The position numbers were made by a program, and so were the translations under genes. Shown one piece after another: positions 1-64,000 of a stretch of 64,000 bases of DNA. How positions within the stretch are numbered: the first letter of the stretch is position 1; every line of letters starts with the position of its first letter. The stretch spans positions 1,798,001 through 1,862,000 of the forward strand of contig NZ_NSDJ01000001.1 in NCBI RefSeq assembly GCF_003610915.1, read 5' to 3'. Source of the stretch: Rahnella variigena (GTDB lineage: Bacteria > Pseudomonadota > Gammaproteobacteria > Enterobacterales > Enterobacteriaceae). The notes below the pieces were generated by a model. The model did not search any database and was not told the origin of the DNA. It worked only from the letters and a program-made list of their open reading frames with translations.

Positions 1-356
1 TTCTAACTGGTAGAAGGCAATACCGTTATCCCCACAGGGGAGTAAAATGTATGATAACTAGTTTCAAAAAAAATGCAAGAATTGTAACCCATAAGCCTTA
101 GACCTTATTCCACAGGAATCAAAACCAATGGATAAATTCAGTTTCGCTGATTAACTAAATTATTTCAGGTATCGGCTTGTTCCAGTATCACCTTCTGGTA
201 CATGCCCTACTCTCAAATTGGATTTCATTCAGAACATCGCAAATATTCCCTCTCGAAGGCTAATGCCCTGCCTTCTGACCGTGGGTCAAAAATAACTTAG
301 TCAAGCAAATGCCCGAAAGTCATAAAATTTAGCGTAATAAAAGATTTATAGTTAAA
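1..356. other. Left non-coding stretch of the satellite
   Basis: I see no credible gene here. The stretch lies beyond the 3' end of the alpha gene, on the side where P4 carries crr and then its att site. I searched it by eye for a copy of the ssrA 3' end (the core expected at the outer junction) and found none, so the left boundary of the element is probably outside the window. Confidence 0.5.
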
Positions 357-464
357 ACTAGTCACACTGTTCACTTTTGCATTTTTTGCATTTAATTTCA
401 TATTGTTAGGTGGTGCTTGGTTTATTCCTAACTATCCATAACTCATCACTTGAAAGTGACCAGT
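357..464. repeat. crr-like iteron cluster
   Basis: Contains ACTGTTCAC at 366-374, a perfect reverse complement of the GTGAACAGT iteron found upstream in the element at 4809-4817 and 4884-4892. It is directly preceded by the degenerate ACTAGTCAC at 357-365. GTGACCAGT (one mismatch) lies at 456-464 and a weaker copy at 441-449. In phage P4 the alpha protein binds such iterons at two separate cis sites, ori and crr, on opposite sides of the alpha operon. Position and sequence both fit crr. Confidence 0.6.
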
Positions 465-481
465 CGCCATTTCAGGGATAA

Positions 482-505
482 AAAAACCGGCCTGAGCCGG
501 TTTTA
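482..505 (-). terminator. Rho-independent terminator of the alpha operon
   Basis: Read on the minus strand, AAAACCGGCT and AGCCGGTTTT-type arms with a short loop are followed by a run of seven T. It starts about 10 bases past the alpha stop codon. Confidence 0.8.
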
Positions 506-514
506 ATGTGAACG

Positions 515-2845
515 CTAAGGTATGCCGCACTTCGGTAGCCAATCCGCCTCGGAGTCTTCACTTAATATCAGGTTGGTTTGCATCCCCTGATTGGTCTTAC
601 GCTTCAAAAGCTCAATCTCATATTCTCTCAGCGTTTGCGGCACGCCCCGACCAAAGGCCGTCAGGCTCATAGGGCGCTGATGCCCTCGCGCCTCCATAAA
701 AGACAGGTATGCGTGATAGAGATACTTGCGCGGGTTAGCCGGAATAATGTTGGCGTTGCCAATATAAAGGCCGTTTGGTGTGCTGACAGCGAGCAGGTAA
801 CCGCAGAAATCTACCAACGGATCGGCACTGCGTTTTATTTCCAGTGCTTCATCGGAATTCTGCTGTTGCTGTAACAGCTCGCGTGCTTCATTAGGAACGG
901 CAAAGCGTTGCATCAGGTGGCGAACGATGACGGCCAATTCCTGACCTATTTTCTCTATCAGTTGTGGATCTCGTTCATTCGTGGGTATCACCTCGGGGAA
1001 CGTGATGATCACGCGCCTACGCGAGACACCGCCGCTGCGGTCACTGAACTGCATTGGATTATTGTTCACTGCCAGAATAACCGCCGGAATATGTGTTGAA
1101 TAAGCATCACGATATTTCGGGTCAATCGCGACTGCATCGCCGCCGGTGATTGCCTTAATCCCTGCACCGTCACCGCTCCACTTCTCCTGGTCGGGTAACA
1201 CAATCAATGAATATCCCACCACAGAAGCACGCTCACGTGCGGATTCCAAAGTCTCAATGCTTGCGGAAGTGGTGTTGTCTTCTCCCGCTAGCATGCGCGC
1301 TATGGCTGCCATGACGCTTTTACCGCTGCCGCCGGGTCCTGTCACTTCAAGGAACAATTGCCAGTCATACCGGTTCGCCAGAACCATGAAAAGCGCCGCG
1401 AGAATGCGCTCTTGCTTATCGCTTTGTTGGTTTGCCGCCCGCGTCAGCCATTGCCAGAAGTTAGGGGCATGCTCTGCAAGGTTTTCACCGGCTTTAGGTT
1501 GTGTGTAATCAACACTGTTTACGGTTCGCAGCCAGTTGTTTGGGCTGTGGGGACTAAAATGTCCTGTGGTGGTATCAAATACCCCATTGCGGAACCCTAT
1601 CAATCTTCTCGCTGGTTTCCCTGTTTGAGGCACCATCAGCTTCAAGGTATCAATAATCCCGCTAATACCAGGTGCAGAGAAGGGCGCGCGGATTTTTTGA
1701 AATAAAGCGGCGATCTCTCGGCTAAGAATGCCGTGGGGCAATACTTGCCACGCGCCATTCTCATAGCGGCAGAGGTCTTCACCCATCAGCGGTACCGCTA
1801 ACCGTTGTTCATAATGGGTTATTAATAGTTCCGCTTTCTCGCTTGCGCTCATGGATTTAAGGTCTGCGTCACTGACCGTATCGAAAGGACTCTGTGGGGA
1901 TTGCTGAGTAAAGGCGCGAAGCTGTTTCAGCGTATTGTCACGACCTTCCTGCATGAATACATCGTTCCAGTCACCGGCGACCAAGGGGAGCGTAACCTTT
2001 CCGCTGACCAGATTTGCGGCTTCTTTCGCTTTCTTCTGTCCTGTGCCGTTCTCATCATTATCTGCCGCCATAAGCAGCAAGGTGTCAGGGTATTTCTCAC
2101 GCAGGCACTCAGCCAGATGAGGGAAGTTATTGGCACTCAGTGCTACATACACGGTTTCGCCCGTCAGCGCATGTATTGTCAGACCGGTTGCATAGCCTTC
2201 TGCCATCCAGATAACAGTGTTGTCGCTCCCTTCAAAATGATGAGCGGAGCCGGTAACCTGCCCACCCGCAAGCATGCGTTTTTCTCCCGACACGTTAATG
2301 AGCTGGGTGTTGACCAGGTTGCCTGACAAATCATAAAGCGGAATGATCAGGTCACCCGCCGCGAAATCTACGCCGCCCACGCGCAGGCCGCTGCCATGCA
2401 ACGTTAGCACTTCCTTATCAACCCAGCCTTTTTTCTCCAGATAGGCATTCCCTGCCGCTTTGCGGGCGGCATTCACCAGCGCTTTCGCCTGACCGGCTGC
2501 CTTCTGGCGGGCATCGTCTTTTTGCTGTTGTGCAGCGGCCTCGTCGTGATGAACTGGAAGAGGCAGAGCCTCTCCCAGAATCTCAGCCACCTTCACGGCG
2601 GCTTCTTTCGTAGTGATATCCAGTGTTTTAGCAACCAGATTTAATCCGTCACCGGCACCGCAATGGTTGCATATCCAGGTGCCTCTTCCTGCCTGATTAT
2701 CGAAACGAAAGCGGTCTTTGCCCCCGCAAACGGGGCAGGCTGAATGATGCCCGTGAGGGGCAACGGTTATACCCAGCGCGGGCAGAAGCTGAGGCCAGCG
2801 CCCTGTCGCGGCGCTCACGGTGTTTTGAACAATCATTTGTGTCAT
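515..2845 (-). CDS. P4-type alpha protein: DNA primase-helicase and origin-binding protein
   Basis: Replication initiator of P4-family satellites, combining primase, 3'-5' helicase and iteron binding. At 776 residues it is almost the same length as P4 alpha (777). An N-terminal zinc finger uses Cys37, Cys40, Cys59 and Cys62. A Toprim-type primase core follows, with the acidic Glu at 216 (MAEGYAT) and DND near 262-264. A superfamily-3 helicase has Walker A GPGGSGKS at 503-510, a Walker B-like LIVLPD near 547-552 and motif C AVNNNP near 592-597. The C-terminal part is expected to bind ori/crr. The ATG has an AGAGG ribosome site. It is the last gene of a leftward operon and looks intact. Confidence 0.95.
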   Translation of the reverse strand: MTQMIVQNTVSAATGRWPQLLPALGITVAPHGHHSACPVCGGKDRFRFDNQAGRGTWICNHCGAGDGLNLVAKTLDITTKEAAVKVAEILGEALPLPVHHDEAAAQQQKDDARQKAAGQAKALVNAARKAAGNAYLEKKGWVDKEVLTLHGSGLRVGGVDFAAGDLIIPLYDLSGNLVNTQLINVSGEKRMLAGGQVTGSAHHFEGSDNTVIWMAEGYATGLTIHALTGETVYVALSANNFPHLAECLREKYPDTLLLMAADNDENGTGQKKAKEAANLVSGKVTLPLVAGDWNDVFMQEGRDNTLKQLRAFTQQSPQSPFDTVSDADLKSMSASEKAELLITHYEQRLAVPLMGEDLCRYENGAWQVLPHGILSREIAALFQKIRAPFSAPGISGIIDTLKLMVPQTGKPARRLIGFRNGVFDTTTGHFSPHSPNNWLRTVNSVDYTQPKAGENLAEHAPNFWQWLTRAANQQSDKQERILAALFMVLANRYDWQLFLEVTGPGGSGKSVMAAIARMLAGEDNTTSASIETLESARERASVVGYSLIVLPDQEKWSGDGAGIKAITGGDAVAIDPKYRDAYSTHIPAVILAVNNNPMQFSDRSGGVSRRRVIITFPEVIPTNERDPQLIEKIGQELAVIVRHLMQRFAVPNEARELLQQQQNSDEALEIKRSADPLVDFCGYLLAVSTPNGLYIGNANIIPANPRKYLYHAYLSFMEARGHQRPMSLTAFGRGVPQTLREYEIELLKRKTNQGMQTNLILSEDSEADWLPKCGIP

Positions 2846-2856
2846 GTGCGCCTCTG

Positions 2857-3198
2857 TTAGTGCAGCGTGGTTTCAGGAGTGGTGTGAAGACAAGGCCGGA
2901 ACAGCTCGTCCATCATGGATTCTCCCAGCTGTGTCAGGCGGGGTTGCGCTACCAGAATATCGGGCTGCACCATATCGCGGAGCATGGCGCAGGCGATGTC
3001 CATACCCAGCTTTGCGCCGTGCTGGCGGACGTAGTAACTTTCGACTTCCTTCGCGATGGTCATTTGCAGTTCATCAAGCGAGTAGCCGGTTTCAACGCCG
3101 TAGGCGGTACAGGCATCGAGATAAGCCTGTGCCAGGGCGCGCCGGTAGAGGGCTGTGAGCACTTCAACCGGCAGGCAGGATTGCTGAGTCGTATTCAT
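2857..3198 (-). CDS. Cnr-like copy-number regulator (P4 Orf106 / DUF5375 type)
   Basis: A 113-residue, mostly helical protein immediately upstream of alpha, separated by 11 bases. In P4 this place is held by cnr, whose 106-residue product binds alpha and limits satellite copy number. The size and the N-terminal pattern (LPVEVLTALYRRAL) fit my recollection of that family, but I cannot run a profile. The start ATG overlaps the stop of the upstream gene by four bases (ATGA), so the two are translationally coupled. Confidence 0.55.
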   Translation of the reverse strand: MNTTQQSCLPVEVLTALYRRALAQAYLDACTAYGVETGYSLDELQMTIAKEVESYYVRQHGAKLGMDIACAMLRDMVQPDILVAQPRLTQLGESMMDELFRPCLHTTPETTLH

Positions 3199-3458
3199 TC
3201 GTAGACATCCTCCATTTGCGTTTTTATGGCGGTCTCGCAGGTGTCTACCACTTTGCCAAGCTGGTCAGTCAGCAGCGCAACAACGGAGGCCATGGAATTC
3301 AGCTGATCGCCGCTGGGTACATGCCCGAAGGTGTCCTGTGTATCAAGCATGTCGAGGAACATCACGCCGACGTTGTGCGCGTGTTGTAGGCGCAGGAAAT
3401 CAGCATGCGGAATAGGGTAATGGGTGTTGGGGAAATAGAAGGAGGCGAGCTTATTCAT
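3195..3458 (-). CDS. Small satellite protein of unknown function (87 aa)
   Basis: I chose the internal ATG at 3458 (MNKLASFYF) because an AGGAGG site precedes it by five bases and it overlaps the stop of the Icd-like gene as ATGA. A longer frame upstream has no ribosome site. The protein is soluble, with no motif I recognise. Four-base overlaps on both sides show that it is part of the tightly packed early operon between the immunity region and alpha. P4 has small ORFs and kil in this interval, but I see no convincing match. Confidence 0.6.
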   Translation of the reverse strand: MNKLASFYFPNTHYPIPHADFLRLQHAHNVGVMFLDMLDTQDTFGHVPSGDQLNSMASVVALLTDQLGKVVDTCETAIKTQMEDVYE

Positions 3459-3979
3459 GCGGCCTCCTGAGCGGGCAGGCGACCGGCAAAGCACAGCACA
3501 TAGTCGCGGGCAAACTGGCGACGGGCAGAATGTTCATTGTCAGCGGCGGAGCGCAGCATACAAATCGGCGCTTTAGGTTCAGCACGGCGAACGGCGGCGA
3601 ACAGGAACGTAAATTTAGGATGTAAGGATGCGAGGGCAGTAGCCAAAATATTGGCCTCCATAGTTAGCTGGTTACAGCTACCACCGAAGTTTCCACGCTT
3701 ATGGGTGGTAGCCCAGACGGGGGTGGAAATACCGGTAACTATGTAAACCGGCCAGCCCGAAGGCTGCCCCGCCTGAGCCACCATTGCTTGATGAGCACAG
3801 CGGTTAAGAAACCACTGAGCAGATAACAGGTGCGCTAAGGCCGCGACATAAAAAAACACGCAAGGCGCGTGTTGTGTCGCCATAGTTAAACTCGGGTTTC
3901 CACGCCCGGCTGCCGATTTTGCGGCAGCACAAAAACTATAGAGCAGGGGCTCGCCAGAGAAAAGCCTTTTTTGAATCAT
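3455..3979 (-). CDS. Icd/Ash-like protein overlapping the immunity RNA
   Basis: A 174-residue product of the type annotated in many enterobacterial prophages as 'host cell division inhibitor Icd-like' or Ash family. The shared phrases are GRGNPSL, WATTHKRGNFGG, LHPKFTFLFAAVRR and the C-terminal FAGRLP. The ATG at 3979 has AAGGAG nine bases upstream. The conserved middle of the frame coincides with strongly structured RNA (see the ncRNA at 3653-3775). Its conservation may therefore reflect the RNA as much as the protein, and whether a protein is made is uncertain. P1 icd overlaps the c4 RNA in the same way. Confidence 0.6.
   Translation of the reverse strand: MIQKRLFSGEPLLYSFCAAAKSAAGRGNPSLTMATQHAPCVFFYVAALAHLLSAQWFLNRCAHQAMVAQAGQPSGWPVYIVTGISTPVWATTHKRGNFGGSCNQLTMEANILATALASLHPKFTFLFAAVRRAEPKAPICMLRSAADNEHSARRQFARDYVLCFAGRLPAQEAA
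3653..3775 (-). ncRNA. C4/CI-type antisense RNA candidate (immunity)
   Basis: On the minus strand a CAGCC-UUCG-GGCUG hairpin (3753-3766) precedes two mutually exclusive pairings. TTTCCAC/GTGGAAA arms lie at 3723-3729 and 3690-3696. The GCTACCACC/GGTGGTAGC arms at 3704-3712 and 3677-3685 interlock with them. TAACTA/TAGTTA near 3735-3740 and 3661-3666 give further pairing. P4 CI RNA and P1/P7 C4 RNA are processed antisense RNAs of this architecture that stop expression of the downstream operon. Exact processed ends cannot be read from sequence. Confidence 0.55.
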
Positions 3980-3992
3980 TAGCCTTTTCTCC

Positions 3993-4223
3993 TTAGCAAT
4001 CGGTCAGGACTTGATCGGACTGCTGCGGATTTGATCGGAAGTGTGAATCATCCTCAGAACTAACGCTTTCGGCTGTCACGGATAACACGCCCAGGGTATT
4101 GCTGGTAAATGCAGGCAAAGGGTTCTTTCTCCCGCAGGCGGCAGCCATCAGGCCTTCAGCCAGATAGGCCGCCTCTTGTGTATTGAGCTGGATATTATGA
4201 TGACCGACAGACAGAGAAATCAT
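3993..4223 (-). CDS. Small satellite protein of unknown function (76 aa)
   Basis: Second gene of the leftward operon. Its ATG overlaps the alpA-like stop by four bases, and it ends 13 bases before the Icd-like start. The first 35 residues (ISLSVGHHNIQLNTQEAAYLAEGL) look like a short folded unit and the rest is polar and probably disordered. I do not recognise the family. Translational coupling to the AlpA-like regulator suggests a regulatory or accessory role, which is inference only. Confidence 0.5.
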   Translation of the reverse strand: MISLSVGHHNIQLNTQEAAYLAEGLMAAACGRKNPLPAFTSNTLGVLSVTAESVSSEDDSHFRSNPQQSDQVLTDC

Positions 4224-4480
4224 TGCATTGTCTCCTGAGCGCGTGCGGCGATGCGGTCATTCATCCAGCTCTCAATCTCGGAGGCCAGCCAGGCCACATT
4301 CTTGCCACCGAGAGAAATCTGGGCAGGAAATTGCTGACGGCTGATTAAGTCGTACAGGGTTGAGCGGGACAGGCCGGTGGTGTGGATCACTTCAGGCAGT
4401 CGCATAAAGCGATCGCGTGGGTACGCGGGTGGCATAACAGGGGCAGAAGACGGGGGCGTATTTTGAGCAGTGGAAAGCAT
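4220..4480 (-). CDS. AlpA/Vis-type helix-turn-helix regulator
   Basis: An 86-residue DNA-binding protein. After a Pro-rich tail comes the typical AlpA core: RLPEVIHTTGLSRSTLYDLI, then FPAQISLGGKNVAW and a C-terminal SEIESWMNDRI. In P4 the homologue Vis is both a transcriptional regulator and the excisionase partner of Int. The ATG is preceded by GAGGTAG. It is the first gene of the leftward operon and faces the iteron/origin region, so autoregulation there is likely. Confidence 0.85.
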   Translation of the reverse strand: MLSTAQNTPPSSAPVMPPAYPRDRFMRLPEVIHTTGLSRSTLYDLISRQQFPAQISLGGKNVAWLASEIESWMNDRIAARAQETMQ

Positions 4481-4649
4481 TGTGCTACCTCATATTTGTA
4501 TCCGGCTGGACGCGACCAGTACCGGCGGTTTCGTTAAGTAGCCCTCTATTTTGAGAATATTTTTGCGTTTGGCAACAAGGTCTTGCGCTCAAATCCCTTG
4601 AAAAAAAATGCTTGTTTTTTCAGATAATACGAGGCGGCGTGAGACCAAC

Positions 4650-4679
4650 TGCCTACAGTTGCCTACAAATGCCTCCAGT
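4650..4679. repeat. Three tandem 10-bp repeats
   Basis: TGCCTACAGT, TGCCTACAAA and TGCCTCCAGT follow one another without a gap. The period of ten places them on one face of the helix, as expected for a multimeric regulator site. They lie about 170 bases upstream of the alpA-like start and about 120 bases before the first ori iteron. Confidence 0.6.
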
Positions 4680-4798
4680 GACATGCTGGTTATTTACCAA
4701 ACAATGATTGAGTGGTTTTGGTTATTAATAAACTCATTTCTAATAGGAAAAAAAGATTAATTTATTTTTGGCTAGCCAGAAAAAGGGCTTTTGTAGAA

Positions 4799-4902
4799 GA
4801 GAACAGTAGTGAACAGTGAGTGAATACCTAGATGTTAGGTGTTCACTACTTAACTTAATGATTTTACTACTTTATATTTGAAAGTGAACAGTGGTGAATA
4901 GT
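4799..4902. repeat. P4-type replication origin iterons
   Basis: GTGAACAGT occurs perfectly at 4809-4817 and 4884-4892. GAGAACAGT (4799-4807) and GTGAATAGT (4894-4902) each differ by one base. The inverted half GTTCAC lies at 4841-4846, and a degenerate copy starts at 4820. The spacing within pairs is about ten bases. The stretch between is AT-rich (4847-4883), suitable for unwinding. The whole 4481-5047 gap holds no gene. It is the regulatory core between the two opposed operons. Confidence 0.75.
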
Positions 4903-5047
4903 ATTTATAGAAATCTAAACTCTCTTCACTTGTGTTCTTTACCTTCCGGCCCGTTGTACCAGCGCTGACCAAACGCCATCAAATAGAAATGTTGTGCCAG
5001 CCTCCCCACAATACCCTCACATTGACAACACATTGCTGAGGTATGCC

Positions 5048-5833
5048 ATGAAACCCGATTCAACCAAAACCGTCGAAGCCGTTATCCAGGACTTTCTTCA
5101 GGTCAAAGCCGGTCACAACGAAAAACCATCATCAGGAAACGCTGAAGGCGATATCCAACACTTTGAGCAGGCCAAAGCGGTCTTTGCGAAGAAAAAGCAG
5201 GTACTTGATGAAATTGAAAGTTCGATTGCGCGATGCGCCCAGGAAAAAGAAACGGCGAACAGCGAAATTAAAGAGAATGAAGTTAGCTGGCGTTCACGTT
5301 TTCGCAAGTCACGCGGGATTATGACCGACGAGCTCAAGAACGCGCACAGTCAGCGGGCAGTTCAGCAGGGATTAGTCAAAGAGTTTGATGACCTGATTGA
5401 GGAATTAAATGTCGAAAAGCAGTCGGCAATGTTGGGGTGTGCCAGTGCGGGGCAGAAGTTGATTAGTGCACACCGCAGCGCACTAAATGCCTATGCTGAC
5501 CATCAGTGGCGACTGGCGATCAATAATCTCAGTCCAGCGCTAGTTCGTGCGGTAAAGCTGAAAGTGCTGGCGTTATCCAACGTCAGTTATCAGGAAACAC
5601 AAATGGGTCACTATGTTGAGCCCGCTAAAATTATCAGCAGTGAAATTGGGAGCGCGCTTGTCGGTGCGGCTCGCATAGGGCAGTTCAAGATGGATGCAGA
5701 ACCAGTGCTGGAGAAAATAGGGATATATTCCCCTGCGTTGCCTGGCGTCGATGAAGCGCTATTACAAAGTCCTATAAAAAGGGAGTTACTTGCACGTAAG
5801 CTGGCAGAGCGTGCTGCTTCAAAGAAGGAGTAA
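5048..5833 (+). CDS. Sid-like capsid size determination protein
   Basis: In P4, Sid forms an external cage that forces helper P2 capsid protein into small T=4 shells that fit only satellite DNA. This 261-residue protein (P4 Sid is 244) begins with a long coiled coil up to about residue 120. It shares recognisable positions with Sid: WR..FR...G...DELK, then LV.E.D.L...LN.E, ALVRA, GHYV.PEK-like GHYVEPAK, and a C-terminal EPVL...G. I chose the ATG at 5048 because GAGGT lies five bases upstream. A GTG at 4994 in frame has no ribosome site. It is the first gene of the rightward late unit. Confidence 0.85.
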   Translation: MKPDSTKTVEAVIQDFLQVKAGHNEKPSSGNAEGDIQHFEQAKAVFAKKKQVLDEIESSIARCAQEKETANSEIKENEVSWRSRFRKSRGIMTDELKNAHSQRAVQQGLVKEFDDLIEELNVEKQSAMLGCASAGQKLISAHRSALNAYADHQWRLAINNLSPALVRAVKLKVLALSNVSYQETQMGHYVEPAKIISSEIGSALVGAARIGQFKMDAEPVLEKIGIYSPALPGVDEALLQSPIKRELLARKLAERAASKKE

Positions 5834-5839
5834 CAGCAA

Positions 5840-6016
5840 ATGATGCGCTGCCCGCTTTGCAGCTCTGTTTCTCACATTCGCACAAGCCGTTATATCACCG
5901 AACAGACAAAGGAGGCTTATTATCAGTGCACCAGGCTGGCATGCTCATGCGCATTTAAAACAAATGAAAGTGTCAGTAAAATCGTAAAAAGAGAAAATAT
6001 GAGGCAGAAAATATAA
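5840..6016 (+). CDS. Delta/Ogr-type zinc-finger activator, single domain (58 aa)
   Basis: A short gene six bases after sid, with AAGGAG nine bases before the ATG. The product begins MMRCPLC and has Cys4, Cys7, Cys30 and Cys35 in the Ogr zinc-binding arrangement (CPLC ... YYQC ... ACSC). The conserved HIRTSRYIT and TKEAYYQC phrases lie between. Ogr (P2, 72 aa) and Delta (P4, two such domains) activate late promoters of satellite and helper. Here only one domain is present and it is shorter than Ogr, ending soon after the zinc site. It may be functional like Ogr or be a remnant of a two-domain Delta. Confidence 0.85.
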   Translation: MMRCPLCSSVSHIRTSRYITEQTKEAYYQCTRLACSCAFKTNESVSKIVKRENMRQKI

Positions 6017-6055
6017 ATTTCGGCTCGCTTTCGATTCCCAAAAAATAATCTCAAG

Positions 6056-6083
6056 TGCCGCTTTCGAATAAGGCGGCATTTTT
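6056..6083 (+). terminator. Terminator of the sid-delta unit
   Basis: TGCCGC at 6056-6061 pairs with GCGGCA at 6073-6078, extended by three weaker pairs and followed by five T. It lies 40 bases after the delta-like stop. Confidence 0.75.
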
Positions 6084-6273
6084 CATTAATGCAGTGCAAA
6101 CCGTCCCTCCTTACAGCCTTTTCTCTGGCTAGCCTGTACTTATGAGCCGTGCATGCATAGGGTGCATGGTTTTGCATGCAATGCAAAGCGCTCAAAATGG
6201 CTCAAACCCCTTGCTACACTGGCTTTCAGAGGCTTTACTCCATGCATTAAAACCAGCGAGCTAAGTCAGCTGC

Positions 6274-6312
6274 GGGCAGGCGGGGAGAACTGCGCGCGCG
6301 ATGGTGGTAGTG
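6274..6312. other. P2/P4-type cos packaging site (candidate)
   Basis: The sequence GGGCAGGCGGGGAGAACTG, followed by CGCGCGCGATGGTGGT, closely resembles the P2-family cohesive-end region as I remember it (GGCGAGGCGGGGAAAGCAC, then TGCGCGC and a GGTGGT block). The middle is two bases shorter here. Its place, after the late operon and before the cargo region next to int, is where P4 has cos. The remaining bases between 6084 and 6273 show no gene. Confidence 0.6.
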
Positions 6313-6323
6313 TACTACTTGGG

Positions 6324-7664
6324 TTATTTCTTAGCCTGCCATAGAAAGTAAAAATCGTTTGAGCGTGCTTCATTTTTACCCTTTAGGGTCTTACTATAAT
6401 CAATTAGGGTGCTTACAACAGCGGCTCCCCCACCTACCGCTGCAAGAAGATGGCTAATATCGTGTGGCAATATGCCAGAATATAACCCAAATGAAACCGT
6501 ACCCGTACCTATTATTAATTTGTCTTTAATTCCACTCCTTGTCTTTTCTTTCCAATCTTTAACTTTCTTCTCAATGATATGTATTTCTGGAAGTATTTGA
6601 TCTCTAAAAGCATCGGATATATCTTTTTGATTCCAGTCAGCGCTCTTCCTAAACATTGTGTTTATCTTGTCTCTATATACATTAAAAGCTTCTTCTTCTC
6701 TGTTTCTTAGATCTAGAATATATTCTAAGTTTCTGCTTTTAATAGAAGGCAAATAATGTTTTAAAGCTTGGTTGAATGAAGTTGAATTGGCCTTGTAAAC
6801 TGGGTTGTTTAATTTACTTGCTATATCCATTTGAATCTGATTATCGCATAAGTATGATGTTCCATAGAAAGCTGAATGCCATTCTTGATCTGAAAGATCC
6901 TTTATTAGAGGGGTTATTATCAATCTTAAAATATGCTCGTTTTTTATTTCATTTTTTGTGAATACATACGGCATTTCTTTGGTGCATAGATGATCAATGT
7001 AGTCGCCAAATGGCTCCATAAGATGAAAGTATGAAACACCATGTTCTATAAACTCTGTGGAGCTCTTTATTTCAAAAAACGGTTTTTTATCATGCGTTAA
7101 TGATAGTGTGACCTCGCAAGTATCCAGCAAAAAATCATGTAGTAAATTATAAAGTTTATCCTCTTTTTGTTGTATTTTTTTAGCAATTGGCTCAGCAAGA
7201 TTAATACGATGATTGTTACAAAGTGAAACCATGTTCTGGGCGTATTTAATTATCCCTCTTTTAATTAGTGGTTTTAGATAGATGTAATTATATATCCCAG
7301 ATATTATTTCATGTCTTGCTGTTAAGTTAATGCCCCCACGTCCCCTTAGAACAATCTCTTCGAACGGGTTCTGAATATAAACTTCATCTGAATATAATGA
7401 GGAAAATGATGCAAGTTGATCAAGTTTGTTTAATCTACACTCTGAAGCAGCACATGGGAAACTACCACCACTTAAAGATGAATTTGCAATAAATGAAAAA
7501 TTCTCATTAGGTTTACCGTCATATCTAAAATAGTATCTTATGACTAAGTTTAAGGTTTCTGCAAATTCATAGATAAAATCTTTATCTGCGTTCAATAATG
7601 TTCCATCAATATTACCATTGACACCTGCTTTTATAACATCTTCAAATTCATCAATAAAATCCAT
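6324..7664 (-). CDS. Unrecognised 446-aa cargo protein of the satellite
   Basis: I do not recognise this protein. It is soluble for about 380 residues, rich in Asn, Ile, Tyr and charged residues, with a helical, coiled-coil-prone stretch near 330-385 (LRNREEEAFNVYRDKI, KKVKDWKEK). Two hydrophobic segments follow (LIIGTGTVSFGLYSG and HLLAAVGGGAAVVSTLI, about 385-421) and then a polar tail. No nuclease, NTPase or methylase motif is evident. The ATG has AAGGGG seven bases upstream. The gene is visibly AT-rich against its neighbours, a sign of recent acquisition. It lies between int and cos, the position of cargo and anti-phage genes in P4-like satellites, on the same strand as int with 68 bases between. 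Confidence 0.85.
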   Translation of the reverse strand: MDFIDEFEDVIKAGVNGNIDGTLLNADKDFIYEFAETLNLVIRYYFRYDGKPNENFSFIANSSLSGGSFPCAASECRLNKLDQLASFSSLYSDEVYIQNPFEEIVLRGRGGINLTARHEIISGIYNYIYLKPLIKRGIIKYAQNMVSLCNNHRINLAEPIAKKIQQKEDKLYNLLHDFLLDTCEVTLSLTHDKKPFFEIKSSTEFIEHGVSYFHLMEPFGDYIDHLCTKEMPYVFTKNEIKNEHILRLIITPLIKDLSDQEWHSAFYGTSYLCDNQIQMDIASKLNNPVYKANSTSFNQALKHYLPSIKSRNLEYILDLRNREEEAFNVYRDKINTMFRKSADWNQKDISDAFRDQILPEIHIIEKKVKDWKEKTRSGIKDKLIIGTGTVSFGLYSGILPHDISHLLAAVGGGAAVVSTLIDYSKTLKGKNEARSNDFYFLWQAKK

Positions 7665-7732
7665 TTATAACCCCTTGAAGAAAAAAATTTAATTACGTAT
7701 TGTCAAAGTTAGACAACTAACGGATGTTAGTT

Positions 7733-8920
7733 TTAAACATAAATCTCATTTCCCCACCACGTCATAAGCTTTTTCCTTTGCTCAATATATGTAGAACGGT
7801 TGTAGGCTTTCCTAACTTCATTTTTATCACTATGCGCTAAAGCTGCCTCTATTACGTCAGAGTTGAATCCTGCTTCATTCATGGCTGTGCTAGCGATAGA
7901 ACGTAGGCCGTGGGCAACGAGCTTTCCCCCATACCCGATACGTTTCAATGCTGCATTCGCAGTTTGGCTGTTCATAGGCTTACGTGGGTCATTGCGGCTA
8001 GGGAAAACGTACTGACGATTACCACTTATTGGACGCATGATTTCCAACAACTCTAAGGCTTGTTCCGACAACGGGACTATATGGTCGCGCTTTGCTTTCA
8101 TACGTTCTGCCGGAATACACCACTGCTTATTCTCTATATCGATCTCTGACCAGGCTGTTGCCGATGCTTCGGCAGGGCGTATTAACGTCAGTAACTGCCA
8201 TTCAAGCAGGCAGCGGGTTGGTATTGATAAATTGCTCATCGAAATGGTGCGCATTAGCTTGGGCAGTTCTTCGGGGCGTATTGTGGGCATGTGCTGCTTC
8301 TTCGGGCGTTCAAAAGCGTTACCGATTCCTGAAGCAGGGTTGGCCTCAATCAACCCAACATTGACGGCATAAATCATTATCTCATTTATGCGTTGCACCA
8401 AACGCCTGACAGTCTCCAATGCTCCCCGCGCTTTAATTGGTTCTAAAACTTGAATCAGGGTGCGAGCCTTTAGCTCCTGTACAGGAACATTTTCAATACT
8501 GGGCAGGATGTCTTTCTCAATAGAACGCCAGATATCTTTAGCGTGGTCAGCGCTGACGTGACTTTGTTTCAGCTCGAACCATTTACGTGCCACATTTACG
8601 AAAATACTTTCCTGAGCAATTTGGAGCTTCTCTGCTTCTTCACCAGCTCTTGCTTGCGGGTCAATCCCTCTGACTAACATCGCAAGCTTTTCTGCACGCA
8701 CTTCTCTGGCATCAGCCAGTGAAAGAGCAGGATAAGCCCCGAGGCTAATCATGGTGCGTTTTGAAGTGCCAGGCACCTGGTAGCGAAAGCGCCAAATTTT
8801 CTTGCCGGTGGTTTTGACCAGGAGAAAGAGTCCGTCACCGTCATGCAATGTGAGATCTTTATCGGTGGCTTTGGCTTTTTGTACTTCGGTGTGGGTGAGG
8901 GGGCGTGTAGTCCGCGCCAT
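7733..8920 (-). CDS. P4-family tyrosine integrase
   Basis: Site-specific recombinase of 395 residues that inserted the element at ssrA. The N-terminal arm-binding domain (DUF4102 type) has LTLHDGDGLFLLV and WRFRYQ, then LGAYPALSLADAR. The catalytic domain shows the first Arg in LIRPAEA, the His-x-x-Arg motif HGLR, the later His in ALAHSD and the nucleophile Tyr in KAYNRS. I chose the ATG at 8920 (MARTTRPL), which gives the family's usual start and has AGGGA upstream. A longer frame to 8989 runs through the operator repeats. It abuts the att junction, as usual. Confidence 0.95.
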   Translation of the reverse strand: MARTTRPLTHTEVQKAKATDKDLTLHDGDGLFLLVKTTGKKIWRFRYQVPGTSKRTMISLGAYPALSLADAREVRAEKLAMLVRGIDPQARAGEEAEKLQIAQESIFVNVARKWFELKQSHVSADHAKDIWRSIEKDILPSIENVPVQELKARTLIQVLEPIKARGALETVRRLVQRINEIMIYAVNVGLIEANPASGIGNAFERPKKQHMPTIRPEELPKLMRTISMSNLSIPTRCLLEWQLLTLIRPAEASATAWSEIDIENKQWCIPAERMKAKRDHIVPLSEQALELLEIMRPISGNRQYVFPSRNDPRKPMNSQTANAALKRIGYGGKLVAHGLRSIASTAMNEAGFNSDVIEAALAHSDKNEVRKAYNRSTYIEQRKKLMTWWGNEIYV

Positions 8921-8936
8921 GCAAGGATCTTCCCTA

Positions 8937-8990
8937 ATTGGTATACGTTTATTAGTATATATCTTAGCGTATACCAATTCGTATACCAAT
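8937..8990. promoter_or_regulatory. Inverted and direct 11-bp repeats upstream of int
   Basis: CGTATACCAAT occurs at 8968-8978 and 8980-8990 (12-base period), with a perfect inverted copy ATTGGTATACG at 8937-8947. A degenerate GTATATA lies between. They sit directly upstream of the int start and within 180 bases of the att core. They are good candidates for Int arm-type or AlpA/Vis sites that also control int expression. Confidence 0.6.
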
Positions 8991-9033
8991 AGACGCCGGT
9001 TTCAGGCGGATCTTCTCGGACTTCTACAGACAC

Positions 9034-9070
9034 AAAAAAGCCCGCAAACCTAGAAGGGATGCGGGCTTTC
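9034..9070 (-). terminator. Terminator downstream of ssrA
   Basis: On the minus strand AAGCCCGC (from 9061-9068) pairs with GCGGGCTT (9038-9045) and is followed by a T-rich run. It lies 43 bases past the tmRNA 3' end, and therefore on the satellite side of the junction. Confidence 0.8.
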
Positions 9071-9112
9071 AGGACTTCTCCGGACTTATCTGGTAATAAC
9101 CGGATCATTATT

Positions 9113-9476
9113 TGGTGGAGCTGGGGGGATTTGAACCCCCGTCCGAAATTACTACACCGTCGGCACTACATGCTTAGTCCAATCTTTACATTCGCCGGTT
9201 AGCTGCGGATGGACACGCCACTAACAAACTATCCTGATTGGGTTTAACGCTTTCACCCCAGGCAAGGTGTCCACGCGATCTCTTTTGGGTTTGACCTCTC
9301 TTGATCCCCGTCCTAAGAGCGGAGGCTAGGGAGAGAGGGCTCTAAGCAGGGTATTAAGCTGCTAGGGCGTAGTTTTCGTCGTTTGCGACTATTTTTTTGC
9401 GGCTTTTTACGAGGCAAACCGCCCCTCGGCATGCTCCTTGGGCTTCGCAAATCCCGTCGAATCCAGAATCAGCCCC
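9113..9476 (-). ncRNA. ssrA: tmRNA (10Sa RNA)
   Basis: Rescues stalled ribosomes by acting as tRNA-Ala and then as mRNA. On the minus strand it starts GGGGCTGATTCTGG and ends with the T-arm GGTTCAAATCCCCC and AGCTCCACCA, giving 364 bases against 363 in E. coli. The tag reading frame lies at 9354-9386, from the resume codon GCA to TAA, and encodes ANDENYALAA. The 3' end is the integration target of the satellite and has been kept intact. smpB, its protein partner, lies just upstream. Confidence 0.97.
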
Positions 9477-9525
9477 AAGTACTATTACGCAGTATACCAG
9501 AAAAAGAACACGCTAAGCCAGAGAC

Positions 9526-10008
9526 TTAGCGGTTTGAATTCTTCATGATACGTGCTTTGTCTACTTTCCATTCACGATCTTTAATGTCATCGCGCTTGTC
9601 GTGCTCTTTCTTACCTTTAGCCAGTCCGATCTTCACTTTTGACCAGGCATTTTTCCAGTACAAGGAAAGCGCCACGACGGTGTAACCATCACGACTGACT
9701 TTTCCGAAAAGCGTTTCTAATTCTCGCTTCTTCAGCAGTAATTTTCTCGTACGGGTAGGGTCGCAGACGATATGACTCGACGCCACGTTAAGAGGTTGAA
9801 TGGTTGCGCCAAATAAATAGGCTTCACCGTCGCGGAATGTGACATAGCTGTCAGAGATGTTTGCTTTACCAGCGCGCATCGATTTGACTTCCCATCCCTG
9901 CAAAGCAAGCCCCGCCTCGATTTCATCTTCAATGAAATATTCATGGCGAGCGCGTTTGTTCATCGCGATAGTCGCGGAACCGGGTTTATGTGCTTTTTTC
10001 TTTGTCAT
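9526..10008 (-). CDS. smpB: tmRNA-binding protein SmpB
   Basis: A small oligonucleotide-binding-fold protein that carries tmRNA into stalled ribosomes. At 160 residues it matches the family. It contains the conserved [17 protein letters not shown] and LQGWEVKS N-terminal part and a basic tail ([16 protein letters not shown]) that enters the decoding centre. I chose ATG 10008 (MTKKKAHK) by homology. The frame is open to 10053 but the extra residues are not family-like. It is co-oriented with ssrA and divergent from ratA. Confidence 0.97.
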
Positions 10009-10164
10009 AGTGATACTTATTATACTGTAAGCGATGCCGAATGAAATCCCCACGCTGTCAGAGTGGGGTGTTTTTGCTGTTTGTGGCGAGCTGTGCTTCG
10101 TAGTTTTTATTACCGCGCGGATAAATGGTATTATCTGTACGTTTTATGACACCTGGAAAATGAT

Positions 10165-10599
10165 ATGCCACAGATAAGTCGTTCTGCGCTTGTACCCTTC
10201 AGCGTGGAGCAGATGTACACCCTGGTTAATGATGTCGATGCTTATCCGCAGTTTCTGCCCGGTTGTACCGGCAGCCGCATTTTAGAAAACAGCGATACGT
10301 CCATGACCGCCGCCGTTGATGTTTCGAAAGCGGGCATCAGTAAGACTTTTACAACCAAAAATACGTTAATCAGCAATAAGCGCATTGATATGCAGCTGGT
10401 TGATGGTCCTTTCCGCAAACTGACCGGAGGATGGGATTTCATCGAACTTAGCCCCGACGCATGTAAAGTTCAGCTTAGCCTTGATTTCGAATTTACCAAT
10501 AAATTGATTGAGTTAGCGTTCGGAAAAATCTTTAAAGAACTGGCAGGCAGTATGGTTCAGGCGTTCACGCTGCGCGCAAAAGAGGTTTACAGTGTCTGA
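10165..10599 (+). CDS. ratA: Ribosome association toxin-type protein RatA
   Basis: A START/polyketide-cyclase-fold protein of 144 residues. E. coli RatA was described as binding 50S subunits and blocking 70S assembly. Related CoQ10-type proteins bind ubiquinone, so the cellular role is debated. The typical start [20 protein letters not shown], then [14 protein letters not shown] and [13 protein letters not shown], are all present. The gene overlaps ratB by eight bases, and the pair is divergent from smpB as in E. coli. Confidence 0.93.
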
Positions 10600-10876
10600 G
10601 ATCCGCGTTGAAGTCGTCTATGCACTGCCGGAACGTCAGTACCTGCGCACGGTGAAACTGGAAGAAGGGAGCAGCGTGGAGCAGGCGGTCAAGGCTTCCG
10701 GTTTGCTTGAGTTACGCAGTGATATCGATTTGAAGCAGAATAAACTGGGTATCTACAGCCGCCCGGTAAAACTTGCCGATACGGTAAATGACGGAGATCG
10801 TATTGAGATTTACCGGCCATTAATTGCTGACCCGAAAGAGTTACGGCGGATTCGCGCCGAACGTTCTAAAAAATAA
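10592..10876 (+). CDS. ratB: RatB/RnfH family ubiquitin-fold protein
   Basis: A 94-residue beta-grasp protein (UPF0125, also called RnfH) of unknown biochemical role that always accompanies rat[14 protein letters not shown] at the start and [11 protein letters not shown] followed by a basic C-terminus are typical. The start overlaps the end of ratA, indicating coupled translation, and a strong terminator follows. Confidence 0.92.
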
Positions 10877-10902
10877 GGCGCCTCAGGCGCCTTATTTTTT
10901 TA
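10873..10902 (+). terminator. Terminator of ratAB
   Basis: A nearly perfect palindrome ATAAGGCGC/GCGCCTTAT, followed by a T run, overlaps the ratB stop. Confidence 0.85.
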
Positions 10903-10953
10903 CCCTGAAAGATGATTTTTGGTAGTTACCAGAGACCATCACACCGGGGCGAT

Positions 10954-11304
10954 TTATTTTTGATCGCTCAACTTCGGTTTGTTGTCGATATTGGTCAGTT
11001 CACCCGCCTGGTTGAAGGTCAGCGTCAATGTTTGCTGTGTTACACCTTCGTGGCCTGGCTCCTGACGGAACACGTAGAACCAAACATCACTGCCAAACGG
11101 GTCGTGCAGCATCGGCGTGCCAAGAACATAAGCAACTTGTTGTTTAGTCATACCGGTATGAATTTTTTGAACATCCGCAGGAGATAAGTAATTCCCCTGG
11201 TTGATATCAGGCCGATAAACCACCTTTTCCAGAGTGGAACAGCCCGCAGTAAGCATTACAAGAGCTACAGCGGCGGCAGTTAGCGTTTTACAGCGCATAG
11301 TCAT
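10954..11304 (-). CDS. bamE: Outer membrane assembly lipoprotein BamE
   Basis: Small lipoprotein of the BAM complex that stabilises BamA-BamD and helps insert beta-barrels into the outer membrane. A signal sequence ends in the lipobox LTAGC (Cys acylated near residue 22). The mature part holds [25 protein letters not shown] and FYVFRQEPG, hallmarks of SmpA/OmlA. It is 116 residues with AAGGA six bases before the ATG. It lies downstream of recN with its own promoter space of about 100 bases. Confidence 0.96.
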
Positions 11305-11410
11305 TACATTCCTTTAGGGCATAAGATGCCGATGATAATAGACCTTTCATCAGTTTGAAACCTTTGCGGGGCACCTGTATGACCGCTTAAATGTAAAAAA
11401 GTTGAGCTTT

Positions 11411-13072
11411 TTACGCAGCGAGCAGCTCTTTTGCATTGGCCAGCGTGTTTCGGGTGACTTCACTTCCGCCCAGCAGACGCGCCAGTTCCTGCAAACGCGC
11501 CTTTTTATCAAGCCGGTTCATTTGCGTTTCTGTCACTTCGCCGTCGGTTTCTTTGCTGACAAAATAATGCTGATGTCCGCAACCTGCAACCTGTGGTAAG
11601 TGAGTCACACACATAACTTGCGTTGATTCACCTAACTGGCGCAGCAACCGGCCAACAATGGCTGCCGTGGGTCCACTGATGCCAACGTCAACTTCATCGA
11701 AGATAAGCGCCGGAGTTTCCATTTTTTGCGCCGTAATAACCTGGATCGCCAGTGCAATACGGGAAAGCTCACCACCGGAGGCTACTTTGGCCAGCGCCTG
11801 AAGCGGCTGACCCGGGTTAGTGGTGACCTGGAATTCCAGACGGTCAGCCCCCTCCATGTTCAGGTGTTCTGGTTCAAACTGCACCTGAATCTTGAATTTA
11901 CCGTGTGGCATGGAAAGTGCCTGCATGCTTTGCGTAATCAGATGTGTGAGTTCATCGGCGAAATACTGGCGTTTTTCATGCAACTGTTCAGCAACCGCTA
12001 CTGCCTGCTGATAATGACGCTGTACCGCTTCGCTCAGCTCTGCCTGATTGGTTTCCTGATCATCCAGTGCCTGCTGTTCTTCAAGCAACTGGCGATGCAA
12101 TTCTGGCAGTTCTTCTGCGCTGACATGATGCTTGCGTGCAAGATTCATCTGGCGGGACAGGCGCTGTTCCAGTTCGTATAAGCGGTTTGGATCCATTTCC
12201 AGACGTTCACTGTAGTGGCGCAGTTCATCGCTGGCTTCGCTGACCTGAATGGAGGCATCGTCGAGCATGACGATCAGATCGTTCATTTTGCTGTCGAGCT
12301 CAGCCAGTTCAGTCAGCTGATTACGTGCGGTATAAAGCAAACTGACAATGTTTTGCTCTTCGCCATCGGCCAGAAGATATAGCGCGCTTTGGCTCAGGGA
12401 AAGCAGCTGTCCGCTGTTTGCCAGACGTTTGTATTCTTCATCAATTTGTTCGTACTCACCGGCCTGAGGGGCGAATTCGTTCAGTTCTTTCAACTGATAT
12501 TGCAACAACTGACGGCGCGATTCGCGCTCGCTGACTTGCTGCTGATATTGCGCCAGCTGACGACAACTCTGATGCCAGTTTTGGTAAGCTTTGCGCATTT
12601 CAGCCAACAGCAGGGGCTGATCGGCATAAGCATCGAGCAGATCTTTCTGATGCTCAGGCTTGAGTAAAAGCTGATGGGCGTGTTGTCCGTGAATTTGGAT
12701 CAGATGCTGACCCAACTCGCGAAGCTGTGACAAAGGCACGGGCGTGCCGTTAATGAAACCGCGGGAACGGCCGTCGCTGCTGATGGTACGGCGCAGCAGG
12801 CAATCCTGCCCTTCGTCGAGCTGGTTTTCTGCCAGCCAGTGTTTTGCAGAAGGTGTATCAGCCAGAGTGAAGCGGGCGCAGATATCGGCACGACTGGCGC
12901 CCAGGCGCACCATGCTGCCGTCTGCGCGACTGCCAAGGCAAAGCCCGAGCGCATCGATAGCGATGGACTTACCGGCACCGGTTTCACCGGTGATTGCCGT
13001 CATACCGGCATGAAAATCGATTTCTAATTCGCGGACAATGGCAAAGTTACTGATAGTTAATTGCGCCAGCAT
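11411..13072 (-). CDS. recN: DNA repair protein RecN
   Basis: SMC-like ATPase for double-strand break repair, strongly SOS-induced. At 553 residues it equals E. coli RecN. The Walker A motif GETGAGKS is at residues 30-37, long coiled coils fill the middle, and the ABC signature [13 protein letters not shown] and Walker [11 protein letters not shown] are near the C-terminus. I chose ATG 13072 ([10 protein letters not shown]) because AGGAAGGT lies just upstream. The C-terminal ANAKELLAA resembles the ClpXP-sensitive tail known in E. coli. Three LexA boxes precede it. Confidence 0.97.
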
Positions 13073-13082
13073 GATCACCTTC

Positions 13083-13138
13083 CTGTACATAACAACAGAC
13101 CTGTAATTACATACAGTATAAACTGGTTTTATATACAG
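13083..13138 (-). promoter_or_regulatory. Three LexA boxes of recN
   Basis: CTG-N10-CAG sites: CTGTACATAACAACAG (13083-13098), CTGTAATTACATACAG (13101-13116) and CTGGTTTTATATACAG (13123-13138). They are spaced about 20 bases apart, and the first reaches almost to the ribosome site. Three boxes imply tight SOS repression and high induction. Confidence 0.85.
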
Positions 13139-13168
13139 TAAAGGGGCTGGCGAATTATTTTTGTCTGA

Positions 13169-14047
13169 TCAGAAGAGTTTTTTTGACCATCCGAGTTTTG
13201 TGCTTAATGTATTGAAATAGCTGTAGTCTTTCGGGTGGATCAGATTCAGGTGGAACTCGCTGCGGCGGATGACCACTTCTTCACCCGGTTGGATCGGCAA
13301 GGCAATCTGGCTGTCACAGCTGATTTCAAGGTCATTGCTCATATGTGAGAACCGCAGACAAATCGTACTGCTGCTGTTAATAACCAGCGGGCGCGCAGAA
13401 AGTGTGTGCGGGAACATCGGCACCAGCGCAATAGCTTCTAACGTCGGCGTCAGGATCGGACCGCCACCTGATAGTGAATAGGCGGTAGAACCGGTTGGTG
13501 TCGAAATAATCAGACCGTCCGAACGTTGGGAGAAGGCGAATTTGTCGTCAATATAGACTTCAAATTCAATCATGTGTGCGACTTTTCCCGGATGAAGGAC
13601 GACTTCATTGATAGCGGTGCTCACGCGACATTGCTGGTCTTTGCAGCGTACCATGGCCTCCAGCAGGAAACGTTGTTCGCTGATGTATTCGCCCTGCAGA
13701 ACGTCATCGAGTTGCTGCAAAGCGTTATCCGGATCCAGATCGGTCAGAAAACCGAGATTGCCACGGTTGATGCCGATGACTTTGATGTCATAGCGTGCCA
13801 GAACGCGTGCGGCGCCCAGCATGTTACCGTCACCGCCGACAACAACGGCCAGATCGGCCAGTTTGCCGATTTCTGCCAGACTGCCGGTCGTAGCGTTTTC
13901 AAGGGCTAGATCTTGCGCCACCTGTCGCTCAACAATGACCTGATATCCTTTTGAGATTAACCAGTGGTAAAGCATTTCATGGGTGGCAAGTGCCGAAGGA
14001 TGACGAGGGTGTCCGACAATCCCAATGCACTCAAATTTTTTATTCAT
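13169..14047 (-). CDS. nadK: NAD kinase
   Basis: Phosphorylates NAD to NADP in the cytoplasm. The 292-residue protein carries the GGDGN motif ([15 protein letters not shown], about residues 71-85) and the NE/D block [11 protein letters not shown]. The glycine-rich [22 protein letters not shown] segment typical of the family (near 175-196) is also present. It is divergent from grpE and upstream of recN on the same strand, as in other enterobacteria. Confidence 0.97.
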
Positions 14048-14114
14048 CGCTGTGGTTATCCTCAGCAGGGTGTGATGACCCCTGCATTATGACCGGTTTC
14101 ATTAAAAACCAAAC

Positions 14115-14143
14115 CTTGAAACCCCGGTTTTGATCCCCATAAT
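14115..14143 (+). promoter_or_regulatory. Sigma-32 heat-shock promoter of grpE
   Basis: CTTGAAA at 14115-14121, a 13-base spacer and CCCCATAAT at 14135-14143 match the sigma-32 consensus essentially perfectly. The grpE ATG is about 40 bases downstream. Confidence 0.85.
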
Positions 14144-14184
14144 AAGCCAAGTAGCAAGATTAATGCTAAAACGCGGAGAGATTC

Positions 14185-14772
14185 ATGAGTAGTAAAGAAC
14201 ATAAGACACCTGACGAGCAAGTCTCTGAAGAACTGAATCAGGAACAAGAGCTGCAAGCGGAAGCGGAAACCCAGGCGGCAGATGTCGTTGACCCGCGCGA
14301 TGAACGTATTGCTGAACTGGAAGCACAGCTGAAAGAACTCCAGCAGCGCGAGCGTGACAGCTTGCTGCGTGCGAAAGCGGAAGTGGAAAACATCCGTCGT
14401 CGCACCGAACTGGATATCGAGAAAGCGCATAAATTTGCTCTGGAGAAATTCTCCGGCGAGCTGCTGCCTGTTATCGATAATCTGGAACGTGCTCTGGATC
14501 TGGCGGATAAATCCAATTCAGAACTGGCAGGTTTGATTGAAGGCGTCGAACTGACCCTGAAATCTCTGCTGGATGCTGTGCGTAAGTTCGGTATGGAAGT
14601 GGTGAGCGATATCCACGTGCCTTTCAATCCGGAACTGCACCAGGCGATGACGATGATGGAATCTGAAGAGCTGGAACCTAATCACGTGATGATGGTGATG
14701 CAAAAGGGTTACACGCTGAATGGCCGTCTGTTACGCCCTGCAATGGTTGCGGTTTCCAAAGCAAAAGCCTGA
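14185..14772 (+). CDS. grpE: Nucleotide exchange factor GrpE
   Basis: Exchanges ADP for ATP on DnaK in the heat-shock chaperone cycle. The 195-residue protein has an acidic, Gln/Glu-rich disordered N-terminus and a long coiled coil ([18 protein letters not shown]). The conserved [20 protein letters not shown] and [14 protein letters not shown] of the C-terminal beta domain follow. GGAG precedes the ATG. Expression from the sigma-32 promoter just upstream fits its role, and a strong terminator follows. Confidence 0.97.
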
Positions 14773-14800
14773 TTCTGTGTTTAGCAGACTGATATAACGA

Positions 14801-14830
14801 AAGAGGCACCTTCGCGGGTGCCTCTTTTTT
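14801..14830 (+). terminator. Terminator of grpE
   Basis: AGAGGCACC (14802-14810) pairs with GGTGCCTCT (14817-14825) and a run of T follows. Confidence 0.85.
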
Positions 14831-14864
14831 ATGCCTGTTCAGGTCGCATTTATGCCTGTTCAGG
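14829..14864. repeat. 21-bp period direct repeat at the end of ung
   Basis: TTATGCCTGTTCAGG occurs at 14829-14843 and again at 14850-14864. The second copy contains the ung stop codon and last codons (..PEQA-stop). The first copy lies just outside the gene, as if the 3' end had been duplicated. Confidence 0.7.
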
Positions 14865-15536
14865 CAATACCGGCACCCAGTCAATCGGTGCCAGACCCTG
14901 TTGTTCCAGTAAGGCATTCGCCTGTGAGAAATGTTTACATCCCAGAAAACCGCGATGCGCAGAAAGCGGAGAAGGGTGCGGCGCTTTCAAAACATGATGG
15001 CGGTTGCGGTCGATAATATTACCCTTCTTCTGCGCGTGAGAGCCCCACAGCAAAAAGACAATTCCTTCACGATTTTCGTTCAGCGCGGCAATAACTTTGT
15101 CGGTAAAGGTTTCCCAGCCCAGTTTGGCATGTGAGTGCGCCTGACCCCCTTCGACGGTCAAAACCGTATTCAGCAGCAGCACGCCCTGATCGGCCCAGCT
15201 TTGCAGATAGCCGTGAGACGGGCGTACGAAGCCGGGAATGTCGGTGGCCAGTTCTTTATACATGTTCACTAAAGAAGGCGGGGCAGGGATACCCGGACGG
15301 ACAGAAAATGATAATCCGTGAGCCTGGTTGGGGCCGTGGTAAGGATCCTGACCCAGGATCACCACTTTGACGTCTGCCAGTTCAGCAGAACGAAAGGCGT
15401 TGAACACATCCTGCTGTGGCGGATAAATGGTTTTGCCTGCCGCGCGTTCTGCCGCGACAAACTTCAATGTATCAACGAAATAGGGTTGTTCTTTTTCCTG
15501 ACCAATCACGTCATGCCAGGTGAGAGTAGTGGACAT
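14850..15536 (-). CDS. ung: Uracil-DNA glycosylase
   Basis: Removes uracil from DNA in base excision repair. At 228 residues it is within one of the E. coli enzyme. The catalytic water-activating loop GQDPYHG is near residues 62-68. [17 protein letters not shown] and the DNA-intercalation loop [11 protein letters not shown] are intact. I chose ATG 15536 ([10 protein letters not shown]) because AAGGAG lies eight bases upstream. The frame stays open to 15608 without a ribosome site. The gene is convergent with grpE. Confidence 0.97.
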
Positions 15537-15754
15537 TGACGCTCTCCTTTTGAAGGTAATTTTAAACTGGCAGTAGCTTACCTGCTCATTCTGCTGAGTG
15601 AAACCCACACGCGCTTTTGCTGATGTTTATCTGCGACTTAACGTTCTATGCAAAATTTGTTGATAATTTACAAAAATAATTTAATCAGGCGCCTTGAGAA
15701 AATTGATATAAAACATAAATATGCCGAGGGTAAGAAATACCCACAGGGAAAAGA

Positions 15755-15768
15755 TTGATATTTATCAA
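15755..15768 (+). promoter_or_regulatory. FNR site upstream of grcA
   Basis: TTGATATTTATCAA is a perfect FNR box (TTGAT-N4-ATCAA), about 105 bases before the grcA ATG. The gap 15537-15873 holds this control region and no gene. A half site TTGAT lies near 15699. Confidence 0.8.
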
Positions 15769-15873
15769 AGAATGCAGGGTGCTCTACTGTTATATCTGAC
15801 AACAGGAAAACAGGTTGTGATTCAGCCTGACATCAATCAATTAACAGTATCGTAGCCAACTTGGAGGCAACAT

Positions 15874-16257
15874 ATGATCACCGGGATCCAAATTACTAAA
15901 ACCGACAACGAAGCGCTGAAAAACTCTTTCTGGCTGCTCGATGATGAAAAAGCAGAAGCTCGCTGTGTATGTGCAAAAGCGGGTTTTGCGGAAGACCAGA
16001 TTGTGGCTGTCAGCGATCTTGGCAAGTTTGAATACCGTGAAGTGCCAATGGAAGTTCAGCCGACCGTGCGCGTTGAAGGTGGTCAGCACCTGAATGTTAA
16101 CGTCCTGCGTCGTGAAACGCTGGAAGATGCGGTTAAGCACCCAGAAAAATACCCACAGCTGACTATTCGTGTGTCTGGCTATGCGGTACGTTTCAACTCA
16201 CTGACTGCTGAACAGCAGCGTGACGTGATTACCCGTACTTTCACTGAAAGCCTGTAA
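15874..16257 (+). CDS. grcA: Autonomous glycyl radical cofactor GrcA (YfiD)
   Basis: A 127-residue spare C-terminal domain of pyruvate formate-lyase. After oxygen damage to PflB it supplies the glycyl radical and restores formate-producing fermentation. The radical loop RVSGYAVRF is near residues 99-107, with Gly102 as radical site. [14 protein letters not shown] matches the PFL C-terminus. Anaerobic activation by FNR is supported by the perfect box upstream. GGAGG precedes the start by about seven bases. Confidence 0.97.
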
Positions 16258-16300
16258 GCGCCTCTGAGCGTTTCAGTTTTCAGGTAATAGCAGGAATAAA

Positions 16301-16326
16301 AAAACCGCCTTTCGGGGCGGTTTTTC
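16301..16326 (+). terminator. Terminator between grcA and srmB
   Basis: AAACCGCC and GGCGGTTT arms (CCGCC 16305-16309, GGCGG 16316-16320), T run on the plus strand and A run on the other side. It probably serves both convergent genes. Confidence 0.8.
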
Positions 16327-16347
16327 TTTGCATCAAATCAGGCCTGA

Positions 16348-17673
16348 TTAGGAGGCGTCTTTGGCTGCGTCAGGTTTAACGCGGCGCTTGCCGACGTTTT
16401 TGCTGTCACGATGGCGAACTTTCACTTTCACCTTCGATTTTTCCTGATCCGCTTTCTGCTTCTCTTTACGTTTCGCCAGCACTTTCTTCGATGGCTTACC
16501 GGTCACTTTTTCACTAGGTGCTTTGGTCTTAGGACGGAAGCCTTCCAGTACGCGCGCTTTAAGTGGTTCATTCAGGTAACGACCGATTTTACCGAGCAGC
16601 AGATGGTCATGCGCTTCCACGAAGGAAATCGCGGTGCCTTTGCGGCCAGCACGACCGGTACGGCCGATGCGGTGCAGATAGATATCAGCGGTCAGCGGCA
16701 GGTCAAAGTTGAAGACGTGGCTGATGTCGTTGATATCCAGACCGCGCGCGGCGATGTCGGTGGCAACCAGCACGTTAACGCGATCTTCGACCATACGTTT
16801 AACGGCTTCGGTACGTTTAACCTGTACCATTTCGCCTTCGAGATAGCAGGAGTTAATCCCTGCTTCGCGTAACCAGGCAACCAGTTCATGCACACGCTCG
16901 CGCTTACGCACGAAGATCACCGATTTAGTGACGTCTTCCTGTTTCAGCAAATGGATCAGCATCTGAGTTTTATGCGCCAGATCGTCGGCACGGTAATACC
17001 ATTGCAGGATCTTTTTGCGTTCGCGGCGTGACGGGTCGGCTTCGATTTCTACCGGCTCAGTCAGAATGCGTTCTGCGAATTCACGGATGGCTTCCCCTTC
17101 CAGCGTTGCGGAGAACAGCAACGTCTGTTTGCGCCAGCGTGCTTCTGCAGAAATGGTTTCGATGTCCTGCGCAAAACCCATGTCCAGCATGCGGTCGGCT
17201 TCGTCGAGGATCAGCGTTTCGATTGCGCGGCAGTCGAAGTTTTCTTCTTTGATGTATTGCAGCAAACGTCCGGTTGTCGCAACGACAATATCCTGGTTTT
17301 CGCTGAACACTTCGGCATGGTTCATATAAGCCACGCCGCCAGTGATGGTCGCGATATCCAGTTCGGTATGTTTGGCTAACTCACGCGCCTGTTCAGCAAC
17401 CTGCATAGCAAGTTCGCGGGTTGGCGTGAGGATCAGAATTCGTGGCGGACCAGATTTCTTACGCGGGAAATCCAGCAAATGCTGCAATGCAGGCAGCAGG
17501 AACGCCGCTGTTTTGCCGGTGCCGGTAGGAGCCGAACCCAACACATCGCGTCCGTCCATTGCTGGCGGAATGGCCTCTGCCTGAATGACAGTAGGACGGC
17601 TATAGCCTTTGTCGCCAAGGGCTTCAATCAGGCGTTCATCGAGTTCGAGTTCGGAAAAAGTGGTTACAGTCAT
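16348..17673 (-). CDS. srmB: ATP-dependent RNA helicase SrmB
   Basis: DEAD-box helicase acting in early 50S ribosomal subunit assembly. The 441-residue protein shows the Q motif, motif I (APTGTGKTAA), Ia (PTRELAMQ), II (DEAD, as LDEADRML), III (SAT, as LFSATLEG), V (TDIAARGLD) and VI (HRIGRTGRAG). A basic C-terminal tail rich in Lys (about residues 380-441) is typical of SrmB. AGAGGT precedes the ATG. It is divergent from trmN6. Confidence 0.97.
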   Translation of the reverse strand: MTVTTFSELELDERLIEALGDKGYSRPTVIQAEAIPPAMDGRDVLGSAPTGTGKTAAFLLPALQHLLDFPRKKSGPPRILILTPTRELAMQVAEQARELAKHTELDIATITGGVAYMNHAEVFSENQDIVVATTGRLLQYIKEENFDCRAIETLILDEADRMLDMGFAQDIETISAEARWRKQTLLFSATLEGEAIREFAERILTEPVEIEADPSRRERKKILQWYYRADDLAHKTQMLIHLLKQEDVTKSVIFVRKRERVHELVAWLREAGINSCYLEGEMVQVKRTEAVKRMVEDRVNVLVATDIAARGLDINDISHVFNFDLPLTADIYLHRIGRTGRAGRKGTAISFVEAHDHLLLGKIGRYLNEPLKARVLEGFRPKTKAPSEKVTGKPSKKVLAKRKEKQKADQEKSKVKVKVRHRDSKNVGKRRVKPDAAKDAS

Positions 17674-17829
17674 GGTCTACCTCTACTTGGGGCGCCGATT
17701 ATAGACGTGTTAGACGCGATCTTCACCTATTTAAGCGGTTTGCGTGGCTTTTACTCTGCTTCTCTTTGCCCTATGCTACGACAGTTTTCGTTCCCGGCCC
17801 TGCTGGCTGGCGTTATTACGGTGAAATGA

Positions 17830-18576
17830 GTGACAAAAGAAGTCAGTTCCGCACAGCCTTTACGGCGCAATGGTTTTACCTTTAAACAGTTTTTCGTCGC
17901 ACATGACCGTTGCGCGATGAAAGTTGGCACAGACGGTGTTCTGCTGGGTGCGACCGCGCCGGTCACTCAGGCACGACGTGTTCTTGATATTGGCTGCGGC
18001 AGCGGTCTGATTGCCATGATGCTGGCACAGCGCAGCGAATCTGACACTGTTATCGATGCCGTAGAACTGGAACCTGCGGCCGCCGGACAGGCAGCTGAAA
18101 ATTTCCGCGAATCAGTCTGGGCGAATAGATTGTCTGTCTATGCGCAGGATATTAATGAGTACGCGCAAAAACACCCTGCTCAGTATGATCTGATTGTCAG
18201 CAATCCGCCTTATTTTGAATCAGCCGTTGCCTGCCGCGATGAAGCCCGTAATGCTGCACGTTACACAGAAACCCTGACACATGAAGCGCTGCTGGAATGC
18301 GCGCAGATGCTGATCGCGCCGGAAGGGTTGTTCAGCGTTGTTCTGCCCTATGACATCGGTCTGGCATTTGAAACGCTGGCTCACCAGAACGGCTGGTTCA
18401 GTGCGTGCCGCATGGCCGTTCGAGATCGGCCGGAAAAACCGCTTAACCGTTTGCTGCTGACATTATCAAGGCAATTTGTTGAACGCACGGATGAGGAACT
18501 GGCATTGCGGAAATCGGAAGGTGTTTACAGCGAAGAGTTCTGCACGCTGATCACCGATTTTTATCTGAATTATTAA
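17830..18576 (+). CDS. trmN6: tRNA1(Val) A37 N6-methyltransferase
   Basis: Methylates A37 of tRNA1-Val (YfiC in E. coli). The 248-residue protein has the SAM site VLDIGCGSGLIAMML near residue 50 and the N6-adenine motif NPPY (SNPPYFES). It also has the family-specific RRNGFTFKQFFVAHDRCAMK. The start is GTG at 17830. A nearby ATG at 17826 is out of frame, and homology supports the GTG. It is divergent from srmB. Confidence 0.93.
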   Translation: MTKEVSSAQPLRRNGFTFKQFFVAHDRCAMKVGTDGVLLGATAPVTQARRVLDIGCGSGLIAMMLAQRSESDTVIDAVELEPAAAGQAAENFRESVWANRLSVYAQDINEYAQKHPAQYDLIVSNPPYFESAVACRDEARNAARYTETLTHEALLECAQMLIAPEGLFSVVLPYDIGLAFETLAHQNGWFSACRMAVRDRPEKPLNRLLLTLSRQFVERTDEELALRKSEGVYSEEFCTLITDFYLNY

Positions 18577-18642
18577 CGGGGCAAAAGGTGAGGGGCCGAA
18601 AAGTGCGTTCCTTCGCACTCTTTCGAAACTAATATTGTAAAC

Positions 18643-20244
18643 CTATGGCTGCAAAATAGTGGGCTGCGGATTTTCCTGTAAATCAGGATAATCGAGCGTG
18701 TAATGCAGGCCACGACTTTCTTTACGTTCCAGCGCACTGCGGACGATCAGTTCAGCTACCAGCACCAGATTTCTCAATTCCAGCAGATTATTGGAAATAC
18801 GGAAGTTGGCGTAATACTCGTCAATTTCCTGTTGCAGCGTCATAATGCGGCGCAGTGCGCGCTCCAGGCGTTTCGTTGTACGCACAATTCCCACGTAGTC
18901 CCACATAAACAGGCGCAGCTCATGCCAGTTATGCTGGATAACCACCTGTTCATCGGAATTGTCCACCCGGCTTTCATCCCACTGCGGAATGTTTTTTGCC
19001 AGCTTGGCATGAGGCAGGCGCTTAATAATGTCTTCCGCTGCCGACCAGCCATACACCACGCATTCCAGCAGTGAGTTAGAAGCCAAACGATTAGCGCCAT
19101 GCAGACCGGTATAACTGACTTCGCCAATCGCATACAAACCATCGAGATCGGTACGACCGTGCTGATCTACCATCACGCCGCCGCAGGTGTAATGCGCAGC
19201 CGGCACAATCGGAATGGGCTGTTTGGTCAGGTCGATGCCCAGCGATTGCAGCTTTTCATCAATCATCGGGAAATGATGCTTAATGAATTCCGGCGGGCGA
19301 TGGCTGATATCGAGATACATACAGTCAGCACCGAGACGCTTCATTTCATGGTCGATAGCACGTGCAACAACATCACGCGGCGCCAGTTCGCCTCGTTCAT
19401 CGAAATCAGGCATAAACCGCGTGCCATCCGGACGTTTGAGCAGGGCACCTTCGCCACGCAGCGCTTCGGTCAGCAGGAAGTTACGCGCCTGAGGATGATA
19501 GAGGCAGGTCGGATGGAACTGATTGAATTCCAGATTGGCAACCCGACAACCTGCACGCCACGCCATGGCCACGCCATCGCCTGAAGAGATATCCGGGTTA
19601 GTGGTGTACTGATACACCTTAGCGGCACCGCCTGTGGCGAGAACAACGGCTTTGGCGCGCAGTGTTTCAACATGCTCTTTGTCGCGGTTCCAGACATAGG
19701 CACCGACGACGCGTTGAGTGCCCGGTAATCCAAGTTTGCTTGAGGTAATTAAATCAACGGCATTATAGCGTTCTTTCACGCAAATATTGGCGTGCGCCCT
19801 TGCTTTCCCAACCAGCGTAGTCTCTACTTCTTTACCTGTAGCATCAGCAGCATGCAGGATCCTACGGTGGCTGTGACCGCCTTCGCGTGTCAGATGATAA
19901 CGCTCTTCTGAGCTCGCGTTGGTTTCGGTATCAAACAGGACGCCCTGGTCGATCAGCCATTGCACACAATGACGTGCATTGCTGGCGATAAATTCAACAG
20001 CTTCTTTATCGCATAAGCCTGCGCCGGCAATTAATGTGTCATCAACATGTGAGGCAATGCTGTCTGCTTCGTCGAAAACGGCGGCAATACCGCCCTGGGC
20101 GTAAAACGTAGAGCCTTCGTTGAGGGGGCCTTTACTGAGAACAGTGACGTGACAGTGGTCTGCAAGTCGCAAAGCCAGAGAAAGGCCCGCAGCGCCACTT
20201 CCGATTATCAATACATCGCTAACAAATTCAGATGAAGGTTGCAT
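18643..20244 (-). CDS. nadB: L-aspartate oxidase
   Basis: Flavoenzyme that oxidises aspartate to iminoaspartate, the first step of de novo NAD synthesis. The FAD-binding Rossmann motif [20 protein letters not shown] is at the N-terminus. [30 protein letters not shown] and [12 protein letters not shown] are intact. The start at 20244 ([10 protein letters not shown], 533 residues) fits relatives. An in-frame ATG at 20280 has a better ribosome site (GGAGG 11 bases upstream), so 545 residues is possible. It is divergent from rpoE. Confidence 0.95.
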
Positions 20245-20346
20245 AACGTATGATGTTTGCAGAAGAAGAGGGAAATTCATGTTAGCCTAAACCTCCGTGC
20301 AAAAGCCACGGGCTTAAGACTTCAATAGAAAAAACAATGGCGATGT

Positions 20347-20374
20347 GGAACTAATCGTTCCATGTGAACTCCAA
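20347..20374 (+). promoter_or_regulatory. Possible sigma-E autoregulatory promoter of rpoE
   Basis: GGAACTA (20347-20353), a 16-base spacer and TCCAA (20370-20374) resemble the sigma-E pattern GGAACTT ... TCTAA/TCAAA. Position about 85 bases before rpoE fits the autoregulated promoter known in E. coli. The -10 match is only fair. Confidence 0.4.
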
Positions 20375-20458
20375 GCAGTACTTGCTCAGGAATAAAATGA
20401 TGAAAGCTGGCAGTACGATTCTAAGCGCGGAGATAGTTTTGGGGAGATTTTACCTCGG

Positions 20459-21034
20459 ATGAGCGAGCAGTTAGCCGATCAAGTTCTGGTTGAGCGGGTC
20501 CAGAAGGGTGATCAAAAATCGTTCAATTTACTGGTTATTCGTTACCAGCATAAAGTAGCGAGCCTTGTATCCCGCTACGTGCCACAAGGCGATGTGCCTG
20601 ATGTGGTTCAGGAATCTTTTATCAAAGCGTATCGTGCGCTGGAATCTTTCCGCGGCGACAGTGCTTTTTATACCTGGCTGTATCGTATTGCAGTCAACAC
20701 AGCGAAAAATTATCTGGTCGCTCAGGGGCGTCGTCCGCCATCCAGTGATGTCGATGCGAACGAAGCCGAGAATTTCGAAAGTGGCGGTGCCCTGAAAGAA
20801 ATTTCGAACCCTGAGAACTTAATGTTGTCTGAAGAATTACGGCAGATAGTTTTCCGTACTATTGAAGCACTTCCTGAAGATCTTCGCATGGCGATCACCT
20901 TAAGGGAGTTAGATGGATTGAGCTACGAAGAAATAGCCTCCATCATGGATTGTCCGGTGGGTACGGTAAGATCCCGTATATTCCGTGCCCGGGAAGCAAT
21001 TGATAACAAGGTTCAACCGCTCATCCAGCGTTAG
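20459..21034 (+). CDS. rpoE: Envelope stress sigma factor RpoE
   Basis: Group IV sigma factor that turns on outer-membrane repair genes. The 191-residue protein is nearly identical to E. coli RpoE. Region 2 (DVVQESFIKAYRALESFRGDSAFYT, in part, near residues 45-70) and region 4 with the DGLSYEEIASIM helix-turn-helix are intact. The rseA, rseB and rseC genes that restrain it follow on the same strand, 30 bases away. Confidence 0.98.
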   Translation: MSEQLADQVLVERVQKGDQKSFNLLVIRYQHKVASLVSRYVPQGDVPDVVQESFIKAYRALESFRGDSAFYTWLYRIAVNTAKNYLVAQGRRPPSSDVDANEAENFESGGALKEISNPENLMLSEELRQIVFRTIEALPEDLRMAITLRELDGLSYEEIASIMDCPVGTVRSRIFRAREAIDNKVQPLIQR

Positions 21035-21064
21035 AGATGACGGACACAGGAAGGGTACTTAGGC

Positions 21065-21718
21065 ATGCAGAAAGAAAAGCTTTCCGCTCTGATGGATGGT
21101 GAAGCCATTGATTCTGAACTGTTGAGTTCTTTATCAACAGATCCCAAGCTTCAGCAAGACTGGCAGAGTTATCATTTGATCCGCGATACCTTACGCGGTG
21201 ATATTGGGAATGTGGTGCATCTGGATATCGCAGACCGTGTGGCCGCAGCGCTGGCAAACGAGCCGGTTAAACTGGTGCCGGGTTCCGCAACAGAATCGCA
21301 GCCTCAGCCTCATACCTGGCAAAAAATGCCTTTCTGGCAGAAGGTGCGCCCTTGGGCGAGCCAGCTGACTCAGGTTGGCGTAGCTGCTTGCGTATCGCTG
21401 GCTGTGATTGTCGGTGTGCAGCACTATAACCAGCCTGACGCATCGGGCGCTTCTCCGGAAACACCAGCATTTAATACTTTGCCAATGATGGGTAAAGCCT
21501 CTCCGGTCAGCTTCGGCGTGCCAAATGAAGGCAATACCACCAGCGGGCAACAACAACAAAATGTGCAGGAGCAACGTAAGCGTATCAATGCTATGTTGCA
21601 GGATTACGAACTGCAACGCCGCTTGCATTCTGAGCAACTTCAGCTCGAACCTGTTACTCCACAGCAAGCCGCTGTTCAGGTCCCAGGAACTCAGTCTTTA
21701 GGAACGCAAACGCAGTAA
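21065..21718 (+). CDS. rseA: Anti-sigma-E factor RseA
   Basis: Single-pass inner-membrane protein that holds RpoE inactive until cleaved by DegS and RseP. The N-terminal cytoplasmic domain begins MQKEKLSALMDGE and contains YHLIRDTLRGD. The membrane segment is near residues 100-118 (VGVAACVSLAVIVGVQ), and the periplasmic part is Gln-rich. The 217-residue protein overlaps the rseB start by one base (TAATG), so the two are coupled. Confidence 0.96.
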   Translation: MQKEKLSALMDGEAIDSELLSSLSTDPKLQQDWQSYHLIRDTLRGDIGNVVHLDIADRVAAALANEPVKLVPGSATESQPQPHTWQKMPFWQKVRPWASQLTQVGVAACVSLAVIVGVQHYNQPDASGASPETPAFNTLPMMGKASPVSFGVPNEGNTTSGQQQQNVQEQRKRINAMLQDYELQRRLHSEQLQLEPVTPQQAAVQVPGTQSLGTQTQ

Positions 21719-22668
21719 TGAAGCAATTTTGGTTTGCCGCTTGTTTAGTGACGGGCAGCCTGCTTACTCCAAGTATCGCCTCGGCAGATCCCACTTCCGA
21801 GGCGTTATTACAAGGGATGGGTAAAGCCAGTCAGTCGCTGAATTATGAAATGGGTTTTATCAACATCACGAAGCAAGGGATTGATTCCTTTCGCTATCGT
21901 CATGCTGTTTCTAATCAATCCTCGCTCGCTCAACTGGTACTGATGGATGGTCCGCGCCGTGAAATTGTCCAGCGCGGAAAAGACATCAGCTACTTCGAGA
22001 CCGGGCTTCAGCCTTTTACTCTGGATGGCGATCATATTGTTGATTCCCTGCCCTCCATTGTATTCAGCGATTTCTCCCAGCTGTCAAAATACTATGATTT
22101 CATCGCCGTAGGTCGCGCGCGTGCCGCAGACCGTCTGAGTCAGGTGATCCGCGTGGTTTCGCGTGATGGCACAAGGTTCAGCTATGTTATCTGGATTGAT
22201 GAGCAGACTAAGTTGCCAATGCGTGTGGATTTATTAGATCGCGATGGCGAAACGCTGGAACAGTTCAGGGTCATCAGCTTTGATGATGGTAATCAAGTCA
22301 TAGTGGCTCTTGCTGATCTTGAGAAAGCCAATCTGCCGCCGGTACTTTCGTTGCCTGCTTCTGAGCCGATTAAGTTTGGATGGCAAGTGAAATGGCTTCC
22401 GGCGGGTGTAGCTGAAGTGGCGAGCAGTCGCAGAAGCTTGCCAAATATGCCAGTCACGATAGAATCCCGCTTGTACACTGACGGATTGTTCAGCTTCTCT
22501 GTCAATATCAGTGCTACAACTAACGGTCCTTCTGAGCAGTTGATCAGACAAGGGCGAAGAACCGTACAAACGGAAGTTCGTAACGGTAATGAGATTACTG
22601 TCGTCGGTGAATTGCCGCCTTCCACAGCAAAACGTATTGCTGAAAGCATTGTTTTCTCTGCCAAATGA
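21718..22668 (+). CDS. rseB: Sigma-E regulator RseB
   Basis: Periplasmic protein that shields RseA from DegS and senses lipopolysaccharide or lipoprotein imbalance. A signal peptide ends in SIASA at residue 22-23. The mature part has LLQGMGKASQSLNYEMGFI and the MucB/RseB domains up to residue 316. The start codon shares a base with the rseA stop. Confidence 0.96.
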   Translation: MKQFWFAACLVTGSLLTPSIASADPTSEALLQGMGKASQSLNYEMGFINITKQGIDSFRYRHAVSNQSSLAQLVLMDGPRREIVQRGKDISYFETGLQPFTLDGDHIVDSLPSIVFSDFSQLSKYYDFIAVGRARAADRLSQVIRVVSRDGTRFSYVIWIDEQTKLPMRVDLLDRDGETLEQFRVISFDDGNQVIVALADLEKANLPPVLSLPASEPIKFGWQVKWLPAGVAEVASSRRSLPNMPVTIESRLYTDGLFSFSVNISATTNGPSEQLIRQGRRTVQTEVRNGNEITVVGELPPSTAKRIAESIVFSAK

Positions 22669-22697
22669 CTTTTGGCTAAATAAATCCGGGTGATTTT

Positions 22698-23174
22698 ATG
22701 ATGAAAGAATGGGCCACTGTGGTGTCGTGGCAAAACGGTATTGCATCACTGCGCTGTGAAACGCAGTCGGGTTGCAGTAGCTGCCATTCGCGTTCAGGTT
22801 GTGGTGCCCGGGTGCTGAATGAACTGGGACCACAGACTGGCCATAATCTTCAGGTCAGTTTTGCTGAGCCCCTGGAACCGGGGCAAAAAGTTGAACTGGG
22901 AATACCTGAGGGCAGTTTGCTGCGCTCTGCATTTCTGGTCTATATGACACCGCTGTTTGGGGTGATTGCCGGAGGCGGAATACTGCAGGCTCTGTTTAAA
23001 GCAGACATGTACGCAGTGATCGGTGCCTTGCTGGGCGGCGGTCTGGGCTTTATCATCGCCAAAGCACTGGCGGCAAAAGTCGACGGTAAATCGGGTTATC
23101 AGCCGGTGGTTTTGCAGGTGGGATTACCGCCGAACGCATTCCGTTATTCTGCGGATAACGAGCTTCCTTCGTAA
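22698..23174 (+). CDS. rseC: SoxR-reducing/sigma-E regulatory protein RseC
   Basis: Inner-membrane protein of 158 residues, last gene of the sigma-E operon. It positively modulates RpoE and contributes with Rsx to keeping SoxR reduced. The Cys-rich cytoplasmic N-terminus (Cys residues in GCSSCHSRSGCGARV, about 28-42) could bind a metal cluster. Two membrane segments (AFLVYMTPLFGVIAGGG and YAVIGALLGGGLGFIIA) follow. The start MMKEWATVVSWQNG matches E. coli. Confidence 0.94.
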   Translation: MMKEWATVVSWQNGIASLRCETQSGCSSCHSRSGCGARVLNELGPQTGHNLQVSFAEPLEPGQKVELGIPEGSLLRSAFLVYMTPLFGVIAGGGILQALFKADMYAVIGALLGGGLGFIIAKALAAKVDGKSGYQPVVLQVGLPPNAFRYSADNELPS

Positions 23175-23216
23175 TACCTGATTTCTGTAGTGCTACCCGG
23201 AACGATGCGAAAACAA

Positions 23217-23251
23217 ATGCCACTGACTCAGACGAGCCAGTGGCATTTTTA
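23217..23251 (+). terminator. Terminator after rseC
   Basis: ATGCCACTG (23217-23225) pairs with CAGTGGCAT (23238-23246) and five T follow. It also lies at the end of the convergent gene at 23249-24067. Confidence 0.8.
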
Positions 23252-24067
23252 GTTTCTGACCGGGATCCGGTTTTGAATCATATGCTCAATCAGGGCGATG
23301 AAAAGATCGGCACTGGAGAGTGAAGTATAGGCAACAGAGAACAAAATCCGGCCGTGTTTATCAAGCAATCTGATTAACGGGCTGTTGCTCCCGCCGCTGA
23401 TAAACTGAATGTCTTCAACTGGTATGGTCTTCCCTTCATCGGTGGTCAGCATTAATGCACTCAACCGGATCCTTTTCTCGTTCATTGTCAGAAGGTTAGA
23501 GCCGATAAACCGTTTCAATCCGCAGTGCGAATTTACCATGCAGGTAAAAAGAATGTCTCCGCCCTGCGCCAGCGTATTTAAAGCCCAGGGGCCACGGAAC
23601 ATCAGTTGCTCATTCTTAATAACATCAATCAGGCGTTCTGAACTAGCAATATTCGGTGTGATCCGGTGCCATGTTTTGCTATTTTCCTCACGGAACATCA
23701 TCGTATTTAAAATGCGACGTGTATATTTGCCCGTTCTGAAACGGTATATATCTGAAATTCTGTCGAACGGAATAAACCGGTTCTTTTTATCTAGCTGGCT
23801 TATAACCAAAATACCATTTTCATGAAGCTGATAGACCTGTTTCGGTCGAATCAAACGTCTCAGTAAAATAAGTACGACACCGAGCGCAATGCTCAGCAAG
23901 GCAGATAACACCACGCTATGCAGCCCGTTAGCGGTATGGCCGAAGGCGAGGAAAAAAGCGATTTGCACGGCACCGCCTACCAGCAAAAGCACAGACAGGA
24001 CCAGAGTGATCCAAGAGTTGGCTTTGGCAAAGCCATGCTGACTGAGCAGCCGCCCTTCATTGATCAT
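23249..24067 (-). CDS. Unrecognised membrane protein with two N-terminal helices
   Basis: A 272-residue protein I cannot name. Two strong membrane segments lie near residues 19-43 (ITLVLSVLLLVGGAVQIAFFL) and 51-70 (VVLSALLSIALGVVLILL). They are followed by a basic stretch and about 195 soluble residues. Phrases such as NGILVISQLDKKNRFIPFDRI recall the first strands of bacterial PH-like domains. That would make it a membrane-anchored tandem PH-type protein, which is inference only. AAGGA lies eight bases before the ATG. E. coli has no gene between rseC and lepA. Confidence 0.75.
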   Translation of the reverse strand: MINEGRLLSQHGFAKANSWITLVLSVLLLVGGAVQIAFFLAFGHTANGLHSVVLSALLSIALGVVLILLRRLIRPKQVYQLHENGILVISQLDKKNRFIPFDRISDIYRFRTGKYTRRILNTMMFREENSKTWHRITPNIASSERLIDVIKNEQLMFRGPWALNTLAQGGDILFTCMVNSHCGLKRFIGSNLLTMNEKRIRLSALMLTTDEGKTIPVEDIQFISGGSNSPLIRLLDKHGRILFSVAYTSLSSADLFIALIEHMIQNRIPVRN

Positions 24068-24489
24068 ATTGATATCCTTGTGACCGGATTGAATTAAATA
24101 AAAAAAGAAAAATAAGGAAGTGTTAGAATTAAAACTTTGTGAATTGAAATAATGTAATTTCTTTTATAACAATATATTAGATGTGGGAGTGCGTTTTTGT
24201 ATATGGGCATTTTCCTAAAACCAGTCTGAGCCCAAAAACCCAGATAAAATGTCAGAAAAAAGTCAAGGCGACCTCGAAAGAACAGTCCGGAAATGAAAAC
24301 AAATGAAAATGTGAGGATTTCCTTCAGAAAAAGCACGCATAATCTGGAGTTAGGATGTGCCGAGACTAGGTTTTCACGGTGCTGGCATGTAGAATGCTGC
24401 GACTTAGGCGAAAGACAGCCAACCTACAAACCGTCGCTGTATGTTCATGGCGAATGATTCAGAAATACCAAGGTAGAAAAACTTTTATA
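24068..24489. other. Long AT-rich leader region before lepA
   Basis: About 420 bases without a convincing gene. A leftward 80-residue frame at 24094-24336 is rich in Phe, Leu and Tyr with no ribosome site and is probably fortuitous. The lepA promoter should lie here. I could not identify a clear -35/-10 pair. Confidence 0.5.
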
Positions 24490-26289
24490 ATGAAGCATAT
24501 ACGAAATTTCTCCATTATTGCCCACATTGACCACGGTAAGTCGACGCTGTCAGACCGTATTATTCAAATTTGCGGCGGCTTGTCCGATCGTGAAATGGAA
24601 GCGCAGGTTCTCGATTCTATGGATCTTGAGCGCGAGCGCGGTATCACCATCAAAGCGCAGAGCGTGACGCTTGATTACAAAGCGAAAGATGGGCAGGTTT
24701 ACCACCTGAACTTTATCGATACTCCCGGACATGTCGACTTCTCCTACGAAGTTTCCCGCTCACTGGCCGCTTGTGAAGGCGCATTGCTGGTCGTAGATGC
24801 GGGGCAGGGCGTAGAAGCGCAGACGCTGGCGAACTGCTACACCGCGATGGAAATGGATCTGGAAGTAGTTCCGGTTCTGAACAAAATCGATTTGCCTGCT
24901 GCTGATCCTGACCGCGCAGCTCAGGAAATCGAAGACATCGTGGGAATTGATGCGACGGATGCAGTCCGTTGTTCAGCTAAAACCGGTGTGGGTGTGCCTG
25001 AAGTTCTGGAGCGTCTGGTGCGTGATGTTCCGCCACCGGAAGGTGATCCTGATGCGCCATTGCAGGCACTGATCATCGACTCCTGGTTCGACAACTATCT
25101 TGGCGTGGTTTCTCTGGTGCGTATCAAAAACGGCACCATGAGAAAGGGCGACAAAATCAAAGTAATGAGTACCGGACAGGTGTATAACGCCGATCGTCTG
25201 GGTATCTTCACGCCTAAACGTGTTGATAAAGACATTCTGAACTGCGGCGAAGTAGGCTGGCTGGTTTGTGCGATCAAAGACATCCTTGGCGCACCAGTGG
25301 GCGATACCCTGACGCTGGCTCGTCAGCCTGCAGAAAAGGCTTTGCCTGGTTTCAAGAAAGTGAAACCTCAGGTATATGCCGGTCTGTTCCCGGTCAGTTC
25401 CGATGACTATGAAAACTTCCGCGATGCGTTAGGCAAATTGAGCCTCAACGATGCTTCCCTGTTCTATGAACCGGAAAGTTCTACCGCGCTGGGCTTTGGT
25501 TTCCGTTGTGGCTTCCTCGGTCTGCTGCACATGGAAATCATTCAGGAACGTCTGGAACGTGAATACGATCTGGACTTGATCACGACGGCACCGACCGTTG
25601 TGTACGAAGTTCTGACCACCGGCAACGAAACCATTTATGTCGACAGCCCGTCTAAGCTTCCGGCGCTGAATAACATTCTGGAATTGCGCGAGCCAATTGC
25701 TGAGTGTCACATGCTGATGCCGCAGGAATATCTGGGCAGCGTGATCACCTTGTGTATTGAGAAACGTGGCGTGCAGACCAATATGGTCTATCACGGCAAT
25801 CAGGTTGCGCTGACGTATGAAATTCCGATGGCTGAAGTAGTCCTCGATTTCTTCGACCGCCTGAAATCAACATCGCGCGGCTATGCGTCCCTCGATTACA
25901 ATTTCAAACGTTTTCAGGCTTCTGACATGGTACGTGTTGATGTTCTAATCAACGGCGACCGTGTGGATGCACTGGCACTGATTACTCACCGTGGCAATTC
26001 ACAGTTCCGTGGACGCCAGCTGGTTGAGAAGATGCAGGAACTGATCCCGCGTCAGCAGTTCGACATTGCTATTCAGGCGGCAATTGGTGCTCACATCATT
26101 GCCCGTTCCACCGTGAAGCAATTACGTAAAAACGTTCTCGCCAAATGTTATGGCGGTGACGTCAGCCGTAAGAAGAAACTTCTGCAGAAGCAGAAAGACG
26201 GTAAGAAACGCATGAAACAAGTGGGTAACGTTGAGTTACCGCAGGAAGCGTTCCTGGCCATTCTTCACGTGGGTAAAGAAAGCAAATAA
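24490..26289 (+). CDS. lepA: Elongation factor 4 (LepA)
   Basis: Ribosomal translocase-like GTPase that helps 30S assembly and back-translocation. The 599-residue protein starts [20 protein letters not shown], where the P-loop AHIDHGKS is near residues 11-18. DTPGHVDF and NKIDLP complete the G motifs. The unique C-terminal domain has [14 protein letters not shown] and ends near HVGKESK. I placed the start at 24490 by homology, since the frame is open 111 bases upstream. lepB follows after 27 bases. Confidence 0.98.
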
Positions 26290-26316
26290 ATCCTCATTGA
26301 GTTGTAGGGAGTATGC

Positions 26317-27294
26317 ATGGCTAACATGTTTGCCTTGATCCTGGCGATTGCAACGCTGGTTTCAGGGATTATCTGGTGCCTTGATCGTTTCAAGCTGGCA
26401 CCTGCACGCCGGGCTAAAATTGCGAAAATTAAGGCTGAAACGGGCGGGGCGGTTGACGATACAACGCTGAGCAAAGTCGCGAAGCAGCCAGGCTGGGTGG
26501 AAACCTGTGCTTCTGTATTCCCGGTATTGTTAGTTGTGTTTGTGGTGCGTTCATTTATTTATGAACCGTTCCAGATCCCATCTGGCTCAATGATGCCAAC
26601 GCTGCTTATTGGCGATTTCATTGTGGTTGAGAAATATGCTTATGGTCTGAAGGATCCTATTACTCAGACCAAGCTTATCCCGACCGGTGAACCAAAACGC
26701 GGCGATGTGGTGGTATTTAAATATCCGCTTAATCCAAGCGTGGACTATATTAAACGTCTGGTCGGTTTGCCGGGCGACCGGGTGACGTACGATCCGTTCA
26801 GTAAGCAGGTGACCGTTCAGCCAGCCTGCGACAGCGGCAAAAATTGCAACACGGCTTTGGCGGTGACTTATGACACCGGCGTTGCCAGCGATTTCGTGCA
26901 GACTTTCGGCCAGTCTTCTGGTGGCGAAGCCAGCAGTGGTTTCTTTGAAACGCCACCGACAGGCAATGTTCCGCAGGACGGTGTCCGTCTTGTTCAGCGT
27001 AATGAAACGCTGGGCAATGTCACGCATCGTATTCTGACTGTGCCGGGCGCGCGTGACCAACTGGGTGCATATTATCAGCAACCGGGCCAACCGCTGGGGA
27101 CATGGGTTGTTCCTGCCGGCCATTATTTCATGATGGGCGATAACCGTGATAACAGCGCTGACAGCCGTTATTGGGGCTTTGTACCTGAAAAGAATTTAGT
27201 GGGTAAAGCGTCTGCAATTTGGATGAGCTTTAAAAAACAGGAAGGTGAATGGCCTACCGGTGTTCGTTTAAGCCGTATCGGTGGAATTCATTAA
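26317..27294 (+). CDS. lepB: Signal peptidase I
   Basis: Cleaves signal peptides on the outer face of the inner membrane. The 325-residue protein has two N-terminal membrane segments (MFALILAIATLVSGIIW and VFPVLLVVFVVRSFIY). The catalytic Ser is in PSGSMMPTL (about residue 92) and the catalytic Lys in DYIKRLVGLPGD (about 147). MGDNRDNSADSRYWG is the conserved box E. It is co-transcribed after lepA, as is usual. Confidence 0.98.
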   Translation: MANMFALILAIATLVSGIIWCLDRFKLAPARRAKIAKIKAETGGAVDDTTLSKVAKQPGWVETCASVFPVLLVVFVVRSFIYEPFQIPSGSMMPTLLIGDFIVVEKYAYGLKDPITQTKLIPTGEPKRGDVVVFKYPLNPSVDYIKRLVGLPGDRVTYDPFSKQVTVQPACDSGKNCNTALAVTYDTGVASDFVQTFGQSSGGEASSGFFETPPTGNVPQDGVRLVQRNETLGNVTHRILTVPGARDQLGAYYQQPGQPLGTWVVPAGHYFMMGDNRDNSADSRYWGFVPEKNLVGKASAIWMSFKKQEGEWPTGVRLSRIGGIH

Positions 27295-27363
27295 TTAATG
27301 GTGCCCGTTAGCGCAGCATTATATTTCCACTCGTTGTAGAATATCCTTTCGGGCGATAAAAGT

Positions 27364-27411
27364 TGGCTCCCCTGATTTTACGTTTTTATTTAAAACGAAC
27401 AGGAGGAGCCA
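27364..27411 (+). promoter_or_regulatory. Long stem in the rnc leader (RNase III self-cleavage element)
   Basis: TGGCTCC-CCTG-ATTTTACGTTTT on the left side pairs with AAAACG..AACAGG-AGGAGCCA on the right, with only small internal mismatches and an AU-rich loop. A long double-stranded element at this place, about 95 bases before the rnc start, is the known site by which RNase III cuts and lowers its own messenger in E. coli. Confidence 0.6.
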
Positions 27412-27501
27412 CTGCAAACGAAACAGCTTTGGATTGGCTTAGGGCGAAGCAGGCCTGTTCCGTATGCTGAAGTTTTTGACGCATTCTTGATCTATTGGTA
27501 A

Positions 27502-29087
<1,586 letters not shown>

Positions 29088-29098
29088 GGTCCGCGCCT

Positions 29099-29836
29099 AT
29101 GGAAGGCTGGCAACGCGCATTTGTTTTGCATGGGCGACCTTACAGTGAAACCAGTCTCATGCTGGATTTATTCACTGAGGGACAAGGGCGGGTACGCATA
29201 CTGGCTAAAGGTGCGCGTGGCCGCCGGTCCAATTTAAAAGGCTGCCTGCAGCCTTTTACACCTTTACTGGTTCGCTGGAGCGGGCGGGGAGAAGTCAAAA
29301 CCCTGCGCAATGCCGAGCCGGTTTCTCTGGCACTTCCCCTTTCAGGTCTGATGCTTTACAGCGGCCTGTACGTCAATGAACTCGTTTCCCGCGTACTTGA
29401 GCAGGAAGCTAATTACTCTTCGTTATTCTTCGACTATCTTAATTGTCTGCAAAATCTTGCCAGCGCCAGTGGTTCGCCTGAGTACGCTTTGCGTCAGTTT
29501 GAACTCTCGCTTTTACACCATCTGGGCTATGGCGTGGATTTCCTGCATTGCGCGGGCAGTGGCGAAGAAGTCAGCGACACCATGACCTACCGCTATCGTG
29601 AAGAAAAAGGCTTTATCGCCAGTCTGGTCATTGATAATTCCAGCTTCACCGGGCGTGATTTGAAAGCGCTGGCCAGCCGGGATTTTCCGGATGTCTCCAC
29701 GTTGCGTGCTGCAAAACGTTTTACCCGCATGGCACTGAAACCCTATCTCGGTGGCAAGCCCCTGAAAAGTCGTGAGCTATTTCGCCAGTTTCAGGTCAAA
29801 AAGCCTGTCTCACCTTCTGACAATTCTTCCAGCTAA
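29099..29836 (+). CDS. recO: Recombination mediator RecO
   Basis: Loads RecA at gaps with RecR and anneals single strands. The 245-residue protein begins with the OB-fold ([24 protein letters not shown]) and [15 protein letters not shown] helical C-terminal part has [12 protein letters not shown]. It is 11 bases after era in the same operon. Confidence 0.97.
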
Positions 29837-29940
29837 TTCAGATTCCGGGCTACACGTCGCTACTCTCAAGGGTGTAAACTGCAGAAATTAGCTTTTCTGA
29901 TCCACTCATAAATCAATTCATTCTCAAATCTGGAGCTGTT

Positions 29941-30672
29941 ATGGCTGAGTTGCTGTTGGGCGTTAACATTGATCACATCGCGACACTGCGTAATGCACGC
30001 GGTACGGCTTACCCTGATCCGGTTCAGGCGGCATTCATCGCTGAACAGGCTGGTGCTGATGGGATCACCGTCCACCTGCGTGAAGATCGCCGTCATATCA
30101 CCGACCGCGACGTGCGCCTTCTGCGTCAGACTATCCAAACCCGCATGAATCTCGAAATGGCTGTCACCGATGAAATGGTCGGGATTGCCTGCGAAGTTTT
30201 GCCGCATTTCTGCTGCCTGGTGCCGGAAAAACGCGAAGAAGTGACTACCGAAGGTGGTCTGGATGTTGCCGGTCAGATAGATAAAATGACCGTTGCCGTT
30301 TCCCGTCTGAGCGAAGCGGGCATTCTGGTTTCCCTGTTTATCGACCCGGATTTGCGCCAGATTGATGCTGCCGTCGCGGTCGGTGCGCCTTACATCGAAA
30401 TTCATACCGGTGCGTATGCGGAAGCGAAGACTGACCTTGAGCGTCAGGCTGAACTGGAACGTATTAAGCAGGGTGCAGCTTATGCAGCAGGCAAAGGTTT
30501 GAAAGTAAACGCCGGTCACGGGCTGACGTACCATAACGTGCAGCCGATCGCGGCACTGCCGGAAATGCATGAGCTGAATATCGGCCACGCTATCATCGGT
30601 CAGGCGGTTATCGACGGCTTATCCGGTGCAGTACGTGAAATGAAAAATCTGATGAGAGAAGCCCGCCGGTAA
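29941..30672 (+). CDS. pdxJ: Pyridoxine 5'-phosphate synthase
   Basis: Condenses 1-deoxyxylulose 5-phosphate with 3-amino-2-oxopropyl phosphate, the last ring-forming step of de novo vitamin B6 synthesis. The 243-residue TIM barrel shows [17 protein letters not shown] at the start and [26 protein letters not shown] lies near the phosphate site. GGAG lies upstream of the ATG. The stop codon shares a base with acpS. Confidence 0.98.
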
Positions 30673-31052
30673 TGAGCATTTTAGGTTTAGGTACGGACAT
30701 TGTTGAAATTTCCCGTATCGAAGCAGTGATTGAACGCAGCGGCGACCGGCTGGCGAAGCGTATTTTATGCGCCAATGAATGGGCTGTTTATCAGCAACAT
30801 CAGCAGCCGGTTCGTTTTCTGGCGAAGCGGTTTGCCGTCAAGGAAGCCGCAGCTAAAGCGCTGGGAACCGGTATTCGCAACGGCCTGGCATTTGAGCAGT
30901 TTGAAGTAGTCAACGATGTGCTGGGTAAGCCGGGGCTGGTTTTTCATGCCCGCGCGGCAGAAATGGCGGCGGAAATGGGCGTGAAATCGGTACATGTCAC
31001 GCTTGCCGATGAGCGCCGTTATGCCTGTGCGACGGTTATTATTGAAAACTGA
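30672..31052 (+). CDS. acpS: Holo-[acyl-carrier-protein] synthase
   Basis: Transfers 4'-phosphopantetheine from CoA to acyl carrier protein. The 126-residue protein has the metal-binding Asp in [12 protein letters not shown] and the [16 protein letters not shown] signature (Glu near 58). [15 protein letters not shown] follows near the C-terminus. It overlaps pdxJ by one base (TAATG), the usual arrangement. Confidence 0.98.
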
Positions 31053-31054
31053 TT

Positions 31055-31093
31055 TGTTGCATCATTCCGTCGGTTAAACGGCGTGATGCAATA
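31055..31093. terminator. Hairpin between convergent acpS and yfhL
   Basis: TTGCATCA and TGATGCAA arms, with an inner CCGT/ACGG pair, overlap the yfhL stop. There is no long T run on either side, so termination is plausible but not certain. Confidence 0.45.
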
Positions 31094-31328
31094 CCACAAA
31101 CTTATCCCAAAGCTGTTCGTTAGTTTCGGTGTGTTGCGGATTGATGATGATGGTATTGTCGATTGGGCAGACGCTCTGACAGGTCGGTTTGTCGTAATGA
31201 CCGACACATTCCGTGCAACGATCGCTGTCAATTTCGTAAATATCATTGCCCATCGAGATCGCCTGATTCGGGCACTCCGGTTCGCACATATCGCAATTAA
31301 TGCATTTGTGTGTGATCAGCAGGGCCAT
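31074..31328 (-). CDS. yfhL: YfhL family [4Fe-4S] ferredoxin
   Basis: An 84-residue ferredoxin with two cluster motifs: CINCDMCEPECP near residues 9-20 and CTECVGHYDKPTCQSVCP near 37-54. The longer second loop is typical of the Allochromatium-type ferredoxins. Its redox partner is not established. It is convergent with acpS, as in E. coli. Confidence 0.94.
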   Translation of the reverse strand: MALLITHKCINCDMCEPECPNQAISMGNDIYEIDSDRCTECVGHYDKPTCQSVCPIDNTIIINPQHTETNEQLWDKFVVLHHAV

Positions 31329-31430
31329 GGCGTTTTCTCATATCGTTCAGTCATCAGGGCGCGCAGTATAGCAGAATTGCGCTGGCACAGGATCTACGTC
31401 AGTGCCTTTCCGCTCCCCGAATGATCCTGA

Positions 31431-32279
31431 TCAAACCAGCTTTTTGACCAGTTCTTCGCTGTGGCGGATCCGCTCCGGTGCATGTTCGGTATCCTGCTGA
31501 ACCAGCGCAACAAAAAGCAGATCGGTCAGTGAATATTGTGCCGTTGTGGCCGACAGCGCGGCTCCGCGTGTGGTCGGTAATTCTGCGACGGTGTACAAAC
31601 AGTGATCGGCCTGTTGTTGCAGGGTATTGGGTGAAAACCCGGTGATCGCCAGCACCTTAGCGCCACTTTCCCGGGCAACCCGTGCCGCCAGATTGATTTC
31701 GCTGCGTTCACCGCTGAACGAAATCGCCAGCAATAAATCTTCCTTTGAAAGCGCCTGAGCTGTAGCAATCAGCACATGTGTGTCCGACTCCGCGATGGCC
31801 GTGACGCCAATTTTCAACAACTTATACGCCAGATCCTTAGCCACCAGTCCGGATGCCCCGATGCCCGTCAGAATGATTTTTCGGGCACTGCTCAGCATCG
31901 ACAATGCGATTTGCAAACGGGGCTCGCTATTGATATCGAGCGTTGCGCGCAAAGCCGATTGTTTTTCTGTCAGCAGTTTCTCGCCCACAACGTGCAGACT
32001 GTCGGTGCTCAGGATCTGATTATGTACGGTGACAGGTTCGCTGTTCTTGGGGGATGCCAGGGATTCACTCATAGCGAGTTTCAGCGCAGGAAAGCCTTTA
32101 TAACCGAGTTTTTGCGCGAACTTCACCACGCCAGACTGGCTGACTCCCGCCATTTCGGCCAGTTTTTGTGAGCTCATATGACGCGCTTTTTCCGGCTGAG
32201 CCAGTAAAAAATCAGCCAGTTTACGGTCATTTTGTGCCAGTGTCGGATACAACTGGCGGATACGGATCATACAACTCAT
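31431..32279 (-). CDS. yfhH: RpiR-family regulator (YfhH type, probable murQP control)
   Basis: The 282-residue protein has an N-terminal helix-turn-helix (SSQKLAEMAGVSQSGVVKFA) followed by KLGYKGFPALKL. A C-terminal SIS sugar-phosphate domain contains ILTGIGASGLVAKDLA. The sequence resembles E. coli YfhH, which also neighbours yfhL. Here it is divergent from murQP, with two palindromes in the 142-base gap. It probably plays the role MurR has in E. coli, binding N-acetylmuramic acid 6-phosphate, which is inference from position. Confidence 0.85.
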   Translation of the reverse strand: MSCMIRIRQLYPTLAQNDRKLADFLLAQPEKARHMSSQKLAEMAGVSQSGVVKFAQKLGYKGFPALKLAMSESLASPKNSEPVTVHNQILSTDSLHVVGEKLLTEKQSALRATLDINSEPRLQIALSMLSSARKIILTGIGASGLVAKDLAYKLLKIGVTAIAESDTHVLIATAQALSKEDLLLAISFSGERSEINLAARVARESGAKVLAITGFSPNTLQQQADHCLYTVAELPTTRGAALSATTAQYSLTDLLFVALVQQDTEHAPERIRHSEELVKKLV

Positions 32280-32364
32280 GGTGGCTTATCCCGGCTTCTC
32301 AGAATACGTAGGTCACGTTTTGCGGATTATGTTATCTAAAATAGCAAATATTCCTCGCAATGAT

Positions 32365-32410
32365 GAATAAAATATTCAAGTATTATGTAATAAATTTGAA
32401 TTAAAAATTC
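32365..32410 (+). promoter_or_regulatory. Two 13-bp palindromes upstream of murQ
   Basis: GAATAAAATATTC at 32365-32377 and GAATTAAAAATTC at 32398-32410. Each has perfect GAATW/WATTC arms, with centres 33 bases (three turns) apart. The second reaches into the ribosome-site area of murQ. They are likely operators of the adjacent RpiR-type regulator. Confidence 0.65.
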
Positions 32411-32421
32411 AGGAGAAAAAC

Positions 32422-33327
32422 ATGAACAGCCCCCTTAACTTAGGCGCACTCGTTTCCGAGAGCCGTAATCCGGATACGATCAACTTAGATGAGATGTCTT
32501 CACTGGAATTAGCCACCTGTTTCAATCAGGAAGACCGCAAAGTCCCTGAGGCCATCAGTAAAGTTCTGCCGCAAATTGCGCAGGCGATCGATAAAGCCGC
32601 GGCCTCATTTAAAGCGGGCGGTCGTCTGATTTATCTCGGCGCGGGGACCAGCGGGCGTCTGGGCGTTCTCGATGCATCGGAATGTCCGCCAACGTTCGGC
32701 GTGCCGCACGGCATGGTTGTCGGCCTGATTGCCGGTGGTCCCGGTGCATTACTCAAAGCGGTGGAAGGGGCCGAAGACAGCGAAGCGCTGGGTGTTGAAG
32801 ATTTAAAGAATCTGCATCTGAGCGCGGATGACACCGTTGTCGGATTAGCGGCGAGCGGCCGCACACCTTACGTGATCGGCGCGTTGCGCTACGCCACGGA
32901 ACTGGGTTGTGCCACGGTGGCGATTTCCTGTAATCCGGATTCACCGATTGCGCAGGAAGCGACGATCGCCATTTCTCCCGTTGTCGGGCCCGAGGCGCTG
33001 ACCGGTTCCACTCGTCTGAAATCCGGTACTGCGCAGAAACTGGTACTGAACATGATTTCTACCGGTGCGATGGTGAAAACCGGCAAGGTATATCAGAACC
33101 TGATGGTCGACGTGAAAGCGACCAACGTCAAACTGGTCGATCGTGCCTGCCGCATCGTTGTGGAAGCTACCGGCGCGGCACGCAGTGATGCTGAACTGGC
33201 GCTTTCTCAGACTGATTTCGAAGTGAAACCGGCCATTCTCATGTTACTGGCGGGCATTGATGCACCACAGGCAAAAGCGCGTCTGGAGCAACATAACGGC
33301 TACCTTCGCGCCGCGCTGGCGGGCTAA
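32422..33327 (+). CDS. murQ: N-acetylmuramic acid 6-phosphate etherase
   Basis: Splits MurNAc 6-phosphate into GlcNAc 6-phosphate and lactate during cell-wall recycling. The 301-residue protein has the SIS domain with [20 protein letters not shown] and PTFG. The catalytic Glu region [10 protein letters not shown] and [20 protein letters not shown] are intact. GGAG lies eight bases before the ATG. murP follows after 14 bases. Confidence 0.97.
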
Positions 33328-33341
33328 ATCAGGAGAAAAGC

Positions 33342-34715
33342 ATGGCGACAGCAATGGATAAAACTCACCTGCTGGCTTCTAAGATTTTGCAGGGGGTGGG
33401 CGGCGAAGGGAATATCAGCAAGCTGGAAAACTGCATGACTCGTGTGCGCGTGGAAGTTTATGACGATGCGCGTCTGGATCTGGCCAGCCTGAAAACGCTG
33501 GAGGGGATTAAAGGTTATCTCAGGCAGGGCGAGCAGCATCAGTTTATCGTCGGGCCTGGGGCAGCAGCCAAAGTCGTGGACGCCATGCGTCAGTTGCTGA
33601 GCCCTGCGGGTGCGGCGGGTGAAAGTGATATAGCCCGCAACAAAGCCAATGCCAAAGCCAAATACTCAGCGCCGATGAGTGGCGCGCTGCGAAAACTGGC
33701 GGATGTTTTCATTCCGCTGATCCCGGCATTTATCGCTTCAGGTCTGATTATGGGCATTATTAATCTGCTCAAAAGGCCTGATATCGCCGGTTCCATTGCG
33801 ACTGATTATCCTAATGTTCTCGGCCTGCTGGCGATATTCGGCGGCGCCGTATTTGCCATCATGAATATTCTGGTCGGCGTGAATGCTGCCCGCGTGTTTG
33901 GCGGTTCACAGGCCATGGGCGGCGTGATGGCGGGGATCCTTTCCAGTCCGGCGCTGGCGCAAATTACGCTGTTTGGCGAAACATTACAGCCCGGGCGTGG
34001 CGGGGTGATTGCTGTCTTGCTGGTCGTCGCGCTGATGTGCTGGCTCGAAAAACGGCTGCGCCAGTGGCTGCCGGAATCGGTCGAACTGATCCTCAATCCG
34101 CTGATCACCACGCTTATCACTGCGACGCTGGCAATTGTTATCCTCCAGCCGATCGGCGGTTATATCTCTGACGGCATCGCGCATGGCGTCAATATTGCTA
34201 TCGACAAAGGCGGATTACTTGTGGGTGCAGTGCTGGCCGGAGCCTTTCTGCCGCTGGTGCTTTCCGGGCTTCATCAGGGGCTGGTGCCCATCCACGTAGA
34301 GCTGATTCAGGCGCACGGCTCCAATCCGCTGTTGCCCATTCTGGCGATGGCGGGTGTCGGACAGGTCGGCGCGGCGATTGCGGTTTACATGAAAACGCGT
34401 AACGCACGGCTGAAAAAAGTGATTAAAGGTGCGCTGCCGGTGGGAATACTGGGCATCGGCGAACCGTTGATTTTCGGGGTGACGCTGCCGCTTGGCCGGC
34501 CATTTATTGGCGCCTGTCTGGGCGGAGCCGTGGGCGGCGCGCTAATCTGTTACTGGAAAGTCGCTACGGTCATCACGTTTGGTATTTCCGGGTTGCCGCT
34601 GGCGCTGACCATTATTTCTGGCAAAGTGATGTTGTATCTGGCCGGTTTAGTCATTACGGTATTAGCTGGTTTTATTTTTACCTGGCTGATGGGGTTTAAC
34701 GATCCCGAGGAGTAA
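33342..34715 (+). CDS. murP: PTS EIIBC component for N-acetylmuramic acid
   Basis: Takes up and phosphorylates MurNAc using a separate EIIA (Crr). The 457-residue protein starts with an EIIB domain whose phosphorylation site is the Cys in ENCMTRVRV (about residue 31). The EIIC domain follows with about ten membrane segments and the family loop GEPLIFGVTLPL. No EIIA domain is fused. Pairing with murQ supports the MurNAc assignment over other glucose-type sugars. Confidence 0.92.
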   Translation: MATAMDKTHLLASKILQGVGGEGNISKLENCMTRVRVEVYDDARLDLASLKTLEGIKGYLRQGEQHQFIVGPGAAAKVVDAMRQLLSPAGAAGESDIARNKANAKAKYSAPMSGALRKLADVFIPLIPAFIASGLIMGIINLLKRPDIAGSIATDYPNVLGLLAIFGGAVFAIMNILVGVNAARVFGGSQAMGGVMAGILSSPALAQITLFGETLQPGRGGVIAVLLVVALMCWLEKRLRQWLPESVELILNPLITTLITATLAIVILQPIGGYISDGIAHGVNIAIDKGGLLVGAVLAGAFLPLVLSGLHQGLVPIHVELIQAHGSNPLLPILAMAGVGQVGAAIAVYMKTRNARLKKVIKGALPVGILGIGEPLIFGVTLPLGRPFIGACLGGAVGGALICYWKVATVITFGISGLPLALTIISGKVMLYLAGLVITVLAGFIFTWLMGFNDPEE

Positions 34716-34719
34716 TGGA

Positions 34720-35358
34720 TTGAGTACGAAGCCTGATCGACGGGTGGTCTTTTTTGACCTGGATGGAACGCTGCATCAGCAGGATATGTTCGGAACCTTC
34801 CTGCGTTTTTTGCTAAAAAAAATGCCGCAGAACCTGGTTCTGGTGGTGCCTTTATTGCCGCTGATTGGAGCAGGACTATTCTTTCAGGGGCGCGCAACAC
34901 GCTGGCCGATGAGTCTGTTGCTGTGGGCTATTACCTTTGGTCACAGTGAGGCACGACTGAAAGCGCTGGAACTGCAATTCGTGACTGCGTTTCGCGAAAA
35001 AGTGGTGGAGTTTCCGGTGGTACAACGCCGGTTGCGCGAATATCTGGACAGCGACGATACCGAAGTGTGGCTGATCACCGGTTCTCCTGAGAACCTGGTG
35101 CAGCAGGTTTATAACGCATCGCTGTTTTTACCGCAGGTACGTCTGGTGGGCAGCCGTATCGCCCGGGGTAAAGGCGGGTGGGTGCTGCCTCTGCGCTGTC
35201 TCGGGGAAGAAAAAGTCGTACAGCTCGAAAGCCGGATTGGCTCACCGCTTAAACTTTACAGTGGTTACAGCGACAGCAAGCAGGATAACCCGCTGTTGTT
35301 CTTTTGCGAGCACCGTTTTCGTGTCAGCAAGCAGGGCGAATTGCAGCAACTGGAATAA
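34720..35358 (+). CDS. pgpC: Phosphatidylglycerophosphatase C-type HAD phosphatase
   Basis: HAD-superfamily enzyme (YfhB in E. coli) that dephosphorylates phosphatidylglycerol phosphate at the inner membrane. Motif I FFDLDGTLHQ is near residues 11-20. A hydrophobic insert LVLVVPLLPLIGAGLFF anchors it. Motif II is ITGSPE and motif III/IV lies around YSDSKQDNPLL. The start is TTG at 34720, five bases after the murP stop, with GAGGAG seven bases upstream. An ATG at 34715 hits a stop at once. Confidence 0.88.
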   Translation: MSTKPDRRVVFFDLDGTLHQQDMFGTFLRFLLKKMPQNLVLVVPLLPLIGAGLFFQGRATRWPMSLLLWAITFGHSEARLKALELQFVTAFREKVVEFPVVQRRLREYLDSDDTEVWLITGSPENLVQQVYNASLFLPQVRLVGSRIARGKGGWVLPLRCLGEEKVVQLESRIGSPLKLYSGYSDSKQDNPLLFFCEHRFRVSKQGELQQLE

Positions 35359-35380
35359 ATACTGCGGTATGTTTCAGACA

Positions 35381-35411
35381 AAAAAACAGGCCATTTCTGG
35401 CCTGTTTTTAT
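35381..35411. terminator. Bidirectional terminator between pgpC and the alcohol dehydrogenase
   Basis: AAACAGGCCA and TGGCCTGTTT arms flank TTTC. There is a T run on the plus strand and an A run on the opposite side, so it can serve both convergent genes. Confidence 0.8.
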
Positions 35412-35431
35412 TTGGGCATGTCCTTTAGTAA

Positions 35432-36583
35432 TCAGAACGCGGCTTTGAAAATCCCGACCACATCGGCATGCGTACCCTGAATCGGGTTAGTCAGTGCGCA
35501 GGCATCTTTCAGGGCATTGGTCGCCAGCGTATTAAAATCTTCTTCTTTCACGTTCAGGTCGCGTAATCCGGCAGGAATATCGACATCACGCGCCAGCTGA
35601 CGGATAGCATCGATACAGGCTTTTGCACCTTCTGCATCACTCATCGCTGAAACATCAATGTGCATCGCGGCAGCAACGTCTTTCAGACGCGGGCTGGCAA
35701 CGCGGGCGTTGTATTCCTGCACAAACGGCAGCAGGACGGCATTACAGACACCGTGCGGCAGGTTATAGAACCCGCCTAACTGGTGCGCCATGGCGTGTAC
35801 ATAACCGAGCGACGCATTGTTAAATGCCATCCCGGCGAGAAACTGTGCGTAAGCCATGTCTTCGCGAGCCTGCATATTTTTACCGTCTTTCACCGCGGTG
35901 CGCAGTGAGTCGGTAATCATGGTAATCGCTTTCAGCGCACAGGCATCCGTTATCGGGTTTGCCGCGCTGGATACATAGGCTTCGATCGCGTGGGTCAGTG
36001 CATCCATCCCGGTGGCAGCAGTCAGCCCTTTTGGCATGCCGACCATCAGATGCGGGTCATTGACTGACATCAGCGGCGTGACGTTTTTATCCACGATAGC
36101 CATTTTGATGTGGCGTTCTTCATCGGTAATGATGCAAAAACGCGTCATTTCTGAAGCCGTACCGGCAGTAGTATTGATAGAAATCAGCGGCAACTGGGGT
36201 TTAGCAGAACGGTCAACGCCTTCGTAATCATTGATGTCGCCGCCATTAGTGGCCAGCAGCGCGATACCTTTGGCGCAGTCATGCGGTGAACCGCCGCCAA
36301 GTGAAATGACGCAATCGCAGGCATTTTTTTTCAGGATCTCCAGCCCTTCACGCACATTGCGGGTGGTTGGGTTAGGGTTTGTTCCATGATAAACGCTGCT
36401 TTGCACGTCGCTTTTTGCCAGTAATTCCTGAACCTGTTTAACCACGCCGATATCGAATAACACTTTATCCGTGACGATCAGGGCGTGGCGGAAACCATGC
36501 TGCGCGATAGCGGTAGCCGCATCATTAAGCGCGCCAGAACCAATCACGTTAACGGACGGGATAAAGAAAGTTGCAGTAGCCAT
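35432..36583 (-). CDS. yiaY: Iron-containing alcohol dehydrogenase, YiaY type
   Basis: NAD-dependent group III alcohol dehydrogenase of 383 residues, very like E. coli YiaY. The nucleotide motif [14 protein letters not shown] and [14 protein letters not shown] are present. The metal-ligand region [13 protein letters not shown] and [20 protein letters not shown] contains the iron-binding Asp and His residues. I chose ATG 36583 ([10 protein letters not shown]) because AAGGAAAAC precedes it. The open frame runs to 36652. Its alcohol substrate is not known. A GntR-type palindrome lies 52 bases upstream. Confidence 0.9.
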
Positions 36584-36634
36584 AATTGTTTTCCTTGTTG
36601 TCAGCTCTTGGTAGGTACAAGGAAACCTTAATAT

Positions 36635-36648
36635 TGTTACCGGTAACA
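36635..36648 (-). promoter_or_regulatory. LacI/GntR-type palindromic operator
   Basis: TGTTACCGGTAACA is a perfect 14-base palindrome matching the gluconate-repressor (GntR/IdnR) operator core TGTTAC..GTAACA. It lies between the alcohol dehydrogenase start and tadA. Confidence 0.6.
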
Positions 36649-36783
36649 TCATTTGATCTGGCGCAAGAATACGCAGATTAACCCGGCTAATTCCCTGATC
36701 TAATGACTATGAAATGTAAGGTTATTATCTGTTGGCATAAGCCATTTCTGCTATCAGAACCGCGGGTTATCATCATTAAGTAA

Positions 36784-37453
<670 letters not shown>

Positions 37454-37459
<6 letters not shown>

Positions 37460-38914
37460 CCCCAGCGCTTCCTGTGCATCCACCACCGGATAGCCCTGAC
37501 CCAGCTGAGCCTGTAGCGCCGCTTTCTGGGCCTGCTGTTTCTCTTTTTCCATCAGATATCCCACCAGACTGAGCTGATAGCGGCGGATATTCTCCACGTA
37601 ATTATACGCCTGCGTGCCGCGGGCATAACCGTAAGTCGTCCGGCTGAAGAAACGTTTCTGATTGAGCATCGGCAGCCTCTGCTTCACATCCGCCCAGCTG
37701 TCCGGATTCCCCTTTTGCTGTGCGGTCAGCTTGCGGGCGTCCAGCATATGGCCGTAACCCATGTTATAGGCCGCCAGTGCAAACCAGATCCGTTCATCCT
37801 GCGGAATAGATTCCGGCATTTTATCCATCAGATGCGACAGATATTGCGCACCGCCCCGGATACTTTGTTCGGCATCTGTCCGGTCATCGACATTTAGCCC
37901 GCCAGCCGTCGCGCGGGTCAGCATCATTACGCCACGCACACCGGTCGGTGATTTCGCCAGCGGATCCCAGTGAGATTCCTGATAGGCGATAGCGGCCAGC
38001 AAACGCCAGTCGATGTTCTGAGCATATTTTTCAAACAGCGGCTGCAAATCCGGCAGCGTTGTGTCGATGGCGTTCAGGAAAGTACGGGTATCGACATAAT
38101 CGAAATCACCTACGTGCCCGAGGTATTTTTCCTCCAGTTTTTCCAGCGTACCGTCCTCTGAAATCTGACTGAAGAAATCCAGCATAGCGGCAGCAAGGCT
38201 GTCGTCATCAGGTTGTTTGCGGTAATACCAGGTGACCGGTTCGTCGTCTGTGGCATCAAAGGCCACCGCAAGGCGCGGATAGACACGCTGCATCAGGGCG
38301 ATAGTGACCGAATCCCCCAGCGTATAATCGAGTTTGCCGTTTTCAACCTGTTGCAACAGGTCGCGGGGGGACAATTTATCGGTGGTGGTCCAGTTGAGGT
38401 CTGGATATTTTTGGCTGGCAGCTTCCAGCGTGGCGATATGCGCACTGCCGGCAGACACTACCAGCGAGCCTTTGATGTCGGCGAAACTTTTCGGGCGCAC
38501 GGCACCCTGCCGGTAAACCAGCTGCTGCGATACGGAATAGTATTCCGGACCGGCGCGGTAGTTTTTCAGGCGCTCATTGTTGTACACCAGCCCGGAAGCC
38601 AGCATGTCGGTTTTACCATGATCAAGATCGTCGAACATGCTCTCGATGGTGGTGTGCTGAGAAATCACCAGCTTCACGCCCAGATAATCTGCGAAGCGTT
38701 TAGCCAGTTCATAATCGAAGCCCAGATTGCCTTCAGGGGAGTCCATAAAAGTCAGTGGAGAATTGAGCGTGCTGACGCGCAATTCTCCACGGGATTTTAT
38801 CTGATCCAGCTGGTCACCTTCACCCCTGTGCCACGGCACGGCAGGCCACAAAGCCAGTGCCAGTAACAGGGCGGCGATCCCCATCAGAACATAATTAATT
38901 TTTAGTCGCGTCAA
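37454..38914 (-). CDS. mltF: Membrane-bound lytic murein transglycosylase F
   Basis: Cuts peptidoglycan glycan strands to 1,6-anhydro ends. The 486-residue protein has an N-terminal membrane anchor or signal ([15 protein letters not shown]). A periplasmic solute-binding-like domain (about 40-265; [14 protein letters not shown]) acts as regulator. The SLT domain has the catalytic Glu in [13 protein letters not shown] and GVRGVMMLT. It is convergent with tadA and divergent from purL, as in E. coli. Confidence 0.95.
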
Positions 38915-39079
38915 ATAGTTATCTCGCTGCGGCGCTCTTGTTTTTTTACGCTATGCTGTGCAGTTAGTATGGTTATATCCCCAGTGCTGACGCATTTTGC
39001 TCAACAAAACGGCAGTCTGCAACTTTATTCATAATAGCCATGGTAACGGTAAGGCTATAAAGGAATATGAAGTTTCCCG

Positions 39080-39118
39080 ACGCAAACGGTTTCGTCGGAC
39101 GCCAGCTTTCTTTATAAT
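39080..39118 (+). promoter_or_regulatory. purL promoter with PurR operator
   Basis: ACGCAAACGGTTTCGT at 39080-39095 matches the PurR box (ACGCAAACGTTTTCGT) with one mismatch. It overlaps a -35 region (39090-39095), followed after 17 bases by a perfect TATAAT at 39113-39118. Bound PurR would block polymerase. Confidence 0.85.
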
Positions 39119-39192
39119 AGCCCGCGTTTTCCCCCTGTTGCGCCCAATGAAGCACTGTGGTCAGTGTCTTCGAAGACGAGAGATCTGTGATT

Positions 39193-42100
39193 ATGGAAAT
39201 ACTGCGTGGTTCGCCCGCTTTGTCGGCTTTTCGCATTAACAAATTGTTGTCTCGTTGTCAGGAAGCACATCTTCCGGTCAGCGATATCTACGCCGAATAT
39301 GTACACTTTGCCGACGTCAGCGCACCGCTGAATTCGGACGAACAAACTAAGTTACAACGCCTCCTGAAATACGGTCCTTCTCTCGCTGAACACGCTCCTT
39401 CTGGTCGTTTATTGCTGGTCACCCCGCGTCCGGGCACCATTTCTCCCTGGTCTTCCAAAGCTACCGACATCGCCCACAATTGCGGTTTGTCACAGGTTCT
39501 GCGCCTTGAGCGTGGTCTGGCATTTTATGTTCAGGCACCGCAACTGACCGAAGCGCAGTGGAACGAACTGGGCGCATTGCTGCATGACCGCATGATGGAA
39601 ACCGTCTTTGCACGTCTGGAAGATGCTAGCGCGCTGTTCGCGCAGCATCAGCCAGCCCCGGTGCAACATGTGGATATCCTCGGCGTTGGCCGTGGGGCAC
39701 TCGAAGCCGCCAACACCAAATTAGGTCTGGCGCTGGCGCAGGATGAAATTGATTACCTGATGGAAGCCTTTACGTCGTTGGGGCGCAACCCGACAGACAT
39801 CGAACTGTATATGTTCGCACAGGCCAACTCAGAACACTGCCGCCACAAAATCTTCAACGCAGACTGGATTATCGACGGCGAAACCCAGCCGAAATCCCTG
39901 TTCAAGATGATTAAAAACACCTTTGAACAGACCCCTGACCACGTGCTGTCCGCGTATAAAGATAACGCCGCCGTGATGGAAGGTTCGCAGGTCGGCCGTT
40001 TCTACGCCGATGCGAAAGACGGTCTGTACGATTTCCATCAGGAGCAGGCGCATATCCTGATGAAGGTAGAAACCCATAACCACCCGACGGCGATCTCTCC
40101 ATGGCCGGGTGCGGCAACCGGTTCAGGCGGTGAAATCCGTGACGAAGGTGCAACGGGGCGCGGCGCAAAACCGAAAGCCGGTCTGGTTGGTTTCTCTGTT
40201 TCCAACCTGCGCATTCCTGGCTTTGAACAGCCGTGGGAAGAAGATTTCGGTAAGCCGGATCGTATCGTTACTGCGCTGGATATCATGACCGACGGCCCGC
40301 TGGGCGGCGCAGCGTTTAACAACGAATTTGGTCGTCCGGCGCTGCTGGGCTACTTCCGTACTTACGAAGAAAACGTCAACAGCCACAACGGCCCTGAGCT
40401 GCGCGGTTACCACAAACCGATCATGCTGGCCGGTGGTATTGGCAACATCCGCGCGGATCACGTGCAGAAAGGTGAAATCACCGTTGGCGCAAAACTGATT
40501 GTGCTGGGTGGTCCGGCGATGAATATCGGTCTGGGCGGCGGTGCGGCGTCTTCCATGGCATCGGGTCAGTCTGACGCGGATCTCGATTTTGCTTCCGTAC
40601 AGCGCGATAACCCGGAAATGGAACGCCGTTGTCAGGAAGTGATCGACCGTTGCTGGCAGCTGGGCGAAGCCAACCCGATCCTGTTTATCCATGACGTCGG
40701 TGCCGGCGGTTTATCCAACGCCATGCCGGAACTGGTCAGCGATGGCAACCGTGGCGGGCGTTTCCAGCTGCGCGACATCCTGAACGACGAACCGGGTATG
40801 AGCCCGCTGGAAGTCTGGTGTAACGAATCGCAGGAACGTTATGTACTGGCAGTTTCTCCGGCTCAGCTGGAACAGTTTGATGCTATCTGCCAGCGTGAGC
40901 GCGCACCTTATGCCGTGATTGGTGAAGCGACTGAAGAAATGCATCTTTCTCTGGAAGATAGCCATTTCGACAACCAGCCAATTGATATGCCGCTGGACGT
41001 TCTGCTGGGTAAAACCCCGAAAATGACCCGCGATGTCACCACGCTGAAGGCGAAAGGCGACGACCTGAATGCGGAAAACATTCAGATTGCAGAAGCGGTA
41101 AAACGCGTTCTGCATCTGCCCGCTGTGGCAGAGAAAACCTTCCTGATCACCATCGGCGACCGCACCGTCACCGGCATGGTGGCGCGTGACCAGATGGTTG
41201 GTCCGTGGCAGATCCCGGTCGCTGACTGTGCGGTCACCACCGCCAGCCTCGATAGCTATCACGGCGAAGCGATGTCACTGGGCGAACGTGCGCCAATTGC
41301 CTTGCTGGATTTCGCCGCTTCTGGCCGCATGGCCGTTGGCGAAGCGCTGACTAACATTGCCGCCGTCGAAATCGGCAGCCTGAAACGCGTTAAGCTTTCT
41401 GCTAACTGGATGTCTGCGGCCGGTCACCCGGGCGAAGATGCGGGTCTGTACGCCGCAGTAAAAGCGGTGGGTGAAGAACTTTGTCCGGCGCTGGGTATCA
41501 CCATTCCGGTGGGCAAAGATTCAATGTCGATGAAAACCCGCTGGCAGGAAGGTAATGAACAACGCGAGATGACGTCACCGCTGTCACTGGTGATCACCGC
41601 GTTTGCCCGCGTCGAAGACGTGCGCCACACCGTGACGCCGCAACTGCGTACCGATAAAGGTGACACTGCGTTGCTGCTGGTCGATTTAGGTGCCGGTCAT
41701 AACGCACTGGGCGCGACGGCGCTGGCACAGGTTTACCGTCAGCTCGGCAATACGCCAGCGGATGTGCGCAGTGCAGAGCAACTGGGTGGTTTCTTCAACG
41801 CCATGCAGGTGCTGGTGTCTGAGCAGAAATTACTGGCTTATCACGACCGTTCCGACGGTGGTCTGCTGGTGACGTTGGCTGAAATGGCCTTCGCGGGACA
41901 TTGCGGTCTGACCGCAGATATCGCGGCGCTGGGCACTGATTCGCTGGCGGCATTGTTTAACGAAGAACTGGGCGCGGTGATCCAGGTGCGTACGTCTGAC
42001 CGTGAAGCGGTTGAGAAAACGCTGGCTGATTTTGGTCTGGCAGACTGCACGCATTACCTCGGCAGCGTCGAAACCGGTGACCGCTTCATCATTTCTTCGG

Positions 42101-43083
42101 GTGACAAGCCGGTGTACAGCGAAAGCCGCACCACGCTGCGTACCTGGTGGGCTGAAACGACCTGGCAGATGCAGCGTTTGCGCGACAACCCTGAATGTGC
42201 CGATCAGGAACATCAGGCGAAAACCAACGATCTGGATCCGGGCCTGAACGTCAAACTGAACTTTGTCCCTGACGAAGACGTGGCTGCACCTTACATCGCG
42301 AAGGGCGCGCGTCCGAAAGTTGCCGTGCTGCGCGAGCAGGGCGTGAACTCCCACGTTGAAATGGCAGCTGCCTTCCATCGTGCCGGTTTCGATGCGGTTG
42401 ATGTCCACATGAGTGATTTGCTGGCGGGTCGCCGTGATTTGCAGGATTTCCATACGCTGGTGGCGTGCGGCGGATTCTCATACGGTGATGTGCTGGGCGC
42501 GGGTGAAGGCTGGGCGAAGTCAGTGCTGTTCAACGACCGCGTGCGTGAAGAGTTCGAAGAATTCTTCCACCGCCCGCAAACGCTGGCGCTGGGTGTATGT
42601 AACGGCTGTCAGATGATGTCGAACCTGAAAGAGCTGATCCCGGGCGCAGAACATTGGCCACGCTTCGTGCGCAACCTGTCTGACCGCTTTGAAGCGCGTT
42701 TCAGCCTGGTTGAAGTGACTGCCAGCCCGTCGATGTTCATGCAGGGGATGGCCGGTTCACGTATGCCAATCGCTGTTTCCCACGGCGAAGGCCATGTGGA
42801 AGTGCGTGACGCTGCGCATCTGGCACAAATCGAGCACAGCAATCTGGTGGCGCTGCGCTTTGTGGATAATAACGGTCAGGCAACCGAAGCGTATCCTGCG
42901 AACCCGAACGGTTCCCCGAACGGGATCACCGCGGTGACCAACCTGTCAGGTCGCGTTACTGTGATGATGCCGCACCCTGAGCGTGTTTTCCGTACCGTCA
43001 GTAACTCCTGGCATCCGGAAGAGTGGGGTGAAGACAGCCCGTGGATGCGCATGTTCCGTAATGCGCGTAAACAGCTTGGCTGA
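39193..43083 (+). CDS. purL: Phosphoribosylformylglycinamidine synthase
   Basis: Fourth step of purine synthesis, converting FGAR to FGAM with glutamine and ATP. The single-chain 1296-residue form is typical of proteobacteria. The N-terminal PurS-like part is followed by two AIRS-type synthetase halves ([32 protein letters not shown]). The C-terminal glutaminase has Cys in [13 protein letters not shown] and His-Pro-Glu in MMPHPERVF. The start at 39193 ([11 protein letters not shown]) follows homology. Confidence 0.98.
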
Positions 43084-43106
43084 TGCTAAATAAGCTCCAG
43101 TAATAA

Positions 43107-43139
43107 AAATCCGCAGTGCGCAAGCCTGCGGATTTTTTT
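43107..43139 (+). terminator. Terminator of purL
   Basis: AAATCCGCAG (43107-43116) pairs with CTGCGGATTT (43126-43135), followed by T. Confidence 0.85.
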
Positions 43140-43175
43140 GTCTGACTTACCGCAACTAAAGTAACGCTAACTCTC

Positions 43176-43192
43176 TGTTTTTCAATGGTTAT
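43176..43192 (+). promoter_or_regulatory. Possible PhoP box of the first pagP gene
   Basis: TGTTTT-TCAAT-GGTTAT resembles the direct-repeat PhoP box (T/G)GTTTA-N5-(T/G)GTTTA at about nine of twelve positions. PagP genes are PhoP-controlled in other enterobacteria. Confidence 0.35.
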
Positions 43193-43299
43193 ATCACTTA
43201 ATATTCATTTAATTGATTGTTGCTTAATTTATCATTAACTATTTATATGTAATCATCGTCATATAATGCCCAGGTCAACTCAACAGGGCTTATACGCCA

Positions 43300-43923
43300 A
43301 TGAAAAATATCATTTTCGCGAATATTCGTGCAGCACTCGCTTGCCCAATTTTTATGCTTTCATTATTAATATCCCTTAACGTGCAGGCACAGGATCATCC
43401 TGGTAATTCAACGGTAGAGAATGTTTCCTCGCAGGAAAATAATGAAGGCTTATGGGATTCATTCACCAATAATATTGCTGAAACGTGGAATACACCGCAG
43501 CAGCAAGATCTCTTTCTTCCGGTATTAACTCGTCATAACCGGCATACACACAGCAAAAAACAAATCGAAGGATATAACGAACATCCGTGGGGCGGAGGTT
43601 ACGGTATTTCGCGTTATGATGAGAAAGGAAACTGGCACGGCATTTATGCGATGGCCTTTAAAGATTCCTTTAATAAATGGGAGCCTGTTGCCGGTTACGC
43701 TTATGAAAAGATATGGCAGCCGCTTGATGATAAAGAATTCCGCTTAGGGGCAGGGTACATTACTGCCGTTTCAGCCCGTGACAATTATGATTACATTCCT
43801 TTTCCCATGGTGCTGCCGCTGGTATCAGCAGGCTATTCAAGGCTGACGTTCCAGACAACCTACGTGCCGGGAAACAACAGCAAAGGGAACGTCCTGTTCG
43901 GCTGGTTCCGTTTTCAGTTTTAA
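43300..43923 (+). CDS. pagP: Lipid A palmitoyltransferase PagP, copy 1
   Basis: Outer-membrane beta-barrel enzyme that moves palmitate from phospholipid to lipid A, lowering permeability to cationic peptides. The signal peptide ends around NVQAQD (residue 31). The family residues are present: His in LTRHNR, Asp-Ser in AFKDSFNKWEP, and the [16 protein letters not shown] stretch. The C-terminal aromatic GWFRFQF fits a barrel end. The protein is 207 residues. A second copy lies 265 bases downstream. Confidence 0.9.
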   Translation: MKNIIFANIRAALACPIFMLSLLISLNVQAQDHPGNSTVENVSSQENNEGLWDSFTNNIAETWNTPQQQDLFLPVLTRHNRHTHSKKQIEGYNEHPWGGGYGISRYDEKGNWHGIYAMAFKDSFNKWEPVAGYAYEKIWQPLDDKEFRLGAGYITAVSARDNYDYIPFPMVLPLVSAGYSRLTFQTTYVPGNNSKGNVLFGWFRFQF

Positions 43924-44113
43924 TCGTCTGAGTCTGAGTAAGGTGAGGGGAAAGTATTAAGAAAATCCCCGTTATGTTTTTCGGTTTATTCTTATTGGTA
44001 GGTTTTTTAAGTAAATTAATTGCCTAAACAGACCCTAACTATTTTAGGGATAATTCCTATAATGAATTACGGAAAGACTTTAAATTCATGAAATTGAATA
44101 AACCGACGTTTTT

Positions 44114-44147
44114 TGTTACTTCTTTGTTTAGTTTATAAAGACATTAT
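44114..44147 (+). promoter_or_regulatory. Possible PhoP-type promoter of the second pagP gene
   Basis: TGTTAC-TTCTT-TGTTTA at 44114-44130 has one perfect and one 4/6 PhoP half site. It is followed after 11 bases by CATTAT as -10, the spacing of PhoP-dependent promoters. Confidence 0.4.
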
Positions 44148-44188
44148 TTGTCTATGATACTCTCCTGACGCAGGGAGCTATTACAGAT

Positions 44189-44800
44189 ATGATGATTAAG
44201 AAAGTAATCGGTTGTGCAGGTATGACACTAACGCTGGGTATGAGCTCATCCGTGTGGGCAAATAACAGCGGCATTAATCCGGTCAGCGATCCGGATACCA
44301 TCCAGTATAAATCGCTGGCTGCGAACGTGTGGTCAGACTTTACGGATAAAGTCTCAACGACATGGAATGATTCTGATTCACAGGATCTGTATCTGCCGGT
44401 CATCACCTGGCATAACCGTCTGACATACGATAAAGAGAAAACCGATCGTTATAATGAACGTCCGTGGGGCGGGGGTTATGGTATTTCCCGCTACGATGAA
44501 AAAGGTAACTGGAACGGCATTTATTTTATGGCGTTTAAAGATTCCCATAATAAATGGGAACCGATCGGCGGTTATGGCTGGGAAAAAATATGGACACCTG
44601 CAGAAGATAAAAAATTTCGGTTAGGTTTAGGTTATACCGCGGCGGTGACGGCGCGTGACGACTATAACTATATTCCTATTCCGATCGTGTTACCGCTGGC
44701 TTCCATCGGCTATAACAAACTGACCTTTCAGGCGACGTATATTCCGGGAACCTACAATAACGGCAACGTTTTCTTTGCCTGGCTGCGGTATCAGTTCTGA
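44189..44800 (+). CDS. pagP: Lipid A palmitoyltransferase PagP, copy 2
   Basis: Paralogue of the preceding gene, 203 residues, with its own signal peptide ending at SSVWA (residue 25). The catalytic His (ITWHNR) and Asp-Ser ([10 protein letters not shown]) are present. The barrel body is highly similar to copy 1, while the signal peptides and the 20 residues after them differ. Separate promoter-like elements suggest independent control. The intervening 43924-44188 holds no gene. Confidence 0.9.
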
Positions 44801-44901
44801 AGCGCTTTCTTTATGAATGAGTTTTGTGACTGAACAAAGTCCGGGCACAGGTTGTGAACCTGATCCCCCAATTTTGATGAATATTCCACTATGCTAAAAA
44901 T

Positions 44902-44943
44902 TCACCGCAAGAATCAATCTGTTGGGTTCTGCGGTGATTTTTT
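44902..44943 (+). terminator. Terminator after the second pagP gene
   Basis: TCACCGCA (44902-44909) pairs with TGCGGTGA (44930-44937), with GAA/TTC extending the stem and a T run following. Confidence 0.7.
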
Positions 44944-44986
44944 GTTTTCAGGGAATCTGTAAAACACTTCATCAAGAGGATCACTC

Positions 44987-46288
44987 GTGAAAAAAGCATC
45001 CCGTTATCTTGCGTTATCTGCACTTGCCTGCGTTTTGCCACTCTCGCTTCCTGCCGCTCAGGCGGCTCAGTCTGATAATTTACAACTCCAGCAAGTCCTG
45101 GTGCTCAGCCGTCACGGTATCCGTGCGCCGCTGGTCAATTACGGTGACGTGCTCGCCGAATCCACGACGCACACCTGGCCGGTGTGGAAAACTGAAGGTG
45201 GGTTGCTGACGCCGAAAGGTGGTCAGAATTCTGAACATATGGGCCAGTACTTCCGCGCATGGCTGGCAAAAGATAAATTGCTGCCTGCAACCGGCTGCCC
45301 GGAAAGTGCGCAGGTCTTTACTTATGCCAACAGCTTGCCGCGCACCATTGATACCGCAAAACATTTCTCCACCGGTGCTTTCCCGGGCTGCGACGTTTCA
45401 GTTATTAATCGCGTAGAAATCGGCAAAATGGATCCGGTGTTCAATCCGATTATCACCGCTGATGTGAACGATACTTTCAAAACCAACGCGCTGAATTCGG
45501 TTAACCAGCATGCCGGGGATGGCGGTATGGCAGGGCTGAATCAGCGCCTCAAGCCGAACTACCAGCTGCTGGAAAGTATCCTCGATTATAAAAACAGTAA
45601 AATCTGCAAAGAAAAACAGCAGTGCGATCTGGCTTCGCAGCCATCAGAAGTCGTGCTGACGCAGGGTAAAGAACCGGGTATTACGGGGCCGCTGCGTATG
45701 GCGACCGGTGCGGCGGATGCGTTTATGCTGCAATACTACGAAGGTTACCCGATGAAAGACGTGGCGTGGGGGAAAATAACGACGCCGGAGCAGTGGAAGA
45801 AACTGGAGGATATCAAAAATCTTTATCACGAAACGCTGTTCGGCTCGCCGGCGATTGCTGCCAACGCGGCTAAACCGTTGCTGACCTTTATTTCCGGTGT
45901 GCTGGATCCGAAACTGGCAACGACCGCCGATCAGAAAGCGGCGCAGCAGGCAAAACTGGCGGTGCTGGTCGGGCATGATTCCAATATCGCGTCACTGCTT
46001 GCGGCACTGAAAACCCAGGATTACCAGCTGCCGGGTCAGTACGAACGTACGCCAATCAACGGGACAGTAGTCTTCCAGCGCTGGCACGATAAAAAGACCG
46101 ATAAAGACCTGATGAAAATCGAGTATGTATATCCGACCGCCCGTCAGCTGCGCAACAATGTAGCGCTGAGCCTGAAAAATCCACCTGAACGCGTCACGCT
46201 GCAAATCGAAGGTTGTACCGTTGATAAGCAAGGTTTCTGCCCGATGGAGCAATTTAATCAGGCCGTGCAAAAGGATTTACAGGGCTGA
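44987..46288 (+). CDS. agp: Periplasmic glucose-1-phosphatase
   Basis: Histidine acid phosphatase (branch 2) that releases glucose from glucose 1-phosphate and has some phytase activity. The signal peptide ends AAQAAQS near residue 27. The catalytic RHGIRAP motif is near 42-48 and the proton donor motif HDSN (VGHDSNIASLLAAL) is in the C-terminal third. HDSN rather than HDTN points to Agp instead of AppA phytase. The start is GTG with AGAGGA eight bases upstream. It is 433 residues. Confidence 0.92.
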   Translation: MKKASRYLALSALACVLPLSLPAAQAAQSDNLQLQQVLVLSRHGIRAPLVNYGDVLAESTTHTWPVWKTEGGLLTPKGGQNSEHMGQYFRAWLAKDKLLPATGCPESAQVFTYANSLPRTIDTAKHFSTGAFPGCDVSVINRVEIGKMDPVFNPIITADVNDTFKTNALNSVNQHAGDGGMAGLNQRLKPNYQLLESILDYKNSKICKEKQQCDLASQPSEVVLTQGKEPGITGPLRMATGAADAFMLQYYEGYPMKDVAWGKITTPEQWKKLEDIKNLYHETLFGSPAIAANAAKPLLTFISGVLDPKLATTADQKAAQQAKLAVLVGHDSNIASLLAALKTQDYQLPGQYERTPINGTVVFQRWHDKKTDKDLMKIEYVYPTARQLRNNVALSLKNPPERVTLQIEGCTVDKQGFCPMEQFNQAVQKDLQG

Positions 46289-46296
46289 TGCCTTAA

Positions 46297-46339
46297 GCCG
46301 CTAACTGGCAATAGATAGCGTTTTAAGTTAGTTAGCGGC
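46297..46339 (+). terminator. Hairpin after agp
   Basis: GCCGCTAACT (46297-46306) pairs with AGTTAGCGGC (46330-46339). The following sequence is only moderately T-rich, so termination is likely but not certain. Confidence 0.5.
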
Positions 46340-46355
46340 GGCTTTCCTCAGCCAG

Positions 46356-46391
46356 ATAATGTGCCAAAGTTTCCTCACTCTGGCACATTAT
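46356..46391 (+). promoter_or_regulatory. Inverted repeat covering the desaturase start codon
   Basis: ATAATGTGCCA (46356-46366) and TGGCACATTAT (46381-46391) are perfect 11-base arms around a 14-base loop. The right arm contains the first two bases of the ATG at 46390. No ribosome site is visible before that ATG. Confidence 0.65.
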
Positions 46392-47397
46392 GGCGTCCTC
46401 TTCGTTTTACCTCAGCGCCCGTCAGCGGGCAGAGATTGCTTCCCGCTCCGCCCGTTTCTGGTGGCGGTTGGAAATCCCCACCTGGACACTGATCGCCACG
46501 GTTTACAGCGGCTGGTTTGCGCTGGTCTATTTCTGGGAAGATCTCGGTCCGTGGATTGCCACGCCTGCGCTTATCTGGTTCACGGCCTGGTATATGTCGC
46601 TGCAACACGAACTCATTCACGGGCACCCGACCCGTAAACCCTGGCTGAATCAGCTGCTCGGCACGCTGCCGCTGGCGGTCTGGTATCCCTATGGTTTATA
46701 CCGCGACACGCATTTACAGCATCATCGCAATGAACATCTGACGCTGCCGGGCGATGACCCCGAGGCGTATTATTTCAGCCGCGCCAGCTGGGAAAGCTTG
46801 TCGCCGCTGATGAAAGCTGTTGTTCGTCTGCGTAACACACTGCCGGGACGGATGCTGATCGGGCCACTGCTGGATATTTCCGCCACGCAGACCGGCACGC
46901 TGACAGCGTTATTGCGCGGTGACTGGCGCACAGTCGGCATGTGGGGTTTCCACGGGGTTTTGCTGACAGGTTTGTTGTACTGGATGTCGCTGCACGGCCT
47001 GTCTGCCGGGTATTTCATTCTGGCGGTGAGCTATCCGGCGCTGAGCCTGACTAAAGTCCGTTCTTTTTATGAACATCGCGCCGAACATTCGCCACAGGCA
47101 CGCTCAACCCTTAATGAGGCCGGTTTTATCTGGCGGCTGCTGTTCCTTAATCTCAATTATCATCTGGTACATCACGATTTGCCCGGCGTGCCGTGGTTCG
47201 CACTGCGTCAGGTGTATTTTGCTGAACGCAGAGCTTATATTGCGCGCAGCGAGGGGTTTGTGGTGAAAGGTTACCGGCAGTGGTTCAGGCAACACTCGCA
47301 GAAACCGGTTTGTGTAGAAGCGCATCCGTTTGCCAGCACTGGTGAGCCGGTGCAAACCGCGCGCAGCGACTATGATTATCAGCAGGAAACCCCCTGA
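46390..47397 (+). CDS. Membrane fatty-acid desaturase
   Basis: A di-iron membrane desaturase of 335 residues. The three histidine boxes are HELIHGH (about residue 75), HLQHH (about 105) and HLVHHD (about 255). Hydrophobic helices lie between them (WTLIATVYSGWFALVYFW, GVLLTGLLYWMSL). Substrate and position of the double bond cannot be read from sequence. Enterobacteria usually make unsaturated lipids by the anaerobic FabA route, so this is an accessory enzyme. The start codon lies inside an inverted repeat. A PhnD-like gene follows after 12 bases. Confidence 0.85.
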   Translation: MASSSFYLSARQRAEIASRSARFWWRLEIPTWTLIATVYSGWFALVYFWEDLGPWIATPALIWFTAWYMSLQHELIHGHPTRKPWLNQLLGTLPLAVWYPYGLYRDTHLQHHRNEHLTLPGDDPEAYYFSRASWESLSPLMKAVVRLRNTLPGRMLIGPLLDISATQTGTLTALLRGDWRTVGMWGFHGVLLTGLLYWMSLHGLSAGYFILAVSYPALSLTKVRSFYEHRAEHSPQARSTLNEAGFIWRLLFLNLNYHLVHHDLPGVPWFALRQVYFAERRAYIARSEGFVVKGYRQWFRQHSQKPVCVEAHPFASTGEPVQTARSDYDYQQETP

Positions 47398-47409
47398 CGG
47401 AGTGGCCGG

Positions 47410-48201
47410 ATGATGCTGATGTCTTTACCGATGTATGCTGTTTCTGTACCAGACGTGGAAGCTTTTGCCGATGTTCTGCGGGAAAAACTGAAGCGCGCAG
47501 GTCTGATTGCCACACCGCAATCGCTGAGCTGGCCGCAGGATTTATTCACTCACTGGCAGCAGCCGGATCTGCTGCTCAGCCAGACCTGTGGTTTTCCGCT
47601 GGTAGAAAGCCTGCCGGATGTTCAATTGGTCGGCACTTTCAGTTACCGCGCGCCGGGCTGTGACGGATATCGTTACCGCAGTTTTTTGCTGGCGCGTGAT
47701 GACGATGCAAAACTGCATTTGCCTGATTTTCGTCACCGGCGGCTGGCGTTCAACAGCACCGATTCTCAGTCCGGATACAACAGCCTGCGGGCGCTGGTGG
47801 CACCCCTGGCGCAGGCCGGAAAATTTTTCTCTCAGGCCACCGCAACCGGCAGCCATCGTGAATCCCTGCATTATGTTCAGCAAAACCGGGCAGATCTGGC
47901 GGCGATCGACTGCGTGACGCTGGCGCTGTTGCACCGCCACGAGCCGTCAGCGCTCAGCGGTCTGGTGATTATTGGCCAGACGGCGGCCGTGCCGGGTTTG
48001 CCGCTGATCACTTCGTCACAAACGTCTCCGGAACATTTGTCTATTTTGCGTCAGGCATTGCATGAAATCGCGCATGAGCCGGTCGCTAAACCGCTGCTGA
48101 TTGAAGAGTTTAGTGAAGTGCCGCGTCAGGCCTATAGCGTCATTTCATTGATGAAAAATATTGCTCAGGAGTTTGGCGTCCGCGAACTGACAACGTCATA
48201 A
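47410..48201 (+). CDS. PhnD-like substrate-binding fold protein without signal peptide
   Basis: A 263-residue protein with the PhnD/SsuA/transferrin-type fold, suggested by LLLSQTCGFPLV, RRLAFNSTDSQSGYNSLRALV and ADLAAIDCVTLAL, a pattern seen in phosphonate-binding proteins. Unlike exported binding proteins it starts MMLMSLPMYAV without a clear signal peptide, and no ABC genes are near. It appears co-transcribed with the desaturase. Its ligand and role are unknown. A cytoplasmic sensor or binding role is inference. Confidence 0.7.
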   Translation: MMLMSLPMYAVSVPDVEAFADVLREKLKRAGLIATPQSLSWPQDLFTHWQQPDLLLSQTCGFPLVESLPDVQLVGTFSYRAPGCDGYRYRSFLLARDDDAKLHLPDFRHRRLAFNSTDSQSGYNSLRALVAPLAQAGKFFSQATATGSHRESLHYVQQNRADLAAIDCVTLALLHRHEPSALSGLVIIGQTAAVPGLPLITSSQTSPEHLSILRQALHEIAHEPVAKPLLIEEFSEVPRQAYSVISLMKNIAQEFGVRELTTS

Positions 48202-48220
48202 CGCTCTGAAATATTGCATA

Positions 48221-48246
48221 AAAAAACCGGGCCTGAGCGCCCGGTA
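48221..48246 (-). terminator. Terminator of sseA
   Basis: On the minus strand ACCGGGCGC and GCCCGGT arms are followed by seven T. Confidence 0.8.
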
Positions 48247-48268
48247 ATAATTTCTGCGTAGCGATAAA

Positions 48269-49114
48269 TCAGTGCGTTTCGATAGGGAAATCTTCGTTCA
48301 CATCGCCCCATTCAGCCCATGAACCGTCGTAAAGCTGCACATCTTTAACACCCAGAGAATCCAGTCCGAACGCCAGCGCCGCTGCGGTCACACCGGAACC
48401 ACAACTGGTGATCACCGGTTTATTCAGATCAACGCCCAGCCGTTCGAACGTCGCTTTCAGCTCAGATGGCGATTTCAGATGCCCGTCTTGTGTCAGCTCG
48501 GTAAACGGAACGCTGAGGCTGCCCGGAATATGGCCGCCATGCAGGCCCGGACGCGGTTCCGGCGCTTCGGCTTTAAAACGCGCCAGAGAACGGGCGTCGA
48601 TAATCTGTACCTTGCCGAGCGCGTCTTTTACCTGATCCGCACTGACGACGACCGGACGCACCAGTTTAGCGTTAAAGGTGGTCGGGACGCGGATGTGCTC
48701 GCCGCTTTGTGTGGGTTTCCCTTCAGCAATCCACGCATTGAGGCCGCCATCCAGCACGCGTACGCTTTTCGCGCCGAAGCTGGTCAGCATCCACCACACG
48801 CGGGGCGCGGAGAACAGATCGCCCTCATCATACAGCACGATGGTTTGCGTATCCGCAACGCCCAAACGGCTCATCGAGGCAGCGAATTCTTCTGCGGTCG
48901 GCATCATATGCGGCAGACCGGTGGTGCAGTCAGAAATGCTGTCGACTTCCACATAAATTGCGTTGGGAATGTGCGCTTCAAGATATTTGCCATGAAAATC
49001 CACCGGCGGTGTAATGCCCGGTTTGGATTTACGACAATCGATAATGACGACATCCGGTGAGTTCAGATTTTTTGCCAGCCATTGTGTAGAAACGGTATGG
49101 GTAGAAAAAGTCAT
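48269..49114 (-). CDS. sseA: 3-mercaptopyruvate sulfurtransferase
   Basis: Two-rhodanese-domain enzyme of 281 residues that transfers sulfur from mercaptopyruvate to thiols or cyanide. The catalytic Cys is in TSCGSGVTAA (about residue 237). This CGSGVTA loop distinguishes mercaptopyruvate enzymes from thiosulfate rhodaneses. VIIDCRKSKPG, YEGSWAEWG-like YDGSWAEWG and GHIPGSLSVPF are typical. It lies 34 bases after the GNAT gene on the same strand. Confidence 0.95.
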   Translation of the reverse strand: MTFSTHTVSTQWLAKNLNSPDVVIIDCRKSKPGITPPVDFHGKYLEAHIPNAIYVEVDSISDCTTGLPHMMPTAEEFAASMSRLGVADTQTIVLYDEGDLFSAPRVWWMLTSFGAKSVRVLDGGLNAWIAEGKPTQSGEHIRVPTTFNAKLVRPVVVSADQVKDALGKVQIIDARSLARFKAEAPEPRPGLHGGHIPGSLSVPFTELTQDGHLKSPSELKATFERLGVDLNKPVITSCGSGVTAAALAFGLDSLGVKDVQLYDGSWAEWGDVNEDFPIETH

Positions 49115-49148
49115 GTTCTGTTGCCTTATCTTTTTTGTGAAACCAGCC

Positions 49149-49697
49149 TCAGAGATCGCCCGGGATCAACGAATACATCCAGGCGTCACGCGGCTGACCG
49201 TGATAATAAAGCCGGTTGCGGTGCAGACCTTCGGACGTCGCGCCCGCTTTTTCTGCCACCCTGCGGCTGCTCTCATTGCCGTCCATCACGACGATTTCCA
49301 GACGGGTCAGCTCCAGTTCGGTAAACGCAAAACGCGCTGCGGCTCTGACCGCCAGCGTTGCCAGTCCCCGGCCGGTATAACCGGTGCGGATCCAATAGCC
49401 AAGATTGGAAAACTTATATTCCTGAACGATGCGGTTGATGCCCACGCTGCCAATCAGATTTCCGCCGGAGCGTTCAAAAACACAGAAATTGAATTCTGCC
49501 CCGCGATGACGCTTTTGCTCACTGTCGGTGAGATATTTGCGGCTGTCATCAGGGGAATATTTATCGGTACACCAGCTTTCCCAGGCACCAATTTCAGCCA
49601 CCGAGGCCTGAACGGCGGCAAAGTGGGTGATGGCTTCCAGCTCCGTAGCCACGCGGATTTCTATTTCTTCATCCTGATAAATCTGGCGTGTCAGCAT
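49149..49697 (-). CDS. RimJ/RimL-type GNAT acetyltransferase
   Basis: A 182-residue acetyl-CoA-dependent acetyltransferase, with the acetyl-CoA loop region YTGRGLATLAVRAAARFAF and LTRLEIVVMDGNESSRRVAEKAG, as in ribosomal-protein or small-molecule N-acetyltransferases. GSVGINRIV and NLGYWIRTGYTGRG are conserved in the YdaF/RimL subgroup. The substrate is not known. AGGAT precedes the ATG. Confidence 0.85.
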   Translation of the reverse strand: MLTRQIYQDEEIEIRVATELEAITHFAAVQASVAEIGAWESWCTDKYSPDDSRKYLTDSEQKRHRGAEFNFCVFERSGGNLIGSVGINRIVQEYKFSNLGYWIRTGYTGRGLATLAVRAAARFAFTELELTRLEIVVMDGNESSRRVAEKAGATSEGLHRNRLYYHGQPRDAWMYSLIPGDL

Positions 49698-49830
49698 GGG
49701 CGTTATCCTGTTATTGAGGAGACCAATAAGTCAGCCTCACATATCATGTATCCGTCTGTCAATTGGCGAAAATGCCCGTTTTGCCAGAAAAAATAAGCCA
49801 GAAAAAACAGCAGGCTGTCTGCTAACCGCT

Positions 49831-50622
49831 TTACTCTTCCGGCAGTAACATCACCAGCTTGCATTCGGCATATCCCGCCGGAAAAAATGTCTGCTGCCGG
49901 TAGCGTATTTCACCGCTCAGCGGATGGTTAAAGCGCCGCTCGCCACCTTCGCGCGCCAGCACTTCCTGTTGTGTCCACCACTGGCTGAATTCGGCACTGC
50001 GTTCCCGTAACCGGAGGACCGACTGGCGGACCGCTTCGGAGTGAGGGTAGTGGCTGGTTTCGGCCCGAAATTCTGCCACCACGCGTTTGGCGCGTTCCGG
50101 CCAGTTTGTCACCAGCTGGCGCGCCAGCGGATGCAGAAACATAAAATCCAGTAAATTAGGATTTTCATCCACGCCCAGCCAGCCGCTGAAGAGCACACCC
50201 GCCTGCGGATTCCACGCCAGCACATTCCAGCAACTGTCGAGCAGATAACCGGGGCAGGTCAGCTGATTGACGTAATCTTTCAGGCCCGCGTCCGGCGCGG
50301 CGGAAGACGGCAACGCTTCAGGGTCTTTCACCGATGCGAGGCTGAATAAATACTCGCGTGCGGCAGGCTCCATACGCAGCGATTTCGCCAGCCGGTCAAG
50401 CGTGGCGGCTGAAATCGACACATCGCGTCCCTGTTCAATCCACGTATACCAGGTTGCGCTGATACCGCTGATTTGTGCCAGCTCCTCACGCCTCAGCCCG
50501 CTGGTTCTGCGACGGGGTGAGCCTGGCAAACCCACCATTTCCGGCGTCACCCGTTCGCGGTGTGTGCGTAAAAAGGTTCCCAGCGCCCTGGGGCCACTGA
50601 GCGACTCTGCGATATCAATCAT
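49831..50622 (-). CDS. XRE-type regulator with MmyB-like ligand domain
   Basis: A 263-residue transcription factor. The helix-turn-helix spans about residues 35-75 (RREELAQISGISATWYTWIEQG). The C-terminal MmyB-like domain (YLLDSCWNVLAWNPQA, then NLLDFMFLHP) probably senses a lipid-like or small hydrophobic ligand, as in actinobacterial relatives. GAGGATGTC precedes the ATG. It is divergent from a methyltransferase, with two similar palindromes in the 160-base gap. Confidence 0.88.
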   Translation of the reverse strand: MIDIAESLSGPRALGTFLRTHRERVTPEMVGLPGSPRRRTSGLRREELAQISGISATWYTWIEQGRDVSISAATLDRLAKSLRMEPAAREYLFSLASVKDPEALPSSAAPDAGLKDYVNQLTCPGYLLDSCWNVLAWNPQAGVLFSGWLGVDENPNLLDFMFLHPLARQLVTNWPERAKRVVAEFRAETSHYPHSEAVRQSVLRLRERSAEFSQWWTQQEVLAREGGERRFNHPLSGEIRYRQQTFFPAGYAECKLVMLLPEE

Positions 50623-50661
50623 GACATCCTCTTAAACTTGAGCTCTTAGACAGGAACCTAC

Positions 50662-50698
50662 TTATACCAGTATAAATGCTCATATTGTACCCGTATAA
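50662..50698. promoter_or_regulatory. Two operator-like sites between the XRE gene and the methyltransferase
   Basis: TTATACCAGTATAA (50662-50675, near-perfect palindrome) and TTGTACCCGTATAA (50685-50698) share the pattern TTRTACCNGTATAA, with starts 23 bases apart. Confidence 0.55.
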
Positions 50699-50782
50699 AA
50701 CAATGCCTATAGTGATTTTGAGGTCATTTGAAACCGCGTTCTTCCCTAATAAATCAATAAAAAAACAAGACAGACAGGAGCA

Positions 50783-51556
50783 ATGATGAACATGAAAAAC
50801 ACCCATACTCAGGCCGTTGATAAGCAGTTTGGCTCGCAGGCAAAAGATTATCTGACCAGTGCCGTTCACTCACAGGGCGCGGATCTGCAACGTCTGGCGA
50901 CGCTGCTGGCACCTTTTCCGGATGCGCATGTGATTGATCTGGGATGTGGCGCGGGGCACGCCAGTTTTGTGGCTGCACGGGTCGTTAAAAATGTGGTTGC
51001 CTACGATTTGTCGGCGCAGATGCTGGACGTCGTGGCGCAGGCGGCAAAAGATAAAGAGCTGAATAACATTACGGTGCAGCAGGGCGTTGCGGAGTCACTG
51101 CCGTTTGACAACAGCAGCGCGGATATCATTATCAGCCGTTATTCGGCACACCACTGGCATGATGTCGGGCAGGCGCTGCGTGAAGTGGCGCGTGTGCTGA
51201 AACCGGGCGGAAAGTTCATCATGATGGATGTAGTATCGCCGGGGCACCCGTTGCTGGATATTTATCTGCAAACGATTGAAGTGCTGCGCGATACTTCTCA
51301 TGTCCGCAACTATTCCCCAGGTGAATGGCTGAACATGGCTTCAGAAGCCGGTCTGATTGCCCGCGAAGTCACCACCGACCGCCTGCCGCTGGAATTCACC
51401 AGCTGGATAGCGCGTATGCGCACGCCGGAACATTTCGCCGTCGCTATCCGAGAGCTGCAAAAAGTGATGTCCGAGGATGTGATAAAACACTTTGAGATCC
51501 AAACTGACGGCTCATTTACCAGCGATATTATGATGCTGGTCGCGTCGAAAAACTAA
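50783..51556 (+). CDS. Class I SAM-dependent methyltransferase
   Basis: A 257-residue methyltransferase of the UbiE/YafE type. SAM motif I is VIDLGCGAGHASF (about residues 49-61). Motif II/III regions are VVAYDLSAQMLD and LPFDNSSADIIISRYSAHHW, and motif post-I is RVLKPGGKFIMMDV. The substrate is unknown. AGGAG precedes the ATG. Its divergent XRE regulator probably controls it. Confidence 0.88.
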   Translation: MMNMKNTHTQAVDKQFGSQAKDYLTSAVHSQGADLQRLATLLAPFPDAHVIDLGCGAGHASFVAARVVKNVVAYDLSAQMLDVVAQAAKDKELNNITVQQGVAESLPFDNSSADIIISRYSAHHWHDVGQALREVARVLKPGGKFIMMDVVSPGHPLLDIYLQTIEVLRDTSHVRNYSPGEWLNMASEAGLIAREVTTDRLPLEFTSWIARMRTPEHFAVAIRELQKVMSEDVIKHFEIQTDGSFTSDIMMLVASKN

Positions 51557-51573
51557 AGAATTGCGGCGTGATG

Positions 51574-51596
51574 CGCCCTCCGGTGAACGGAGGGCG
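51574..51596. terminator. Hairpin between the methyltransferase and the YedI-type gene
   Basis: CGCCCTCCG (51574-51582) pairs perfectly with CGGAGGGCG (51588-51596) between convergent genes. There is no T run, so the function is uncertain. Confidence 0.4.
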
Positions 51597-51609
51597 TGAA
51601 GTTGTCTTC

Positions 51610-52527
51610 TTACTTCTTACCAAACATTTTCTTGCCCAGCAGTACCAGCGCCAGTACCGCGGCACCCACCACCAGACCAACGACCAAATCTGTCGCGCCG
51701 GTAATCAGCGTATTAACCCAACTCTCATGGCCGTGTGTCAGCGGTTCAATCAGGCTGTGCATGAACGGTAAACCATGGCTGATAATGCTGCCGCCGACCA
51801 GGAACATCGCGATAGTGCCAACAACCGACAGTATCTTCATCAGCCAGGGCGCGAGATTCACAATGCCGCGTCCGAAGGCGCGTACAGCATTCATCATGCC
51901 GCTTTCGCCGTTCAGCTTGCTCAGGTACAAACCGGCGTCGTCAATTTTCACAATAGCCCCGACCAGGCCATACACACCGATAGTCATTGCCACGGCAATC
52001 AGCACCATCACAGTGACCTGATTAAGGAAAGGTGCTGATGACACAATCCCCAGTGAGATCACAATGATTTCAGCAGAGAGAATAAAGTCAGTGCGAACGG
52101 CACCTTTGACCTTTTCTTTTTCCAGCTTTTTAGCATCGGCTTCATTTTTTAACTCAGCCGACGCCGGTTTTTCTTCTTCATGATGGTCACCGGGCATGAA
52201 TTTGTGGGCGACTTTTTCGAAACCCTCGTAACACAGATAGGCGCCGCCAATCATCAGTAAAGGTGTTATCGCCCAGGGAATAAAGGCGCTGATCAGTAAC
52301 GCCAGAGGAACCAGAATCGCTTTATTGATCATGGAACCTTTTGCGACAGCCCAGACGATCGGTAATTCCCGGTCGGCTTTTACTCCGGTAACCTGCTGTG
52401 CGTTCAGCGCCAGATCGTCGCCCAACACGCTGGCTGTTTTTTTAGCGGCGACTTTACTCATCGCCGCGACATCATCAAGAATCGATGCAATATCATCGAT
52501 CAATGCCAGAAGACTTCCACCCGCCAT
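51610..52527 (-). CDS. yedI: YedI/DUF808 family inner-membrane protein
   Basis: A 305-residue membrane protein of unknown function resembling E. coli YedI. It starts MAGGSLLALIDDIASILDDV, followed by DDLALNAQQVTGV and about eight hydrophobic segments (for example AILVPLALLISAFIPWAI). It ends in a Lys-rich tail. I chose ATG 52527 because AAGGGAG lies seven bases upstream. The frame is open to 52545. Confidence 0.9.
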   Translation of the reverse strand: MAGGSLLALIDDIASILDDVAAMSKVAAKKTASVLGDDLALNAQQVTGVKADRELPIVWAVAKGSMINKAILVPLALLISAFIPWAITPLLMIGGAYLCYEGFEKVAHKFMPGDHHEEEKPASAELKNEADAKKLEKEKVKGAVRTDFILSAEIIVISLGIVSSAPFLNQVTVMVLIAVAMTIGVYGLVGAIVKIDDAGLYLSKLNGESGMMNAVRAFGRGIVNLAPWLMKILSVVGTIAMFLVGGSIISHGLPFMHSLIEPLTHGHESWVNTLITGATDLVVGLVVGAAVLALVLLGKKMFGKK

Positions 52528-52913
52528 AAACACTCCCTTTTTCATTGTGCAAAGGCTTTCCGCACGCGCGGAGCCTGAACTCTGCTGTTCTGACCTTGCA
52601 TCAGATCACAGCAACAGAAAATTCATAAAAAATAATCATATCAGTGATTGCATAGCGGCGTCGATTTGTGCGAATGTTGTCCCGTTCTTAAATAACTTTG
52701 AAATCTCTCCATAGTTTCTCCATTAAATATCCTCGTTTTTCCAGCAGTTATACCGGCAGAAATATTTCTTTGCATTCTCTCCTCATTTTTACCACAAAGG
52801 TTAAATTTCTTTACGTTCGATTACGTCGCCTTTCATTGCTTCGCAGATAATTAACTCAACGGATAACTTCCGCTCCATTAATTAACTAAACTAACGAAAG
52901 AAAGGTGCGTATT
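52528..52913. other. Gene-free AT-rich gap before the bhsA-like gene
   Basis: About 385 bases between divergent genes. I see no open frame with a ribosome site and no clear hairpin. It presumably holds the promoters of both flanking genes. Confidence 0.5.
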
Positions 52914-53189
52914 ATGAAACTCTTACCTGCAATCACAGCTGTTGCTATTACCGTTGCTTCATTCTCTGCTCTTGCTGCTACGCCAATTTCAGAAATGCAG
53001 GCGCAAAGTGGTAATTTCCAGTCCCTGGGTGTTGTTTCAGTGAGCGCACCTAATACCGTCCCGGGCAGCATGCGTGACCAGCTGAACCAGGTCGCCAGCG
53101 ACAAAGGTGCAACACACTACCGCGTCATCGGCCAGGGTACGCCGGGCGATTCAAGCCTGAACCGTGCAAGCGTTGAGTTGTATAAATAA
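52914..53189 (+). CDS. BhsA/YdgH (DUF1471) family stress peptide
   Basis: A 91-residue exported peptide. A signal sequence (KLLPAITAVAITVASFSALA) ends at residue 22-23. The single DUF1471 fold follows with QSLGVVSVSAPNTVPGSMRDQL and GATHYRVIGQ. In E. coli such proteins (BhsA, McbA and others) respond to oxidative, acid or copper stress and affect biofilm. Which paralogue this is cannot be settled. I chose ATG 52914 with AAAGG nine bases upstream, since an in-frame GTG at 52905 overlaps that site. Confidence 0.88.
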   Translation: MKLLPAITAVAITVASFSALAATPISEMQAQSGNFQSLGVVSVSAPNTVPGSMRDQLNQVASDKGATHYRVIGQGTPGDSSLNRASVELYK

Positions 53190-53424
53190 ACTCAGCTTTT
53201 ATAGAAAGCCTTTTTTATAAAATTTGATTAACGTTATTTCCTGTAGCGAGAAGGCCAATGTCATCTGACATTGGCCTTTTTATTACCATCATTTATAGCC
53301 TCTTTTGAGAATCATCCCATGTGTTTTAATTTATCCTATTCTTTTTGATAATAATTTCTCTTATTAATCATTTCTTAAGAATTTTTGCGTTATATAAGGG
53401 TCTATGTCCTCAGGAGGAGTTAAT

Positions 53425-54003
53425 ATGCTGAATGCCGCAAGAATGACAATCAAGAACACTGGGGTCTCGATTCAGAACCAATTTTTCTATTTACAGAATT
53501 TTATTACTTCACCAAGAACGATGGGGACGCTGATGCCGTCATCCCCGTGGTTGTGCCATGCGATGCTTAGCCAGATTGACTGGGCGACGTCGCTGGAGAT
53601 AGCTGAACTGGGTGCAGCCGACGGGGTGCTGACCCGCCGCATTCTCAGCCGGATGCGTGCTGACGCGAAACTCGAGGCATTTGAAATTCAGCCTGCGTTT
53701 GTCCGCAAGCTAAACCAGATGGATGATCCCCGTTTGCAGGTGATGGCGCATTCTGCTGAGCATATGAGTACGCAGTACGACGCTGTATTCTCTTGTTTAC
53801 CGCTGCTGTCGATGCCAGTGCGAACCAGCATCCGGATTTTGCAGGCCACCCGCCAGCAGTTGAAAGAAAAGGACGGGGTACTTGTTTTGTTCCAGTACAG
53901 CCATCTCTCAGAGAAGTTACTGTCACGCTACTTCACCTGGAAAAAAATTCGGGTGGTGAAGAATTTTCCCCCGGCGCTGGTGTATATCTGTAAACCTCGC
54001 TGA
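53425..54003 (+). CDS. PmtA-like / rRNA-dimethylase-fold methyltransferase
   Basis: A 192-residue SAM methyltransferase. The start FFYLQNFITSPRTMGTLMPSS is characteristic of proteins related to bacterial phospholipid N-methyltransferase PmtA. The SAM site follows as IAELGAADGVLTRRIL (the usual GxGxG is altered to GAADG), with LEAFEIQPAF as motif II. It is not proven that lipid is the substrate. AGGAGG lies seven bases before ATG 53425. The frame is open to 53404. Confidence 0.8.
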   Translation: MLNAARMTIKNTGVSIQNQFFYLQNFITSPRTMGTLMPSSPWLCHAMLSQIDWATSLEIAELGAADGVLTRRILSRMRADAKLEAFEIQPAFVRKLNQMDDPRLQVMAHSAEHMSTQYDAVFSCLPLLSMPVRTSIRILQATRQQLKEKDGVLVLFQYSHLSEKLLSRYFTWKKIRVVKNFPPALVYICKPR

Positions 54004-54154
54004 TACAGTTACTTATGGAAGCTGGGTCGCAAAGCTGCCCGCAGGCCTTTGCGGAACAAGGATTTTTCAGTATGATGAGCACCATAGCGTAAATAAAACG
54101 CTACAGAAGCTTCACCGGCAGGTGATAAAAATCTGCCAGTGAGGCTTTTTTGTT

Positions 54155-54172
54155 GTACTATCTGGCGAGTAC
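54155..54172 (+). promoter_or_regulatory. TrpR-type operator upstream of aroL
   Basis: GTACT (54155-54159), eight bases and AGTAC (54168-54172) reproduce the half sites and spacing of the trp operator. In E. coli aroL is controlled by TrpR together with TyrR. A TTTACA half of a TyrR box lies near 54205-54215, but I do not see its partner. Confidence 0.55.
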
Positions 54173-54277
54173 ATTTTCAGGCCAGTACAATGACCACTTT
54201 TGATGTTTACACTTCATATTGATGATGGATTTTCATCAGGCGGGCTAACGGCTCCCGGGGAATAAAGGATAGCGGTA

Positions 54278-54802
54278 ATGACACAACCCATTTTCATGGT
54301 AGGCGCGCGCGGTGCGGGTAAGACGACGGTCGGCAGCGCTCTGGCGAAAGCACTGGGCTATAAATTTGTCGATACCGATCTGACATTGCTGCGCACCTCT
54401 GGCCTGAGCGTGGCGGACATCGTTGAGCGTGAAGGCTGGGAAGGTTTCCGCCGCCGTGAGACTGAGACGCTGAAAGCGATTTGCGCGCCCTTCACGGTGA
54501 TTGCGACCGGTGGCGGCGTGGTGCTGGCGCAGGAAAACCGCGATTTCATGCGTGATGCCGGAACGGTTATCTATCTGCGTTCGCCGGCTTCAACGCTGGC
54601 TAACCGTCTGGAAGATGCCCCGCTGGAAGATCAGCGACCTACGCTGACGGGTAAACCGATTACCGAAGAAATGATGGAAGTCCTGAATGAGCGCGAAGCC
54701 CTTTATCAGCAGGCTGCGCATCATGTGGTGGACGGAACGCTGGATCCTGCGGGTGTGGTGAATGCAATACTCGATGCGCTGGCACTGCCGGTCGCGCGTT
54801 AA
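54278..54802 (+). CDS. aroL: Shikimate kinase II
   Basis: Phosphorylates shikimate in the chorismate pathway. The 174-residue protein has the Walker A motif [11 protein letters not shown] (residues 8-18) and shikimate-binding DTD (FVDTDLTLL). [14 protein letters not shown] and the LID region [10 protein letters not shown] are also present. It resembles AroL more than AroK ([16 protein letters not shown]). GAATAAAGGATAGCGG before the ATG gives an AAAGGA ribosome site. Confidence 0.94.
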
Positions 54803-54823
54803 ATCCTCTGTCACCCTCTCTGA

Positions 54824-54850
54824 AGACGAGCCCATGTGGCTCGTTTTTTT
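54824..54850 (+). terminator. Terminator of aroL
   Basis: CGAGCC and GGCTCG arms with a CATGT loop, followed by seven T. Confidence 0.85.
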
Positions 54851-55005
54851 ATGCCCCAAAATCCTGAAGTGGCGGAAGGTGTAAATTAAACGGGCCATTT
54901 TTGTGATGAATGTCACGGGTGTTTAAGTATTGTACGCAGTGATGTGCAGGCGTAAAGTAATCACTCAGGTTATTAATTTTTACGTCCACTTCTGCAACGG
55001 AACCC

Positions 55006-55125
55006 ATGATGAAATCCCTGAAACACTTCTTCAGCCAGCATGCGAAAGCGATGCCCGCGATATGGTCAGTGACGATCATTCTTGTTGAAGCCTCTATTGC
55101 ACTCTATATTTTGCGCAATATTTAA
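55006..55125 (+). CDS. Possible 39-aa single-pass membrane peptide
   Basis: The frame MMKSLKHFFSQHAKAMPAIW continues into one hydrophobic helix (SVTIILVEASIALYIL) and ends RNI. A basic N-terminus and a short C-terminal tail are the usual plan of small inner-membrane peptides. The ribosome site is weak (ACGGAA about five bases upstream). No homologue comes to mind. The rest of 54851-55344 shows no other gene. Confidence 0.4.
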   Translation: MMKSLKHFFSQHAKAMPAIWSVTIILVEASIALYILRNI

Positions 55126-55310
55126 TCAAAATTATCTGCTGAGTTTTACGTCCGTCACCTCATTATTACTCGGCATTCAACCTCTCTTTCTGTGAATTGA
55201 ATGGCTTTAGGAATTTCTTTAAGCATATTCATTTATCTGTCTTCTTGTGCGTGAAAAATAAACGGCTTGACGCTGACACGTATCAGCTTTAGTTTTTATT
55301 TAACTTAACA

Positions 55311-55335
55311 GGAACCCTGTTCCATATACCGGAAC
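55311..55335 (+). promoter_or_regulatory. Palindrome at the IclR-type gene start
   Basis: GGAAC-CCT-GTTCC at 55311-55323 is a perfect palindrome, followed by another GGAAC at 55331-55335. The IclR family often binds TGGAA/TTCCA-type palindromes. Its place just before the start suggests autoregulation. Confidence 0.45.
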
Positions 55336-55344
55336 TGCCTCCTT

Positions 55345-56121
55345 ATGACTACTTTAGAAAATGCAGCAGCAGTGCTGAAGTTATTTTCCAAAAAGGGGGT
55401 CCGACAGGGACATCCCGGTTTGTCATTCAGTGATGTCGTCGAAAATTTAAAATTACCTAAAAGCACGGTATCGCGTTTGCTAATGACCATGGAAACGCAA
55501 GGGTTGCTGGAGCGTGATCCGGACAGCCGTCTTTATCAGATTGGAAAGTTATTACTGGCCGTCTCAAGCCATTATTTATCGGCGCCGCTGGTGGATTTGG
55601 CGTCGCCTTATATGACGCAACTCAGTCAGCATACGCAATGTACCGGTTACATCTCGATGCTGGAAGGGCGTGACATTATGGTGATGCGTATGTTCCCCGG
55701 CAGAACCTATTTGCAAGTGGTCACTCCGGCGGGAAGCCTTTTGCCCGCGCATGAAACGGCGATTGGCCGGGCCATTTTATCGCGTTATTCCGATGAAGAG
55801 GTCCGTCAGCGTTTTAGCGGTCATTACGAAGCGCATTCTGTGAATGCACCGAAAAGTCTGGACGTTTTGTTATCTCGCCTGGCTGAAGTGCGACTGACCG
55901 GCGTGTCTTTTGCCAACAATGAAACGCTGCTGGGAATAAGTACGTTAGCGACCAGCATTTTTAATAAGCATCGCAATGAACTCGTGGGGTTGTGTTTATC
56001 TTTTCCTTCCCCCGCGCAGGGAAAAGAAATTCCGGAAGGGATCAGGGAAGGGCTGATTGCCGTAACCCGGCAACTCGCCGAAAAATTGGGTGATGAGTAT
56101 TGGCATTTACCAGAGCGGTAA
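55345..56121 (+). CDS. IclR-family transcriptional regulator
   Basis: A 258-residue regulator. The winged helix-turn-helix (LSFSDVVENLKLPKSTVSRLLMTM, about 30-55) is followed by an IclR effector domain. PAHETAIGRAILSRYSDEEVR and LTGVSFANNETLLGISTLATSIF are typical of it. It is 75 bases upstream of the OPT-type transporter on the same strand. It probably controls that operon in response to its substrate, which is inference from position. Confidence 0.9.
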   Translation: MTTLENAAAVLKLFSKKGVRQGHPGLSFSDVVENLKLPKSTVSRLLMTMETQGLLERDPDSRLYQIGKLLLAVSSHYLSAPLVDLASPYMTQLSQHTQCTGYISMLEGRDIMVMRMFPGRTYLQVVTPAGSLLPAHETAIGRAILSRYSDEEVRQRFSGHYEAHSVNAPKSLDVLLSRLAEVRLTGVSFANNETLLGISTLATSIFNKHRNELVGLCLSFPSPAQGKEIPEGIREGLIAVTRQLAEKLGDEYWHLPER

Positions 56122-56196
56122 TTAACCGCGAAAGTAATGACTAATAACGGACCCGGAAAATCGCAGTTTTCTATATTTGCCAACACCAGGGGCCTT

Positions 56197-57774
56197 ATGT
56201 CAGATCAACCTGCTAAAAATAATAAGGAAAATCCGCTAAAGGATATTGGCACTCTCATCGTGATGATCCTGCTGTCTGTTTTGGGCGCAATCATCGGAGT
56301 TCAGCTGATTACCACATTGGGCGTGACGCCTAATACGTCGATTATCGGTGCGCTGTTTGCCATGTTACTGGCGCGCATCCCGATGCAGGCTTTTCAGCGC
56401 TACCGTTCTGTTCACACGCAGAATCTGGCGCAGACTGTGATTTCTTCCGCGACCTTTGGTGCGGCAAACAGCCTGCTGATGCCGATCGCCATCCCTTATG
56501 TCATGGGCCAGCCGCAACTGATTATGCCGATGTTTACCGGCGTAGCGGTGGCGATGTTGCTCGATGCCTACCTGCTTTATCGTCTGTTTGATACCAAAGT
56601 GTTCCCGGCCAGTAATGCGTGGCCACCGGGCGTCGCTGCCGCTGAAGCCATCAAAGCCGGTGATAATGGCGGGCGCCAGGCGTGGTTGCTGGTCGCCGGT
56701 GTGGTGGTCGGGCTGGCTGGCGCGATGCTTAAGATTCCTATGGCGGCGTTCGGCACGGCGTTTATCGGCAATATCTGGGCGCTGAGCATGTTTGGCATCG
56801 GTTTGCTTATCCGCGCTTATGCCCAGCCGCTTGCCGGTTTAGATCTTAATGCGATGTATATTCCGCACGGCATGATGGTCGGTGCCGGGCTGGTGTCGCT
56901 GCTGCAGGTGATTCAGGTGGTGCGTGCTAAAAACGCCGACGCCAAAACCACTTTTACCCAACCAGCGAAAGAAGTGCGCAAAGCACTCGGGCTGGGCGCA
57001 TTCGGTTATATCGCCATTGCCGCACTGCTGGCACTAGGGGGCGGATTGTACAGCGAAATGTCAGTCAGCATGCTGATTGCCTTCGTGATTTATGCCGCCT
57101 TTGCCGCGTTCTTCCATGAGCTGATTGTCGGAATTGCCGCGATGCATTCTGGCTGGTTCCCGGCCTTTGCCGTGGCGCTGATCACGTTGATTATCGGCAT
57201 CCTGATTGGCTTCCCGCCACTGGCGCTGTGCGTGCTGACCGGCTTTACCGCTGCTACCGGTCCGGCGTTCGCCGATATGGGCTTCGACCTGAAAGCCGGA
57301 TTCATTCTGCGCGGCTATGGCAAAGATTTGCAGGCTGAACTTTATGGCCGCCGCATCCAGTTATTCGCCGCGTTGCTGGCCTTTATTATCGCCATTCCTG
57401 TGGTCTGGTACGCCCATTACGGCTATTTCGCGCAGGATTTAGTGCCGCCAGTTGCGCGGGTTTATGCCAAAACCATTCAGGCCGGCGCACAGCCTGGGAT
57501 TGCGCACAGTTTGCTTATCTGGGCCATTCCGGGCGCATTAATACAGCTGATTGGCGGCCCGAAACGCCAGCTCGGCGTACTGCTCGCCACCGGTTTGCTG
57601 ATCAACAGCGTGATGGCCGGTTGGGCAGTCGTCTGCGGCATCGTGCTGCGCATTATCATTATTCGAATCTGGGGTGAAAAAGGGCGTACGCCAATGGAAG
57701 TGCTGGCGGCAGGATTTATTGCCGGTGACGCACTTTACAGCTTCTTCACCTCGGTTTTCAGCACCAAAAAGTAG
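56197..57774 (+). CDS. OPT/YSL family transporter
   Basis: An integral membrane protein of about 525 residues with at least twelve hydrophobic segments. It carries the OPT pattern NAWPPGVAAAEAIKAGD near residue 140 and LAGLDLNAMYIPHGMMVGAG. The PPLALCVLTGFTAATGPAFADMG loop near 360-385 is also present. OPT proteins move small peptides or metal chelates. The substrate here is unknown but is probably processed by the downstream DUF1177 and AroM proteins. I favour ATG 56197 (MSDQPAKNN) with AGGGG upstream. The frame is open to 56137. Confidence 0.88.
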   Translation: MSDQPAKNNKENPLKDIGTLIVMILLSVLGAIIGVQLITTLGVTPNTSIIGALFAMLLARIPMQAFQRYRSVHTQNLAQTVISSATFGAANSLLMPIAIPYVMGQPQLIMPMFTGVAVAMLLDAYLLYRLFDTKVFPASNAWPPGVAAAEAIKAGDNGGRQAWLLVAGVVVGLAGAMLKIPMAAFGTAFIGNIWALSMFGIGLLIRAYAQPLAGLDLNAMYIPHGMMVGAGLVSLLQVIQVVRAKNADAKTTFTQPAKEVRKALGLGAFGYIAIAALLALGGGLYSEMSVSMLIAFVIYAAFAAFFHELIVGIAAMHSGWFPAFAVALITLIIGILIGFPPLALCVLTGFTAATGPAFADMGFDLKAGFILRGYGKDLQAELYGRRIQLFAALLAFIIAIPVVWYAHYGYFAQDLVPPVARVYAKTIQAGAQPGIAHSLLIWAIPGALIQLIGGPKRQLGVLLATGLLINSVMAGWAVVCGIVLRIIIIRIWGEKGRTPMEVLAAGFIAGDALYSFFTSVFSTKK

Positions 57775-57904
57775 TGAGTACCGCACCAACACCAGGGCTT
57801 AATCAGCCAGCACGACACACCGACTGTTCCACGATGAACAGCGCCCGCGACCGTTTTGCCACTGCGCCTTATGCGCCGGTGCGGGGTTTTAAGAGGATTT
57901 TGTG

Positions 57905-58834
57905 ATGAGTTTGCAACAGACATTAACCGTATTCGAACTGATTGACAGTGCACATGTCAGCGGCCAGGACATTGTGGACTTATTCACCCGTTATCCGGGG
58001 ATCACCGCCAGTACACACCGTGCGGAGGGCCCGAAAGGCGGTACCGATTTTGTCCGCATCACCGTGCCAGGCAGCAAAGGTAAGAGCAGCGGCGGCACTG
58101 CGCCCACGCTCGGAATTATTGGTCGTCTGGGCGGCATCGGTGCGCGTCCGACGCGTATCGGGCTGGTATCCGATGCCGACGGTGCCATTGCCGCCGTCAC
58201 CAGCGCACTGAAGCTGGCCGACATGCAGCGCAAGGGCGATGTGCTGGAAGGCGATGTGATTATCACGACGCACATTTGCCCGAACGCGCCGACCCGTCCG
58301 CACGATCCGGTTGATTTTATGGATTCGCCGATTGATGACGTGACCATGAATGATAACGAAGTGGTTGAAGGCGTGGACGCGATACTTTCTATCGACACCA
58401 CCAAAGGCAACCGCATTATCAATCACAAGGGATTCGCGATTTCGCCGACGGTGAAAGAGGGGTACATCCTGCGTGTTTCCGAAGATTTACTGCGCATCAT
58501 GGAAATGACCAGCGGCAAACCGGCAGTCACTTTCCCGATCACCACGCAGGACATCACGCCTTACGGCAATGGTGTGCATCACCTGAACAGCATTCTGCAA
58601 CCGTCAACGGCGACCAGCGTGCCGGTTGTCGGTGTGGCGATTACAGCGGAATCTGTGGTGCCCGGTTGTGGCACCGGCGCAAGTCATGAAGTGGATATCG
58701 CACTGGCGGCGAAGTTCGCCGTTGAAGTCGCGAAAGAGTTTGGCCGCGGCACCTGTCAGTTCTTTGATGCCGATGAATATCAACTCCTGTTGTCGCTGTA
58801 CGGAAGCTTGCGCCACCTGCAAAACCGGAAGTAA
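57905..58834 (+). CDS. DUF1177 family protein
   Basis: A 309-residue cytoplasmic protein of unknown activity. Conserved acidic and His residues (GLVSDADGAIAAV, ITTHICPNAPTRPHDPVDFM, VVPGCGTGASHEVDIALA) look like metal or catalytic positions, so a hydrolase is plausible, which is inference. ATG 57905 has GAGG nine bases upstream. The AroM-type gene follows after four bases. The 130 bases before it contain no gene. Confidence 0.88.
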   Translation: MSLQQTLTVFELIDSAHVSGQDIVDLFTRYPGITASTHRAEGPKGGTDFVRITVPGSKGKSSGGTAPTLGIIGRLGGIGARPTRIGLVSDADGAIAAVTSALKLADMQRKGDVLEGDVIITTHICPNAPTRPHDPVDFMDSPIDDVTMNDNEVVEGVDAILSIDTTKGNRIINHKGFAISPTVKEGYILRVSEDLLRIMEMTSGKPAVTFPITTQDITPYGNGVHHLNSILQPSTATSVPVVGVAITAESVVPGCGTGASHEVDIALAAKFAVEVAKEFGRGTCQFFDADEYQLLLSLYGSLRHLQNRK

Positions 58835-58838
58835 CACC

Positions 58839-59516
58839 ATGATGACATCCTTTGCAACGTTAACCATCGGACAGGCGCCACGCAGCGATATTATGCCGCT
58901 GCTGATGGCGCATCTGCCAGCCGGGTCAGTCACGCATGTTGGCTTACTGGACGGGTTAAGCACCGGGCAAATTGAGCAGCGCTATGCGCCTGCCGAAGGC
59001 GACGCGGTGCTGGTCACCCGTTTGCTGGATGGTTCGCAAGTAAAGCTTGCCGCGCCGCGCGTAGAGCGAGGCTTACAGGAAAAGATTGATGTGCTCGAAG
59101 CGCTGGGTTGCATGACCATTCTGCTGCTGTGTACCGGCGAGTTTAACCATCTGCACGCGAATAATGCCCTGCTTCTCGAACCTGACCGCATTATCCCGCC
59201 ACTGATTAGCTCGATTATCGGCCAGCACCGCGCAGGCATTGTGGTACCGGTAGAATCCCAGGTGGTTGAACAGGCCAACAAGTGGCGCAAATTAGCCAAA
59301 GTGCCGTGTTTTGCGGTCGCCAGCCCGTATCTTTCTGATGACCAGACCCTGACGGAAGCCGCGATGCGTCTGGCTGAACAGGGGGCGGAAGTGGTGGTGC
59401 TCGACTGCATCGGCTTTAACCGGCATCACGAGGATGTGCTGAAAAAGCATCTGAATATTCCGGTGGTGTTATCGAATGTCTTGATGGCAAAACTGGCGGC
59501 GGAGCTGGTGGTCTGA
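58839..59516 (+). CDS. AroM family protein
   Basis: A 225-residue protein of the AroM family, which has the fold of Asp/Glu and hydantoin racemases. Visible blocks are LTIGQAPRSDIMPLL, LLCTGEF with a Cys near residue 99, and VVLDCIGFNRHH with a second Cys near 186. Two Cys at such positions are what Asp/Glu-type racemases use. In E. coli aroM lies in the aroL operon with unknown function. Here it belongs to the transporter-DUF1177 unit. Confidence 0.85.
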   Translation: MMTSFATLTIGQAPRSDIMPLLMAHLPAGSVTHVGLLDGLSTGQIEQRYAPAEGDAVLVTRLLDGSQVKLAAPRVERGLQEKIDVLEALGCMTILLLCTGEFNHLHANNALLLEPDRIIPPLISSIIGQHRAGIVVPVESQVVEQANKWRKLAKVPCFAVASPYLSDDQTLTEAAMRLAEQGAEVVVLDCIGFNRHHEDVLKKHLNIPVVLSNVLMAKLAAELVV

Positions 59517-59697
59517 GGATGTGACGGACGGGGCAAACAGCTATCCACAATGGCACTGTGTGACCGTAAAATCAAATCAGTGACGCCGCTTTGCGGGCGG
59601 TGTCGTCTGGTGCAGATAAAGCGGTAATAATCAGTGACAGAAGACGCTTTCTGCCCCTAATATGAAGGCTCTGAAAATTATCGCAAAGGGCCAATCT

Positions 59698-59988
59698 ATG
59701 TTGAAAAATAATGAGTATTTTGACGGGAAAGTGAAGTCGATTGGTTTCGACAGCGAAAGTACGGGTTCAGCCAGCGTTGGCGTGATGGCCGTCGGTGAAT
59801 ACACGTTCGGTACTGCAAAGCCGGAAGAAATGACCGTCATCAGCGGCTCACTTAAAGTGCTGATCCCGGGATCTCCGGACTGGCAGGTGTTTAAGCCAGG
59901 CGAAACTTTCTATATTCCAGGTAAAAGTGAATTCAACTTACAGGTCGGCGAAACGACTTCGTACTTGTGTAAATACCTGACCAAATAA
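59698..59988 (+). CDS. ppnP: Pyrimidine/purine nucleoside phosphorylase PpnP
   Basis: Small cupin enzyme (YaiE, 96 residues) that phosphorolyses several nucleosides. The body matches E. coli: [38 protein letters not shown] and [12 protein letters not shown] chose ATG 59698 (MLKNNEYF) with AAAGGG upstream. The frame is open to 59662. It is convergent with rdgC. Confidence 0.95.
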
Positions 59989-60010
59989 TATATTCAGACA
60001 CAGTACAAAC

Positions 60011-60036
60011 AAAAAGGCGCTCATGAGCGCCTTTTT
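60011..60036. terminator. Bidirectional terminator between ppnP and rdgC
   Basis: AAGGCGCTCA/TGAGCGCCTT forms a palindrome with an A run before and a T run after it. Confidence 0.85.
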
Positions 60037-60054
60037 TACGTTCTGCATCCGGTC

Positions 60055-60969
60055 TTAGCGTTGTGCTTCGCCGCCCAATGCTTCGATCAGGTTCTGGATC
60101 AGCGCCGCCAGTTCACCGGTCATCAGCACGAAATCAGCATCGAAACGTCCGGCGAAATCTTCGCGGTCGATGTCTTCATTTTGATCACGAATAACGTCGC
60201 TGAATTTCAGGCGTTTAATGCTGCCGTCGTCGGCCAGTACCACGGCGATACGTTCCTGCCAGTCAACGGCCAGCTTGGTGACCAGTTTGCCATTTTCGAT
60301 ATGCGTGGCGATTTCGTCACTGACAAGCGCCTGTTTTTTACAGCGGATCACGCCGCCTTCTTCCAGAATCGCTTTCAGCTCTGCTTCATCCTGTAAGGTG
60401 AAACCGGCAGGTGTTTCGCCTGAACGTACCCATTCGGTCAGCGTCAGCTCGATCGGGCTTTCCATGGTCAGCGGCACCACCGGCAGCGAACCGAGGCTTT
60501 TACGCAGCAGCGCCAGCATATCTTCGGCTTTCTTGGCGCTGGCAGCATCGACCATGATCAGGCCGTTAACGGTATCAATCCACATGAACGTCTGGCTGAA
60601 GCGGCTGAATGCGCGCGGCATCAGGCTGTGCAGCACTTCATCTTTCAGGGAATCTTTTTCGGTCTTTTTCAGCTTGCGGTGCTGTTCGCCTTCGAGCTGA
60701 TCAATTTTGGCCTGTAACTCCTGTTTGATAACCGGAGAAGGCAGAATTTTTTCTTCTTTGCGTGCGCAGATCAGGATCTGCCCGCCGTTGACGTGAGTCA
60801 GCGCGTCGCCACCGTGAGAACCCATCGGTGAAACCCAGCCGGTTTTCGCCATATCCTGGCTGCCGCACGGGGTAAAGGTGAAAGCACTGAGCTGTTTTTC
60901 CATTTCGTCAGCAGATAACGAAACTTCACGGCTCAAACGGTAAACCAACAAATTCTTAAACCATAACAT
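60055..60969 (-). CDS. rdgC: Recombination-associated protein RdgC
   Basis: DNA-binding ring protein that restrains RecA. The 304-residue protein begins [16 protein letters not shown] and contains [19 protein letters not shown] and [23 protein letters not shown] (in part). [15 protein letters not shown] lies near the C-terminus. The start at 60969 is by homology, since the frame is open to 61038. It is divergent from mak, as in E. coli. Confidence 0.96.
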
Positions 60970-61179
60970 GGCGTTATCCCTGTCCCGGCGCACTCGTGGT
61001 ACGCTGAATAAATGAATGCAGGGCGGCATGATAACCAATTGAGCGCCGGTCGTCGTTAAGAAATCGCCGTGGCCTGTAACATTGCATAACAGCTTATTCT
61101 GGTGACAGAGGCCACTGGCTTCTAAACTGAACAGACTCAGAAAAACTGACCCTGCAGGACATAAAAAGGAGAATAAAAC

Positions 61180-62100
61180 GTGCGAATTGGCATTGATTTA
61201 GGCGGCACAAAAATAGAAGTCATTGCGTTATCGGATGAAGGCAAAGAGCTGTTTCGCAAACGGGTCGATACGCCGAGAAATGACTACGAGCGCACACTCA
61301 AGGCGATTGAAGGGCTGGTGCTGGACGCCGAGAAAGGCACCGGACAGCGCGGCAGCGTGGGGCTGGGGATCCCCGGCACGTTATCGCCATTTACCGGCAA
61401 AGTGAAGAATGCCAATTCGGTCTGGCTGAACGGCCAGCAACTGGATGAGGATCTGGCGCTTTTGCTCAAACGCGAAGTGCATATTGCAAACGACGCCAAT
61501 TGCCTGGCGGTTTCCGAAGCCACCGACGGTGCAGGCGCAGGCCGTCACACCGTATTCGCCGTGATTATCGGCACCGGCTGCGGTTCCGGCATTGCGCTTA
61601 ACGGCGTGGCGCACGCGGGCGGCAATGGCAACGCAGGTGAGTGGGGCCACAATCCGCTGCCGTGGCAGGATGAGGAGGAAATCCAGTTTGCCCGCGAAGT
61701 CCCGTGCTACTGCGGAAAATCAGGCTGCGTCGAAACATTTGTCTCCGGCACCGGTTTTGCAGAAGACTACTTCCGTCATTCCGGTCAGCGTTTAAACGGC
61801 GCAGAGATTATTGCGCTGGTTGAGCAGGGCGATGAAACGGCGGAACTGGCGCTGGGTCGCTATGAGCGTCGTCTGGCTAAGGCGCTGGCAAACGTAGTAA
61901 ATATTCTCGATCCGGACGTGATTGTCTTCGGTGGCGGCATGAGTAATGTGGATCGTTTGTATCAGACCGTTCCGCTGCTGGTTAAACAATGGGTATTTGG
62001 CGGGGAATGTGAAACGCCGATGCTCAAAGCGGTACACGGTGATTCGAGCGGAGTGCGCGGTGCCGCCTGGCTTTGGCCGCAATCGCGTTTTGCGTTATAA
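61180..62100 (+). CDS. mak: ROK-family fructokinase Mak
   Basis: Phosphorylates fructose (and weakly mannose) with ATP. The 306-residue ROK protein has the N-terminal phosphate motif [29 protein letters not shown] carries the catalytic Asp, HNPLPW the zinc-side His, and [15 protein letters not shown] the Cys zinc site. The start is GTG with AAGGAG eight bases upstream. It sits next to rdgC as in E. coli. Confidence 0.95.
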
Positions 62101-62157
62101 GTTCTTCATCAATTTTCAGGGGGCAGAGTTTGCGCCCCTGATCTCATAACTTCACAG

Positions 62158-62979
62158 TTAAAGCGCCATCTCCCGTTTAAATACGTCCAGCGTATGCGCC
62201 TTCACGCGGATGAATTCCGGGTGGCTCATGATTTCGGAACCACGCGGACGCGGCAGGTCAAACGGCACAATTTCCGCAATCTGCGTCGGTCGCCGTGTCA
62301 GCAGTAAAATCTCATCCGCCAGAAACACTGCATCCTCGAGATCATGTGACACAATCAGCATGGTGACGCCGGTCGCCAGCTGCACTTCCTGCAATTTATC
62401 GCGGATAAACAGCGTCATCTCGAAATCCAGGGCCGAGAAAGGCTCGTCGAGGAACATCACTTCCGGACGCGTCGCCAGCGCCCGCATGATGCACACGGTT
62501 TGCTGCTGGCCGCCTGAAAGCTCATACGGATAGCGTTTCAGGTCGAAGCGGATATCAAACATCTGCGTCAGTTCTTCGACCCGCGCATTGACGTCCGCTT
62601 TGCTCATGCCGTGTCGGATCAGCGGATACGCGATATTTGCGCGGGCACTCATCCACGGAAACAGCGCGTCGCGGTAGTTCTGAAACACATAACCGATGGT
62701 GGTCTGCGCCAGCGTTTTGCCGTCGAACAGAATGTCGCCTTTATCCACCGGGATCAGCCCGGCGATCATGTTCATTAACGTCGATTTACCGCAGCCGTTC
62801 GGGCCGAAGATCGACACGATCTTTCCACGCGGTAAGTCGAGGTTGAGATCGGTATACAGCGGCTGTCCGGCAAACGCCTTGCTCAGTCCGCGGATCGTCA
62901 CATGGGTATCCGGGCGCGTAGCGTACTGCGGCAACTGCGGGCCTTTATAATCAGGGTTCAGCGAGAGAGGTTGCGTCAT
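62158..62979 (-). CDS. ABC transporter ATP-binding protein (NitT/TauT type)
   Basis: A 273-residue ATPase of the nitrate/sulfonate/taurine import class. Walker A is FGPNGCGKSTLMN, the Q-loop is YVFQNYRDALFPW, the signature is LSGGQQQTV and Walker B is VMFLDEPFSALD, followed by the H-loop VSHDLEDAVFLAD. The signature has QQQ where many have QRQ. It overlaps the permease by four bases. The imported compound is not evident. Confidence 0.92.
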   Translation of the reverse strand: MTQPLSLNPDYKGPQLPQYATRPDTHVTIRGLSKAFAGQPLYTDLNLDLPRGKIVSIFGPNGCGKSTLMNMIAGLIPVDKGDILFDGKTLAQTTIGYVFQNYRDALFPWMSARANIAYPLIRHGMSKADVNARVEELTQMFDIRFDLKRYPYELSGGQQQTVCIMRALATRPEVMFLDEPFSALDFEMTLFIRDKLQEVQLATGVTMLIVSHDLEDAVFLADEILLLTRRPTQIAEIVPFDLPRPRGSEIMSHPEFIRVKAHTLDVFKREMAL

Positions 62980-63740
62980 GCTTTGCTACTCCAGTGGACG
63001 GTTTTTTTCTCGATCAGCAAAAAAGCCAGATTCAGCAGATAACCCAGCGCGCCGGTGATCAGGATCGAGGCGTACATGTCTTTGATGTTAAACACCTGCT
63101 GGGCATCGATGATCCGGTGGCCGAGGCCGGTTTCCGATCCGATAAACATTTCAGCGACGATCACGATCACCAGCGCAATCGACACGCCGGTGCGCAGGCC
63201 AACAAAGGTTTGCGCCAGGCTTTCCATCAGCAGAATGTCTTTGAAAATATGCCAGCGCGAAATCCCCATCACTCTGGCCGCCATCAGCCGGGTTTTCTTG
63301 GCATTCATCACGCCGTACGCGCTGTTAAACAGGATAACCAGCACCGCGGCAAAGGCGGCGATGGCAATTTTATTGGCATCGGTAATGCCGAAAATCAGCA
63401 TAAACAGCGGGATCAGCGCTGATGACGGCGTGGAGCGGAAGAAGTCGATCAGAAATTCCAGACTGCGATAGACCTTTTCATTGCTGCCTAAAATGACGCC
63501 GAGCGGCACGCCTATCACTGCGGCAAAAGCAAAGGATACCAGCGTGCGGTAAAGGGTTGCGCCGATGTCGGTACGCATGGAAGCATCGAAAAATGACTGG
63601 AACATGTAGCCAATTGTCTCGACGGGCGAGGGCAGAAGCACCGGATTCAGCCATTTTGCGCTGACGGCCAGTTGCCAGAATAAAAACAGCAGCACCGGGC
63701 CGACCAGCGGCAGTAACCTTGAAGACCAGCGTGAAGTCAT
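62976..63740 (-). CDS. ABC transporter permease (NitT/TauT type)
   Basis: A 254-residue inner-membrane protein with about six segments (for example LVGPVLLFLFWQLAV near the start and ILITGALGYLLNLAFLLIE near the end). The EAA loop, about residues 150-175, has GISRWHIFKDILLMESLAQTF. Four-base overlap with the ATPase gene and 11 bases from the binding-protein gene show one operon. Confidence 0.92.
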   Translation of the reverse strand: MTSRWSSRLLPLVGPVLLFLFWQLAVSAKWLNPVLLPSPVETIGYMFQSFFDASMRTDIGATLYRTLVSFAFAAVIGVPLGVILGSNEKVYRSLEFLIDFFRSTPSSALIPLFMLIFGITDANKIAIAAFAAVLVILFNSAYGVMNAKKTRLMAARVMGISRWHIFKDILLMESLAQTFVGLRTGVSIALVIVIVAEMFIGSETGLGHRIIDAQQVFNIKDMYASILITGALGYLLNLAFLLIEKKTVHWSSKA

Positions 63741-63751
63741 CCTGTTTCTCC

Positions 63752-64000
63752 TTATACTTTATAAATCAGCGAAGCGACATCCACCGGTTTGCTGAAGATT
63801 TTTCTTTCCGTAAAGACGTCATAAAATTTCTGGAACCATTGCAGGTTGTCGCCTTTTAAATCGGGATACATCACAAAGCCCGGCAGCGGCACCTCTTTCA
63901 CCAGCGCCGGTTCTATGCTGGTGTAACCGGCGACGTTTTCGCGAGCCTTGTCAGGATGCGCCGCAATGAATTCCACCGCTTTCTGATAAGCGGCAATAAA
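63752..64000 (-). CDS. ABC transporter substrate-binding protein, C-terminal part (cut by window end)
   Basis: Only the last 82 residues are inside the window; the gene continues beyond 64000. The visible part (VEFIAAHPDKARENVAGYTSI, in part, and MYPDLKGDNLQWFQKFYDVF) fits the C-terminus of periplasmic nitrate/sulfonate-type binding proteins (NMT1/THI5-like fold). It is the first gene of the importer operon with the permease and ATPase. Confidence 0.85.
   Translation of the reverse strand, partial: FIAAYQKAVEFIAAHPDKARENVAGYTSIEPALVKEVPLPGFVMYPDLKGDNLQWFQKFYDVFTERKIFSKPVDVASLIYKV

Follow-up and report, generated by a model that had tools for sequence, protein, structure and literature searches.

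Within P4-type satellites, the interval between the integrase and psu genes, which includes cos, is described as an antiviral hotspot (PMC9122126; PMC8628076). In the window analysed here, a stretch of 64,000 nucleotides from Rahnella variigena, a single gene of an unnamed protein family lies directly behind the integrase of such a satellite. The locus raises the question of whether this cargo gene serves in defence, and how a protein of its architecture could act.

The satellite and its cargo gene

The element carrying the cargo gene is a P4-type satellite, as an earlier note on this DNA had proposed; a tyrosine integrase, an alpha-type primase-helicase, AlpA and delta were all recognised by Pfam. 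The features of the element within the window are as follows.

515..2845, minus strand: alpha-type primase-helicase of the satellite (PF08273, PF13362, PF08706, PF03288)
4220..4480, minus strand: AlpA-type regulator of the satellite (PF05930, E 6.8e-20)
4994..5833, plus strand: Psu-like satellite protein (phrog_6165, E 6.8e-57; no Pfam match at 0.01)
5840..6016, plus strand: Ogr/Delta-like zinc-finger gene (PF04606, E 6.4e-19)
6145..6179, no strand: cos-flank-like stretch (blastn to phage records), with cos itself presumably just beyond it, gene-ward
6324..7664, minus strand: cargo gene, encoding a 446-aa protein whose family is unnamed (ORF with ATG start; 98 homologues besides itself; dN/dS 0.10 to the Yersinia locus L001)
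7671..7676, minus strand: ribosome-site-like AAGGGG, 6 nt ahead of the cargo ATG (sequence)
7733..8989, minus strand: P4-type tyrosine integrase (PF00589, E 9.9e-33, and two further domains)
9113..9476, minus strand: tmRNA gene, beside which the satellite has integrated (ARAGORN)

The composition of the cargo gene sets it apart from its surroundings, with a GC content of 33.0% compared to 47.3% for the integrase gene and 51.2% for the whole window. The integrase gene is its upstream neighbour on the same strand, and the description of a single AT-rich gene with its own ribosome site behind the integrase was thereby confirmed. A promoter scan found no site immediately ahead of the gene, and the upstream sequence showed no conservation across five satellites. 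The NG86 dN/dS ratio was 0.10 between the window and L001 (dS 1.98, with synonymous sites near saturation) and 0.11 between loci L002 and L008 (dS 0.52), while the remaining 13 of 15 pairs had saturated dS. The reading frame at 6324-7664 is a genuine gene under purifying selection and not a chance ORF.

The slot in this satellite extends from the integrase to delta. The cargo gene had been placed between integrase and cos, of which the integrase side was borne out by the PF00589 domain and the cos side is deduced from the phage match at 6145-6179. This 35-bp stretch matched 18 phage records, some of them duplicates and 186 and P2 among them, with a best E of 6e-4 (blastn, E limit 1). In phage 186, the match lies approximately 94 bases from the record end, which is cos in this phage; for the satellite, we infer rather than observe that cos lies near the cargo gene. 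At the position of 4994-5833, the sister satellite L012 has another gene, which is not its true Psu, and because L012 contains a PF07455 Psu besides this 27%-identical counterpart, the satellite in the window may lack a true psu.

A direct-repeat search within positions 1-9700 of the window revealed no att pair. Approximately 2.2 kb leftward, outside the window, there is, however, a degenerate repeat of the tmRNA 3' end with its terminator (L013:4802-4906, compared with window 9028-9134). Judged by this resemblance, it is likely the left attachment site of the satellite, and with the repeat as left boundary the element would measure approximately 11.3 kb.

The extended element holds a second cargo. 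A 541-aa ORF on the minus strand (L013:5359-6984, approximately 17 to 1642 bases outside the window on its left) lies left of the alpha gene and within the element bounds, and its residues 43-540 align at 908 bits with positions 1-498 of the 499-residue PDB chain 9ioa/9nlv. As 9NLV is reported to be a DRT9 hexamer (PMC12483538), the opposite end of the same satellite encodes what is by sequence a DRT9-type reverse transcriptase. No RNA family was detected at this locus by Rfam at gathering scores. The match suggests that the satellite probably combines one known defence type, DRT9, with a cargo gene of an unnamed family.

Elsewhere in the window, positions 43300-43923 and 44189-44800 encode two similar secreted-type proteins in tandem, which look PagP-like by eye.

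Family and architecture of the cargo protein

At E ≤ 1e-3, the search with the cargo protein returned 99 rows; these include the protein itself, leaving 98 homologues, and none of the 99 carried a precomputed Pfam domain. A profile search of the family gave 105 rows, and a further search starting from seven distant members yielded 16 rows, one with a precomputed PF20721 label. Named sources of homologues include Serratia, Enterobacter, Pectobacterium, Methylomonas, Stutzerimonas, Hydrogenophaga and Parahaliea. In sampled genomes, own genome included each time, a match was present in 2/392 of the family, 2/295 of the order and 1/369 of the class. The cargo proteins thus form a rare, patchily distributed proteobacterial family without a name. 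The gene was absent from 20,395 E. coli records at the DNA level (near and distant blastn), megablast of the integrase against the E. coli collection found no match, and neither did tblastn of the cargo protein against phage and plasmid collections.

Pfam, NCBIfam, PHROGs, PADLOC and PDB sequences yielded nothing significant for the cargo protein. The earlier note had seen no known defence motif, which is in line with PADLOC-DB 2.0.0, a version dating from 2023, where 0 families matched the protein at E ≤ 1; among 63 members, 3 families gave isolated weak matches to one member each (best E 0.0013). A PDB profile search up to E 10 gave, among the best 60 of 84 chains, a best E of 0.019, with mostly capsid chains matching at one short helix. 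A literature search, with no family name to search by and supplements outside its scope, did not find the family named in print. A suspected resemblance to DUF6236 (PF19749) was dropped after no match was found in 1 and 185 genomes, a result that is uninformative since the controls were also silent.

Conservation was assessed in two alignments, A1, consisting of the cargo protein and 62 of the 98 homologues, hand-selected to omit near-duplicates and fragments, and A5, with 24 sequences including the most distant members. The protein begins with a soluble alpha/beta body, continues through a helical linker into a hydrophobic hairpin rich in glycine and closes with a conserved YFLW tail; its parts are as follows.

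7437..7454, minus strand: C71 to C76 (C-x4-C), first half of a probable zinc site (C71 in 63/63 and C76 in 61/63 A1 rows)
7209..7220, minus strand: C149-x2-H152, second half of the probable zinc site (C149 in 63/63 A1 rows)
6630..7517, minus strand: alpha/beta core, residues 50-345, weakly PIN-like by fold (AF2 pLDDT 83.7, pTM 0.81; VIA rows)
6402..6518, minus strand: glycine-rich hydrophobic hairpin, residues 383-421 (hydropathy; sub-threshold PF20721 match in relative P0121)
6336..6347, minus strand: conserved FLW[QK] tail, residues 440-443 (F440, L441 and W442 in 62/63 A1 rows, the remaining row being a gap)

A four-ligand motif consisting of C71, C76, C149 and H/C152 is conserved. Position 152 is H in 59 and C in 4 rows of A1, and C in 16 and H in 8 rows of A5, so that H and C alternate at this putative fourth zinc ligand. 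The C-x4-C / C-x2-[HC] motif is a probable zinc site.

The C-terminal region contains two short hydrophobic segments (residues about 383-399 and 403-421) with a short turn between them, followed by a charged stretch and then Y-F-L-W. Two such segments at the end of a soluble protein had been described before, and they proved to be conserved as a hairpin, with G411 and G412 in 61/63 and L399 in 60/63 A1 rows. In the window protein, the top 19-residue Kyte-Doolittle mean was 1.76, at residue 403. Of the 62 full-length A1 rows, 59 had their hydropathy maximum within the last 80 residues, and only 31 reached a value of at least 1.6 there. A transmembrane status of the segments is plausible from their composition; given the 31/62 count and an AF2 pLDDT below 50 over residues 396-435, the hairpin may not span the membrane. 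C19orf12 is a glycine-rich membrane protein, and residues 383-443 of the distant relative P0121 resemble its family (PF20721) with an E of 1.9e-5, at 25 versus 30 bits and hence below the curated cut-off. Weak matches were also seen in 11 of the 63 members (best E 0.015), whereas the window's own protein had none.

From these features, we infer metal binding and membrane insertion of the cargo protein. The favoured explanation, offered tentatively and held as a whole at somewhat less than even chances, is that the gene is a one-gene anti-phage cargo of the abortive-infection type, in which a zinc-bearing body controls a membrane-acting hairpin. The zinc-stabilised soluble alpha/beta domain would keep the protein inactive and would respond to an infection cue, the trigger being conjecture; the glycine-rich C-terminal hairpin would then disturb the inner membrane and phage growth would stop, an order of events that is likewise conjectural.

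The main rival is a split PIN-like nuclease, membrane-tethered or auto-inhibited, whose core would cleave RNA or incoming DNA, with the tail only positioning the protein at the membrane. Precedents are described in DS-3 (PMC13092281) and SNIPE (PMC13190303), and the core alone retrieved PIN-type rows with HARP as the best-ranked PDB fold. With the whole model, Foldseek found no match at E ≤ 1e-3 in PDB and BFVD, and VIA returned mostly four-helix-bundle rows over residues 1-138. The PIN-type rows of the core are suggestive only. The first PIN aspartate, expected at the end of the first strand, was found in none of the rows, with no Asp at 60 or 61 in 63 A1 and 24 A5 rows, the two positions being placed by sequence comparison with HARP and not by residue-level structure alignment. 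Further acids are conserved in A1 (E102 60/63, D256 61/63, D274 61/63) and, in the deeper A5, present in 14/24, 21/24 and 17/24 rows, respectively. Comparison by hhalign with a HARP profile of two sequences gave a probability of 0.2%, and no PIN family appeared among the best 25 of 32 Pfam families retrieved for the 63 members at E ≤ 1. A nuclease of this kind appears unlikely. An identity as a cyclodipeptide synthase or aminoacyl-tRNA-synthetase-like protein was also considered and rejected; the serines of the ANSS motif vary, so that a CDPS-type catalytic serine is not supported.

The same slot in relatives and sister satellites

Ten distinct loci with DNA, the window included, were compared. 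Six of these, namely L001 (Yersinia), L002 (Pantoea), L008 and L010 (both from IMG/VR), L012 (a genome of the same taxonomic family) and the window itself, have the cargo gene immediately after a P4-type integrase and in the same orientation. Other satellites thus do carry homologues in the matching slot, which the earlier note had suggested looking for. The contigs of L001 and L010 end soon after the cargo gene. In L010, the P4-type integrase is split in two frames (L010:9247-9981) directly before an intact cargo gene.

The other four loci are outside the satellite slot. The Gilliamella homologue (L006) adjoins a RadC-like gene, with an MTase, two REase-type genes (McrBC-like by eye) and Vsr within 9 kb. 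The Thalassolituus homologue (L003) is found beside a transposase with an rve domain, while L004 and L005 (the latter from Hydrogenophaga) had no informative neighbours among those checked; L003, L004 and L005 were all without a defence neighbour among the genes checked.

Cargo identities over all 15 pairs ranged from 42.3 to 89.0%. The integrases of L008 and L012 are 93.1% identical whereas their cargo proteins share 43.7%, and L002 and L008 have cargo proteins with 89.0% identity behind integrases with 85.7%; for the window and L001, the values are 68.4% for the cargo and 92.2% for the integrases. These identities indicate that the histories of cargo and integrase differ, the cargo alleles not tracking the integrases, and that alleles of one family swap behind related integrases.

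The contents of the slot were further assessed in satellites with related integrases. Of 246 genomes, 58 (own genome included) contained the integrase at E ≤ 1e-150, and the sister set comprised 16 regions with an integrase identity of at least 67%, from which L047 was omitted for having no satellite layout, leaving 15 slots. At the same identity there were also G672, which is L012 and was counted with the family, and G777, a partial match not included in the set. The far side of the slot showed no satellite gene in L058 or in L061, where the contig ends. With bit thresholds and controls that were picked by hand after the results had been seen, PADLOC matches of at least 150 bits were present in 6/15 sister slots compared to 0/10 control proteins from the window, and matches of at least 100 bits in 7/15 compared to 1/10 (RecN). 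The loose limit of E ≤ 1e-5 was passed by 9/15 slots and also by 4/10 housekeeping controls; it does not discriminate, and 150 bits is therefore quoted. The recognised contents are listed below.

L048: Dsr2 (PADLOC, at least 150 bits)
L054: Old (PADLOC, at least 150 bits)
L055: AbiU (PADLOC, at least 150 bits)
L057: PDC-M68B (PADLOC, at least 150 bits)
L059: PDC-S06 (PADLOC, at least 150 bits)
L061: Hydrolase and Hydrolase-TM (PADLOC, at least 150 bits)
L051: HEC-07 (PADLOC, 107 bits)
L050 and L058: SIR2-type proteins (weaker matches)
L060:1439-3952: 837 aa, SIR2_2 and nSTAND NTPase by Pfam (no PADLOC match at 1e-5)

These contents agree with the P4 hotspot as published (PMC9122126; PMC8628076), where 18 further systems were cloned along with the gene set of P4 itself, robust resistance being reported for seven (PMC9122126). 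The defence-slot location proposed earlier is thus supported by both the literature and the sister slots. No PADLOC match at 1e-5 was found in 6/15 slots, so the slot content is not all known defence. Single unrecognised slot proteins without a PADLOC match at this limit, which are further candidates, occur at L049:5602-6951 (449 aa), L052:5569-6963 (464 aa) and L056:1374-3617 (747 aa); L053:4354-7095 and L062:4296-7037 encode 913-aa slot proteins with visibly similar N-termini, also unmatched at 1e-5.

The direct adjoining of int and cargo gene in the six P4-type loci would also fit a gene of satellite biology rather than of general defence, which tunes the exploitation of helper phages, needed by P4-type elements (PMC9122126), or excludes rival satellites or P2-type prophages. 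The slot is, however, otherwise one of variable cargo, and the Gilliamella, Hydrogenophaga and Thalassolituus homologues had no adjacent satellite genes by eye within 4-21 kb, leaving this explanation improbable. Least probable of all is a stand-alone toxin or addiction gene that retains the satellite in the cell, in a role comparable to P4 gop, since, even though the glycine-rich hydrophobic tail could be toxic and the slot of P4 is filled by gop-beta-cII, which counteracts phage (PMC9122126), no second ORF of at least 100 aa lies between the cargo gene and delta/psu in any of the four two-sided loci (window, L002, L008 and L012).

Because of its location, mobility and company, the cargo gene is probably a defence gene of some kind, a role that is likely by context, from the slot and the sister satellites. 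Two findings that the earlier note had named as speaking against such a role were looked for, and neither was encountered: the searches returned nothing significant among metabolic or structural phage families, and the homologues are not confined to places outside mobile elements.

A putative one-protein receptor compared with known systems

The membrane-acting reading can be extended to a one-protein immune receptor of a new kind, in which a re-wired, zinc-bearing PIN-like domain no longer capable of ordinary nuclease chemistry would be the infection sensor and would drive a glycine-rich membrane hairpin with a conserved aromatic tail, spread in this host by a satellite of approximately 11 kb that combines it with DRT9. 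In this full form, the proposal is doubtful. If the cargo gene does defend, an unnamed family without a Pfam or PADLOC model would join bacterial immunity, and it would offer a compact one-gene system for studying the control of a membrane hairpin by a soluble sensor. Surveys centred on E. coli would also seem to miss families residing in this slot in tmRNA-linked P4-type satellites of other hosts, given the 6/15 slots without a PADLOC match at 1e-5, though L060 among these has SIR2 and STAND domains.

The closest comparison is with the P4 hotspot cargo described by Rousset et al. 2022 (PMC9122126), which includes a HAD hydrolase with a TM protein, a single-gene TIR protein and gop-beta-cII. 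These are small cassettes in the same slot beside integrase and cos, and some have a predicted membrane component, as the cargo protein may have. The cargo protein differs in having no PADLOC-DB 2.0.0 match at E ≤ 1, and its gene in not being found by blastn in the 20,395 E. coli records.

The split-PIN defence protein DS-3 (DefensePredictor, PMC13092281), compared here by description only, is likewise a single protein without an antitoxin partner, with PIN-like halves split by a long insertion. DS-3 is, however, stated to require its catalytic residues, whereas the cargo protein is without the first PIN aspartate and has a zinc-type motif and a hydrophobic tail. HARP, the minimal RNase P (PIN_5, PF08745), is the best-ranked PDB fold for the core and, like it, has an aspartate pair 18 apart; in contrast, there is no sequence-profile similarity (two HARP sequences), the first aspartate is absent from the cargo protein, and the lengths are 446 versus about 190 residues. 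SNIPE, a membrane-bound nuclease (PMC13190303), is a single defence protein at the cell membrane and serves as an analogy for the nuclease explanation only. PdpSau (PMC10127798), from S. aureus prophages, differs in architecture and has its membrane helix at the N-terminus, so that the likeness is one of functional analogy only. As described, it is a single, mobile-element-encoded and predicted membrane-anchored protein that aborts infection while membrane polarity changes, and in this sense it may serve as a precedent for a membrane-acting hairpin in the cargo protein.
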